Virus record (IMG/VR): IMGVR_UViG_3300010399_000055
Location: 1 to 41,626 of that record
DNA from: a virus
DNA length: 41,626 bases
Strand: one strand, 5' to 3'
Within the stretch, counting starts at the first letter, position 1; every line of letters begins with the position of its first letter. The translations under genes were made by a program, and so were the position numbers. Positions 1-41,626 of this stretch are shown here, piece by piece. The notes under the pieces are model-generated. The model did no database searches. It had not been told where the DNA came from and was given only the letters and a program-made list of their open reading frames with translations.

Positions 1-66
1 TACTATAGAAAAAAGTACCAAAAATATGTTTGTACTGGTGTTAGATTTACGTTTTACCTCATTCAC
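1..66 (-). CDS. partial second copy of the N-terminus of the 85-aa membrane protein
   Basis: This minus-strand stretch encodes the same N-terminus (MNEVKRKSNTSTNIF...) as the gene at 925-1182. It starts at the same GTG behind the same GAGGAAG ribosome site and runs off the left edge after 22 codons. It is either a real second copy truncated by the window or a product of how the contig was closed across a repeat. Nothing inside the window can separate these. Confidence 0.4.
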   Translation of the reverse strand, partial: MNEVKRKSNTSTNIFLVLFSIV

Positions 67-72
67 AGTAGC

Positions 73-102
73 TTCCTCATCCTTGTATCGATATGGTAGA
101 AT
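73..102 (+). promoter_or_regulatory. rightward promoter within the repeat, copy 1
   Basis: The -10 TAGAAT (97-102) is preceded by TGG, giving an extended -10. A weak -35 TTCCTC (73-78) lies 18 nt upstream. It points at the genes at 330 and 614. Identical copies lie at 1189-1218 and near 41508-41537. Confidence 0.55.
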
Positions 103-117
103 GATAATAACCTAAAA

Positions 118-131
118 GTCTCTAATTTACC
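118..131. repeat. 14-bp direct repeat, copy 1
   Basis: GTCTCTAATTTACC occurs here and again at 206-219. Both copies lie in the predicted rightward leader. The reverse complement of copy 2 forms the 5' end of the candidate antisense RNA starting near 220. Confidence 0.8.
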
Positions 132-167
132 ATTAAAGACTTGAGGGGGAGAGTTCACCCAGAATAG

Positions 168-190
168 AAAAACCTCGGTTTTACCCGAGG
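168..190 (-). terminator. intrinsic terminator of the short antisense RNA
   Basis: A 6-bp GC stem (173-178/185-190) with a 6-nt loop is followed on the minus strand by TTTTTCTATT. On the plus strand the T-run is weak, so rightward read-through towards 330 is plausible. Confidence 0.6.
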
Positions 191-205
191 AAGTTCTTAG
201 AATTT

Positions 206-219
206 GTCTCTAATTTACC
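206..219. repeat. 14-bp direct repeat, copy 2
   Basis: Second copy of GTCTCTAATTTACC (first at 118-131). It coincides with the predicted 5' end of the leftward short RNA. Confidence 0.8.
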
Positions 220-226
220 TATTGGT

Positions 227-255
227 ATTATAGCAAATCACAAGGGTGGATGCAA
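227..255 (-). promoter_or_regulatory. leftward sigma70-type promoter of the short RNA
   Basis: The -35 TTGCAT (250-255), exact 17-nt spacer and -10 TATAAT (227-232) are present. It faces away from the gene at 330, and no leftward gene follows before a terminator. Confidence 0.65.
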
Positions 256-329
256 ATAATTGCTGGCCAGCATACAGATAAAACAACGATTTAATCGGTT
301 CTATTACTAATTGGAAAGGAATCTTATTA

Positions 330-617
330 ATGACCTCTGTAACCAGTAACAATGACAATGGAATTTCAAGAATTGAAATTAACAATGTCAATGACAATGT
401 AGTAGCTAGGAGAGGTAAAACGGAGAATCAGGTAGACGCCATCGCTGATATGATCATGCGTAAATTGAATGTAGGAAAAGAATACCGTGAGTACTATTGT
501 AAGGTGGCGTGGAACCTTAGCGAGTCAGTAATAAACAATAATCTAGAGATAGCACTAAAGAGTAACCGCAGCCCACAGCGATACTTTACATGGCTATGCA
601 AGAGGTATATGCAATGA
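330..617 (+). CDS. hypothetical protein, first gene of the left rightward unit
   Basis: This 95-aa soluble protein is not recognised. The N-terminus (about residues 7-26) is rich in Asn and Ser. The rest is charged and probably helical, ending in an aromatic basic stretch (RYFTWLCKRYM). The start has a good ribosome site (GGAAAGGAAT). It lies downstream of the repeat promoter at 73-102 and overlaps the next gene by ATGA. Its position in the control region, opposite a candidate antisense RNA, suggests tight expression control. A replication or regulatory role is only a guess. Confidence 0.75.
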   Translation: MTSVTSNNDNGISRIEINNVNDNVVARRGKTENQVDAIADMIMRKLNVGKEYREYYCKVAWNLSESVINNNLEIALKSNRSPQRYFTWLCKRYMQ

Positions 618-733
618 AAGATCCAAAACTAGATCACCTAATGAAGCACGTAAATAGGCCAACAACAAGGCAAAACACGTTCATTATTGTTTTAATAACA
701 GCAATAATCGTTCTACTACTAGTTGTTAGGTAA
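614..733 (+). CDS. small single-span membrane protein (39 aa)
   Basis: ATG at 614 overlaps the preceding TGA as ATGA, so translation is probably coupled. The protein has a basic N-terminal half (MKDPKLDHLMKHVNRP...) followed by a C-terminal hydrophobic helix (FIIVLITAIIVLLLVV), typical of a tail-anchored peptide. Function unknown. Confidence 0.6.
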   Translation: MKDPKLDHLMKHVNRPTTRQNTFIIVLITAIIVLLLVVR

Positions 734-924
734 TATAAGTTCTACTTAGCAAGTACTACATCTAGTGTCCAAGGGGCTAAAAATAGAGAGAAAAACGTAC
801 CACCCCAGTAAAGATGCGTCTTAAAACGTAGATTGTGCGGCGTTAGATTTTCACACCGAAGTAGTAAATGTCTAGGTAATGTTCATTAAAACGTCATTAA
901 GAGGCTGTGAGTGGGTAATAAGGA
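734..924. other. non-coding stretch
   Basis: There is no convincing reading frame and no tRNA in these 191 bases. It separates the convergent ends of the rightward pair (330-733) and the leftward gene at 925-1182. I see no strong hairpin terminator. Confidence 0.5.
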
Positions 925-1182
925 CTAGTTTGCAGCGTATTCTAACTTGCACGCATTAAGAGCAGTTGAGGCGGCAGAAGCATTGTTCTCGATTGGTACT
1001 ACATTCGTTGCAATACAGTTCTGCAACCGAGATGAATTGATAGCGTCAACATCGTCTTTTAATCTGGAGTCATCAGTTGATTTTTGTAAGGCGGATGACC
1101 AAAAGTAAAAGATGGTTACTATAGAAAAAAGTACCAAAAATATGTTTGTACTGGTGTTAGATTTACGTTTTACCTCATTCAC
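925..1182 (-). CDS. small membrane-anchored protein with two cysteines (85 aa)
   Basis: It starts at GTG (1182) behind GAGGAAG, both inside the 108-bp repeat. Basic residues 5-7 precede one transmembrane helix (about 13-30). The C-terminal part of about 55 residues holds Cys56 and Cys78, which could form a disulfide outside the cytoplasm. Function unknown. The first 22 codons are duplicated at the left end of the window. Confidence 0.65.
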   Translation of the reverse strand: MNEVKRKSNTSTNIFLVLFSIVTIFYFWSSALQKSTDDSRLKDDVDAINSSRLQNCIATNVVPIENNASAASTALNACKLEYAAN

Positions 1183-1224
1183 AGTAGCTTCCTCATCCTT
1201 GTATCGATATGGTAGAATGATAAT
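1117..1224. repeat. 108-bp direct repeat, copy B
   Basis: Identical to 1-108. It contains the divergent start region: rightward promoter at 1189-1218 towards the gene at 1245, and the start of the leftward gene at 1182. Confidence 0.95.
1189..1218 (+). promoter_or_regulatory. rightward promoter within the repeat, copy 2
   Basis: Same sequence as 73-102 (extended -10 TGGTAGAAT, weak -35 TTCCTC). The predicted start near 1225 leaves a short leader with an AAAGGAG ribosome site before the ATG at 1245. Confidence 0.55.
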
Positions 1225-1244
1225 TTAAAAAAGAAAGGAGAGAT

Positions 1245-1400
1245 ATGAAACCACCACTAAGCGGATTTAATAGGTTCATTATAGTAAAACACTGGAACAA
1301 GATAGGAAAGCCAGGAGATAAAGAGGAGTTTATACGTAAAGTATGCGATCAGAAGGGTTGGCAATATACTCCTGCTATCAAAATTGTTCGTGTGATATAG
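1245..1400 (+). CDS. hypothetical small basic protein (51 aa)
   Basis: ATG at 1245 follows AAAGGAGAG at good spacing and lies just downstream of the second copy of the repeat promoter. The protein (MKPPLSGFNRFIIVKHWNKI...) is basic, with no membrane segment and one Cys. It ends at TAG 1398-1400, and a strong terminator follows at 1435, making a one-gene unit. Not recognised. Confidence 0.6.
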   Translation: MKPPLSGFNRFIIVKHWNKIGKPGDKEEFIRKVCDQKGWQYTPAIKIVRVI

Positions 1401-1434
1401 TATGAACGTGCGTCGTTGATTGAACTGCACAGCA

Positions 1435-1463
1435 AAAGACTCTGGCTAAATACCAGAGTCTTT
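1435..1463. terminator. bidirectional intrinsic terminator
   Basis: A perfect 11-bp stem (AAAGACTCTGG/CCAGAGTCTTT) has a 7-nt loop with A/T runs on both sides. It ends the rightward gene at 1245-1400 and the leftward lysis operon that finishes at 1514. Confidence 0.85.
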
Positions 1464-1513
1464 GATTTTGCCTATACTACCAAATCCATTCAAGGTGGTA
1501 CGTTCAGTATAAA

Positions 1514-1717
1514 CTACTTCTTTAACTTATCAATCTTATTCGTGAGAGATTTGTGAGAGGCCAGTATCTCATTATGTCTATCCATGGAACGTTTCTCAAA
1601 TGCTCTTCCCCATAAGAAACCAAGTATACCTAAGAGTACAGAAGCGATTATATTGCTCCATAGATTTCCATTAGGATAGCCGAAGTTTTGATTAAGGAAC
1701 TGCAGAAAAGTGTCCAT
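1514..1717 (-). CDS. small membrane protein, possible holin or antiholin (67 aa)
   Basis: One clear transmembrane segment (about residues 21-40) is followed by a charged tail (KRSMDRHNEILASHKSL...). It is the last gene of the lysis cassette and abuts the DUF1003 gene. Size, topology and neighbours fit an accessory holin, antiholin or membrane adaptor, but no family motif settles it. Confidence 0.65.
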   Translation of the reverse strand: MDTFLQFLNQNFGYPNGNLWSNIIASVLLGILGFLWGRAFEKRSMDRHNEILASHKSLTNKIDKLKK

Positions 1718-2100
1718 TACTTCTTTAAGAGCTTCTCGAGAATCTTGTTCTGCTGCTCAAGAATGACCGTCTGATTCTCGTTAATACCTCTAATACCTTG
1801 CAACTCTATTTCTTGGGTTTCGTACTGATGCTGGGCCTGTACCTTATCACGCTCTTCTTGTCTGTTCTGACTAATCATAACAAAGGTCGTGAGGAAAATG
1901 GCCTCTAGAGAGACTATCATGGTTAAAAGACCGAAAGGGAAAGGCTCAATCCTAAACACTATCCACATCGAGAACCACACAACGTGGATGTACACAAATC
2001 TCATAGATCCAGCAAAAGAAGCTATTTTATCTGCTATCTTATCAGAAACAGATAAACTATCCTGATGCCTGTTATACCAGGTTCTCATTACCCAATCCAA
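1717..2100 (-). CDS. DUF1003-family membrane protein
   Basis: This 127-aa protein matches DUF1003 features: N-terminal SVSDKIADKIASFAGSM, two membrane segments (about 34-53 and 57-77), the LSLEAIFLT stretch and MISQNRQEERDKVQAQHQYE after the second span. The C-terminal 40 residues are coiled coil. The start at 2100 overlaps the amidase end. An ATG at 2088 (residue 5) overlaps the amidase stop as TAATG and may be the true start. DUF1003 function is not established. Its place between amidase and holin-like gene suggests a role in the envelope or lysis. Confidence 0.85.
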   Translation of the reverse strand: MDWVMRTWYNRHQDSLSVSDKIADKIASFAGSMRFVYIHVVWFSMWIVFRIEPFPFGLLTMIVSLEAIFLTTFVMISQNRQEERDKVQAQHQYETQEIELQGIRGINENQTVILEQQNKILEKLLKK

Positions 2101-2939
2101 CCGATCTTTTTAAGAAGAGGTTTCAGAACTACATTCCATACGGCGGATGTTCCAGAGCCAACAACAGAGGCTATTACTACTTTATCAAGGCCAAAACCTG
2201 CTGCCGTCCATGTTGCAAATGCCACCTGGAAAAATGTAACAACCATATTAGTTGCTATAGTTTCTACCGATTCTAGTAGGTTCTTTTTAGGTGGATAGAT
2301 AGATGCAGGGACAGACGATGCTGGAAGCGTCACAGGAGGCGCTGTATCAGGTTCTGGGATAGGAGGTAGATCAACAGGCACAGGAGTTGGGTCTAAAGCT
2401 ACAGGGGGCGTGACAACAGGTTGAGGAGCGGGAGGGTTAAGGTCGGTGACTGCACCCCATGGATCATGCGAAACCTTCCTACTCGCAATTTCATTAATAC
2501 GGTTAAGATCCCAGTTCCCTGGACATTGGGTATTATAGAACTGTCTGTGAGGAACAAGTGGTAGGTTTGACCCATACGCCGATCGGATGTCTGCGACAAG
2601 TTCGGCGACAACATCATAGTCTTCGTCCCTACAGCGTGGATCACATTCAATCGAAATACATTTTGGATTGTCTGCCATTGTTGAGTACGATATGTTCGCT
2701 GGGTCTACAAGACACGCTACACGGCGTCCATCTCCTGTAGCAACATAATGTGCTGACACATTACTGTTAGGATCGTCTAGGTGCGCTATAACCCCTTCAA
2801 ACGTAGGATTAGTTGCGGGATCTCCCCACCAATGTATAGCGATATTCTCAATTGTTCGTGGGACACCCCATAGAGCCATCGATTGATCCGGTGTCGCAAA
2901 GTTAGGCGAGTTGTAATCAGTGATATATTTATATGACAT
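2088..2939 (-). CDS. endolysin: N-acetylmuramoyl-L-alanine amidase with C-terminal holin-like region
   Basis: Residues about 1-160 form an Amidase_2 domain that cleaves the bond between MurNAc and the stem peptide. Zinc ligands are His36 (AIHWWGD), His131 (VPHRQF) and Cys139 (CPG), with Glu98 in ISIECD. A proline-rich linker (about 167-216) follows. Residues 222-283 contain two hydrophobic segments (about 229-249, 253-272) in a pattern resembling r1t-type holins (TFFQVAFATWTAAGF). The protein may combine cell-wall hydrolase and membrane-permeabilising function. It is the core of the leftward lysis operon. Confidence 0.92.
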   Translation of the reverse strand: MSYKYITDYNSPNFATPDQSMALWGVPRTIENIAIHWWGDPATNPTFEGVIAHLDDPNSNVSAHYVATGDGRRVACLVDPANISYSTMADNPKCISIECDPRCRDEDYDVVAELVADIRSAYGSNLPLVPHRQFYNTQCPGNWDLNRINEIASRKVSHDPWGAVTDLNPPAPQPVVTPPVALDPTPVPVDLPPIPEPDTAPPVTLPASSVPASIYPPKKNLLESVETIATNMVVTFFQVAFATWTAAGFGLDKVVIASVVGSGTSAVWNVVLKPLLKKIGWIG

Positions 2940-2948
2940 ATTGTCTCC

Positions 2949-3446
2949 TTATTCTGTTCCTATTGTACACTTAACACTTTGACCATTAAGTAACTGCCAA
3001 TTTTCGTCATCAGAGTAGCGGACTTCCCACCTGTTTTTTATAGTATCACATTGGATCTGAGGGGTTTTACCATCCGCCCCGCTACTCCCGTCTTGGCCAT
3101 CTTTTCCATTCGTGCCATCAACTCCGTTCTTAATAGGATTGCTAGCCATATAATTCCCCACGGCTTGCTGAACTTGTTGGTCTGTGGCACTTTTCCCGTC
3201 TTTCCCATTTTGACCATTCTCAACGGGATTTCTAACTAAGTAGTTAGCAACTGCCTGTTCTATCTGCTCAGGTGTGGCATCTTTACCATCTTTAGGTACT
3301 GGAATATTTTCTAATTTGGAGTCTATTTCATTTTTAATATCTTGTTTTAGAGTGTCACCACGCTGTAAGAGTACATACGTTGTAATGACACTCGTTGTAA
3401 GCGCTATGAGTAGTATAATCCATACAACATATTTCAGTCTTTTCAT
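2949..3446 (-). CDS. membrane-anchored collagen-like protein
   Basis: This 165-aa protein has basic residues and a transmembrane anchor (about 6-28), then two copies of a module of about 40 residues (EQIEQAVANYLVRNPVENG and QQVQQAVGNYMASNPIKNG). Each is joined by collagen-like Gly-X-Y runs (NGKDGKS, DGTNGKDGQDG). A Cys-containing globular end follows. It overlaps the preceding gene by ATGA. The layout suggests a trimeric exported stalk tethered to the membrane, possibly a spanin-like or cell-surface factor; this is inference. Confidence 0.8.
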   Translation of the reverse strand: MKRLKYVVWIILLIALTTSVITTYVLLQRGDTLKQDIKNEIDSKLENIPVPKDGKDATPEQIEQAVANYLVRNPVENGQNGKDGKSATDQQVQQAVGNYMASNPIKNGVDGTNGKDGQDGSSGADGKTPQIQCDTIKNRWEVRYSDDENWQLLNGQSVKCTIGTE

Positions 3447-3757
3447 CTCTTTAGGGCGATGTACATAATTATCGCTTCTCCTACGATTATTATAGCCTCA
3501 CCTGCAATAGTTCTAAACAACCAGTTCATGTTCCTCTTTAGAGGGCCATACTCAAGGTGTATCTTCTCAACTTCCTCTTTTATCTTTTCATTGATATTTT
3601 GTTCGGTACCGGAGAGTTGAGATGTAGTGACAAGGCCGCTTGTTTGTTGCAAAAGGGTATCGAGCTTGTTATTCACCTCGGTTACTTTTACCATAACAGC
3701 GTCTAATTGATAGACTTTGGCGGGCTGTTCTGACTCTGTCTGCGTTCGTTGTTCCAT
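3443..3757 (-). CDS. coiled-coil protein with C-terminal membrane anchor
   Basis: This 104-aa protein has an N-terminal helical region with heptad-like spacing (VYQLDAVMVKVTEVNNKLDTLL) and a single membrane segment near residues 85-101. This is the layout of XhlA-type phage lysis proteins: cytoplasmic coiled coil plus C-terminal helix. Overlap with the following gene (ATGA) shows they are co-translated. XhlA-like is a topology call, not a motif match. Confidence 0.7.
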   Translation of the reverse strand: MEQRTQTESEQPAKVYQLDAVMVKVTEVNNKLDTLLQQTSGLVTTSQLSGTEQNINEKIKEEVEKIHLEYGPLKRNMNWLFRTIAGEAIIIVGEAIIMYIALKR

Positions 3758-3759
3758 AA

Positions 3760-4128
3760 TTAGTCGCCGTAAGCAATGTAATCAACTGTTAATGTTCCAT
3801 CGTAGGTATCGAAAGTAAGATCAATCTCACCCGTATTAGCAAGAGAAGAGATGTAGCCAGCAAGTTTACGTGTACTTGTTCCACTTACATTGCGGTAGTG
3901 CATCACTGAGTAGGTAGAAGACCTATACGACTCGTGTTTCGTTCCATCAACAAGAATTGACTTTGATCGGCTTTTAACTCCATCGCCGAAGCCCGTCGAT
4001 GCCTCAGCACTGCTTGTTGTGGATGGTGTCACCTGAAAACACACACCTTTTACGTTCATGGCACTGTCGTCTAAGAGAATAACGACTGTGGAACTATTCG
4101 CGGTAAATGAGCCTACTTCTACCTTCAT
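3760..4128 (-). CDS. hypothetical beta-rich virion-type protein
   Basis: First gene of the leftward lysis operon (about 122 aa). Its opening (VEVGSFTANSSTVVILL...VKGVCFQVTP) resembles the beta-sandwich modules found in phage fibre and tail proteins that begin with a Gly-Phe-Thr strand and a GVGF-like turn. No membrane segment. ATG at 4128 is used here; a TTG at 4134 lies closer to the GAGGAG ribosome site and is equally possible. Surface or fibre role is inferred. Confidence 0.65.
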   Translation of the reverse strand: MKVEVGSFTANSSTVVILLDDSAMNVKGVCFQVTPSTTSSAEASTGFGDGVKSRSKSILVDGTKHESYRSSTYSVMHYRNVSGTSTRKLAGYISSLANTGEIDLTFDTYDGTLTVDYIAYGD

Positions 4129-4164
4129 TTTCAAAATTACTCCTCTAAGTTTGATTACAAATAA

Positions 4165-4224
4165 AAGCCCTTTTCTCAGGGCTTCCGTTACCTAGACTAT
4201 AGAATATTGACGTGGTTTTTTCAA
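4165..4224 (-). promoter_or_regulatory. leftward late promoter with 5'-terminal hairpin (lysis operon)
   Basis: The -35 TTGAAA (4219-4224), 17-nt spacer and -10 TATAGT (4196-4201) are present. Exactly 9 nt further the transcript reads GGAAGCCC and folds into a 6-bp GC hairpin (4165-4184) followed by TTTTATTTG. The hairpin begins about at +3 of the mRNA. The same promoter-N9-hairpin layout recurs at 10357, 16355, 18846 and 23377. Confidence 0.75.
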
Positions 4225-4235
4225 CAGTTTATACT
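4207..4235 (+). promoter_or_regulatory. rightward sigma70 promoter of the chaperonin operon
   Basis: The -35 TTGACG (4207-4212), exact 17-nt spacer and -10 TATACT (4230-4235) are present. It is interleaved with the divergent lysis promoter, whose -35 box (4219-4224) lies inside this spacer, so the two probably compete for RNA polymerase. Confidence 0.8.
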
Positions 4236-4267
4236 ACGTATATGTTAGCCGCAGCTTATAAAGTAAC

Positions 4268-4303
4268 AAATCCATCACAAGCGCTGCGGTTTGTGATGGA
4301 TTT
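4268..4303 (+). promoter_or_regulatory. 13-bp perfect inverted repeat in the groES leader
   Basis: AAATCCATCACAA (4268-4280) and its exact complement (4291-4303) flank a 10-nt loop. It lies between the promoter and the groES ribosome site (AGGAG). Position and shape recall the CIRCE operator found ahead of bacterial groESL, but the sequence differs (CIRCE is TTAGCACTC-N9-GAGTGCTAA). It may be an operator, a translational control hairpin or an attenuator. Confidence 0.75.
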
Positions 4304-4323
4304 ACTGTTTTATAGGAGTTAAT

Positions 4324-4701
4324 ATGCTGCACGTAGCAAACGATAAAATTAAGGTTCGCGTTTCTAAAGATAGTTTCGGATTTGAAGGAAATAACAGTGG
4401 TACAGAACATGGTGTTGTTGTTGAAGTGCCAGACGAGATCATTTATTTAGGATTTCATTCCTTCAGTTTTGAGCATTCAATTGTTAATAAAGAACTACTT
4501 GATAAAGTTATTTCCTATTACAAGCAATTCTTAGGCAAAATTATTTATTGGGAAGCCCTACAGGACAAGGGGCGCCGCTTCCAAGAAGGAGATGAGGAAT
4601 TCGTCTTGCTAAACATGACCGACGTACTCGCTTGGGATGATGAAGAAAGAGCAAGTGCATACCTGGTAGACGATGTTCGATCAGGTGGTTTTAGATTGTA
4701 G
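4324..4701 (+). CDS. groES: GroES-like co-chaperonin
   Basis: This 125-aa protein lies directly upstream of GroEL. The co-chaperonin fold is suggested by an N-terminal strand (IKVRVSKD), a Gly/Ser/Asn segment where the mobile loop should be (FEGNNSGTEHG, about 20-30), then GVVVEVPDEI. The C-terminal part is GKIIYWEALQ...EFVLLNMTDVLAWD, paralleling the GroES ending IVIF...VLIMSESDILAI. It is about 28 residues longer than E. coli GroES, with an insert near residues 40-75. It would cap the phage chaperonin. Divergent but well supported by order and pattern. Confidence 0.8.
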   Translation: MLHVANDKIKVRVSKDSFGFEGNNSGTEHGVVVEVPDEIIYLGFHSFSFEHSIVNKELLDKVISYYKQFLGKIIYWEALQDKGRRFQEGDEEFVLLNMTDVLAWDDEERASAYLVDDVRSGGFRL

Positions 4702-4722
4702 ATAATACTGGGAGAATATTAC

Positions 4723-6288
4723 ATGGCTACTAAAAAAGAGAATAGAATCTTAATTGATGAAATCGAAACACAATCTAAGTTGTTAGAAGGTGCGTACGAA
4801 GTATACAAAAAGGTTATCAAGACCTACGGTCCACGTGGTAAAAATATTGTTATTGAACAAGGATTCGGACGACCTGTATTTACGCGAGACGGTGTTACGG
4901 TTGCCAGAGCAGTATACTTTTCTGATAGATCCAAGAACATGGGTGCACAGATGCTTACAGAAGCTTCAGAGACGACAAATCGTATCGCCGGAGACGGTAC
5001 AAGCGCTACTGTTGGGCTAAGTTATTTCCTTCTCAAGAACAGTAACCAAGCAATCGCTGCTGGCATGCATCCTATGGACATTAATGCTACTTTAAAAGCA
5101 GACCAGGAATTATTACTTGAAAAACTTGAGAAGCTGACGAAGTTAGTTAAGAAGGGTCAACTCGAAGACGTTGCGACGGTGTCATCTGGTGACCCTCTGC
5201 TTGGGAAGCTTATCTCAGAGGCTATAGAATATGTCGGAGATGAAGGCGGTATCATTGCCGAGAAGGCCCCCGTAAACTCCGTAGAACGTGAATACGTGGA
5301 CGGTTACTACCTACAATCTGGATTTAGGGCCCTACAATCTGGTAAGAAGGAACTGGTCAGCCCTGCCGTTGTCGTGTGTGTCCGACCCATTAGGTCAAAA
5401 TCAGATGCTTTTGAGCTCCTTACGGCCGCTGCCAACAATATGGGTATCCAACCTGGTAGTGGAGAGATTCCTCGTATGCTCCTCGTAGGAAACATAGAAG
5501 ACGCCGCATACGCATCTATTGTAGATGCTATAAATAGAGGCGCCCTAGACGCCATCATTGTCACCCCTCCGCCATCTTTTGGTTCGATGGGCAAGGAACT
5601 ACTTGAAGATATTGCAATCTATAGCCAGTGCAAGACGGTATCAGATATAACAAACATGCGTAACTTTGATAGCTCCTATCTAGGCACAATCGATCGTGTC
5701 GTAACAACCAAGAATGAAACTACAATCTTTGGTGAGACTGACACAGAAGACCTAAAAGTACGTATCGCAGACATTAAAGATGCTATCCAAGTTGAGGTAT
5801 CCGATCTTGTTGTTGAGCGTCTTCGAGATCGTGTCGCTAAACTTGAGGGTAAGATTGCCCTTTTCCGCATCGGTGCCCCAACTGATTCAGCTAAAGAGGA
5901 ACTTGAGTTTAGGATCGAAGACGCTATTAACGCAACACGAGCTGCCAGCAGGTATGGCATCGTCGCTGGTGGTGGTATTACCTTACTTGAACTTAGTAAG
6001 GTTGAGGGTCTTAGTGATATTTATAAAAAGTCTCTCCGTGAAGTGTTCAAAAGGCTTCTCATTAATGCCAACCTACCATCTGAGGTGAGATTAAATGAAG
6101 CTCTAGCAGCACCAAAAGGATTTGGATTTAATCTTAGAAAAGATGAAGGTCTTGTTGATATGATCAAGGATGGAATTATCGATCCTAAGTTGGTCACAGA
6201 ACAAACAATCGTCAATGCCACCGACACTATCGCCAATGGTATTATCGCCGGTGGCATGATTACATTCGCTGATGACGAGGTGAAATGA
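4723..6288 (+). CDS. groEL: GroEL-type chaperonin
   Basis: A full-length 521-aa chaperonin. Equatorial ATP-site motifs are intact: TYGPRGKNIVI, TRDGVTVA (Asp of the E. coli Asp52 type), AGDGTSAT (Asp87 type) and RIEDAINATRAA (Asp398 type), followed by GIVAGGGITLL. The apical domain is strongly diverged (EREYVDGYYLQSGF...). The C-terminal GGM repeat of bacterial GroEL is missing; the protein ends AGGMITFADDEVK. It should fold phage, or phage-modified host, proteins in an ATP-driven cage together with the GroES-like partner 21 nt upstream. Confidence 0.97.
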   Translation: MATKKENRILIDEIETQSKLLEGAYEVYKKVIKTYGPRGKNIVIEQGFGRPVFTRDGVTVARAVYFSDRSKNMGAQMLTEASETTNRIAGDGTSATVGLSYFLLKNSNQAIAAGMHPMDINATLKADQELLLEKLEKLTKLVKKGQLEDVATVSSGDPLLGKLISEAIEYVGDEGGIIAEKAPVNSVEREYVDGYYLQSGFRALQSGKKELVSPAVVVCVRPIRSKSDAFELLTAAANNMGIQPGSGEIPRMLLVGNIEDAAYASIVDAINRGALDAIIVTPPPSFGSMGKELLEDIAIYSQCKTVSDITNMRNFDSSYLGTIDRVVTTKNETTIFGETDTEDLKVRIADIKDAIQVEVSDLVVERLRDRVAKLEGKIALFRIGAPTDSAKEELEFRIEDAINATRAASRYGIVAGGGITLLELSKVEGLSDIYKKSLREVFKRLLINANLPSEVRLNEALAAPKGFGFNLRKDEGLVDMIKDGIIDPKLVTEQTIVNATDTIANGIIAGGMITFADDEVK

Positions 6289-6506
6289 TAGAGCTAGCGT
6301 GGGTTATATCAATCCTCGCTGCTCTGTACATCGGGTATGTGTATGAGCGTATCCTAAAATCAATAGATGATATAAAACAATCCCTCAAGAACAAAGTTGA
6401 AGTGAAAAAACCTATAGAAAAGAAGAGCGATATTCTTGATCCTTATTCGGTCGAACAACGAGCCAAAGAGGAACACGAAGCGTTAATGAGGAAACTTAAC
6501 TCATGA
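6285..6506 (+). CDS. small membrane-anchored protein (73 aa)
   Basis: The start overlaps the groEL stop as ATGA, so translation is coupled to the chaperonin. One N-terminal membrane helix (about 4-20) is followed by a charged, mostly helical tail (SIDDIKQSLKNKVEVKK). Not recognised. Confidence 0.75.
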   Translation: MIELAWVISILAALYIGYVYERILKSIDDIKQSLKNKVEVKKPIEKKSDILDPYSVEQRAKEEHEALMRKLNS

Positions 6507-6769
6507 TCTGTACAAACTGCCATAAGAAAACTGACCTCATAAGAAGCATCATAGCAAAAGGTAAGATACTTTCTGGTTGTAGTTCTTGTCTCGACTCTCA
6601 GCTTCAACAGGGCGCTGAGACAACGAACAAGTACTATAAACGTGAACAGCAAACTAAATATCGTCGTGAGCTTACCCAAAGGGTAGACCCGAGGGAATTC
6701 ATCAAAGCATACCCTAAAAGAGCACGAGAATTATACGACGATGAGACCATGCGGAAGTATAGCATCTGA
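6503..6769 (+). CDS. zinc-ribbon protein (88 aa)
   Basis: Four cysteines in two CXXC pairs (Cys3/Cys6 and Cys26/Cys29) form a likely zinc ribbon at the N-terminus. A basic helical tail with RVDPREFIKAYP and YDDETMRKYS follows. It overlaps the previous gene by ATGA and closes the groES-groEL unit. The ribbon suggests nucleic-acid or protein binding; the role is unknown. Confidence 0.75.
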   Translation: MICTNCHKKTDLIRSIIAKGKILSGCSSCLDSQLQQGAETTNKYYKREQQTKYRRELTQRVDPREFIKAYPKRARELYDDETMRKYSI

Positions 6770-6798
6770 TTGACATAATTATATTTTTGTTATAGTAT
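6770..6798 (+). promoter_or_regulatory. consensus rightward promoter
   Basis: TTGACA (6770-6775), 17-nt spacer and TAGTAT (6793-6798) lie just after the zinc-ribbon gene. It gives the membrane protein at 6821 its own promoter, with a GGAG ribosome site downstream. Confidence 0.8.
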
Positions 6799-6820
6799 CC
6801 GTGTTAGGAGAACCGCAGCA

Positions 6821-7042
6821 ATGAAATATAGTACATACATCACAGGGGCCTTCTGGGTAGGAGGAGCATCGTTCATAATCATATGGATATACATGTTATC
6901 TTACATGGGTCCTATCATGGGACTACTATTTGGGTGGTTGGTCGCTGTTATCGGGGGAATAATAATAGGAGCTCTATGGCCCCTATTAATTATATTTCTC
7001 GTATGGTCTTTACTACCCTTTATACTCTATGGGCACTTCTAA
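6821..7042 (+). CDS. multi-span membrane protein, holin-like (73 aa)
   Basis: Almost wholly hydrophobic, with two or three membrane spans (for example SFIIIWIYML, GWLVAVIGGIIIGAL, LLIIFLVWSLLPFILY) and few charges. It has its own consensus promoter. Size and hydrophobicity fit a small holin or pore protein, but the essential charged tail of typical holins is lacking. Its stop overlaps the stop of the convergent gene at 7039. Confidence 0.65.
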   Translation: MKYSTYITGAFWVGGASFIIIWIYMLSYMGPIMGLLFGWLVAVIGGIIIGALWPLLIIFLVWSLLPFILYGHF

Positions 7043-7245
7043 GAAGCGGCTTTTCTGCCAGCACTCGACATAGCTGACATTTTCTTGTTTCCATAAATTT
7101 TACGTCCAATAAAGGCAGCTAAAGCGGGGCTTGCACCCTTAGATTGCATTTGGGCGAATCTACCACCACCACCTAGGGTGTTAGGTTTACCCTTGAATGT
7201 TCCCGTTTTTTTAGTTGTATTCTTTGACATGGATGGATCTTGCAT
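7039..7245 (-). CDS. small basic virion-region protein (68 aa)
   Basis: A Lys/Arg/Gly-rich protein (KGKPNTLGGGGRFAQMQ...FIGRKIYGNKKMSAMSSAGRKAAS) that starts behind AAGGAG. It sits at the 3' end of the leftward structural block after the internal virion protein. Basic composition suggests DNA or capsid-interior binding. No family is recognised. Confidence 0.65.
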   Translation of the reverse strand: MQDPSMSKNTTKKTGTFKGKPNTLGGGGRFAQMQSKGASPALAAFIGRKIYGNKKMSAMSSAGRKAAS

Positions 7246-7255
7246 ATATTTCTCC

Positions 7256-9532
7256 TTATTGTGATGCTAATGCCTGTTGTTGTAGTTGTGGTACCGATGT
7301 GTCCGCGCTAAATGTACCAGACTTGATCTGTCTTACAAGGCCGTCTATCTTTGCCTGTGCAACCTCAGGTGTATCCGAGATGGTAGGAAGCGCATCCGCA
7401 ATTAGTCTTGCTGTTGTAGGTGACACCGTACCACGTGGGTTTAGTGATCCTGCGATAGCACTTGCGATGTCTATACGTTGTGCATCCAGAGCCTTCGCTT
7501 GTGGTGCAATGTAGTTTCCTAAGACACTAGATTGTAGTGCGCCAAGAAGGGGACCGCTTCCACCTCCAGCCGAAGCAAGACGATCTGTATATACTTTTAG
7601 GGAATCTAGAGCCTTCTGTTGGCTCACAACCTCGTTTTTCTGGTTAGTTGTTAGATTATCGTTACCCTTTCCGAATGCGTTATACAGCGCTATCAATGAA
7701 CTGACGTTCTTTCCACCATTTCTTTGAAGATCCTGCAGAACTAAATTCTGTATATTACCTTGGCTAAATATGTTACCAGAGTTATCACTAGGTAGAGAAG
7801 ATACGTCTAGATTACTTGCTGACTGATCGGATGGAGGTTGAGGGTTAGCTATTTGCTGGTCTTGTTGAGCTACCTGTGGTGCTATTGCAGCAGCCCTTGC
7901 AGCTGATGGAACAGCGATAGAACCCAAGAGTCCTCGAGCCTGGGCAGCCGGTAAAATACTTTTAGCAGCTTGTACAGTCTCTTTAAGACCGGTAGGTAGA
8001 GCTGGAGCCTGTGCTACCTGAGGAGTTTCAGCGGGTGCTGATGGAGGTGTGGATGGAGATACCGATGTTATCTCTGGTGCTGTGGCAAGTGAAGGAGAAG
8101 GTTGCCCACTAATTTTCTGTAGCAGCCCACCAGCCTGTGACTTGACAGCCTGGGCGGTCTCATTCGTGAGAAGACGTCCAGCAATTCCACCGCCTGCACT
8201 CTCACTCTGATTGGATATTTTTTTGGATGCACTTTTTAAGAAACCGGCGGCATCAGAAAGGTTATGATAGGAATCATTGAGTGGTTGTAGTGTTGGTACC
8301 CTCGAATTAATAGCATCTTTTAGCGTACCTCTAAGAACTGTACTTGCAAGTTGATTAGCGGAAGTGGCAGCATCAGGATTTGCATTATAATTTATCGCGT
8401 TAGTATCGAGACCTCGTTTAAAGTCAACTAGAGCTTTGGTATCATTACCAGCTTTTAATAATGTGTTAATATGTTGTTCCGCTAGGTTCTTAGCCTGATC
8501 TGTTACACCAGGGGTCGTTTCAAGTTGATTCATGAAATCCGAGGCAATCTGATGTTTGTCGGCCTGGGACACGGGTAAATTGTTTTGGCTTACAGCATCA
8601 TCGAGTTGTTGGCCCCGCTGGTTGAGTGCCGTTTCGGTTGCTTTCAGACGTGCGGCCGGTGATCCGGCCTTTATTCCTTCGTTAGCCAAATTTTGATTCA
8701 TCTGGGCGCTATCAAAGAAACCGAGCGACTTACCGCCTTGTCCTTCTCCAACACCATATCCTCCGGCCCTTGCCTGCATTTGGGTACCCTTATCGTTGAG
8801 GAAGTTCTGCACTTTGTTTCCAGTTGATGCGGCAGACGCGGCACCTGTATCTGCTGCAGCATTCTTACCCAATGCACCTATCTTACTCAGTAGACCACCT
8901 GCCGCACCAGCAGCCCCACCGAATAGAGCACCACTTGCGGCACCAGTGGCAGCACCACCACCTATATCTGACAAGTTAATATTCCCTGTATCTTTAATAG
9001 GTTGCAAGGCACCTTGAGCGGTACCATATAATGCACCTTGTTTTATACCCTGACCGATTGCCTGTTTGAGTCCGCCTGCTAGTAGTCCCCCCCCTGCACC
9101 AAGACCTGTCGTATCCATAAGGAGACTAGCACCAGCAGCCCCAACCTTTAGTGGATTGTTATTCTGTTGGACATCCTGTTGTTGTGCTTGTTGTTGGTTA
9201 GTAAGACTTGTATTAATGTTCTTAAGGCCGGTAATCTGCTGTTGTAACTTGGCGGGTTGGCCAGGCGCAAGAATACCTGTTGTATTGGCCTCCTGTTGTA
9301 GTTTCTGAGCCTTTAGTGTGTTATTAACTATATCCTGCTGACGTTGGGCATTGGTTCCGTTTAACTGATTAGCAAAGAAATTTATTCCAGATCCAAAAGC
9401 ATTTCCGACAGTATTTATATCGTTACCGACAGATTTCCCTATACCCTGAACAAACCCAAGTAGACCACCAGGTCCTTGCTGTTGTGGTTGCGGCGCTGGA
9501 GCACTCTGCTGGTATGAATCCCAAAATCCCAT
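7256..9532 (-). CDS. large internal virion (ejection-type) protein
   Basis: A 758-aa protein extremely rich in Ala, Gly, Gln and Ser. It has hydrophobic Gly/Ala tracts about residues 130-220 (GAGGGLLAGGLKQAIGQG, GGGAATGAASGALFGGAAG), followed by long helical stretches and a Pro/Ala-rich region (about 485-570). Composition, length and place beyond the nozzle and fibre genes match the internal or ejection proteins of podoviruses, which leave the head and span the envelope during DNA entry. No catalytic lysozyme motif is seen. Confidence 0.65.
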   Translation of the reverse strand: MGFWDSYQQSAPAPQPQQQGPGGLLGFVQGIGKSVGNDINTVGNAFGSGINFFANQLNGTNAQRQQDIVNNTLKAQKLQQEANTTGILAPGQPAKLQQQITGLKNINTSLTNQQQAQQQDVQQNNNPLKVGAAGASLLMDTTGLGAGGGLLAGGLKQAIGQGIKQGALYGTAQGALQPIKDTGNINLSDIGGGAATGAASGALFGGAAGAAGGLLSKIGALGKNAAADTGAASAASTGNKVQNFLNDKGTQMQARAGGYGVGEGQGGKSLGFFDSAQMNQNLANEGIKAGSPAARLKATETALNQRGQQLDDAVSQNNLPVSQADKHQIASDFMNQLETTPGVTDQAKNLAEQHINTLLKAGNDTKALVDFKRGLDTNAINYNANPDAATSANQLASTVLRGTLKDAINSRVPTLQPLNDSYHNLSDAAGFLKSASKKISNQSESAGGGIAGRLLTNETAQAVKSQAGGLLQKISGQPSPSLATAPEITSVSPSTPPSAPAETPQVAQAPALPTGLKETVQAAKSILPAAQARGLLGSIAVPSAARAAAIAPQVAQQDQQIANPQPPSDQSASNLDVSSLPSDNSGNIFSQGNIQNLVLQDLQRNGGKNVSSLIALYNAFGKGNDNLTTNQKNEVVSQQKALDSLKVYTDRLASAGGGSGPLLGALQSSVLGNYIAPQAKALDAQRIDIASAIAGSLNPRGTVSPTTARLIADALPTISDTPEVAQAKIDGLVRQIKSGTFSADTSVPQLQQQALASQ

Positions 9533-10332
9533 TACACACCTCCAAAGATATAAGGATACTTTTGCGTCAACTGAGCAGGAGTGTATTTACCAGACGATGC
9601 ATCTGCATAGGCTGCTTTACTCTGCGGATCAGACTTAAGGAAACTGAGAACGTCATTAAATCCACCACCTTGCGCAGTAAAGTATTGCGCTGCTGTGATA
9701 GGCTTTCCTTGATAGGCGAATTGCGTTCCACCACTCTTATCTGTGGCAGTTGAATATTGTGATGATCCCAAACTGCCCAGTAGTGAAGATAGATCGTAAC
9801 CACCTGATCCGGCCGAAGCCTTCTGCTGGTTTAGAGCCAACTGGGCATTAAATTGACGTATCTGCTCTTGTTGGGCGGCCTGAGCATTTGCCTGGGCTTG
9901 TTGGTCCTTCTCTTGCTGATACATAGTATTGTAGATATTCTGGAGATAACTAAGTTTATCCTGTTGTGCTTGGTAGTTACCCTGCGCTTGTTGGTTAGCC
10001 TCAGTCTGGAGTTGGCCAAGTCTCTGCTCACCTTGGTTATATGCGGTTGTCTGATTTCCTAGAGTTTGGGATATAGGAGCCTGTTCGTTTTGTATCTGTT
10101 TACTCGCCTGAGCAGAATTGACCAATGAGTTGGCTGTCCGTCCCATAACAGAAGGAGCCACTTGTTGAAGCAGCTTAGTAGATGAGTTTATGGCACCTTG
10201 AAGTCCGTTAACTGTATCCTGAGCACTATTTACACCTAAACTCTGGTTTGCCTGAGCAAGGTACTGATTAGGGTTCATTGCTGACGACTGGGCTTGTTGT
10301 ACTTGTGCAAGAGCTTGTCCTGAATTTTGCAT
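9532..10332 (-). CDS. Gln/Ala-rich internal virion protein
   Basis: A 266-aa protein with very high Gln content and helical coiled-coil pattern (QALAQVQQAQSSAMNP, QEQIRQFNAQLALNQQK), then a Gly/Ser region (GSGGYDLSSLLGSLGSS) and a folded end. It overlaps the 758-aa protein at the start codon and shares its composition. The two likely form part of the same ejection complex. It is the first gene after the hairpin promoter at 10357. Confidence 0.6.
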   Translation of the reverse strand: MQNSGQALAQVQQAQSSAMNPNQYLAQANQSLGVNSAQDTVNGLQGAINSSTKLLQQVAPSVMGRTANSLVNSAQASKQIQNEQAPISQTLGNQTTAYNQGEQRLGQLQTEANQQAQGNYQAQQDKLSYLQNIYNTMYQQEKDQQAQANAQAAQQEQIRQFNAQLALNQQKASAGSGGYDLSSLLGSLGSSQYSTATDKSGGTQFAYQGKPITAAQYFTAQGGGFNDVLSFLKSDPQSKAAYADASSGKYTPAQLTQKYPYIFGGV

Positions 10333-10356
10333 GTGTGTTCCTCTAAAAACAAATAA

Positions 10357-10391
10357 AAGCCCTGATTGGGGCTTCCTCTATTGATATGATA
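10357..10391 (-). promoter_or_regulatory. leftward late promoter with 5'-terminal hairpin (internal virion proteins)
   Basis: Extended -10 TGGTATCAT (-10 at 10386-10391). Nine nt later GGAAGCCC opens a hairpin (10357-10374) ending in GGGCTTTTATTTG. A ribosome site (AGAGGAA) and the ATG at 10332 follow directly, so there is no room for another promoter after the hairpin. Confidence 0.65.
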
Positions 10392-10421
10392 CCATCTTAA
10401 ATAGCTAATTAGAATACATAC

Positions 10422-10823
10422 CTAAAAAGGAGTAAGGAATAATCTAGCGCTTAGATTTATAACCTGTGCCGGGACAGAAACGGACGATCCAACGGTCAGG
10501 TTGATTTCGTTTATTACGACGCTTAAAACACCGCTACTTGTATAGTTTATGATTGTAAATATATCGTATCCTGTCGTTATACCATGGGAGAACGTACTTA
10601 AAGGACCCTCTACCTGGTACCAGTTAGCCCCTTCTGTCTGATAGTTAATGCGTATACGTGACACGGCGTTAGAGTTATTCAAATTGAATGTGGATATTAT
10701 TTGGCCAGTTTCTCCACCAGCAGGAATAACAACTGCAGGTAGATTTATTGTGGGGGTGATGATCGTATAGTTCTGGAATCCTGCAAACCCAGAAGATGCG
10801 GCTATCCTTCTCATGTCAATCAT
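10422..10823 (-). CDS. hypothetical beta-rich virion protein (133 aa)
   Basis: Predicted as mostly beta strands with Thr/Ser/Ile/Val-rich repeats (YTIITPTINLPAVVIPAGG...). The start chosen is ATG 10823 (MIDMRRIAASSG), which overlaps the upstream stop by 8 nt; a longer frame reaches further upstream. It is the last gene of a structural unit, followed by the hairpin promoter at 10357. Fibre or tail-tip component is inferred. Confidence 0.65.
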   Translation of the reverse strand: MIDMRRIAASSGFAGFQNYTIITPTINLPAVVIPAGGETGQIISTFNLNNSNAVSRIRINYQTEGANWYQVEGPLSTFSHGITTGYDIFTIINYTSSGVLSVVINEINLTVGSSVSVPAQVINLSARLFLTPF

Positions 10824-11571
10824 CGGTGTATATCCTATAGTGCAAGTTAAAACTAATTGCCCCTGCGGATGTTGCATCGAACGTATATGTTAGGGAAGTT
10901 GGCGTTATGGTAGCAAGAGCCGTTACCTGACCTGGCTGCAGTGTTAGGTCCCCAAGCAGAGCGCTTGATAGAGGCCATATTGAACCGTTTCTGGCGCCTG
11001 ATGTGTATTCTATAGACGCCTTAGTATCAGGAACGTAGTTGAGACTATATAAAAACGTCTCTGTTATCTTTATGGTAGTAGATGTCGTGACACTAGGGAA
11101 TCCTTGTTGGTATATTTTCTCAAAGTTGTTAGGAGTACGATAGGATATTTCGGACGGTATAGGAAGTGGCGTGATTATTCCTTGGTTCGTTTTTGCGTAA
11201 CAGTATATTTTGAACTGAACAGTATACGCCTGAGAGTGCCCTGACGTACTTACGACATAACTATTAGCAACGCCAATCCCCACTACATTATTTCGTGAGA
11301 AAGATGAGGCGCTTAGAGGATATACAACTGGACCACCGTCAGTATAGGATACGGGCATATTATCGTCGTTTCTTGTTAATCCCCCGTCCACAGAAAACAC
11401 ACATCTAGTGAGGCAGGTGTCATTAAAGGTGGTTGGAAAAGTGTACTCGGTGTAGTTACTACCGTTTACACCAGGGTCTGGAGATACTAGTGTTCCTTCA
11501 AAGACACCTATTATCTTATCGATGTCATAGGCAGGTACAGCCATAGTGAGAACGTTGGGATTAGTAATCAT
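10816..11571 (-). CDS. hypothetical structural protein (251 aa)
   Basis: A beta-rich protein without membrane segments, lying between tail and internal virion genes. It overlaps neighbours at both ends (TGATG upstream, 8 nt downstream). Strand-turn patterns such as YTVQFKIYCYAK and ISFNLHYRIYTDD suggest a beta-sandwich fold. Probably a virion or fibre-associated component; no family recognised. Confidence 0.65.
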   Translation of the reverse strand: MITNPNVLTMAVPAYDIDKIIGVFEGTLVSPDPGVNGSNYTEYTFPTTFNDTCLTRCVFSVDGGLTRNDDNMPVSYTDGGPVVYPLSASSFSRNNVVGIGVANSYVVSTSGHSQAYTVQFKIYCYAKTNQGIITPLPIPSEISYRTPNNFEKIYQQGFPSVTTSTTIKITETFLYSLNYVPDTKASIEYTSGARNGSIWPLSSALLGDLTLQPGQVTALATITPTSLTYTFDATSAGAISFNLHYRIYTDD

Positions 11572-11993
11572 CAGGAGAAACCATCGGCCACGTTATTACC
11601 CTTTGAGGCAACGGCCCATCCTCCTGATCCATCTGGTAGAATTCCATCTTGCATGACATTATTAAAACTATCCTGTGGATTATATATATAACGTGTACCA
11701 TTAACGATCTTCATTATTAATTTCCCTGAAGGATCGAGTGAGAAGAAGCCATACTCATTGTTAGTACTCGGTATATTCCCAATACCGACAGAAGATCCAT
11801 CTGGCGCCTGAATAATGATCCGGTTGTTAGACCCATCTATGGCTGATCCACCTTGACCTACTTGTTGCGTTCCCCTTGTGGAACCTGTCGAATTCTGTCT
11901 TGGCAACACACGGCTAAGATCTGCTCCAACTATTGGTTGGCTATTTACGGATGTGTACCCAGAACCGCTGTTGGAATAGTCGGGATTACCCAT
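11571..11993 (-). CDS. hypothetical tail-associated protein (140 aa)
   Basis: The N-terminus is disordered and rich in Ser/Gly/Asn. The middle reads NNRIIIQAPDGSSVGIGNIP, then EYGFFSLDPSGKLIMKIVNG, a short beta-strand motif common at the C-terminal face of phage fibres and receptor-binding modules. It overlaps the nozzle gene by 8 nt. A fibre or tail-tip attachment role is likely but not proven. Confidence 0.65.
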   Translation of the reverse strand: MGNPDYSNSGSGYTSVNSQPIVGADLSRVLPRQNSTGSTRGTQQVGQGGSAIDGSNNRIIIQAPDGSSVGIGNIPSTNNEYGFFSLDPSGKLIMKIVNGTRYIYNPQDSFNNVMQDGILPDGSGGWAVASKGNNVADGFS

Positions 11994-13965
11994 TGTTCAG
12001 TGCCTCGTCTCTAAGGTCGTCAAATACAAGTGTCACGCTTGTTACGGTAGGCGTAAGAAAGACGTTATTATCGCAATACACATCGATCCCGACCTGTATT
12101 TCGTTGTACCTGGATTGATTGTCAGATTGTCCTATGGAAAAGCTAGCATATGTCGCCGTATTACCTGAGAACCAGGGACTGGAATTTGAATAATAATCAG
12201 AATATTTCCAATCACCTCTGTTAATAGAGTATTTAAGGCGTACACGTACTCCATCAGGAAGCGGAAGCCATGTTGCATTCACATAAAGACCTTCTTTGAG
12301 TTTACCCACATATCCATTGTCATGAATAAGTGATTCCCAAGTGGCGTATGAGGCAATGGGCGACTGGCTATTAACCACGTCAACGCCATAGTGGCCAGTC
12401 TTATTTGAGTCATCCCTCCAAGATATATGCAGTGTATCACCGAAGTTTCTTACCATTCCGATAGTAAGGTTGTTGGCATTGGACCAGTTTGTTGACCCCG
12501 TTGAAAGGAGGTAGCTATATCCAAATGAATTAGTAAGGGTAGTATCAGTGAGGCCCCACGAATATACTCCATATGGTATGTTCGTATTATTTGTGAGAGA
12601 AGGCCATGCTAGCAACTGTATACCATTTCTAGTAGCGGCCGCATACGGATAGATAATTGTCTGGTTATTACTATTGTTGTACCCATTCTCCCCGAAAGGT
12701 AGAAGACGTATTTTCTGCGGCTGAGAATCAACCGCTGATATGGCGTACCATGAACCCCCAGCCTCATAATAGATAACATTTTTGTAGGAGTGAATTGCGA
12801 ACGGTGTTCCTTCCGGAATCGGTGTGAAGTAGTTATACTTATTAACCTGTAACCCATCCCACCAGAATATAATCCCGTCCTGTGGGTCTTGTGTAGGATC
12901 GGTAGACACTTTCCCACAAGCTATAGCTATGTATTCGTTCATCTGTGCAATCCCGCACACTTCCCATTCGGGCGGGAACTGGAGATAGTGACGCTGCCAT
13001 TCTGAATTATCCGGACTTGGGTCACCGAGAGGTTCCCAGACGCTAAGATAACGGCCATTCCCTATAACAACGAATTGCTGTATCTGGGCCATAGGGTGCA
13101 TGCCATTAGACGTGGCTACGAGCCTATCCGCCCATAGTTGCATGTTCGCCGTGGAAATATCATTAGAGTTCTCGGAGAATATCGTGCCGTCGGATTGTGT
13201 CGAAACGAGTGACCAATGATACGTCTGTGCCGCTGGGGCAACACTTACCCGTACCTGTGCAGAAAAAACAAAGTAGTTCCAGTCATTCTTTATAAGGTTG
13301 GCGTTTGTAATCGTGGCCGTTGCTAACGTATTGTTAAGACCATCCTGGATCGTGAGTGTCCAATCACCGGTGCCTGGAGCGGCTACCTGTACGCCTATCT
13401 TATTAATTGGCTCTATATCGGTCTGAAAATATCGTACCTGAGAGTTGTCGGCTGCGGTTGTAGGCACTGAAGACGTCAGACCCCCATCTGATTGATCTGC
13501 ATTGACATTCAACCCAGGAGTATTGTCATTGTTATTGTAGGTTGATTGGGATATATTGTAGTATTCGCTGTTGAGAGTAGGTTTTGCTGCGATGGTAGTA
13601 ATCGAAGATACTGCCTTAGTACCTGCTATGTATAGTGAGTCCTGATCCTGTCTGTACGTCATACCAAACGAGGCGTTCGGAATGCTCCCAAACCTTCCCC
13701 ACACACCTGCGTTAGTTCGAGTGTAGATGTTACCAGTACTTCCCAACGAGTACATCATTCCCGTATTGATCATCACCTCGTTTTGGACAAGGTCTGTTAC
13801 AGCACCATTATCTTCTCTTACTGGTTTTCCTAAAAGGGTAAACTGTGATGGTGACTTTCTAAAATCGATTGACTGTGAGTTTGCAAATGCATGTTTAATG
13901 CCGACCTTTTTATCGGTTCCTGCACCTCCATAGAAATTCTCGTTTGTGGATATATTTATAGCCAT
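11986..13965 (-). CDS. tail nozzle / tail tubular protein B-like
   Basis: This 659-aa protein follows the adaptor gene, where podoviruses encode the nozzle (T7 gp12 or P22 gp10 type). Repeated Trp/Tyr-rich blades (GRYLSVWEPLG, EYIAIACGKV, DGIIFWWDGLQ, GVYSWGLTD) suggest a beta-propeller, as in those nozzles. The N-terminus contains FRKSPSQFTLLGKPVRE, the platform-like start. It would form the hexameric distal tube of the short tail. Function by position and fold pattern. Confidence 0.75.
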   Translation of the reverse strand: MAINISTNENFYGGAGTDKKVGIKHAFANSQSIDFRKSPSQFTLLGKPVREDNGAVTDLVQNEVMINTGMMYSLGSTGNIYTRTNAGVWGRFGSIPNASFGMTYRQDQDSLYIAGTKAVSSITTIAAKPTLNSEYYNISQSTYNNNDNTPGLNVNADQSDGGLTSSVPTTAADNSQVRYFQTDIEPINKIGVQVAAPGTGDWTLTIQDGLNNTLATATITNANLIKNDWNYFVFSAQVRVSVAPAAQTYHWSLVSTQSDGTIFSENSNDISTANMQLWADRLVATSNGMHPMAQIQQFVVIGNGRYLSVWEPLGDPSPDNSEWQRHYLQFPPEWEVCGIAQMNEYIAIACGKVSTDPTQDPQDGIIFWWDGLQVNKYNYFTPIPEGTPFAIHSYKNVIYYEAGGSWYAISAVDSQPQKIRLLPFGENGYNNSNNQTIIYPYAAATRNGIQLLAWPSLTNNTNIPYGVYSWGLTDTTLTNSFGYSYLLSTGSTNWSNANNLTIGMVRNFGDTLHISWRDDSNKTGHYGVDVVNSQSPIASYATWESLIHDNGYVGKLKEGLYVNATWLPLPDGVRVRLKYSINRGDWKYSDYYSNSSPWFSGNTATYASFSIGQSDNQSRYNEIQVGIDVYCDNNVFLTPTVTSVTLVFDDLRDEALNNG

Positions 13966-13966
13966 T

Positions 13967-14899
13967 TTACACTCCAGGTAATGGTGGATATTGCCATGGG
14001 TTTGATCTTATGGTCTCGCTAGTAATCACCGACCCAGTCTGCGAACTCGAGTACTCCTCATCACAGTCTTTCATAAGTTGATAGAATAATCCCGGACGAT
14101 CAATCGTACCAAGATGGAATTGTGCTTTTGCTTCATTACCCTTAGACATGAAGTAGTTTCCTAACGCATAGTGCATAGGTGCGTCGACATACTCCTGAGG
14201 GATGATAGATAGTTGACCGATTCTCCATGTCTGGCTACTTCCGGAGTACCCTACAAATGCCGATTTGAGAGTGAGAGTAGAGTTTGTAGGTACGGCAATT
14301 ATCTGGTAGAACGTAAGATCAGTTACTCCGGTTATTTGGAACCACAAACCACGCATATTTTGGTTAAATACACCACTTGTTGCAGTGACGAGAGTAGATC
14401 CGTTGGTAACAGTCACTGTAGCGTTCGTAGAGGTACTTGTCACGTCCTCAATCGACAGGTCTGAATCCTGGGGCTGATAATACAATCTGAACCCGTTGGT
14501 GACGTTCTGAGAAGGAATAGGCCATACCTGGAATTTGTCGTTTCCAAGAGAGATGTACCATGCTGGCCAGTTATTGGCTGTGCGGTACGAGGTTATCTGC
14601 CTCCATTGGTATTCGCTTCGTATCTCGGTAAGGGGCCATGAATAACCAGTAGCAGAAGAACCACCTACAAGAGAAGTTATACCAGTAATGCGAAGACAAT
14701 CTACTGGCGTTTGGTAGATTGACTGGTTGGTGATTATGTTGGTGAACTGCTGCTCGCGGGTATAATAGCGAGCTAATTTAGCGTTAAAAAGGTGATACCC
14801 AGTGTTATAATCCTGATCCAGTTGAGCAAGTGTACCAGAAGAATTGTCCCTGGCAATACGCTGCATCTTATTTTCGGCGTCTGTCCACGTGATACTCAT
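13967..14899 (-). CDS. head-to-tail adaptor (SU10 / gp4 / gp11 type)
   Basis: This 310-aa protein has an N-terminal helical segment (WTDAENKMQRIARDNS...) and the family pattern of phage adaptors: PVDCLRITGI, EIRSEYQWRQI, then WPIPSQNVTNGFRLYYQP and PQEYVDAPMHYALGNYFM. Adaptors of this kind form the ring linking portal and nozzle. It has an insertion of about 70 residues of Thr/Val-rich beta structure (about 155-225). It overlaps the upstream fibre gene as TAATG. Confidence 0.8.
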   Translation of the reverse strand: MSITWTDAENKMQRIARDNSSGTLAQLDQDYNTGYHLFNAKLARYYTREQQFTNIITNQSIYQTPVDCLRITGITSLVGGSSATGYSWPLTEIRSEYQWRQITSYRTANNWPAWYISLGNDKFQVWPIPSQNVTNGFRLYYQPQDSDLSIEDVTSTSTNATVTVTNGSTLVTATSGVFNQNMRGLWFQITGVTDLTFYQIIAVPTNSTLTLKSAFVGYSGSSQTWRIGQLSIIPQEYVDAPMHYALGNYFMSKGNEAKAQFHLGTIDRPGLFYQLMKDCDEEYSSSQTGSVITSETIRSNPWQYPPLPGV

Positions 14900-15879
14900 T
14901 ATGCTGCCTCATAAGTGAATTGACACGATAACTGATGAGTGACGGCCCAGCTAAATGGAACCGTTGATGATAGTGTCGTTGTAACAGGGTAAGTTGAGGC
15001 TACCACGTAGGATCTGAGGACTGCCGATGTCGTAGATGACATCGATACGTTTCCTAGAAAAATGGTAGAGTTATTGTAGTACTGTACATTACCGAGAGGA
15101 GTTACTGTTGACGCTCCAGCATACGTAAAAGCTGTCACCGGTAAAGTTATACTGACATCTCCACTAACTGCACTAGTACTGCCAAATATGAGAGATATTC
15201 TTGCGGTTACGTTCTTTCCCACCTGCGTGTATCGGGCCACTAGTGTACCATTTCCTACAGTTAGGTTAGTAAATGTAGGTGTCCACGATTGCCATGTCCA
15301 AGAGGTACCGGAACTAGCCACAAGTGAGTTAGGTGTGACCGCCCCCGCTGTTATATTGGATCCCACCACAGAGTTATTGGTATTCAATTTCCCATTTTTT
15401 ATATTGAGGCTAGATATGGATACACCGTTTCCAACGGTAAACTCAGATATGGAGTCCACCGAAATGGTCGTGTTGGACATTGATCCACCAGTAATAACCG
15501 GAGAGGTGAGTGTCTTATTCGTAAATGTCTGAGAAGAAGAAATATCGGCAAGTGTACTTGACGCATCTGGAAGTGTATATGTTCTTGTGGTCGCAGTGGT
15601 GAGACCAGATAGTTGAAACTTTGCTTGTTTCGTAAGATCACCATCATCTTGCAGTGTAAATAAGGTATCCTTTGCGGTTATAGTATTGGTAACCCCAATG
15701 GTCTTATTTGATACAACTTGACTATCCGTTGTTCCAAGCGGCGCACCTGCGATACCTAAGAAAACATTACGGTTAATCTTTTCTGTATCAAGGTTTCCAT
15801 TGTTTACTATTGGTAGGAAATCGTTAATCGCATCGATACTGACGGCGGTAGGAAGTGCGCTTATCTTTATGTTCGTCAT
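14899..15879 (-). CDS. tail fibre-like protein
   Basis: From ATG 15879 (behind AAGGAG) the protein begins MTNIKISALPTAVSIDAIND, the KISALPxA head of many phage fibres and neck appendages. Triple-helix-type segments with repeated strand units follow (TFTNKTLTSPVITGGSMS). The C-terminal beta domain of about 130 aa (WQSWTPTFTNLTVGNG...) resembles fibre tips. An in-frame upstream region lacks a ribosome site, so the shorter start is preferred. About 326 aa; likely host recognition. Confidence 0.75.
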   Translation of the reverse strand: MTNIKISALPTAVSIDAINDFLPIVNNGNLDTEKINRNVFLGIAGAPLGTTDSQVVSNKTIGVTNTITAKDTLFTLQDDGDLTKQAKFQLSGLTTATTRTYTLPDASSTLADISSSQTFTNKTLTSPVITGGSMSNTTISVDSISEFTVGNGVSISSLNIKNGKLNTNNSVVGSNITAGAVTPNSLVASSGTSWTWQSWTPTFTNLTVGNGTLVARYTQVGKNVTARISLIFGSTSAVSGDVSITLPVTAFTYAGASTVTPLGNVQYYNNSTIFLGNVSMSSTTSAVLRSYVVASTYPVTTTLSSTVPFSWAVTHQLSCQFTYEAA

Positions 15880-15880
15880 G

Positions 15881-16072
15881 TTATTCTCCTTCGCTTTCCA
15901 CCCATACTGTAGAGGCAAGTTCGGTGTAAGATCCATCTTCTATCTGCAAAAGTAGACCGCTCTCTGTAGTTAGGTTTAGACCTGATTCAGTAGTGATGAG
16001 GGCCCCATTAGATTGGGTCGCTTCACCTTCCCCGATAGTAGGACGCCAAATTGTTGCTGCCAGATCTACCAT
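15881..16072 (-). CDS. small structural-region protein (63 aa)
   Basis: An acidic protein with tandem near-repeats (ALITTESGLNLTTESGLLLQIEDG), a pattern seen in short phage virion proteins and linkers. It sits one nucleotide before the fibre start. Role unknown; possibly an appendage linker. Confidence 0.65.
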   Translation of the reverse strand: MVDLAATIWRPTIGEGEATQSNGALITTESGLNLTTESGLLLQIEDGSYTELASTVWVESEGE

Positions 16073-16074
16073 GA

Positions 16075-16332
16075 TTAGTTAGGCCGTGTATTAGATTGGA
16101 AGTTGACCGTTATATCACAAGTTGTAGAGGTAACCACGACAAGGCTTGTTTGTAATCCCCAATATCTGAACTGAAGACCAACTGTAGGGTTTGTGATGAC
16201 GGCTATTGTGTTTGATCCGTCTTGTACTGTGATTGTGCCGGTTAGAGCAGCGTTCACCTGAATCAAGGCAGAATACACGGGACGTGGTGAAACCGTAGTA
16301 GTTGTGCCAGTTGTTATGTATTTATATGACAT
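16075..16332 (-). CDS. small beta-rich structural protein (85 aa)
   Basis: It begins MSYKYIT, the same seven residues as the amidase. It continues as beta structure (SALIQVNAALTGTITVQDGS...), typical of small virion decoration or fibre modules. It is the first gene after the hairpin promoter at 16355, with AAGGAG just after the hairpin's U-rich side. Confidence 0.65.
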   Translation of the reverse strand: MSYKYITTGTTTTVSPRPVYSALIQVNAALTGTITVQDGSNTIAVITNPTVGLQFRYWGLQTSLVVVTSTTCDITVNFQSNTRPN

Positions 16333-16354
16333 CTATTCTCCTTAAACAAATAAA

Positions 16355-16388
16355 GGCCCTATGCAGGGCTTCCGTTAATTATAGTATA
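16355..16388 (-). promoter_or_regulatory. leftward late promoter with 5'-terminal hairpin (fibre/adaptor unit)
   Basis: The -10 TATACT (16383-16388) is followed after 9 nt by GGAAGCCCT, a 4-nt loop and AGGGC (16356-16369), then TTTATTTG. No clear -35 at 17 nt. The ATG at 16332 follows a ribosome site immediately after the hairpin. Confidence 0.6.
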
Positions 16389-16400
16389 CACTAAATAGCA

Positions 16401-17111
16401 CTATCCAACACCCATCATTAGAAGAGTTGATCCCGTTACCACCACAGCAGCAGATGCAGCCTTAAACGTTGCTGCAAAACCTGCTGTACCATTACCTGCC
16501 GCGTTATTCTGTGTTGCTGTTGCGTTGGCTGTTCCCGTTGTAGAGACTATCTGATATGCAGTGCCAAGCGATACGTCTGTGTTACCTGTTCCTAGGGTGC
16601 TATTTGTCGCCTGATCTGATGTCCATGGGGATGATATTGCACTCACGGACGGTAGCCCACCGGCACCAGACGATGCCGACATAAAGACGGCCCACCAAAA
16701 CTCGCTTGCTTGAGTCGTTGTAGCCGTCGTTCCTGTCGTACCAGAGGCAGTAGATGATATTTGCTTATCAAGAGGTGCCGTTGTGTCTATTCCGCTCACT
16801 TCTGTTACAACAATGGACATTTGTCCAGAACCAGAGTTACGCGCAACCTTTATCTGGGTTGTCCCTGAAGCACAGTTCTTTACATACCATGCATCCGTCT
16901 GGCCCGTATTGCCACTGTTTAACGTCGTAATGAACTGGGTAAATGTTTGGGTAGTGCCACCTGTTACAGATATAGTAGTTCCCACTGAACTGTTTGACAC
17001 TGAATATGCAATAAGAAGCAGGTTACCAGCTCCAGTTGATGTAATGGTCTGGGAGATTGACGTAGCCGAGTTAGCGCTGGAGGAAACTGATTGTACAACA
17101 GATATCGCCAT
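16401..17111 (-). CDS. beta-sandwich structural protein (236 aa)
   Basis: A Ser/Thr/Gly/Ala-rich protein with alternating short strands (QTITSTGAGNLLLIAYSVSN...WYVKNCASGTTQIKV), matching the repetitive beta-sandwich domains of phage capsid fibres or decorations. No membrane segments or enzyme motifs. It lies 2 nt after the long fibre. Likely virion surface. Confidence 0.6.
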   Translation of the reverse strand: MAISVVQSVSSSANSATSISQTITSTGAGNLLLIAYSVSNSSVGTTISVTGGTTQTFTQFITTLNSGNTGQTDAWYVKNCASGTTQIKVARNSGSGQMSIVVTEVSGIDTTAPLDKQISSTASGTTGTTATTTQASEFWWAVFMSASSGAGGLPSVSAISSPWTSDQATNSTLGTGNTDVSLGTAYQIVSTTGTANATATQNNAAGNGTAGFAATFKAASAAVVVTGSTLLMMGVG

Positions 17112-17112
17112 G

Positions 17113-18837
17113 TTACTTATTCGCTATATAACTTCCCGTTATGATTACACTAGCGACAGAAGTTCCACATTTTGCTGTCCATGCTGTATTAACTGCTGCC
17201 TGAGGCAGTGGTGTAGGAAGAGCGATACCTCTCGTTTCACCCGCTGGTACGTAGATACTTAATCGAATCGTTCCCCCCGTTGAATCTCTGAAGTCAACTT
17301 GGGTCGCTGTTGCAGAGGTGTTGATAACGACCAAAGAAACAATATCGTTAAACGTACTTGCCGCTGCTGCGATAAGACTCGTTTCGGTAGTTGTTGATGT
17401 GAGTGTCAGCTGGGTAATAGGGTTAACAAGATCCCGTATCGAGTTCATTAGGACAACCTGACGACCAAACTTGTCGGCCATGTCCCCAACAAGTTGCCCA
17501 TCAGAAACGGCCGTTGGAAGAGACGTTTTCGCAATCGCTCCCTCATAAAAGGCGTTCGCCGGAACGGAAGAACCAGTCGCCGATGAAGAACCCACATTCC
17601 ACGTACCGCTCTCGGTAACGGCCACTGTCCCTGTGATAGTTGTGCTCGTTAACGATACAGGCAATGTGATACTAGAGGTTTTTAAGTTGACATCTAAGGC
17701 GTTACCTGTTGAAGTTAGTAAGTTACCTGAACCATCAGCCGTTCTTGTAACACCAATTACCTTAGTTGTCTCAGCACTTAGGGTCGCATTCACTGAAAAG
17801 GCCGTGTTGTCTGATGCAATCGTAACCCGTTGGGAACCAGTGCCAGTTACTCCGTTCCCCATTAAAGGAGTAACCCCATTGATCTGTTTAACATTGCCCT
17901 GCAGAATGGATGACGTCACAGTTCCAGCAAGAGTCGCGAGGTTACCCCCTGATTCAAGTGCAAGAAGGGAGGTGTTTAAATTCGTTCCTGCGTTGGCCGT
18001 TACCGTACCACTTACGGTGACTGTATTATTGACAGAAGTTCTCAGATTACCAGAGGTATCAGTAGATAGCGGGTTCGTCTTAGCAGTGGTATACGTAGGT
18101 GCAGATGTAGTAGTAGCGGTCTGTACAAGTGGTCCTAGTTGACCAGAGGTGGTAGATGCTTGTGCGACTAATAAACCGTTTACGCTAGTATCAAGTGCAA
18201 GACCATTAGTTGTACCTATATTAGCTGTAATAGTTCCCGAGACCGGTTGGTTTACTGCACTACCATCTACCTTTAAAGCCGTCATCGACGCTATACCCTG
18301 TACAGTGATAACATCCGCGCTAGCTGTTCCTGCCGTTCCCAACGCAGGTTGTTTGGCACTGGTAGCGGCACCAGTTGGTAGAGATACAGTACCGGACACA
18401 TTGTTTATGTTCCACGTTCCAGACTGAGTGGCGGCAACTGTACCAGATACTGTCACGGTACCAACTGGAACAACTTTTAACTGATGGAAATTATCCATTA
18501 GTGGAGCATACAGACCACCGTCTGTTGATGTACCAGATGGCGATGCCTGATATCTTCCTAGAAATGCCGTGCCAGTTGCGGGTGATGTGGTGACCCCCTC
18601 AACATATTGAGTCCCACCACCGAACGATGTTATCTGATTACCAGACCCGTCTACAATGGCGACCCCAACAGCTGTTGTAGCGCCAGTAATAGGTATAGAT
18701 GACCCCGCAATAGACGCTGTGGCATTAACATTAATTGCACCGGTTGCTGATGTTCCCTCAACATAAAAGAACTCATGTGTTATGGCATCATATGCACCAA
18801 TTGATTCTCTGCTATTTGGACTGATGTATTTCGACAT
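17113..18837 (-). CDS. long repetitive fibre protein
   Basis: A 574-aa protein with many beta repeats containing GTVxVSGTV and ESGTWNV/QSGTWNI motifs (for example TVSGTVAATQSGTWNINN and GTVAVTESGTWNV). It has an N-terminal virion-binding segment (MSKYISPNSRESIGAYDAIT) and a folded C-terminus. Such repeats form elongated trimeric fibres. The ATG lies right after the U-rich side of the leader hairpin at 18846 with no Shine-Dalgarno, so its translation must depend on the hairpin context. Confidence 0.7.
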   Translation of the reverse strand: MSKYISPNSRESIGAYDAITHEFFYVEGTSATGAINVNATASIAGSSIPITGATTAVGVAIVDGSGNQITSFGGGTQYVEGVTTSPATGTAFLGRYQASPSGTSTDGGLYAPLMDNFHQLKVVPVGTVTVSGTVAATQSGTWNINNVSGTVSLPTGAATSAKQPALGTAGTASADVITVQGIASMTALKVDGSAVNQPVSGTITANIGTTNGLALDTSVNGLLVAQASTTSGQLGPLVQTATTTSAPTYTTAKTNPLSTDTSGNLRTSVNNTVTVSGTVTANAGTNLNTSLLALESGGNLATLAGTVTSSILQGNVKQINGVTPLMGNGVTGTGSQRVTIASDNTAFSVNATLSAETTKVIGVTRTADGSGNLLTSTGNALDVNLKTSSITLPVSLTSTTITGTVAVTESGTWNVGSSSATGSSVPANAFYEGAIAKTSLPTAVSDGQLVGDMADKFGRQVVLMNSIRDLVNPITQLTLTSTTTETSLIAAAASTFNDIVSLVVINTSATATQVDFRDSTGGTIRLSIYVPAGETRGIALPTPLPQAAVNTAWTAKCGTSVASVIITGSYIANK

Positions 18838-18845
18838 ATAATAAA

Positions 18846-18880
18846 AGCCCCATTACGGGGCTGCCTCTCTCTATATTGTA
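18846..18880 (-). promoter_or_regulatory. leftward late promoter with 5'-terminal hairpin (long fibre)
   Basis: The -10 TACAAT (18875-18880) sits 9 nt ahead of GGCAGCCCC. The hairpin AGCCCC/GGGGCT (18846-18862, 5-nt loop) is followed by TTTTATTAT and then directly by the ATG at 18837. Confidence 0.6.
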
Positions 18881-19642
18881 CTATAAACCAGAGAACTTAT
18901 TGTAGTTAAACGTACGTTTTTCCTGTTGATTAATACGTGCCTCACGCCCGTCGAGGGCCGACTCCTTACTATCAAGACTCATTTGCCATTCGGCTAGTTC
19001 TTGACGTATGCCATCCTCTTTAGACTGGACTTCGTGGAGAGACTTAGCCGCTATATCGAGTTGTGAGAGAGTAAGACGAAGACGTTTACCTGCCTTGTCC
19101 TGCTTTAGATCAAGTTCCTTCTTGTTAAAGTCATAATTCTGTAGTAATTCCTCAGTTCTGAGGTTGATACTCACAACAGATTCGTTTGCCGCGTTGATCT
19201 TCTCGTTCGTATCAGTGAGTTCGGTATGTTTGGTGTCAATCTCCTTGATCAACGAGTGTTTTTCTTCATTTAGAGCGTCAATCTCCGCCTTTAGAAACAC
19301 CTTTCTACCGTTAAGGTTGGTAATCACCTGTTTTATATCAGAGCATTCGCTTTCAAGTGATACTCTGTTGCTTTCTAACTCTGTTCGCAGATTTTTTAGT
19401 CGTAATGACTCGGATTCAACGCTACTTCTGGCGTCTTTAATGGCGTTATCAAGAGAAGAGAGTTCCTTTTTCTTGTCCTCAAGTTCAGAAGCTAACTTCT
19501 TATTAGCTTCTTTTGACATTTTATCAAGTTTCTTCTCAAACTCTGCACGTATCTCCTGGTGTTGCTTTTTCAGAGCATTCACCGACCGATGAATCATGTC
19601 CAATTCTTCTTGCTTGGCTTCTATGTCGTCATCAACGGCCAT
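18881..19642 (-). CDS. long coiled-coil protein (253 aa)
   Basis: Nearly the whole chain is a charged heptad coiled coil (KQEELDMIHRSVNALKKQ ... KELSSLDNAIKDARSS), with no membrane segment and a short folded end (TFNYNKFSGL). It lies between fibre and capsid-accessory genes. It could be a structural rod, an assembly chaperone for fibres, or a scaffold-like protein. Function is not determined. Confidence 0.7.
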   Translation of the reverse strand: MAVDDDIEAKQEELDMIHRSVNALKKQHQEIRAEFEKKLDKMSKEANKKLASELEDKKKELSSLDNAIKDARSSVESESLRLKNLRTELESNRVSLESECSDIKQVITNLNGRKVFLKAEIDALNEEKHSLIKEIDTKHTELTDTNEKINAANESVVSINLRTEELLQNYDFNKKELDLKQDKAGKRLRLTLSQLDIAAKSLHEVQSKEDGIRQELAEWQMSLDSKESALDGREARINQQEKRTFNYNKFSGL

Positions 19643-19643
19643 A

Positions 19644-20240
19644 TCAAGCGACCTTCGGTGGACGTCCAGGTTTCTTCTTGTCGGGATTTAGGTTAGGAAA
19701 GGCTACCTCTTCGTTCTTTTCAGCAATAGCAGCATCTATTTGCTCGCGTTCAGATAATCGTTTATCAAGAAGATCATCGATACTTCGTCGAGCAATAATA
19801 ACTTGGTCTTCTATCTCTTTACGATAGGTCGGAGCGCCGATTTTTAGAACCTGATCATTATAAGAAAGGATTTCATTTACAAGTTGTCTGACAATAACTT
19901 GGGCTTCGTCTCCACGTAGGTTAATGGTTCCACCTGATTTAATTTCAACTGGTATAACAACGTGTGCGTTACTTGGATGATCTGGATTACGCAGGTCAAG
20001 TCCAGCCGCTTTCAAGGTATTCTCGTCAACTCCTCTCTCTCGACCACCAACGATACGAACCGGTGCATTCACTGGACGGCTTTGGGCTACCTTACCCTTA
20101 AAAGTAAATGGCAACGGATTTGTTAGGGTGACGTATTCGTATTCGCTTGCACCTTCAAGAGTTGGCGTAGGGTTTGTCTGGTCTTGTTCAATTGCTCCTA
20201 CACCTACCTCAGTTAAACCAGCATATTTAGGATTCGCCAT
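19644..20240 (-). CDS. hypothetical head-region protein (198 aa)
   Basis: A mixed protein with VRIVGGRERGVDENTLKAAG and EIKSGGTINLRGDEAQVIV segments, a helical middle and a basic tail ending KKKPGRPPKVA, an AT-hook-like motif that often contacts the DNA minor groove. It lies between coiled-coil and capsid-accessory genes. It may join portal, capsid or DNA; no family recognised. Confidence 0.65.
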   Translation of the reverse strand: MANPKYAGLTEVGVGAIEQDQTNPTPTLEGASEYEYVTLTNPLPFTFKGKVAQSRPVNAPVRIVGGRERGVDENTLKAAGLDLRNPDHPSNAHVVIPVEIKSGGTINLRGDEAQVIVRQLVNEILSYNDQVLKIGAPTYRKEIEDQVIIARRSIDDLLDKRLSEREQIDAAIAEKNEEVAFPNLNPDKKKPGRPPKVA

Positions 20241-20466
20241 CTGTTCCCTCTTCTGCGACTATAGTGTTTGGATCTGCTGTTCCGGTAGTTTCAGTTTGAG
20301 GTTCAGCGTCGATTATTTCGGTGTATGCCTGATACTTACCCTGTAACTTGACGAGCTCTGTATCCATTTCGCTTATCTTGGCCTGTGCTGCTTTCTTCTC
20401 ATCCTGAAGTGCATTAAACTCTGTTTCTACTGCTGCGCGTTTCTCTAGTAAAGACTCTCTATTCAT
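20227..20466 (-). CDS. small coiled-coil protein (79 aa)
   Basis: It starts at ATG 20466 (MNRESLLEKRAAVETEFN...), forms a coiled coil over about residues 3-50 and ends in an acidic disordered tail. No ribosome site is visible. The -10 TATATT (20473-20478, extended TGG) lies 6 nt before the ATG, so the mRNA is probably leaderless. Role unknown, possibly assembly. Confidence 0.65.
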   Translation of the reverse strand: MNRESLLEKRAAVETEFNALQDEKKAAQAKISEMDTELVKLQGKYQAYTEIIDAEPQTETTGTADPNTIVAEEGTDGES

Positions 20467-20472
20467 GATAGA

Positions 20473-20481
20473 AATATACCA
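20473..20481 (-). promoter_or_regulatory. extended -10 promoter for a leaderless mRNA
   Basis: TGGTATATT with the -10 at 20473-20478, 6 nt ahead of the ATG at 20466. Transcription would begin at or next to the start codon. It lies just downstream of a terminator hairpin. Confidence 0.5.
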
Positions 20482-20489
20482 TATAACAC

Positions 20490-20517
20490 AAAGAAGCGCC
20501 AATAACGACGCTTCTTT
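20490..20517 (-). terminator. hairpin terminator after the 63-aa gene
   Basis: Perfect 9-bp stem AAAGAAGCG/CGCTTCTTT with a 10-nt loop between the genes at 20531 and 20466. The U-run is short, so termination may be partial. Confidence 0.6.
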
Positions 20518-20530
20518 ATCGTGACGACAA

Positions 20531-20722
20531 CTACTCTTTTGTCGTGCTAGGCAGTGTTGGCTTGAGTTCTTTTTTCTCTAGTACTGGTGTTTCTGCTACG
20601 AGACCATCTTCGAGCTTCTTGGCTTCGAGACGGGCAACTGCCGCGCTAAGGTCGGCCTTAGCTCTATCAAGAACCTTTTTAGCTTCTTCTACATCGCCGT
20701 AAAATGCATTAATATGTGTCAT
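20531..20722 (-). CDS. small helical protein (63 aa)
   Basis: Helical N-terminal half (DVEEAKKVLDRAKADLSAAVARLEAK) and a Pro/Lys-rich tail. Good ribosome site (GGAGTAAAT). It lies directly after a decoration-type gene. Not recognised; possibly a head-assembly helper. Confidence 0.65.
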   Translation of the reverse strand: MTHINAFYGDVEEAKKVLDRAKADLSAAVARLEAKKLEDGLVAETPVLEKKELKPTLPSTTKE

Positions 20723-20730
20723 ATTTACTC

Positions 20731-21492
20731 CTAAGCTGATACGTTAACGTACACATTCCAGGTGTTAGTACCAGTATTTACAAACAGCATAACAGCGTTC
20801 TTACCGCTGGCTACTGCACCGTTACCAACAACCGTTGATCCCGTTGCACCTGTAATCGTTACTGTTTGACCACCACCTAGGTTTGCGTATACACACTGGA
20901 ATGTGTCACCAACGGTAACACCGACAACGGAGGCTGAGATGTTTGTACCGTTATCAAGTGTACAAGTTCCTGCTCCGGTCGCACTTGTTTGTGTAATAAC
21001 ACCACCTCGTAGTTGTGCAGCTGTTGGGGTTGTGTTTTGAGCTGTTCCCAGAGCGGTAATGGTAGCACTTAATAGTGCCGGCTTTACTGAGCCTCGTCCA
21101 ATAGACACGTGACCCGTCGATGTAGCACCAATGTTGATTTTCCCTGCACCTTTGGCGTCAATCGTGAGTGTCTCATCAGTGCCAGACGATAAAACAGAAA
21201 GGGCTACACCAGATGCTGCCGCTGCAGATTTAATGTTAATACCCGTCGCCGCCGAACTGGTCGAAGCATCAACGTTAAATGTTGGATTATTTGGACCATT
21301 TGGGCCAACCGCAAGAGCATGTGCTGAGTTTGAGGTAATCGTATTAGGGGTGGCTGCGGCACCATTAATAGTTGTACCAGATGGAAGCTTTACGGTTGTT
21401 GCGCCGCTGAAGTCAACATTCTTCTTAGTATTTAAACCGAACTGACTAACAAACTGACCAATGACTGAACCTTTTTCAAGTAATTGTGTCAT
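20731..21492 (-). CDS. capsid decoration/fibre-type protein (253 aa)
   Basis: After a short N-terminal helix (LLEKGSVIGQFVSQFGLN) the chain is Ala/Thr/Gly-rich beta structure with short repeats (INIGATSTGHVSIGRG) and a C-terminal beta module (GDTFQCVYANLGGGQTVTITG). It follows the major capsid and the 243-aa decoration candidate, typical of head fibres or cementing proteins. Strong AAGGAGG start. Not motif-proven. Confidence 0.65.
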   Translation of the reverse strand: MTQLLEKGSVIGQFVSQFGLNTKKNVDFSGATTVKLPSGTTINGAAATPNTITSNSAHALAVGPNGPNNPTFNVDASTSSAATGINIKSAAAASGVALSVLSSGTDETLTIDAKGAGKINIGATSTGHVSIGRGSVKPALLSATITALGTAQNTTPTAAQLRGGVITQTSATGAGTCTLDNGTNISASVVGVTVGDTFQCVYANLGGGQTVTITGATGSTVVGNGAVASGKNAVMLFVNTGTNTWNVYVNVSA

Positions 21493-21502
21493 ATCAACCT
21501 CC

Positions 21503-22234
21503 TTAACATGCCATCGTTAGTACGAGTGGCGAGTACTTTGTATCGACAGTAAGTTCAGGTGCGTAACCAACGACATTCACGACGTTAGCATCCGCTTGGA
21601 TCGCAACTGCGCCAGCGACAGAAGCCGAAGGAACTGCGTTTGCGTTCTTTGTAATTGCACCATCGCTGAGTACAGATGCCATACCGCCAACTTGTTCCCA
21701 GTGGAAGTATCCAGACGTAATGGCAATTACTGGAACACCACCTACAGGGATAGCAAGTGCTGCTGTGTGTTGGATGGTGTTCGTTTGCTGAGATGGAATA
21801 ATCGTTACAACGCTTGTCGTATCAAGAGCAACACTGAGTGCTCCCCTAATCTCTACGACTGTTGTGTTGCTATTCCCTGCAGTTGCGGCAGTGTTACCGT
21901 TGATGTAGTAGGCTCCTTGACCCTTGCCAGTACCATCTACTACAACGAGGTAGTAACCAACGAACAGATCTTGGGCTGCAGTCGTACCAAGTGGAACAGA
22001 TACCTGTGTTGCAAGCAATGGAGCTGCAGTTGTGAGTGTACGGTTTGCATAGTTAGCTGTGACTGCAAGTGGCTGTGTGATTTGACCTGCTACAAGCGCA
22101 CCACCAGCGACTGAGTATCGAAATACCTTACCGCTTGGTGTGCTTGCGACTTGGCCTAGCTTCTCAGCACCTGTAACGGAGCTTTGAGTATAGACATCTT
22201 GGTCTGTAATCTGAATATTTGCTGCTAGTGACAT
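21503..22234 (-). CDS. capsid decoration-like protein (243 aa)
   Basis: First gene after the major capsid. It has a short helical start and then the pattern of a known head-decoration type: GKVFRYSVAGGALVAGQ, several beta repeats (VVVDGTGKGQGAYYING) and a Thr/Ala-rich core. Length and position match proteins that stabilise or project from phage heads. Function inferred from place and composition. Confidence 0.65.
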   Translation of the reverse strand: MSLAANIQITDQDVYTQSSVTGAEKLGQVASTPSGKVFRYSVAGGALVAGQITQPLAVTANYANRTLTTAAPLLATQVSVPLGTTAAQDLFVGYYLVVVDGTGKGQGAYYINGNTAATAGNSNTTVVEIRGALSVALDTTSVVTIIPSQQTNTIQHTAALAIPVGGVPVIAITSGYFHWEQVGGMASVLSDGAITKNANAVPSASVAGAVAIQADANVVNVVGYAPELTVDTKYSPLVLTMAC

Positions 22235-22259
22235 AATGTATTCTCCTTATATCCTTCTA

Positions 22260-23327
22260 TTAAACCTGAGTAATGCCGCTAACTTTAGCTGTACGGTTAG
22301 GGTTCAAGCAGATAAGGTTTCCGTACATTACGAAGATACCGACTTCTGCAAGCTGACCAACAGGCTGGATGTAGTTGCGGAACTGGAAGGCACTTACCTT
22401 GTATTTGTCGTAGGCACCGTTTGTTACTGTTTCAGTTGTAGCGACCATGTTAAGTGTGTTGATTGGAAGGCTACGGAACTGGAACCACTTTTCGTTTAGG
22501 AAGAACTGAGTACCACTTGGAGCTTTCTGGTCACGTACATAGTCTTTACCACGGAAGTCAACAGTAGTTGCACCACCTTTTAGGTTAAGACCACTACCAG
22601 CTTGACCACCAACGTTTGTACTGCCGTTCGTGAAGCTTCCACCGATACCATTGTAGGTAGCAAACTGAGCAGGAGTAAGGAGGCTAGAGTAGTAGCTCCA
22701 TACGGTCTGGTCACTTAGGATGACGTTGGTTGTTTCAGACATATCACCTGAGATGGTTGAACCATCGTCTGCTGCATACATGGTCGCAAGGTCAAGTGTG
22801 TTAGCTGGAGCGTTAATGAGGAAACCGTTGATTGTTGGGAATGCTGCTCGGCTTAGACCTGCATATGTTGATGTGTTTGTACCATCGTCAACGATAAGGC
22901 TAAGACCATCAAAGTCGTTACCGATACCATAGCCGTAGAAGATTTGACCAAGCGCAGTAATCATTGAGTTCTGTGCATATTGGTATGAACCGTCTGTTAG
23001 GTTAACAACACCAGCTGGAGTCTTGTTGATAGATTGCTCAATCAAGCTAACGCCGACAGGTTGTGCATACCCAGTAGGGTACCAGGTCATGTTTTGAGTG
23101 TTGAAATCAATCGAAGTATCGAACGTCTCAGTACCTTTAAAACTCGTACCTAGTTGTGAGTTGTTGGTGAAGATTGGTGATCGGAAGTTACGGCCGTTCC
23201 ATGGTTTAGGATTAGCCACGACTCGTTTCATAATCTCACTAGATTTGTTTACGGTGTCAACAATACTTGAGTTAATATCTTCAAGAGTAATGTTATTGAC
23301 ACGATCATTTTGCGCTGTTGCAGTCAT
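22260..23327 (-). CDS. major capsid protein
   Basis: A 355-aa protein (from ATG 23327, behind AAGGAG; a longer in-frame start has no ribosome site) following the scaffold gene. The N-terminal arm (NDRVNNITLEDINSSIVDTV) is helical, then a mixed alpha/beta core with WYPTGYAQPVGVSLIEQ and FQFRNYIQPVGQLAEVGIFV near the C-terminus, like HK97-fold major capsids of podoviruses. A hairpin promoter directly upstream gives it its own strong transcript. Identification rests on order and length. Confidence 0.85.
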   Translation of the reverse strand: MTATAQNDRVNNITLEDINSSIVDTVNKSSEIMKRVVANPKPWNGRNFRSPIFTNNSQLGTSFKGTETFDTSIDFNTQNMTWYPTGYAQPVGVSLIEQSINKTPAGVVNLTDGSYQYAQNSMITALGQIFYGYGIGNDFDGLSLIVDDGTNTSTYAGLSRAAFPTINGFLINAPANTLDLATMYAADDGSTISGDMSETTNVILSDQTVWSYYSSLLTPAQFATYNGIGGSFTNGSTNVGGQAGSGLNLKGGATTVDFRGKDYVRDQKAPSGTQFFLNEKWFQFRSLPINTLNMVATTETVTNGAYDKYKVSAFQFRNYIQPVGQLAEVGIFVMYGNLICLNPNRTAKVSGITQV

Positions 23328-23376
23328 GCAATTCTCCTTATAGTTGTTTAGCAACGTTGGAGCCGTAAAACAAAAA

Positions 23377-23434
23377 CAGCTCCATGTGGGGCTGCCTCTG
23401 CTAATATACTATTACAGCACAATTACTTATGCAA
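23377..23434 (-). promoter_or_regulatory. leftward late promoter with 5'-terminal hairpin (major capsid)
   Basis: TTGCAT (23429-23434), 17-nt spacer and TAGTAT (23406-23411); 9 nt later GGCAGCCCC opens a hairpin (23377-23394, loop of about 4 nt) followed by TTTTTGTTTT. A second short leader and AAGGAG follow before the ATG at 23327. Confidence 0.7.
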
Positions 23435-23436
23435 TA

Positions 23437-24303
23437 CTAGAAACTATCTAATTCACTCAGGGAGAGGGTGCGTCCTACTGAAATTCCCTTAGGTGCGATG
23501 TTAACTGGATTAGGCGAGTTGCCCGCTACACGTCCACCAGCTCTCTTGCGAGCTGCTGCGCGTTGCTTATCCACATCTACTACTTCATTGTCTCGCTTTT
23601 CAAGTTGAAGGGCGTTGTACGCATCAACTGCTGACGTAAGGGGCTTTAGCCCTGATTTAATGCGTGCGTCGTTTTCCTTACGCATATAGTCGAGAAGTTC
23701 GATTTGTTCTTTAACCCCATTCTGTTTGGCAACATCTGGATCTGACCAGTCTGCTGTAGCATATTGAGCAGACACCTTGGGCAGTTTACCTTTGCTAACA
23801 AGGTAGGTAATCTCATTTGCTATATTATTTATAGCTTCTTGTCGTTCGTCCTCTGCTTGCTTCTGTTCCTTGTATGAAGCCTGTTTGCGCTCAAACTCCT
23901 CTTTGTCTCGTTCGAGGTTTGATTCCATACGGTTCGTCTTACGAGTAAATGCAAGTAAGTCCTTGGCTGTGAACTCTTCAGCATGTTCATCCGCAAACTT
24001 CTCAGCTTGGTCCACTGAGGTAATATTGGTGGTCTTACCATTTAAGGTAATTTCAAACGAATAGTCTGCTGGTGTGTACTGACCTGGGTCTTCTACAGTG
24101 ACAAGTGGAGCAGGAATATCATGCTCTTCGACAATCTCCTCTTGTTCTTCTTCGTCTTCAACAACTTCTTCCTCAGTCTCATCTACTGGCTTTTCGTGTC
24201 CGGCAATAGAAACATCGCCCCACTCGGCCTGTTGTGCCGGGTCCAAACGAACTTCTCGTTCTTCCTGTGGTTGTTCATCTTGAACGTCATTAGCTGCTGT
24301 CAT
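23437..24303 (-). CDS. capsid scaffolding protein
   Basis: A 288-aa acidic protein with an N-terminal disordered Glu/Asp-rich region (VVEDEEEQEEIVEEHD), a globular middle (YSFEITLNGKTTNITSVDQ), a long helical coiled coil (about 100-165) and a basic C-terminus (KQRAAARKRAGGRVAGN). The acidic, helical, basic-tail layout and position between portal and major capsid are classic for podovirus scaffolds that shape the procapsid and then leave. Confidence 0.8.
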   Translation of the reverse strand: MTAANDVQDEQPQEEREVRLDPAQQAEWGDVSIAGHEKPVDETEEEVVEDEEEQEEIVEEHDIPAPLVTVEDPGQYTPADYSFEITLNGKTTNITSVDQAEKFADEHAEEFTAKDLLAFTRKTNRMESNLERDKEEFERKQASYKEQKQAEDERQEAINNIANEITYLVSKGKLPKVSAQYATADWSDPDVAKQNGVKEQIELLDYMRKENDARIKSGLKPLTSAVDAYNALQLEKRDNEVVDVDKQRAAARKRAGGRVAGNSPNPVNIAPKGISVGRTLSLSELDSF

Positions 24304-24331
24304 GTGTTCTCCTTTTTACTTATTGTATCAT

Positions 24332-26449
24332 TTATGGCATTGGGGGCGCTGCGGGTGGTTGTGGAGCCGATGTGTTAGGACTAGGTTGTCCCGGAGGGGC
24401 TGGCGGAGCTTGTGGGTTATCTGGTTGAACACCTGCAAGCTGTGCACTTTGGTTAGGGTCAACTGCACCAACAATCCTGACACTCGTCTTAGGAATTGGC
24501 ATTGGCATTCTATCATCAACAATTCCAGCCGCATCGAGTATGGAGCCTTGTAGGTTAGCCGAGGCAGTAGCGATGTGCTGTATTGAGGCGAAGAACTGAA
24601 CAAGACGTTGCTGTACATCTGGTTTGAGTTTCTGGAAGCGGTTACTTGCCATGACACGGTTGAAGTAGTTGATGTAGTCAGCACTGTAGTTGTCTCGCTC
24701 GTCTGGGTCTTTGCCCATGATAACGAGTTGGATGTCTGATTCCGCATCTGTATCGATTTGTGTGACCTCGATAGAACGGAGGAAGTTGATAGGATCGATG
24801 TGACTCTTGAGGTAGCGCTCGGTTCGTACCTCTGGATCTGGAAGACCAAGATCGTCCATAAGTGTGCGATAGTCAATTGCCTGGCCAGCCTTCCATAGAT
24901 CCATAGCGGTCATACGTATCTGAGCCTTATCAAGTGGAAGCATGGAATCAGCCTGTACGCCAATCTTTACATTCTCATCAATACTTTCACCATTTAACGT
25001 GATAAAGACATACTTACCATCTCCACCTTTACAAGCGAACTGGTGATCTTCGTCGAAATAGACACGGAACATTTGTAATTTGATCTGGTAATAGTTCTCA
25101 GCAGCATCAGAAACGGCAGCGACGAGGTCATCTTGCAAGGCACCAGCCTGTTGTTTGACCATAACGTCTCGGGTCGCTGTATCGGACGTATGAGGTTGTG
25201 CACCTCTAAACTGAGTTGGTGTACCAAGAATATCATCGACCTCGCTACGAGCGTCGTAGAGAGTATTAACAGCGTACTGTGACATCTCTTGAGCACCCAC
25301 GTTGATGAGGGACTTGGAAATGTCCTCACCAGATGCTAGGGCGACAGTCTTAGGCCCCTTGTTTATGAGCTTTTGTGCATCTTCTTCGTTAAAGGCATCT
25401 TTACTCGCTACCCAGCGACCATTAACATAGTCTGCGTTCTCCATGATCTGACGACCACGACGGTTAATCATCTCTTGTTGAGGTTTAGCTTGCTCAAAGA
25501 GAGATGTTTCATCGATATAAGATTCGCCCATGTTCATGTAGTTAAACGAAACAAAAGGTTTAGGAGGACAGGCGAGTAGGTTCTTCTTGCGATCCTTCTT
25601 ATCATCACCTGTGTAGATCCAGTTTGGGTTTGGCTGCTTGTCTAGGATAATTTCTTGTTCTGGTAGGAACCAACAAACGCCCTCACGTGGTTTCCCACCA
25701 TCAATATAGGTAAACCATGCCTCGAAGTAAGTAACGTACTTCGACATTTGAGAGTAACGCCCCTGAACAATACCAAACGCTGCGAGTATGTCAGCTTTCT
25801 TACCTGGGAATCTTGCACATAACTCATCTATTGAGCAACGGATACGATGATAAATAACGTTAGGATTATCGAGATACTTAGCGTTTCTATCGATAATAAT
25901 GTCTTCTGGGTTACATACTTCACTGACAATATCTCCATCTACACCAGCGTTGGGATCCCAGCGTAACTTAATATATGCGCGTTTTCTAATAACAAGATTC
26001 ATTGTAGCAGCACGGAACTTTCTATCTGCTTTCTCGTCTAGGGAGTGCTGGTAGAGAGCCATTTGAAGATCACGGGCACCTTTTAAATAGATGTTATCTG
26101 ATCGACTTGGTGTTAGCTCAGGCTTAGTGAGCTGACCTGTTGCATAGGCAAGGATTGCACGAATACCAGGAAATAGACGATTGTCTTTGTATCTGACATC
26201 GCCCTTGACGTACTCAGTTTCGTTAAGTTGTTCACCTAAGAAGTAGTTAACGTTCTCTTTATCGATTTCCTCAAGTGACCATGGCTTCTGGTTCCAGTGT
26301 GCTCGGTTGTCTTCAAGAGACTTAACAAGCATTTGCCTTAGTTTCTCATCTGGTAACGCAAGGTTAAATGCCTCATAGTCCTCAGGTGGAAGATAGAGGT
26401 CAGTGAACCTCTGTGTATATGCGTTATTCTGACCGATAGAGGGTTCCAT
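24332..26449 (-). CDS. portal protein
   Basis: A 705-aa portal of the P22/SU10 size class. Recognisable segments include RAILAYATGQLTKPELTPS, CNPEDIIIDRNAKY, YFEAWFTYIDG with a Zn-independent core, YMNMGESYIDETSLFEQAKP, the helical stem (QQEMINRRGRQIMENADYV) and DDILGTPTQFRGAQPHTSDT. The C-terminus is Pro-rich and disordered (about 680-705). It would form the dodecameric DNA gate between head and adaptor. It follows terminase and precedes scaffold as expected. Confidence 0.93.
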   Translation of the reverse strand: MEPSIGQNNAYTQRFTDLYLPPEDYEAFNLALPDEKLRQMLVKSLEDNRAHWNQKPWSLEEIDKENVNYFLGEQLNETEYVKGDVRYKDNRLFPGIRAILAYATGQLTKPELTPSRSDNIYLKGARDLQMALYQHSLDEKADRKFRAATMNLVIRKRAYIKLRWDPNAGVDGDIVSEVCNPEDIIIDRNAKYLDNPNVIYHRIRCSIDELCARFPGKKADILAAFGIVQGRYSQMSKYVTYFEAWFTYIDGGKPREGVCWFLPEQEIILDKQPNPNWIYTGDDKKDRKKNLLACPPKPFVSFNYMNMGESYIDETSLFEQAKPQQEMINRRGRQIMENADYVNGRWVASKDAFNEEDAQKLINKGPKTVALASGEDISKSLINVGAQEMSQYAVNTLYDARSEVDDILGTPTQFRGAQPHTSDTATRDVMVKQQAGALQDDLVAAVSDAAENYYQIKLQMFRVYFDEDHQFACKGGDGKYVFITLNGESIDENVKIGVQADSMLPLDKAQIRMTAMDLWKAGQAIDYRTLMDDLGLPDPEVRTERYLKSHIDPINFLRSIEVTQIDTDAESDIQLVIMGKDPDERDNYSADYINYFNRVMASNRFQKLKPDVQQRLVQFFASIQHIATASANLQGSILDAAGIVDDRMPMPIPKTSVRIVGAVDPNQSAQLAGVQPDNPQAPPAPPGQPSPNTSAPQPPAAPPMP

Positions 26450-26450
26450 A

Positions 26451-26696
26451 TTACTTCATATCCTCAAAATAGTACCAAGCGTTACAGTGGCCACCACGGA
26501 ACCTGCCAGGGCATCTAACACCTTTGGTAATCTTTACATACACATCTGCTGCGTCGTCGAAAGCTCTAATCTCAGAACCGGATATCTCTATCACTTTCAT
26601 CTGGCAAAGAAAACAGTGAAAGTCGTAGTACTTAATACGATCTGACTTCTTTAATGTCACAAGTATTCTGTATCTACCATCTATCACATCTCTCAT
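26451..26696 (-). CDS. small zinc-binding protein next to portal (81 aa)
   Basis: Cys and His pairs (FHCFLCQ and RCPGRFRGGHC) suggest one zinc site. A DYYF-rich start (RIKYYDFHCFLCQ) and a C-terminal WYYFEDMK complete it. A -10 TAGAAT (26703-26708) lies 6 nt before the ATG, so it may be leaderless. It sits between terminase and portal. Role unknown. Confidence 0.65.
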   Translation of the reverse strand: MRDVIDGRYRILVTLKKSDRIKYYDFHCFLCQMKVIEISGSEIRAFDDAADVYVKITKGVRCPGRFRGGHCNAWYYFEDMK

Positions 26697-26751
26697 GGCC
26701 TTATTCTAACCTACTTTCATGTGAATAGGAAGGTTTTGTTACAGAGGTAGG

Positions 26752-28326
26752 CTATGAATCGAGTTCGCTCAGTGTTTCGCTAATGAGATTCCCTAGGGTA
26801 GTATCACCGATAATACCCGACTTCGTGTTGTTTGGTTCGAGTAGCATGCTATCTGATCCAAGTATCTTAGATAGACCTATCCTCATATAAGCTGTAGCGA
26901 AGGAATAGTCTGAGTTCTTACCTTCCTTTTTAAGCCATTCACTCTTACTGCGGCCGTCTTCTTTCTCGACAGTTGTACGGTAGATGTTTCCCCAGTCCGC
27001 GATGTATTCTTCAAGTTCAGATGGACGTTGTCTGAACAGCATTTTACCTTCCACAATATCATTTGCTACCATGTCAAGTAATCGGGTACGATCTGCATAC
27101 ACCACTTGTCTGTTCCATTTAATGATGTGCATGCCTTCTTGGATCTTAAAGTAGCACAAATAGAAGTCGTTGTACTTATCTGCGAGTTGCTTAGGTTTGG
27201 TTGGGTATGGGTTAGGGTCGCACACTACCACAGCCTTGTACATAAGTTTAAGTCGCTCTATCTCTTCCCAGCTGCTGTATTTACCATACGCAAAAATACC
27301 ATCTGGTGTGCCAGCAACCCATATCTGGTTGTTTACGTTCTGGTCTACTCCAATGGAAACATTAAACTTCTTAATCGTAGAAGGCGCACACGCTCTCAAG
27401 ATAGCAGCACGGTCTACGATCATATCACTAGGTGTATATGCTTTCCCAAGTGTCATGTTATGAAACACATCGATTGGTTCAGTCTCATATTTATCAATAA
27501 TCTGACGGGCAGACTTCCATGGAGCCATCAATTGGGAAAACCAGTACCCATGCCACTCCCTGTTAGGATACTTGGCCACCCATTCACCGTTCCTTCTGTC
27601 ATTGTCGTATATTTCCTTATGACAATTACCACAAGCATAGATTACCTTTTCTCTGTCAACATAATGATTTAAATCATCAGTAGGCTCAAAATCTATCCAT
27701 CTTCTGTGGTGGCAATGGCTGCACGTGATGAACCAGTGAAACATATTGGATTTCTTATACATCGCGTCAACACCGAATCCAATCATACTTGGGTTCGAGA
27801 AGTAACGCTTCCATCCAAACTCGCTAGCATCAAGACGCGATGGATACATTGCTACGACTAAAGGATTAGAGCGGTCATACTCATCTATCTTCAATACATC
27901 AGCTGAGATGTTAATCGCTTGGCTTTCAGCGTTGGCACCACGATAGTACACAAACGAATTACCAACTTGTTTAAGGCCCTCAGAGTCTATCGTTACCAAC
28001 TTCTTTATAGCTGGGTTGTTGTTAATTATCGGATTAACTTTAGGAAAAACGAATCCCTTAATGACATCCTTAGTCTGTAGTGTGTGTATAACATTCATTC
28101 CTCTAAAGTGAGCAAGATAGAAGTTATCCAATGTCTCAGCTACTGTAAGGCCAACTTGTGCCGCTTTTATTGTTACTTTAACAGGTGACTGATCAATCAT
28201 ATAGTCTATTAGAAACCTATGATTAGTAAACTCAATTGGTTTCAAGTTTTCATTGACGAATTTATTGAGTAGTATCCATGCCAAAACTGAAGACGCCATG
28301 AGATCTTCATTGTTATACTGACTCAT
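26752..28326 (-). CDS. terminase large subunit
   Basis: This 524-aa packaging motor has an N-terminal ATPase with a deviant Walker A (KAAQVGLT, 54-61; conserved Gln, Gly and Thr but no lysine before the Thr) and a Walker B-like VLKIDEYD (144-151). A zinc ribbon (Cys202, Cys205, Cys232, Cys235) of the GpA type follows. The C-terminal nuclease has Asp328 (SIGVDQN) and Asp370 (VVVCDPNP). It cuts and translocates genome DNA through the portal. It overlaps the small subunit by 4 nt. Confidence 0.93.
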   Translation of the reverse strand: MSQYNNEDLMASSVLAWILLNKFVNENLKPIEFTNHRFLIDYMIDQSPVKVTIKAAQVGLTVAETLDNFYLAHFRGMNVIHTLQTKDVIKGFVFPKVNPIINNNPAIKKLVTIDSEGLKQVGNSFVYYRGANAESQAINISADVLKIDEYDRSNPLVVAMYPSRLDASEFGWKRYFSNPSMIGFGVDAMYKKSNMFHWFITCSHCHHRRWIDFEPTDDLNHYVDREKVIYACGNCHKEIYDNDRRNGEWVAKYPNREWHGYWFSQLMAPWKSARQIIDKYETEPIDVFHNMTLGKAYTPSDMIVDRAAILRACAPSTIKKFNVSIGVDQNVNNQIWVAGTPDGIFAYGKYSSWEEIERLKLMYKAVVVCDPNPYPTKPKQLADKYNDFYLCYFKIQEGMHIIKWNRQVVYADRTRLLDMVANDIVEGKMLFRQRPSELEEYIADWGNIYRTTVEKEDGRSKSEWLKKEGKNSDYSFATAYMRIGLSKILGSDSMLLEPNNTKSGIIGDTTLGNLISETLSELDS

Positions 28327-28679
28327 TTTCCCCCAATAGTGTTGTTCTTTACAAATTCATTGAATTGATCTGCCAACTGTGGATCAACATTGCCCTGACC
28401 TATCTCACCACTGTGTTCCATTTCTATCTTCTGCCCGTATCCGGCATCCGATAGCCACTTAGCCCATTTAGCATCGCCCTCGCTTGATTTCTTAATAGCC
28501 GTGGCGATAATAGCAGCCATTGGGGTATCAACGAACTCACTTACATTCTCAGGGGTGAAACGCTCATCATTGAGCATGTTCTGTATACGAGTACTAAGGC
28601 TAATAGCGCCTTTCGGTCTTCCTGCTGGGTTACCTGACTGACCTTTTTGGAACTGTGTCTCTTCGTTAGGAAATGGCAT
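28323..28679 (-). CDS. terminase small subunit (DUF5681-like start)
   Basis: A 118-aa protein beginning with the characteristic FQKGQSGNPAGRPKG signature, a helical DNA-binding region (STRIQNMLNDERF...) and an acidic or polar tail. Position right before the large terminase and length support the small subunit, which recognises phage DNA and starts packaging. It has its own extended -10 promoter at 28729. Confidence 0.85.
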   Translation of the reverse strand: MPFPNEETQFQKGQSGNPAGRPKGAISLSTRIQNMLNDERFTPENVSEFVDTPMAAIIATAIKKSSEGDAKWAKWLSDAGYGQKIEMEHSGEIGQGNVDPQLADQFNEFVKNNTIGGK

Positions 28680-28728
28680 TCTACGTTACCTGTTATTTAC
28701 CTGTTAAGATTGCTTGTTTAATATACAA

Positions 28729-28737
28729 AGTATACCA
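28729..28737 (-). promoter_or_regulatory. extended -10 promoter of the terminase operon
   Basis: TGGTATACT with the -10 at 28729-28734 on the minus strand. The start near 28722 gives a leader of about 43 nt with an AACAGGTA-type weak ribosome site ahead of the ATG at 28679. No clear -35. Confidence 0.6.
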
Positions 28738-28744
28738 TCCAATA

Positions 28745-28870
28745 AAGAAAAAGACCAGCATCATCGTTCGGTCGAAACCTTAGGACTATCTGGTCATGGT
28801 GATTAACTTGGGATGACTCACTAGCAAGCTTACAAACTCACGGTCTAACGGCTAGTTTATTGTAAGAACC
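28745..28870 (-). ncRNA. candidate structured small RNA (about 125 nt)
   Basis: A strong promoter predicts a start near 28870 and there is no ORF. Two interleaved pairings occur: CTTACAA/TTGTAAG (28829-28835 with 28860-28866) and ACTAGC/GCTAGT (28820-28825 with 28851-28856), in A-B-A'-B' order. They are either a pseudoknot or two mutually exclusive hairpins. The 3' end is an intrinsic terminator: GACCAG/CTGGTC (28753-28758/28790-28795) enclosing GGT-TTCG-ACC, followed by TTTTTCTTT. Role unknown; a packaging or regulatory RNA is speculative. Confidence 0.5.
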
Positions 28871-28876
28871 TTATTT

Positions 28877-28905
28877 ATTATATACCTCTAAAGCAAAAAA
28901 GACAA
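28877..28905 (-). promoter_or_regulatory. sigma70 promoter of the structured RNA
   Basis: TTGTCT (28900-28905), exact 17-nt spacer, TATAAT (28877-28882). It reads into the structured non-coding stretch and then the terminator at 28753-28795, ahead of the separate terminase promoter. Confidence 0.7.
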
Positions 28906-28987
28906 TCAATTGTTGTCTCGTATATCTAATTGTATAGGCAGAGCTCCGTATCCCCTTCGATACCGCGATATACCTATTTCTATAATA

Positions 28988-29022
28988 ACAGAAAACTCCG
29001 CTGTACAAACGGAGTTTTCTGT
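28988..29022. terminator. strong bidirectional hairpin terminator
   Basis: Perfect 13-bp stem ACAGAAAACTCCG/CGGAGTTTTCTGT with a 9-nt loop. Likely stops the leftward early operon that ends at 29292. Confidence 0.85.
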
Positions 29023-29216
29023 CTTAGACCGAAGGACGAATTTACAAGCGACCAAATATCTATGCCCAAACTAGATACTTACTTGTGCTCTCAGTATAAC
29101 AAAACATCCCCTAAATTAATAGAGGATGATGATCTGTTAGATGAGTTGGTATGATGGTTAGTGCATCCTCATGTAACAGTGTGACGTATAAGTATTGAGG
29201 CCTAAACTCCCTTGCT

Positions 29217-29238
29217 CCAGTATTGTTTAGATTACTGG
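29217..29238. terminator. weaker hairpin CCAGTA/TACTGG
   Basis: A 6-bp stem with a 10-nt loop. On the plus strand it is followed by ACGCTTTT. Might be a rightward terminator; no clear gene needs it. Confidence 0.35.
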
Positions 29239-29291
29239 ACGCTTTTCACAGCGCTTACGTATCTTTATTATAGCACTTGAACGGTGAATTA

Positions 29292-29573
29292 CTACCAAGG
29301 AAACAGCTTTGCAGATTGCTTCAAACACACGGTATCACCAATTTTATGATATCCAGTATTAGCTTGAATACCATCTGTAAACGTCGTCCTATAATCATCT
29401 TCTCCCCAAGAATGGCCGGTAAGAACTATACTTTTAACCACATTTGATTCATCGCAAACAGTTCCTATATTTGGGTAGAAAAACCACCATATAAAACAAT
29501 AGAAGAAGAATATACCTACTATTGCACCTAGTGTCCCGCCTACTGCTTCAAGAACTGTCATATCGCCACTCAT
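29292..29573 (-). CDS. small membrane-anchored protein of the TTFTDG family (93 aa)
   Basis: One N-terminal membrane helix (about 11-32, rich in Phe/Trp). The outer part has two Cys (TVCDESN and TVCLKQ) and the motif YRTTFTDG. The same order (membrane helix, Cys, VKS-L, TTFTDG, Cys) appears in the gene at 32577-32864, so the two are paralogues. Last gene of the early operon. Function unknown. Confidence 0.7.
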   Translation of the reverse strand: MSGDMTVLEAVGGTLGAIVGIFFFYCFIWWFFYPNIGTVCDESNVVKSIVLTGHSWGEDDYRTTFTDGIQANTGYHKIGDTVCLKQSAKLFPW

Positions 29574-29749
29574 CTACTCAACCCCGCTGCAAAAGCTGCT
29601 GAGAGGATAGCAACTATGGGTAATACGCATAGAGAGACCTTTTTATACCTAGGTACACCATTATAATCGTTTGATGTGCTGGCAGCTATCAAAGTGGTAA
29701 ATAGAGCAATACCCACTGTTATCATCCATAGAAAGTTTGACCAGTTCAT
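29570..29749 (-). CDS. two-span small membrane protein (59 aa)
   Basis: Two hydrophobic segments (about 5-23 and 41-56) are joined by a charged loop (STSNDYNGVPRYKK). Both ends overlap neighbours as ATGA, showing coupled translation. Small size and hairpin topology resemble holin or immunity-type membrane peptides. Function unknown. Confidence 0.6.
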   Translation of the reverse strand: MNWSNFLWMITVGIALFTTLIAASTSNDYNGVPRYKKVSLCVLPIVAILSAAFAAGLSR

Positions 29750-29805
29750 TTCTTCTTCCTATTCTTTATATGATTAATAAGATATCCGTATTTTATATCA
29801 CTCAT
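29746..29805 (-). CDS. tiny basic peptide gene (19 aa)
   Basis: ATG 29805 (or 29808) overlaps the preceding stop, and its TGA overlaps the next start as ATGA. The product (MSDIKYGYLINHIKNRKKK) is basic. The frame is supported mainly by perfect coupling on both sides; it may act only as a translational relay. Confidence 0.35.
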   Translation of the reverse strand: MSDIKYGYLINHIKNRKKK

Positions 29806-30184
29806 CATTCACCTTCCTCTTTAGGGGTGGTTCAACTTTAACACCCCCTTTAACTTGTATAGTGGATAGGTATTTAGCAGCTCTGGTACGCTGTTCTTTC
29901 CTCAGATCATTGCGAGATTCTTTATTGATCGCATCTTCCCAACTTTGAACGGTATTCCCATTAATATCTACCCATCTATCGTCCTCATTCTCGCCAATTA
30001 CCTCATCAAAGGCTGTCTTCATGTGAGAGTGGAATTGTTTGACCGTATGGTCTAATAGATTCTCTCTAGATGCCTGTATTTTTAGATTATCCTCACTACG
30101 AAGTGGCGTATACAGTGTGCGGTGATATTCTAGGGCGAATGTAACAAGCATTGCTCGTAGTTCTTTCTCTAAAGATTCACTCAT
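29798..30184 (-). CDS. hypothetical helical protein (128 aa)
   Basis: A charged, mostly helical protein (LEKELRAMLVTFALEYHR...) with QSWEDAINKESRNDLRKEQ and a basic C-terminus. ATGA overlap upstream. No membrane segment and no recognised fold. Confidence 0.65.
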   Translation of the reverse strand: MSESLEKELRAMLVTFALEYHRTLYTPLRSEDNLKIQASRENLLDHTVKQFHSHMKTAFDEVIGENEDDRWVDINGNTVQSWEDAINKESRNDLRKEQRTRAAKYLSTIQVKGGVKVEPPLKRKVNDE

Positions 30185-30381
30185 GATCTAACAACTCCAT
30201 ACGTCAGTAGTTGTCCGTACAATCTTTCAAGAGCCTTTATCCCACTGCTTCCGCTTCTGCCCTCAAGATAATCAGGAAGTTCGGGGCTTTTCGTTACGGG
30301 TCGCCAATACGCAATGAATGACCCTGTACCATCCATCTCTAATGTATAAGGAACAGGTAGAGATAGTATTTCTTTATTCAT
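30181..30381 (-). CDS. hypothetical protein (66 aa)
   Basis: Short protein with EMDGTGSFIAYWRPV and a helical C-terminus. Overlaps both neighbours in ATGA fashion. Not recognised. Confidence 0.6.
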   Translation of the reverse strand: MNKEILSLPVPYTLEMDGTGSFIAYWRPVTKSPELPDYLEGRSGSSGIKALERLYGQLLTYGVVRS

Positions 30382-30557
30382 GATTTTGATTCCTCCTTGG
30401 CTTTATGTCCTAAATACAGTCCGTCACAATACTCACATACCCGCACATCATAACCATCAATAGGCTTATGGAAAGGAAAGCTGTGTGAACAAACCTCGAT
30501 CAATGGTCCTGCTAGATGCTTAAAAACTAATGTTCTCCATTCGTAAAAGTAACTCAT
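30378..30557 (-). CDS. small zinc-finger-like protein (59 aa)
   Basis: MSYFYEWRTLVFKHLAG leads into a possible zinc site made of CSHSFPFH and CEYCDGLYLGH (Cys23, His25, His31, Cys42, Cys45). Overlaps both neighbours (8 or fewer nt). Fits the pattern of tiny phage early regulators; role unknown. Confidence 0.6.
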   Translation of the reverse strand: MSYFYEWRTLVFKHLAGPLIEVCSHSFPFHKPIDGYDVRVCEYCDGLYLGHKAKEESKS

Positions 30558-30751
30558 AGCTTCTCCCGGTTAAGTTCGGTGGTGAGGGTGTCGCTTACAC
30601 TAAAAGGAATAACATAGCCATCTTGTGAATGAGTGAGTAAACGACCGTCTTCAAGCTCTAAAACAAGTCCAGATTGTATATCTGGAAAAGCTCGATCTTC
30701 CTTTTCTTGATAGTAAGTGTTAATGACTTTAATAAGTTTAGTTTGATCCAT
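30554..30751 (-). CDS. hypothetical protein (65 aa)
   Basis: Helical start (TKLIKVINTYYQEKEDRAFP) and a beta-type middle (SGLVLELEDGRLLTHSQDG). Overlaps the zinc-finger-like gene. Not recognised. Confidence 0.6.
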   Translation of the reverse strand: MDQTKLIKVINTYYQEKEDRAFPDIQSGLVLELEDGRLLTHSQDGYVIPFSVSDTLTTELNREKL

Positions 30752-30971
30752 CTTCTAATCTCCTTATATATTTTTCAATGTCTGTTCTTGGGTCAGGGCT
30801 GTTCTTTATCATCCGCTGAACATTCTTGGCACCATCTAAACGTGCTTTAGTGAGTTCTACCGACATAGATTTTACGAGTTCATCTGTTAGTTCGCCGATT
30901 GTTCCGTACTGCGCCTTGACGACCTCTCTCCGTATAATCGTTCGTAGCTCTTCTAATCCTTGTGTTGTCAT
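30738..30971 (-). CDS. hypothetical helical protein (77 aa)
   Basis: Charged helical protein with LEELRTIIRREVVKAQ, ELVKSMSVELTKARLDG and IEKYIRRLED. Overlaps the neighbour on each side. No motif recognised. Confidence 0.6.
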   Translation of the reverse strand: MTTQGLEELRTIIRREVVKAQYGTIGELTDELVKSMSVELTKARLDGAKNVQRMIKNSPDPRTDIEKYIRRLEDGSN

Positions 30972-31327
30972 AGAGTCTCCTTATCAATGCTTCCGTCAGG
31001 GTACTCAATAGATTCGATAACAAGAGTTACGCGGTGTCTGTGAGAGATCTCGCTACCTCTGTTCGTCAGCCGAATCATCATCTCCGCTATTTGTTCGTCA
31101 GTCTCTGCTCCCATACCAAGAACTAAGTCTTCTGGTCCACGCACACCTTCATGAAAGTCAAGTATGGAATATAGGACGGTCTTTTGCGCATTAAACGGCT
31201 TGGTGACTATAGTGTAGGCGGCGTTAGAAGCTCGTACTGTATACCGCTGCTTCTCATTAGGGAACTTTATCTTCGCTCCTACTGGCAATATAGGTTTCGA
31301 GTGATAGACACCTGCTATTTTAAACAT
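30968..31327 (-). CDS. conserved phage hypothetical protein (119 aa)
   Basis: The series FPNEKQRYTVRASNAAYTIVTKPFN, TVLYSILDFHEGVRGPEDLV and GAETDEQIAEMM is a pattern I associate with a widespread phage protein of unknown role found near replication and regulation genes. A small alpha/beta fold is likely. It is coupled by ATGA to the following gene. Confidence 0.7.
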   Translation of the reverse strand: MFKIAGVYHSKPILPVGAKIKFPNEKQRYTVRASNAAYTIVTKPFNAQKTVLYSILDFHEGVRGPEDLVLGMGAETDEQIAEMMIRLTNRGSEISHRHRVTLVIESIEYPDGSIDKETL

Positions 31328-31345
31328 CCTCTTCTCCTTGTGTTG

Positions 31346-31876
31346 TCATGATTGTGCCTCACAAATCTTCCGACTTGCTTTTAGGTCGTCAATATTGAAA
31401 CCATAAGATGGTTGGCTACCAATGGCCACATGTCTCCCACTCCAATAATCAACTTCATCATCATTTAATGGTCGTGTGGTGCTCTTTGGGAACATAACGT
31501 TGAAAAATCCATAGCCAGTGATCCAACTACCTATGTAATAGCCTTTTGTTTCACCGTAAATACTGCATAGGTCAGGTTCGCCACTGCTTATATCACCAAG
31601 TAGGTGGAATGCGTGTGTAGCCATCATATATCCATAATTCTTTCTCGTGAATGAGAACATTATCTTGTTATCTTCTGTATGGTCTGAACACTCAAGCTTC
31701 ACGTCAGAAATAATATGTTCCACTACATACTCAAGCTGCTTTATCGGCTGAGACAAAAGCTTCGTTTGTATGTCTTCTACCTCTTTACCTGTGATATTAC
31801 GTGTATAGTTTCTAATAGACTTCTCTATTTTATTGCTTAACACAGTACTCTCTCCTTGTGTTGTTCCTTGGGTCAT
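31346..31876 (-). CDS. hypothetical early protein (176 aa)
   Basis: Helical N-terminal third (KIEKSIRNYTRNITGKEVED...), then a mixed domain (GYYIGSWITGYGFFNVMFP). No membrane segment or catalytic pattern. Overlaps the upstream gene by ATGA. Not recognised. Confidence 0.65.
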   Translation of the reverse strand: MTQGTTQGESTVLSNKIEKSIRNYTRNITGKEVEDIQTKLLSQPIKQLEYVVEHIISDVKLECSDHTEDNKIMFSFTRKNYGYMMATHAFHLLGDISSGEPDLCSIYGETKGYYIGSWITGYGFFNVMFPKSTTRPLNDDEVDYWSGRHVAIGSQPSYGFNIDDLKASRKICEAQS

Positions 31877-32136
31877 GATAGGTACCTGCCTTTCAGGGCT
31901 TTGACTTCTGCATAAAACTGCGCCGCTGCCTCTGTATCGTAGCTGCCAATAACTTTTAGTGCAGCACTTTCAGTCGCGGCTGCAAGAGCTTCCGCACTCT
32001 TTTTATCGTTCTCAGCATCACGCAACCTAGCACCCAAATACAACATTGCATCACCTCTTGGTCGTCTTTGGTACCATTTTCTTCCGGCTTCTTCCAACGC
32101 ATATTCTTGTCGAGTTTCTTCCAGTACTTTACTCAT
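31873..32136 (-). CDS. hypothetical helical protein (87 aa)
   Basis: Ala/Glu-rich helical protein (ESAALKVIGSYDTEAAAQFYAEV...) with a basic start (GRKWYQRRPRGDAM). Coupled with both neighbours. Not recognised. Confidence 0.65.
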   Translation of the reverse strand: MSKVLEETRQEYALEEAGRKWYQRRPRGDAMLYLGARLRDAENDKKSAEALAAATESAALKVIGSYDTEAAAQFYAEVKALKGRYLS

Positions 32137-32548
32137 TATCTTTCTCCTTTACCGTTTTGAGCTTCCATGACCTCTCGTACCACTTATTATTAATTTCATC
32201 TACGTTCAAATGTGATTTCAGCTCTTTCATGTACTTATCGCTCCATACAGGAACAGAGAGGAGAGTGGCCGCTTGAGCAATTGCCACATGTCGTCGCTGG
32301 TCGCTCTTGATATCCTTTATCTTTGAGAATCGCTTTTCACTAAGATTAAGACCGCATTCTGCTAACACTCTAATGTCGTACTGTGCATTGCGTTTAAACT
32401 CTTCGACACTTTTCGTATAGCTGGTTATTGCTTGGTCTACGCTGATTGTTTCACTAACCAATAGCGCATAAAGTGTAGCACTTCTATATTCAGGTTCCAT
32501 TGCTTCGAAGGCTGCAATGGCTTTTTTCATTTCCTCAGCGTTTTTCAT
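32129..32548 (-). CDS. hypothetical helical protein (139 aa)
   Basis: Charged helical protein with no membrane segment. Blocks include EEMKKAIAAFEAMEPEYRS and KYMKELKSHLNVDEINNKW. Overlaps the next gene by 8 nt. Not recognised. Confidence 0.65.
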   Translation of the reverse strand: MKNAEEMKKAIAAFEAMEPEYRSATLYALLVSETISVDQAITSYTKSVEEFKRNAQYDIRVLAECGLNLSEKRFSKIKDIKSDQRRHVAIAQAATLLSVPVWSDKYMKELKSHLNVDEINNKWYERSWKLKTVKEKDNE

Positions 32549-32576
32549 TATCTTTCTTCCTGTGTGCTATTAATAA

Positions 32577-32864
32577 TTATTCCCAATAGTCCATACATTG
32601 CGTCTGACCAACAGCCGGTATGTTTCTAGGCTCTTGGAATGTGTATGCAGTCCCATCCGTAAAGGTCGTATAATATAACTCTATGTTTACCCCTCCTACA
32701 CCTAGCTGCACTGACTTAACCGTGTGTGGCACACATGGAGGAAGCTTAGCTGCTTGTTCGTCTGCATACCTAAATAGAGCGATTATGCCATATGTTGATA
32801 GGGCGAAGGCGACTATTACTATGACAGTCTGTAATGCGAGTTTCTTTACTTTGTACCTACTCAT
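32577..32864 (-). CDS. small membrane-anchored protein of the TTFTDG family (95 aa)
   Basis: An N-terminal membrane helix (about 11-31) is followed by CVPHTVKSVQLG, ELYYTTFTDGTAY and AVGQTQCMDYW. It shares helix, Cys positions and TTFTDG with the protein at 29292-29573, indicating duplication and divergence. The soluble part is probably outside the membrane with a Cys-Cys bridge. Function unknown. Confidence 0.7.
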   Translation of the reverse strand: MSRYKVKKLALQTVIVIVAFALSTYGIIALFRYADEQAAKLPPCVPHTVKSVQLGVGGVNIELYYTTFTDGTAYTFQEPRNIPAVGQTQCMDYWE

Positions 32865-33351
32865 TTCTTTTCCTGTCTCCCTGGGTGGGACTAAAGATGA
32901 TTATCATGTTTGGAAATGGTGCATTATTCTTTTCGCCACCAAACTTTAATCTTCCCTTAATAAATCTGACCTCTACATTTTGTTTCTTATAAACATATTC
33001 GTGAAACCATCTAGTGTCAGTTCTAGCGGGCACGAGCATCACAACAATGGAGTTCTTGGCTTCTGACGCCATTTTTACCCAATCTTTTATCTGACGACCA
33101 TACGGCGGGTTGCACCAAACGATTTGATGATCCCATAAAAGAGGATGTTCAAGACTATTAGTGTTCTTGTCGAAATAAGGAAATACTTTCGCATTAAGAG
33201 CAGACGCTGCAATATCTACTGTGAAGCCAAATTCCTCGTTTAACTCATCAAATAGATTTTGTGGCGTTTCCCATTCAACCGTTTGAGACTGTGGCATGTA
33301 TGCCGTCTTCTCCTGCATCTCTCCCTTTGAGGGTTCTTGTGTAGTTGGCAT
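32857..33351 (-). CDS. DNA N-6-adenine methyltransferase, phage Dam-like
   Basis: This 164-aa protein has the phage Dam-family core: VEWETPQNLFDELNEEFGF (TP-x6-LxxEF), VDIAAS, the catalytic NPPY (81-84) in IVWCNPPYGRQI, then MLVPARTDTRWFHEYV and RFIKGRLKFGG. It should transfer methyl from SAM to adenine in DNA, protecting phage DNA from restriction or marking it. No separate target-recognition domain. Overlaps the membrane-protein gene by 8 nt. Confidence 0.9.
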   Translation of the reverse strand: MPTTQEPSKGEMQEKTAYMPQSQTVEWETPQNLFDELNEEFGFTVDIAASALNAKVFPYFDKNTNSLEHPLLWDHQIVWCNPPYGRQIKDWVKMASEAKNSIVVMLVPARTDTRWFHEYVYKKQNVEVRFIKGRLKFGGEKNNAPFPNMIIIFSPTQGDRKRNE

Positions 33352-33659
33352 TATTTGGTTGTCTCCTCTAACTGATCAAGTTCTTGCGCTCGCTTATTGA
33401 GATAGTTGACAGCCCTATAGACACCGTCTTTTCTGACAATCTCTTCAGCTATAACTTTCCAACGGTTGTGTTCGTCGTTTCTTGCCTCCCGTATCCTCTC
33501 CTCATATTCAGCCTTTAGGGTGGATTCGTGTTGGAGGAACAGTTGCATAGCCTCATCAACGTGAGGGTCGAGTGATCCACCGGATACTAAAAGATCATTC
33601 CCATAATCTAAATATGTATTGCGGATCTTATTTCGTAGCTCTTCCGTATTACTAGACAT
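33351..33659 (-). CDS. hypothetical charged coiled-coil protein (102 aa)
   Basis: Highly charged helical protein (ESTLKAEYEERIREARNDEHN...) without membrane segments; overlaps the Dam-like gene as TAATG. Not recognised. Confidence 0.65.
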   Translation of the reverse strand: MSSNTEELRNKIRNTYLDYGNDLLVSGGSLDPHVDEAMQLFLQHESTLKAEYEERIREARNDEHNRWKVIAEEIVRKDGVYRAVNYLNKRAQELDQLEETTK

Positions 33660-33823
33660 TACTTGCTCCTCTCAAAGATAATATTCGCAACAAGGGCAGC
33701 AAATAATCCTATAAATACCATTAACCACACATCAGTTTTGCTATCATTGGTAAACCCATCTCTAATAGCACCAGTAATAATTGTCGTCCAAAAGATAGAC
33801 TTTGACATTGATATCCTGCTCAT
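33659..33823 (-). CDS. small single-span membrane protein (54 aa)
   Basis: Starts at ATG 33823, overlapping the previous stop as TGATG. Ends TAA overlapping the next ATG. It has a polar N-terminus and a hydrophobic segment near residues 33-48 (VWLMVFIGLFAALVAN). Coupling on both sides supports it. Function unknown. Confidence 0.6.
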   Translation of the reverse strand: MSRISMSKSIFWTTIITGAIRDGFTNDSKTDVWLMVFIGLFAALVANIIFERSK

Positions 33824-34149
33824 CACTCTTTCTCCTCATGGGGGAGTAGGTTAGCGTTGTATAAAGATAGGACTAGTTTTAAAAGAGATTTTAACGGAGC
33901 ATCTGATACTCCTGAATAGTTTGAATGCTCGATCTCTGCATACCATAACTTCTGTCCTATAGGTACTTCCTCGAAGTGGAGTATCAAACCCTGTCGTTGA
34001 AGCCTATTCAGTATGTAATCTGAAGTGTATTGGGGGACTGGATTATCAGGAAGAGTCCAATCAAATACCATTTCTGGAAGATTTGGTTCATCGCCCCATC
34101 CAGTGTGCTTGTAAACTTCTTGGTAGAGATCCTTAAGTTCTGTATCCAT
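33823..34149 (-). CDS. hypothetical protein (108 aa)
   Basis: Mixed alpha/beta protein with WGDEPNLPEMVFDWTLP, YTSDYILNRLQRQG and a helical C-terminus (LKSLLKLVLSLYNANLL). Separated from its neighbour by no gap. Not recognised. Confidence 0.65.
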   Translation of the reverse strand: MDTELKDLYQEVYKHTGWGDEPNLPEMVFDWTLPDNPVPQYTSDYILNRLQRQGLILHFEEVPIGQKLWYAEIEHSNYSGVSDAPLKSLLKLVLSLYNANLLPHEEKE

Positions 34150-34308
34150 TTATTTATTCTCCTTTACTTCATATTGTTCTAGGAGTGCAACAATATTCTC
34201 ACCAATCGTTTCTGGGTCATATGTTCTAAACTCTTGGTCACTCGCCTTATCAACAAACTTTTTTAGGAGATTGAGCAGGTCTTCAAATGTGGTTGGTAGA
34301 TTGTTCAT
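34150..34308 (-). CDS. small acidic helical protein (52 aa)
   Basis: ATG 34308 overlaps the upstream stop (TAATG) and its own TAA abuts the next ATG. Sequence MNNLPTTFEDLLNLLKKFVD... is an amphipathic acidic helix pair. Strongly supported by coupling; function unknown. Confidence 0.6.
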   Translation of the reverse strand: MNNLPTTFEDLLNLLKKFVDKASDQEFRTYDPETIGENIVALLEQYEVKENK

Positions 34309-34511
34309 TATTTACTCTCCTTTGTAGTAGGGTGGTGGATATCGAGTCTGCCTTCAAGTAATGCAAGAGACTTCTTCATCTTGTCTTTCAAGACACGAAC
34401 CCCTTCTTTGGTAAATGGGGTAATGTGACTTCCCTGATCGTATGAATGTTTCCCAATGAGATAGAGGATGTATTCTATTTGCGTAGCTGTAAGCGTTACT
34501 CGTCTACTCAT
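34308..34511 (-). CDS. hypothetical protein (67 aa)
   Basis: N-terminal helical pair (TATQIEYILYLIGKHS, KEGVRVLKDKMKKSLALLEG). Probably DNA or protein binding; not recognised. Overlaps neighbours. Confidence 0.6.
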   Translation of the reverse strand: MSRRVTLTATQIEYILYLIGKHSYDQGSHITPFTKEGVRVLKDKMKKSLALLEGRLDIHHPTTKESK

Positions 34512-34675
34512 GACTTATCTTTCCTATTTAATTTACGCAGCTCCCACTCTTCAATAAAGTAGTGAAGAAGAGAACCAACTAATATTATCAGTGCAAAGGT
34601 TATTACTATCAAAGCTGAAAGGTTGTATGGATCTAATCCCTTCATGAAATCTAATAGTACGTCTTGCGGGCTCAT
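34508..34675 (-). CDS. small single-span membrane protein (55 aa)
   Basis: ATG 34675; TGA overlaps the next ATG as ATGA. One membrane helix in the middle (about 20-38, SALIVITFALIILVGSLL) with a charged C-terminal tail (EEWELRKLNRKDK). Role unknown. Confidence 0.6.
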   Translation of the reverse strand: MSPQDVLLDFMKGLDPYNLSALIVITFALIILVGSLLHYFIEEWELRKLNRKDKS

Positions 34676-34812
34676 ATCTTTGCTTCTAGTCTATCTAAAC
34701 TGTTACGAATTGCAGCAAGCGTCTCTTCGTCTGTAAGGTCGAAGTAGTGGCGTATGTCCTGCGCTGCCGTATCCACAATGCTGTCTACATATTCTGAGTC
34801 GTCCTTATCCAT
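34672..34812 (-). CDS. small acidic protein (46 aa)
   Basis: Very acidic helical protein (MDKDDSEYVDSIVDTAAQD..., then LTDEETLAAIRNSLDRLEAK). ATGA overlap downstream and 8-nt overlap upstream. Not recognised. Confidence 0.55.
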   Translation of the reverse strand: MDKDDSEYVDSIVDTAAQDIRHYFDLTDEETLAAIRNSLDRLEAKI

Positions 34813-34900
34813 CGCAATCTTGTTCCTTTAGTTTCTTTTCTAATTCTGCCTCTGTATCGAGTATAATTCCTTCTTCGATCATTTCGTCCATGTCGCTCAC
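34805..34900 (-). CDS. small acidic peptide (31 aa) with GTG start
   Basis: GTG at 34900 sits 9 nt after GGAGG and overlaps the upstream TGA as GTGA; an ATG at 34891 is an alternative. Product is acidic (SDMDEMIEEGIILDTEAELE). Good ribosome site supports translation despite the small size. Confidence 0.5.
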   Translation of the reverse strand: MSDMDEMIEEGIILDTEAELEKKLKEQDCDG

Positions 34901-35061
34901 TTATCTTCGCCTCCTCTCATGTAAGCACTATATGCTATGCATTCAATAGCTTCCATAATGGCCTCTTTGTAACTGTCACTCACATTGGGGATGAGATCTA
35001 CTGCTTTTAGGATGTGCTCGGCCCACTGCATCTCTTCTTCGTTGAGCTCTAGACTACTCAT
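34897..35061 (-). CDS. small acidic helical protein (54 aa)
   Basis: MSSLELNEEEMQWAEHILKA..., acidic amphipathic helix rich in Glu/Ala. Starts 8 nt inside the preceding gene behind GGAGG and ends TGA at 34897. Not recognised. Confidence 0.6.
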   Translation of the reverse strand: MSSLELNEEEMQWAEHILKAVDLIPNVSDSYKEAIMEAIECIAYSAYMRGGEDK

Positions 35062-35236
35062 AGATTCCTCCAAAGCTCTTCATCTGAAGTGCTCGACGTA
35101 TATCGTATCCCTTGTCTGTCTTACGTTGGATGTTAAGTTTGTACTCGATTCGTTCTTCTAGTTTCTTAGCAGCTTTGTCAGATTCTTTTTCCTGTACAAA
35201 TGGTTTAGCTTTGATTGTACTTGATGATTTACTCAT
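35054..35236 (-). CDS. small basic protein (60 aa)
   Basis: Start chosen at ATG 35236 behind AAGGAGATC; a longer frame upstream runs through the promoter. Basic sequence MSKSSSTIKAKPFVQEKE..., helical middle (AAKKLEERIEYKLNIQ) and end QMKSFGGIYE. First gene behind the promoter-operator at 35268-35297. Function unknown. Confidence 0.65.
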   Translation of the reverse strand: MSKSSSTIKAKPFVQEKESDKAAKKLEERIEYKLNIQRKTDKGYDIRRALQMKSFGGIYE

Positions 35237-35267
35237 ATGATCTCCTTGTAATGTTTGATCTATAAAT

Positions 35268-35297
35268 ATCTTATCATACTGGCTGTGGTTATGTAAA
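35268..35297 (-). promoter_or_regulatory. early promoter with operator-like spacer (35.3 kb)
   Basis: TTTACA (35292-35297), 18-nt spacer, TAAGAT (35268-35273) with extended TGA. The spacer carries the 19-bp element also found in the 40.8-kb promoter. It drives the gene at 35236 and those after it. Confidence 0.65.
35275..35293. promoter_or_regulatory. 19-bp operator-like element, copy 1
   Basis: CATACTGGCTGTGGTTATG, reading rightward, lies in the spacer of a leftward promoter. It matches the element at 40841-40859 (reverse strand) with one mismatch. Ends form CATA...TATG; TGG...TGG repeats inside. Likely site for a phage or host DNA-binding protein. Confidence 0.55.
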
Positions 35298-35315
35298 GTA
35301 CCTTTAATATAGAAA

Positions 35316-35342
35316 ATCCACCATTTACGCAATATGGTGGAT
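35316..35342 (-). terminator. intrinsic terminator of the membrane/lysozyme unit
   Basis: 9-bp stem ATCCACCAT/ATGGTGGAT, 9-nt loop, then TTTCTATATT on the minus strand. Ends the unit that begins at the promoter near 36409. Confidence 0.75.
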
Positions 35343-35484
35343 AAACTGTGTACAAACTCTAGCAAGAGCAGACTACAAGCGGTGATTCTTTGCCTGATTG
35401 CTGGGATATATAAGACATGGCTTTCACATGAACGCGAGTTACTAGGTCATAGGACTTTTCTTCCACTTACATATCTCTTATATT

Positions 35485-35847
35485 CTACCACCAATTTCCC
35501 ACATCTTTACCGTTTATAGGAACCCTAGATAGCCAGAATGATTTTGCTGCTGACCAGCTACCGTACCTTTTAAGCATATAACTAGTGAAATAGTCATCTT
35601 CACAAGTATAGTCAAGCGATGGACATATCTTATCTATTATTCCATTACAATCTTGGCCTAATCCCACACATCCATAACTGTTCCGTCTTGCAGGATTATT
35701 CCCTGATTCATGCATATAGATGAACATTTTGTCTGAATCATCCATAGACACTACAGGGGTAATGCTTGCAATCTGTGGTCTACTATATGTACTTGTAGGC
35801 TCTACTATTGTCTCTAGAGCTATATGAGGTGCCCATTTAACAGGCAA
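35485..35847 (-). CDS. lysozyme-like peptidoglycan hydrolase, lacking a normal start
   Basis: From about residue 40 the protein reads MFIYMHESGNNP...YGCVGLGQ...YMLKRYGSW, ending GNWW. This is the fold signature of small lysozyme/transglycosylase-like domains, with likely catalytic Glu47 in HESGN and four Cys (60, 67, 75, 82). There is no ATG or ribosome site; only a TTG at 35847. The frame is open upstream through the end of the membrane-anchor gene and is in -1 register, so a frameshift fusion may be the true product. Confidence 0.7.
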   Translation of the reverse strand: MPVKWAPHIALETIVEPTSTYSRPQIASITPVVSMDDSDKMFIYMHESGNNPARRNSYGCVGLGQDCNGIIDKICPSLDYTCEDDYFTSYMLKRYGSWSAAKSFWLSRVPINGKDVGNWW

Positions 35848-35867
35848 AGTAGTAATGGCACGGGTTA

Positions 35868-36065
35868 CTACTTGCTTCCTAAAGAGGCCAGATGACTTGC
35901 TTCTGCTGCTACTTTAGTATTCATAGTCTCACGCATGTTCCACCCAAAGACGGTAAATGTCAGTGCTGTTACTATGAATCCAATGATTAACCACGGAAGT
36001 GCTGCTTTCTTGTACCATGGGGTACTAATAGTTTGTTTACGTACTTTTGCTTCTTGTTCGGACAT
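35868..36065 (-). CDS. membrane anchor protein, possibly the N-terminus of the lysozyme
   Basis: 65 aa: charged N-terminus (SEQEAKVRKQTISTPWYKK), one membrane segment (about 26-44), short tail, then the double stop TAG TAA. Strong ribosome site (GAGGAG). The lysozyme frame is already open across its last codons, so a -1 shift before the stop would create a type II membrane-anchored lysozyme of about 195 aa. Without a shift it is a separate small membrane protein. Confidence 0.65.
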   Translation of the reverse strand: MSEQEAKVRKQTISTPWYKKAALPWLIIGFIVTALTFTVFGWNMRETMNTKVAAEASHLASLGSK

Positions 36066-36408
36066 ATGAATCTCCTCGTTTGTGTTGAGTGTAGTAGTGC
36101 TGGTAATAAGTAAGTTACGACTTTCCCTGAACAGACTTACTATCCTCCGGTATCAGATCGTTTATTACCAGCACTACTACACTCAGATTTTTAATGTTTG
36201 TAACTCAATGGCTTTTACCCAAACACATTATCGCCATTTCGCCTGTCAGTGCTTGGAGTGGATTTCACACTCAGCTGGGATTGTTGTCCAGGTAGGAGCC
36301 ATTGAGTTGTTAATGTGTAAGCGATTTGCCTTATAGCTTGGTGTGGCGTTGGACTCTGCATCCTATCACTTTTCTGTATCAATCCTTGTATTACCGATTG
36401 ATACTTTC
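36066..36408 (-). ncRNA. highly structured leader or RNA element (about 335 nt)
   Basis: From a strong promoter the transcript reaches the ATG at 36065 through stacked structures. They are: a 9-bp hairpin GTATCAATC/GATTGATAC near the 5' end; an interleaved pair ACACATTA/TAATGTGT (36223-36230/36311-36318) with AACTCAATGGCT/AGCCATTGAGTT (36202-36213/36297-36308); and a 24-bp perfect stem (36086-36109/36162-36185) whose loop holds AGTAAGT/ACTTACT. The ribosome site follows directly. No ORF. It could be a cis-regulator of the lysozyme unit or an independent RNA. Confidence 0.6.
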
Positions 36409-36437
36409 AGTATAGCACAAGCAGTATAATAAATCAA
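36409..36437 (-). promoter_or_regulatory. sigma70 promoter of the structured leader unit
   Basis: TTGATT (36432-36437), exact 17-nt spacer, TATACT (36409-36414). It overlaps the end of the HNH gene at 36434. Start predicted near 36402. Confidence 0.75.
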
Positions 36438-36706
36438 GGTTTTTCTACTATTTTCCCAATTATTAACTGATATTTACTGCTTCCAGGTAAAATGTCGGCT
36501 TTTAAAGTGTTACATTTACGATGCGCTAACCTTAGATTATCAATATCGTCTGTTCCTCCCTTACTAAGAGGTATCCAATGGTCTATAGTAATATCTTTCA
36601 TATTGTTGAATGGTATATTGCAAACGCAACATAAATTGCCGTATTTGTTGATGAGCTGAGCCTTTTTGAATTTATGATCGAGAGATTTATTCCTGCGCCA
36701 TTTCAT
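36434..36706 (-). CDS. HNH endonuclease (90 aa)
   Basis: Compact HNH nuclease: CCVCN zinc pair (26-30), IDHWIPLSKGG with the Asp42-His43 core, DNLRLAHRKCN (Asn57, His62, Cys65). Such small HNH proteins act as homing or nicking nucleases, or assist packaging. Located next to a second HNH protein, upstream of the structured leader; overlaps it by 4 nt. Confidence 0.88.
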   Translation of the reverse strand: MKWRRNKSLDHKFKKAQLINKYGNLCCVCNIPFNNMKDITIDHWIPLSKGGTDDIDNLRLAHRKCNTLKADILPGSSKYQLIIGKIVEKP

Positions 36707-37029
36707 AATTTTCCATCCGTTTGTAATCTATGATGATCATGACAAAGGTACCTGAGGTTCTTAAGTTCAAACTTCAACTCATGATGTGCTCCTCTAGTTT
36801 TTACGTGATCGACTTCCAACCTTTCTGTCATTCCACATTCCTTTACAGAGCATATATGACCATACTTCTCGTCAAGATAGGGTTTTGCAATAGTATCTCT
36901 GAATGTATTGTAGAGTTCTGTCTCTTTACCTATCTTTGGAATAGGTTTCTTTTTCTTGTAAGGACAAAACGTCTGATAGTGAAACTTACTTCCACATTCT
37001 GTACATAGTATTCTATTAGCTATTGGCAT
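36703..37029 (-). CDS. HNH nuclease with N-terminal CCHC zinc knuckle (108 aa)
   Basis: Residues 9-22 form a CX2CX4HX4C zinc knuckle (CTECGSKFHYQTFC), a nucleic-acid-binding motif. A linker follows, then an HNH domain: Cys60/Cys65, LEVDHVKTRG (Asp74-His75), LKNLRYLCHDHHR (Asn91, Cys96, His99). Layout recalls HNH proteins of the NinG/Rap sort that process branched DNA, but that assignment is tentative. Coupled to the second HNH gene by ATGA. Confidence 0.8.
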   Translation of the reverse strand: MPIANRILCTECGSKFHYQTFCPYKKKKPIPKIGKETELYNTFRDTIAKPYLDEKYGHICSVKECGMTERLEVDHVKTRGAHHELKFELKNLRYLCHDHHRLQTDGKL

Positions 37030-37418
37030 TACGATTGTTTATCTATATATTCGAGACGAGTAATATCGCCACGTCCTTTAATAGTGAACACTCTTTGTCG
37101 TGGGTTAGAAGTGTCATCACATTCCCATGCAGCTACAATATCTAAATCACCTTTAAGTATACCGTGGCCCTCTTTCAACATGTCAGGTATTTCACTATGC
37201 TCGACAGAAAAATCATCAAGATCGCGTGATCTCATAACAATATGGGTGAGATATCCTGTGTCTGTATAACTTGGAAGAACCGAATCAAAGTTCTTTTTTA
37301 AAACATCAATTAGTTCGTTAAGATCTTCTTTATTATCTTCGTATATAAACTGTGTGATGAATGTGTTACGAAAGCTCATGATCTCAACCACTTTTTCCAT
37401 AGCATCTCTTTTTTCCAT
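37029..37418 (-). CDS. hypothetical early protein (up to 129 aa)
   Basis: A mixed alpha/beta protein (TFITQFIYEDNKEDLNELID, then VLPSYTDTGYLTHIV and FTIKGRGDITRLEYID). Start is uncertain: ATG 37418, ATG 37400 (AAGAG ahead) or ATG 37379, which overlaps the stop of the 40-aa frame as ATGA. Function unknown. Confidence 0.6.
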   Translation of the reverse strand: MEKRDAMEKVVEIMSFRNTFITQFIYEDNKEDLNELIDVLKKNFDSVLPSYTDTGYLTHIVMRSRDLDDFSVEHSEIPDMLKEGHGILKGDLDIVAAWECDDTSNPRQRVFTIKGRGDITRLEYIDKQS

Positions 37419-37498
37419 ACACTATTCTTTGCTTGGTATATCTGCCAGTCTAAGAGCATAGAATCTAGCAAGGTGGGATTGATGAGAGAATCAAACAT
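37376..37498 (-). CDS. possible 40-aa protein overlapping two genes
   Basis: ATG 37498 overlaps the upstream stop by 8 nt (ATGTTTGA) and the TGA overlaps an internal ATG of the next gene as ATGA. Product MFDSLINPTLLDSMLLDWQI... is aromatic and amphipathic. Coupling on both sides is the main support; overlap with the downstream frame is about 43 nt if that starts at 37418. Confidence 0.4.
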   Translation of the reverse strand: MFDSLINPTLLDSMLLDWQIYQAKNSVWKKEMLWKKWLRS

Positions 37499-37712
37499 TT
37501 GATTCTTCCTCATATTCCCTTACACCCTCCTTAGCTTCAATAGTAGTCATATGAACTAAGGTCTTTATCATTTCCGTCATTTCTTTGTCAAATACAGACT
37601 CGCCTAGTTCTTTTGCTAGCTTTTTGATCTTTAATGCCTTTTCCATTCTTTCAAGATAGGTGTCCACTGCCACTGAAGCCCTATCCTTAGGATTCATAAA
37701 TTTATCAAACAT
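37491..37712 (-). CDS. hypothetical helical protein (73 aa)
   Basis: Start chosen at ATG 37712 (ATGTTTGA overlap with the upstream stop) rather than the GTG at 37724. Helical, charged (YLERMEKALKIKKLAKELGE...). Not recognised. Confidence 0.6.
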   Translation of the reverse strand: MFDKFMNPKDRASVAVDTYLERMEKALKIKKLAKELGESVFDKEMTEMIKTLVHMTTIEAKEGVREYEEESNV

Positions 37713-38046
37713 CTTCCACACCACTTACTTTCTTAGCTACGTTAATATATACTTTCTCGAATGATTTAGCTGTAGTATCTAGTTCTGACCATGAGGGAGA
37801 TTCTTGGAGGAATGCATCAAACCATTCTTGACCACTCATCAGGTTACTCTCCTTTTCCGGTTCATCTCCCTGGAAAAGTCTGTCTAATTCAGACCACTTA
37901 TCACGAAGCGGTCTCATGTTCATCCATCCAGCGTCCACAAAAGCCTGCCTCATCTCCCTTATAAGGGTATCTTCGTCAGCGCCATATACGTAATCTCCAC
38001 TGAATTCACTAACTATTTCTAGTATGCTACTGTCCAGATCATCCAT
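37705..38046 (-). CDS. hypothetical acidic protein (113 aa)
   Basis: Acidic helical protein (DDLDSSILEIVSEFSGDYVYG, SELDRLFQGDEPEKE). Overlaps neighbours at both ends. Not recognised. Confidence 0.6.
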   Translation of the reverse strand: MDDLDSSILEIVSEFSGDYVYGADEDTLIREMRQAFVDAGWMNMRPLRDKWSELDRLFQGDEPEKESNLMSGQEWFDAFLQESPSWSELDTTAKSFEKVYINVAKKVSGVEDV

Positions 38047-38279
38047 CAGAATACTTCCTTAGTATCCGTTATAAACCCATCTGTAAACTCTGTACGTATG
38101 ATATGTCCATGCAGTTTAGGTTTGGATTTTCTAATAATCTGTTTGTAGACGAGAGCATCTTTACGTCTGTCATAGCAAAGATTGTACTGTTCATCCTCGT
38201 CTACTTTGACGTGGAACTCTGTACCTTCTGGAAGTATTTCTTCTTTTTCTTTAAAGAAGGCTTTAACTATTTTCAGCAT
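38046..38279 (-). CDS. hypothetical protein with a TEFTDG motif (77 aa)
   Basis: Helical start and a beta-type body ending GHIIRTEFTDGFITDTKEVF. The RTEFTDG segment resembles the TTFTDG motif in the two membrane proteins at 29292 and 32577, but there is no membrane segment. Function unknown. Confidence 0.6.
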   Translation of the reverse strand: MLKIVKAFFKEKEEILPEGTEFHVKVDEDEQYNLCYDRRKDALVYKQIIRKSKPKLHGHIIRTEFTDGFITDTKEVF

Positions 38280-38520
38280 TCTTCTTGCCTTTTCGTGAGA
38301 TCATTCCACCACGAGCACCTGCACACTGAGCCTTGTGATGTTTGCCATACACTAACTTGCATTCACACGGTCTATATGCGGCAAATCCACCTTTGGTCCC
38401 CTTAACGGAGCCCCCTTTGTGACCAATCCGTCTCCTATGTTCCACGTAGGCCTCATACGAACCAAGATTTTCTATATGCGTCTTCTTTGCCTTAGCGGCT
38501 CCTGCTTTTGTTTGTACCAC
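38263..38520 (-). CDS. small basic KGG-type protein with Cys pairs (85 aa)
   Basis: Starts at GTG 38520 behind AAGGAG. Rich in Gly/Lys/Arg with GHKGGSVKGTKGGFA and GARGGMISRKGKK, plus RPCECK and QCAG cysteines. KGG repeats occur in small nucleic-acid-binding or stress proteins. DNA or RNA binding is likely but unproven. Confidence 0.6.
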   Translation of the reverse strand: MVQTKAGAAKAKKTHIENLGSYEAYVEHRRRIGHKGGSVKGTKGGFAAYRPCECKLVYGKHHKAQCAGARGGMISRKGKKNAENS

Positions 38521-39378
38521 CTATCTCTTCTCCTTCAAGTTTTTAAGAGCTTCTGTTAGTTCTTCAGTAACTTCATACTCTTTACCGCCTATATTAATAG
38601 TAGTTTCTTCTTTTTCTATTTTATCGACGTCTTCGATTTCATAATCACCAATGACTAATAGATTTTTGTAGTCTCTCCCGCTACTGAATCCATCTTCTTT
38701 TGACTGGTCGATAATAGTTGGAGTTATCGTGCCATCACTTGAGGATAGGAAATAACCTTTAGTGTATTTCTTTTTAAGAGAGACCTGAGCATCGCCATAG
38801 ACCCGAGCATTGCCATAGACCTGAGCATCGCCAGAGACCCAAGCATTGCCATAGACCTGAGCATCGCCAGAGACCCAAGCATTGCCAGAGACCCGAGCAT
38901 CGCCAGAGACCTGAGCATCGCCATAGACCTGAGCATCGCCATAGACCCGAGCATCGCCATAGACCCAAGCATTGCCATAGACCTGAGCATCGCCAGAGAC
39001 CCAAGCATTGCCAGAGACCCGAGCATCGCCAGAGACCCAAGCATTGCCAGAGACCCGAGCATCGCCATAGACCTGAGCATCGCCATAGACCTGAGCATCG
39101 CCATAGACCCGAGCATCGCCATAGACCTGAGCATCGCCATAGACCTGAGCATCGCCATAGACCCGAGCATCGCCATAGACCTGAGCATTGCCAGAGACCC
39201 AAGCATCGCCATAGACCCGAGCATCGCCATAGACCCTTTCTGATTCTACCCATCCACCTTTTTCACCCTTTTTAACTCCACGAGCTGGAATATCCACCGT
39301 AGCCTCAATGCGAAATAGTTTGTATCCAAATACGTTGATCTTACTTTCACTTGTTAGTTTAAATTTTAGTTCTGACAT
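38521..39378 (-). CDS. hexapeptide-repeat beta-helix protein
   Basis: From ATG 39378 (strong AAGGAGG) the protein begins ELKFKLTSESKINVFGYKLF..., resembling the cap of a phage family. It then carries 25 perfect-length hexapeptides of form V[YS]G[DN]A[QRW] and a C-terminal domain of about 95 residues. Such repeats form left-handed parallel beta-helices or filaments. Another in-frame ATG at 39432 (MSTQQRDSKGRF) has a fair ribosome site. Function unknown; possibly polymer-forming. Confidence 0.8.
   Translation of the reverse strand: MSELKFKLTSESKINVFGYKLFRIEATVDIPARGVKKGEKGGWVESERVYGDARVYGDAWVSGNAQVYGDARVYGDAQVYGDAQVYGDARVYGDAQVYGDAQVYGDARVSGNAWVSGDARVSGNAWVSGDAQVYGNAWVYGDARVYGDAQVYGDAQVSGDARVSGNAWVSGDAQVYGNAWVSGDAQVYGNARVYGDAQVSLKKKYTKGYFLSSSDGTITPTIIDQSKEDGFSSGRDYKNLLVIGDYEIEDVDKIEKEETTINIGGKEYEVTEELTEALKNLKEKR
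38785..39234 (-). repeat. 25 tandem 18-bp coding repeats
   Basis: 450 bp encode 25 hexapeptides with no length variation. Variation is restricted to three codons: TAT/TCT (Tyr/Ser), GAT/AAT (Asp/Asn), and CAG/CGG/TGG (Gln/Arg/Trp). The remaining bases are nearly constant. All other frames are open through the array, creating long false ORFs. Confidence 0.95.
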
Positions 39379-39466
39379 CTTGTCCTCCTTTTTAATAAAT
39401 CTTCCTTTAGAATCACGTTGCTGAGTGCTCATAGCGTACCTCTTAAATAAATTTCTAATCATTATG

Positions 39467-39565
39467 CTAGAAGGGGATAAATACCCACGTGTTTTCTTTG
39501 AATGGATCCTTTATAAATATCCATGGTTGCTCTTCTGGTTGCTCTACTTTAATTGTTGTTTTCAT
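39467..39565 (-). CDS. possible small protein (32 aa)
   Basis: ATG 39565 directly after the upstream TAA, with GGAGAATAA ahead as ribosome site. Sequence MKTTIKVEQPEEQPWIFIKD... is short and mixed. Supported by ribosome site and adjacency; function unknown. Confidence 0.5.
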   Translation of the reverse strand: MKTTIKVEQPEEQPWIFIKDPFKENTWVFIPF

Positions 39566-39874
39566 TTATTCTCCTAATAGGTTCTTTAATTTTTTAGCAT
39601 CTCTTTCAATCTTATATCTATTCTGTGGTTCTATACGTTCACATTGTTCGCATGTGCATCCGCGATTATGGTAATCGCTAGAGTGATCGTAATCATAGGG
39701 CATACCGTCAGGATTAATACCTGCCTTTATCTGTTCGCCCCTCCACTCTAAATCACGAATATGGGATTTCATTTTTAGACTCTCAGTGTTACCTGGCTCC
39801 CATACTAACTTGAGGAAGAACCAAACACTCCAGAATCCTATAGTTGCACATACTAATATTATTAAGAACTGCAT
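39566..39874 (-). CDS. membrane-anchored protein with a CxCxxC site (102 aa)
   Basis: N-terminal membrane helix (about 3-25), helical linker, then DYHNRGCTCEQCERI, a likely metal-binding site, and a charged tail. Could be a membrane-linked regulator. Adjacent to the upstream gene; function unknown. Confidence 0.65.
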   Translation of the reverse strand: MQFLIILVCATIGFWSVWFFLKLVWEPGNTESLKMKSHIRDLEWRGEQIKAGINPDGMPYDYDHSSDYHNRGCTCEQCERIEPQNRYKIERDAKKLKNLLGE

Positions 39875-39876
39875 TT

Positions 39877-40191
39877 CTATTTCTCCAAATCCTTTATTAA
39901 ATCATTCATTCTCTTCTGGAATCCTAAAGTGAGTCCAGAAGGTAGGTTTATACTTGCATGTCGTAATCTAAACAAATCGAGTGTTTTACTATATGCGTCC
40001 TGTTCAACATGCATCTGATTGATCCGTGCTCTAATTGACTCCTTATTAATGAAATCTATTATTTCCGATTTAATCTTTGCGCCAAATTCTGCACCTGTCG
40101 ATGTTTCCCACCAACCACCAGCAAACTCAAAGTCATCCTTGTCAATTCCTACTAGTATCTGTTCTATCTTTTCTAATGACTCTGGACTCAC
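39877..40191 (-). CDS. hypothetical protein (104 aa)
   Basis: Starts at GTG 40191 overlapping the ERF stop as GTGA. Contains AGGWWETSTGAEFGAKIKSE and ends RMNDLIKDLEK, the same last residues (KDLEK) as the ERF protein. Possibly an ERF partner. Not recognised. Confidence 0.65.
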   Translation of the reverse strand: MSPESLEKIEQILVGIDKDDFEFAGGWWETSTGAEFGAKIKSEIIDFINKESIRARINQMHVEQDAYSKTLDLFRLRHASINLPSGLTLGFQKRMNDLIKDLEK

Positions 40192-40796
40192 TTTTCTAGA
40201 TCCTTTATTATTTCTTCTGCTCTCAAGTAGGTAATGTCATCACCTGGGTTAATACTGTAGTGTTCTTGCAATATGGTTGGCATTTCAGTTGTGAGTACAC
40301 CCTGTAATGAAAATAGTTTAGCTATCTTTACTCTTTGTTCGTCTGTAATATAAACTGACTTCTCAGCTGGCTTATTCTTTATCTGTTCACGTTGTTCGTT
40401 ACTGTCTGCGTCTTTGGTATCATCAATACAGAACATACCGTTTAGGGCGTGCTTACGGGCGTATGAGCTTGCTGCACCTGTTATCTGGGCTTCGTCCATC
40501 CCCTTCTTAGACTCTGCTTCACGAGCAACTCCTGTTGCTTCTACAAAAGTATTAAAACCACTCACAGACACAGTAGCTTCCACATAGTAACGATTTCCCT
40601 GATTATAAATCGTATCCGATATCTTCATACGAAGACTGTACTTATGAAGCAACGGCTTTACCGCCTCTAGTATGTCTTCTGCATTACGGTAGGCATACTT
40701 ACCAAATGAGTTATATTGTCCCTTAGGTGCTTTAAGTTCCGCTATGACGTTACGTAACGCAATCTCAAACTCGTCACTGTTTTTCTTATCGTTCAT
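40188..40796 (-). CDS. erf: ERF-family single-strand annealing protein
   Basis: 202 aa matching the ERF superfamily: FEIALRNVIAELKAPKGQYNSFGKYAYRNAEDILEAVKPLL, then YYVEATVSVSG, a central AREAESKKGMDEAQITGAASSYARKHALNGMFCIDDTKDADSNE (the GAASSYARKHAL core) and a C-terminal variable tail. It promotes annealing and recombination of single-stranded phage DNA. Overlaps the 46-aa membrane gene by ATGA; under the promoter-operator at 40834. Confidence 0.92.
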   Translation of the reverse strand: MNDKKNSDEFEIALRNVIAELKAPKGQYNSFGKYAYRNAEDILEAVKPLLHKYSLRMKISDTIYNQGNRYYVEATVSVSGFNTFVEATGVAREAESKKGMDEAQITGAASSYARKHALNGMFCIDDTKDADSNEQREQIKNKPAEKSVYITDEQRVKIAKLFSLQGVLTTEMPTILQEHYSINPGDDITYLRAEEIIKDLEK

Positions 40797-40933
40797 ATTT
40801 CACTTGATCTCCTTGTAATTTGATCTTGTCTCCATAGTAGCATAACCACAGCCAATATGCAATATGAAAATATGAAACTGTCTGATATAATACATATAGT
40901 TGGATCTGGGTAGACGATAATCTCTTTAATCAT
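40793..40933 (-). CDS. small membrane protein ahead of ERF (46 aa)
   Basis: ATG 40933 behind AAGG; TGA overlaps the ERF ATG as ATGA. Sequence has an aromatic hydrophobic stretch (SFIFSYCILAVVMLLW) and a short basic tail. The ERF promoter-operator lies inside this frame, so it may be a leader peptide or be read only from upstream. Confidence 0.45.
   Translation of the reverse strand: MIKEIIVYPDPTICIISDSFIFSYCILAVVMLLWRQDQITRRSSEI
40834..40862 (-). promoter_or_regulatory. early promoter of the ERF unit
   Basis: TTGCAT (40857-40862), 17-nt spacer, TACTAT (40834-40839) with extended TGC. Spacer and part of the -35 coincide with the 19-bp operator-like element. Confidence 0.65.
40841..40859. promoter_or_regulatory. 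19-bp operator-like element, copy 2
   Basis: On the minus strand reads CATATTGGCTGTGGTTATG. One mismatch to the copy at 35275-35293, which is in the opposite orientation relative to its promoter. Location in the promoter spacer suits repression. Confidence 0.55.
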
Positions 40934-40967
40934 AGATCAATCCTTGTAAACTACTTAGATCCAATAT

Positions 40968-41009
40968 AAAAAGAGTCAGTTGGCACCCACCCCTAACTGA
41001 CTCTTTTTT
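40968..41009. terminator. bidirectional terminator after the AP2/HNH-like gene
   Basis: 12-bp stem AAAGAGTCAGTT/AACTGACTCTTT with a 13-nt loop and A/T runs on both sides. The stop of the gene at 40993 lies within the hairpin. Confidence 0.85.
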
Positions 41010-41307
41010 GTCTTCTACGCTGGTTATTATTTTGAGTTTTATAGTCAGTCCACCTACAATTACTGGGCTCATAATTACCGTCGTTGTTTATGCGGTCCAG
41101 ACTTAATTTCTTACCCGGCTTAAGGCCCATATCGTCTATGAAGTTATGATAACTATTTCTCCATCTTTCACAAACGGTGATACCTCTTGCACCGTACCAT
41201 TTATATTTATGAGAATTAGGATTATAACACCTATCTTTCATTCCTTGCCACGCTTTATACTCTGGTGTCTTGTTACCGTCGGGTTTGTTTATGATATATT
41301 TGTTCAT
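40993..41307 (-). CDS. AP2/HNH-like homing endonuclease-type protein
   Basis: 104 aa from ATG 41307 behind AAGGAGA (an earlier in-frame ATG lacks a ribosome site). Sequence PEYKAWQGMKDRCYNPN, YGARGITVCERWRNSYHNFI, DMGLKPGKKLSLDRINNDG and YEPSNCRWTDYKTQ are classic for the phage family combining an HNH-like region and an AP2-type DNA-binding module. It may be a mobile endonuclease or DNA-binding factor. First gene of the early operon, with its own promoter. Confidence 0.85.
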   Translation of the reverse strand: MNKYIINKPDGNKTPEYKAWQGMKDRCYNPNSHKYKWYGARGITVCERWRNSYHNFIDDMGLKPGKKLSLDRINNDGNYEPSNCRWTDYKTQNNNQRRRQKRVS

Positions 41308-41371
41308 AGTAGTCTCCTTACCTGCTTTAGTCGGCATAAGGGGGCTATTTTCATAGCCTCATTATAGAAAT

Positions 41372-41380
41372 ATTATATCA
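41372..41380 (-). promoter_or_regulatory. early promoter of the first leftward gene
   Basis: Extended -10 TGATATAAT with TATAAT at 41372-41377. -35 is weak (TTATAG-like, 18 nt). Transcript start near 41365. Confidence 0.6.
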
Positions 41381-41452
41381 TCCTCACGCATCACCCTATA
41401 AGCAGATATTTGCTTTATTATGTTTTCTGTTAAATAATATCGGTTTCATTTC

Positions 41453-41475
41453 TGTAACATTCGTACTCTGTTACA
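41453..41475. promoter_or_regulatory. palindrome TGTAACA-N9-TGTTACA
   Basis: Perfect 7-bp inverted repeat with 9-nt spacer between the early promoter and the terminal repeat. Typical size for a dimeric regulator site; could also be part of an origin. Confidence 0.5.
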
Positions 41476-41504
41476 AGCAGTATATTCTACGTAATTACAG
41501 AAAA

Positions 41505-41626
41505 AGCTTCCTCATCCTTGTATCGATATGGTAGAATGATAATAACCTAAAAGTCTCTAATTTACCATTAAAGACTTGAGGGGGAGAGTTCACCCAGAAT
41601 AGAAAAACCTCGGTTTTACCCGAGGA
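41505..41626. repeat. 122-bp direct repeat, right copy (terminal redundancy)
   Basis: Identical to 70-191. Ends exactly at the last window base after the GC hairpin. Confidence 0.9.

Follow-up and report, generated by a model that had tools for sequence, protein, structure and literature searches.

A structured leader RNA with a conserved clamp module ahead of an anchor-lysozyme gene in a phage genome and in related viral contigs

The window analysed here is the whole stretch of 41,626 nt given by the virus record IMGVR_UViG_3300010399_000055 of IMG/VR (positions 1 to 41,626). It carries on its minus strand a leader of 338 nt (36403→36066), which adjoins the frame of a 65-aa single-pass membrane protein and then a lysozyme-like frame, both located 3' of the leader. 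No convincing ORF is present in the leader, as the preliminary description of this DNA had stated, and a 55-aa ORF with a TTG start inside it (36382-36215) was left without support. The features of the locus are the following, in 5' to 3' order.

36409-36437, minus strand: promoter-like site TTGATT-17-TATACT with extended -10 TG (9/12 match and similar sites in relatives).
36377-36403, minus strand: 5' hairpin of 8 bp (36396-36403/36377-36384), from the fold of the leader.
36319-36371, minus strand: 5' domain, an outer stem (36365-36371/36319-36325) around two small hairpins (separate folding; same shape in relatives).
36307-36316, minus strand: linker ACATTAACAA, from the sequence; recurs ahead of modules in many relatives.
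36202-36308, minus strand: central domain with a 12-bp closing stem (homologues in relatives; fold z -4.65).
36256-36272, minus strand: hairpin GAGU-GUGAAAUCC-ACUC (compensatory changes in L059 and L047).
36188-36197, minus strand: second linker ACATTAAAAA, from the sequence.
36086-36185, minus strand: clamp module, a 24-bp perfect stem (36162-36185/36086-36109) with a 52-nt cargo loop (36110-36161) (inverted repeat, family covariation, z -8.67).
36072-36077, minus strand: ribosome-binding site GAGGAG, outside the clamp stem, from the sequence.
35868-36065, minus strand: ORF for the 65-aa membrane protein with one hydrophobic stretch, frame 0 of the anchor-lysozyme gene.
35485-35913, minus strand: lysozyme/transglycosylase-like frame, -1 relative to the anchor, with a 43-nt overlap (alignment with relatives).
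35308-35342, minus strand: terminator-like hairpin ATCCACCAT-N9-ATGGTGGAT with a T tract after it, read by eye.

The leader folds at -109.8 kcal/mol, compared with -71.2 +/- 4.35 kcal/mol in 100 dinucleotide shuffles (z -8.87), none of which folded as well, and this, together with the covariation in the family, bears out the earlier view of a large structured RNA leader. The 5' hairpin, described as 9 bp long, is present but has 8 bp; hairpins of differing sequence were seen by eye at its position in L087, L058, L043, and L061. Similarly, the proposed inner 7-bp stem (36135-36141/36109-36115) exists as a pairing, but it is absent from the minimum-energy fold and is no feature of the family. 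Two interleaved pairings had been taken for a pseudoknot or switch, and both can be drawn. The 12-bp pairing (36297-36308/36202-36213) is lengthened in the fold by additional inner pairs, but the 8-bp 'A' pairing (36311-36318/36223-36230) is at the level of chance, shuffled leaders having a mean of 0.83 such pairs. The 'A' strand sits in the ACATTAACAA linker, which recurs across the family, and the A' strand does not recur. The A-B-A'-B' pseudoknot was rejected because A' is not conserved in relatives and 8-bp pairs of this kind are expected by chance. A structured 3' trailer downstream of the lysozyme was likewise rejected (fold z +0.84 against shuffles).

Promoter-like sites such as the one at 36409-36437 are not rare in this region, where 13.3 are expected by chance and 7 were found. 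The earlier reading of a near-consensus promoter agrees with the 9/12 match and the extended -10, and it is supported by very similar sites in four relatives. L042, L043, and L048 have TTGAC(T/G), a 17-nt spacer with TG ahead of the -10, and TAGTAT at the homologous leader start, and L061 has the same hexamers there but lacks the TG.

Rfam cmscan at gathering scores gave no match in the window and 16 relatives, and miRNA and SmY matches at E 0.2-3 in relaxed scans were judged to be chance. The leader region and half of the genome gave no BLAST match among INPHARED phages, nor did the relatives L059, L067, and L047. A terminase search led to three relatives, one of which (G003) contains the hairpin arm. 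Scanning of IMG/VR with the arm GTAGTAGTGCTGGTARTAA returned 25 contigs. In all of these except L056, which appears to be a coding repeat, a loop of about 30-230 nt separates the arm from a complementary 3' arm. Since the first scan set the 5' arm alone, the presence of this 3' arm counts as independent evidence. The 3'-arm scan of IMG/VR added L065-L069, and scans leaving the outer stem free added L089-L090. The clamp module is thus known from 31 viral contigs besides the window and from one prophage-like contig of a host genome (L075). Bacterial and archaeal genomes (257 Gb) contain the arm 19-mer at 10 places, and the partner arm accompanies it only at L075. A structure-led scan with the inner stem left free gave 31 matches, compared with 2 in reversed sequence; a few of the 31 are due to chance. 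The lysozyme-led search, in which leaders were not picked by RNA, gave six loci, including L087 and L088 with a 5'-domain-like leader. The cargo loops range from 29 to 230 nt, which makes a single covariance model unsuitable for the family.

The clamp consists of an outer stem of 10 bp, an internal loop with GUA on the 5' and CA on the 3' side, and an inner stem of 13 bp that closes a variable loop. In 25 distinct modules, 97.2% of the stem cells are paired, and two-sided changes are found in 13 of the 23 stem pairs (shuffle mean 4.7). The covariation score is 0.321, compared with 0.131 in shuffles, with none of 500 shuffles as high, and it drops to 0.06 or less when the partner arms are slid against each other. 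The letters and the conservation of the 5' arm are partly set by the search, but the outer stem is mostly free of this constraint; seven of its ten pairs covary, for example as CG/UA/GC or GC/CG/AU/UA. The check for covariation in related phages, which had been proposed in the preliminary description, therefore came out in favor of a conserved fold, and the clamp module is strongly supported as a structured RNA with compensatory base changes across distant members. Two pairs of the inner stem are mostly wobbles (G.U in 22/25 modules, U.G in 16/25), and since these would be A.C mismatches on the opposite strand, it is the gene-sense strand that folds. The module is a repeatable unit: L055 and L058 have two modules in tandem with ACATTAACAA-type linkers between them, and L055 has a second module type, in which the inner stem differs (TTTGCC/GGCAAA) and the GUA/CA loop is the same.

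Integron attC sites are also imperfect inverted repeats, in which unpaired positions are conserved and the terminal part varies, and they are identified by the R box (GTTRRRY/RYYYAAC) and a linked tyrosine integrase. The clamp shares the imperfect repeats, the unpaired positions, and the variable terminal loop, and this loop can hold an ORF, the modules can be in tandem, and they are scattered over distant phages. All of this would suit a DNA element, i.e., a recombination or replication hairpin of attC type or a mobile palindrome, transcribed incidentally. Such an element is nevertheless unlikely, given the conserved G.U pairs, which favor a gene-sense RNA, the additional covarying RNA domains and linkers beside the hairpin, and the fact that several phages have a promoter before it; the arms lack attC boxes as judged by eye.

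In the window, the claimed 24-bp perfect hairpin is confirmed exactly, the inverted repeat 36162-36185/36086-36109 enclosing a loop of 52 nt. The 5' arm equals the family consensus in all but one letter. The 3' arm deviates from the consensus at several positions, by which it becomes the exact reverse complement, and the GUA/CA internal loop and the wobbles are gone. Such a perfect stem would result if one arm had been copied from the other (quasipalindrome correction). The internal loop may be dispensable, or the copy in the window may be an altered one.

Other domains of the leader recur in part of the family. When the 5' domain is folded separately and the shapes are compared, the window, L087, L055, and L043 show the same shape with different outer stems, and L061, L048, and L088 show a similar one; in some modules no 5' domain was detected. 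L059 and L047 have homologues of the central domain (E 2e-11 and E 0.0019, respectively). Its closing stem is long in all three despite different letters (AACTCAATGGCT/AGCCATTGAGTT, TTCAATAGTC/GGCTATTGAG, and ATTCAACCGC/GCGGTTGAAT), and the hairpin within it reads GAGU-GUGAAAUCC-ACUC, GAGC-GUGUAAUCC-GCUC, and GUCU-GUGAAAUGC-AGAC, respectively. In its letters, the loop of this hairpin appears to resemble a tRNA T-loop.

The cargo loops are almost wholly different among phages, except that L047 and L050 share one. Short ORFs lie within the cargo loop in L060 and L075, and an 81-aa ORF was seen by eye within a comparable long stem in L088. In L065 (6415-6552), the clamp loop holds a tRNA-like gene, reported by ARAGORN as tRNA-SeC(tca) with a 39-nt insert at the anticodon. 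Further tRNA-like domains are near the clamps but outside them in L057, L059, L062, L067, and L069; they have the T-arm GCAGGG/CCCTGC, with the loop widened by insertion (TGACTATACGAG...CTCGTCRAATC). The tRNA scan of the window gave no tRNA-like element. In L067, the entire RNA region is present in two copies about 2.75 kb apart, and the sequence between them was judged by eye to be transposase-like.

The downstream unit had been described as a membrane anchor plus lysozyme with its own terminator. The anchor stands with its single hydrophobic stretch, and the second frame is lysozyme-like by alignment, but a Pfam search of the lysozyme-like ORF in the window gave no match. Among the relatives tested, the transglycosylase domains match Pfam SLT or SLT_3, with L042 under the cut-off. 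The terminator claim agrees with the hairpin and T tract read by eye downstream (35342-35316), the 9-nt loop of which exceeds the range covered by the hairpin scan. The transglycosylase frame is in -1 register to the membrane ORF in 13 of 13 loci where the two overlap (the window, L086, L087, L088, L055, L058, L059, L054, L042, L047, L043, L061, and L004). Since the second frame is -1 and without a plausible start in every one of them, the two are probably a single gene, predicted from sequence to be expressed by programmed -1 frameshifting, which would give an anchored lytic enzyme. Candidate slip sites are A AAA AAG in L004 and T TTT TTA in L087, as well as G TTA AAA and G TCA AAA. A literature search for a phage transglycosylase made by frameshifting found none.

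In nine contigs (the window, L042, L043, L047, L054, L055, L058, L059, and L061), the frames after the module encode a small membrane protein and a domain of transglycosylase type, and because of this some link of the RNA to the lysozyme remains. The RNA could thus be a cis-acting leader of the anchor/transglycosylase gene, its folds setting mRNA stability, translation, or frameshifting and so timing the cutting of the cell wall; the distance from clamp stem to start codon, 13-50 nt in seven relatives checked, is in agreement with this. The association is however not constant, each partner occurring without the other. The closest relative, L086 (82% terminase identity), has the anchor-lysozyme operon with a promoter and a leader of about 30 nt without the RNA, and L004 and L085 also have the operon without it, while in L049, L044, L045, L048, and L064 the RNA is ahead of other genes. 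The ribosome site is 8 nt beyond the clamp stem in the window, and no alternative conserved pairing that includes a ribosome site or terminator was found in the window and the relatives checked. There is no sign of ribosome-site sequestration, because the ribosome sites are outside the stems wherever checked. A cis-acting leader is for these reasons possible but rather doubtful. Of the two options raised in the preliminary description, a regulatory RNA timing a lethal gene is weakened by the other downstream genes, and a stand-alone structured RNA fits better.

Varied downstream genes, and the promoter that several phages have immediately before the RNA, would also be compatible with a 5' element serving any operon, either by terminator readthrough of RNA polymerase or by shielding the mRNA 5' end. 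HK022-type put antitermination RNAs are about 65 nt long, have two fixed stem-loops, and form the structured start of a phage transcript. The clamp RNA is likewise a structured 5' RNA, but it measures at least 340 nt and has variable cargo loops, and loops of up to 230 nt with ORFs or tRNA are ill-suited to a compact antiterminator. Moreover, no good promoter was found within 420 nt of several modules, and in the window a terminator-like hairpin lies close downstream. Such an element is considered unlikely.

The reading preferred here, to which we give about an even chance, is that the leader belongs to a not yet described family of structured, modular RNAs of phages, probably those of small-genome (Patescibacteria-type) hosts, and acts as RNA itself. 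A host-type promoter would make an RNA folding as a string of independent domains on ACATTAACAA-type linkers, in the order 5' hairpin, branched 5' domain, T-loop domain (in some members), and at least one clamp module. The clamp would provide fixed arms, with the inner loop free to vary or to carry short ORFs or tRNA. The RNA would function in its own right, as a structural scaffold or as a protein- or ribosome-binding RNA, and in the window phage it would be co-transcribed as the 5' leader of the membrane-anchored transglycosylase, leaving the ribosome site free. Against this family reading are the gene association in nine contigs, the window copy without the GUA/CA loop, and the modules without a 5' domain.

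Large ornate RNAs are known from phages. GOLLD RNA (RF01998) is found in phages and prophages, often near tRNAs and sometimes with tRNAs in its variable linker, and ROOL RNA (RF03087), an ornate RNA of phages that also has a variable linker, is located near tRNA islands (PMC12286853). The clamp RNA is comparable to both in style but unrelated to them. All but one of its loci are viral, and tRNA-like elements are present in L065, L057, L059, L062, L067, and L069 but not in the window. Many GOLLD members exceed 800 nt, whereas the RNA of the window has about 340 nt and is made from repeated clamp modules. From ROOL it differs in its tandem clamps on short linkers. It is filed in neither GOLLD nor ROOL because an Rfam match is absent. 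A metagenome RNA survey reports thousands of candidate RNAs (PMC8040213), and the clamp RNA may already be listed in such a survey without an Rfam entry. More tentatively, and with the probability tending against it, the clamps and tRNA-like domains with their cargo may form an ornate modular RNA class of Patescibacteria phages, possibly serving as a scaffold or cage during infection.

The suggested type of host comes from L075, the genome of which is alone in containing a true module among the 257 Gb of bacterial and archaeal sequence. This genome is labelled 'Chloroflexi'; the phylum containing it is represented by 380 sampled genomes of 0.4-2.0 Mb, and L075 thus belongs to a small-genome phylum, probably Patescibacteria. 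A 13-mer searched across this phylum was not enriched (38 matches, about 32 in the reversed control). The terminase of the window gave no host assignment, because it reaches distant phages only (about 24-25% identity among the best rows).

If the preferred reading is true, a large modular structured-RNA family missing from Rfam exists in phages of hard-to-culture hosts and stands beside GOLLD and ROOL, and its compact member of about 340 nt suits probing and structure determination. The clamp with its free cargo loop could serve as a natural RNA-display scaffold. The conserved -1 overlap in the neighboring lysis gene yields a further prediction, which can be tested separately.

Elsewhere in the window, a GroEL-like chaperonin gene is located at 4723-6288 on the plus strand (Pfam Cpn60_TCP1 8e-38; PHROG groEL 8e-92), and a YdcK-type beta-solenoid protein is encoded at 38521-39462 on the minus strand, with a long array of 18-nt tandem repeats (38689-39326). 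An inverted repeat of 24 nt (83%) with a 10-nt loop lies at 4257-4314 between convergent or divergent genes and is possibly a two-way terminator. Direct repeats at the contig ends (70-191 = 41505-41626 and 1-108 = 1117-1224) suggest that the genome is circular or terminally redundant and that its left end contains an overlap from assembly.
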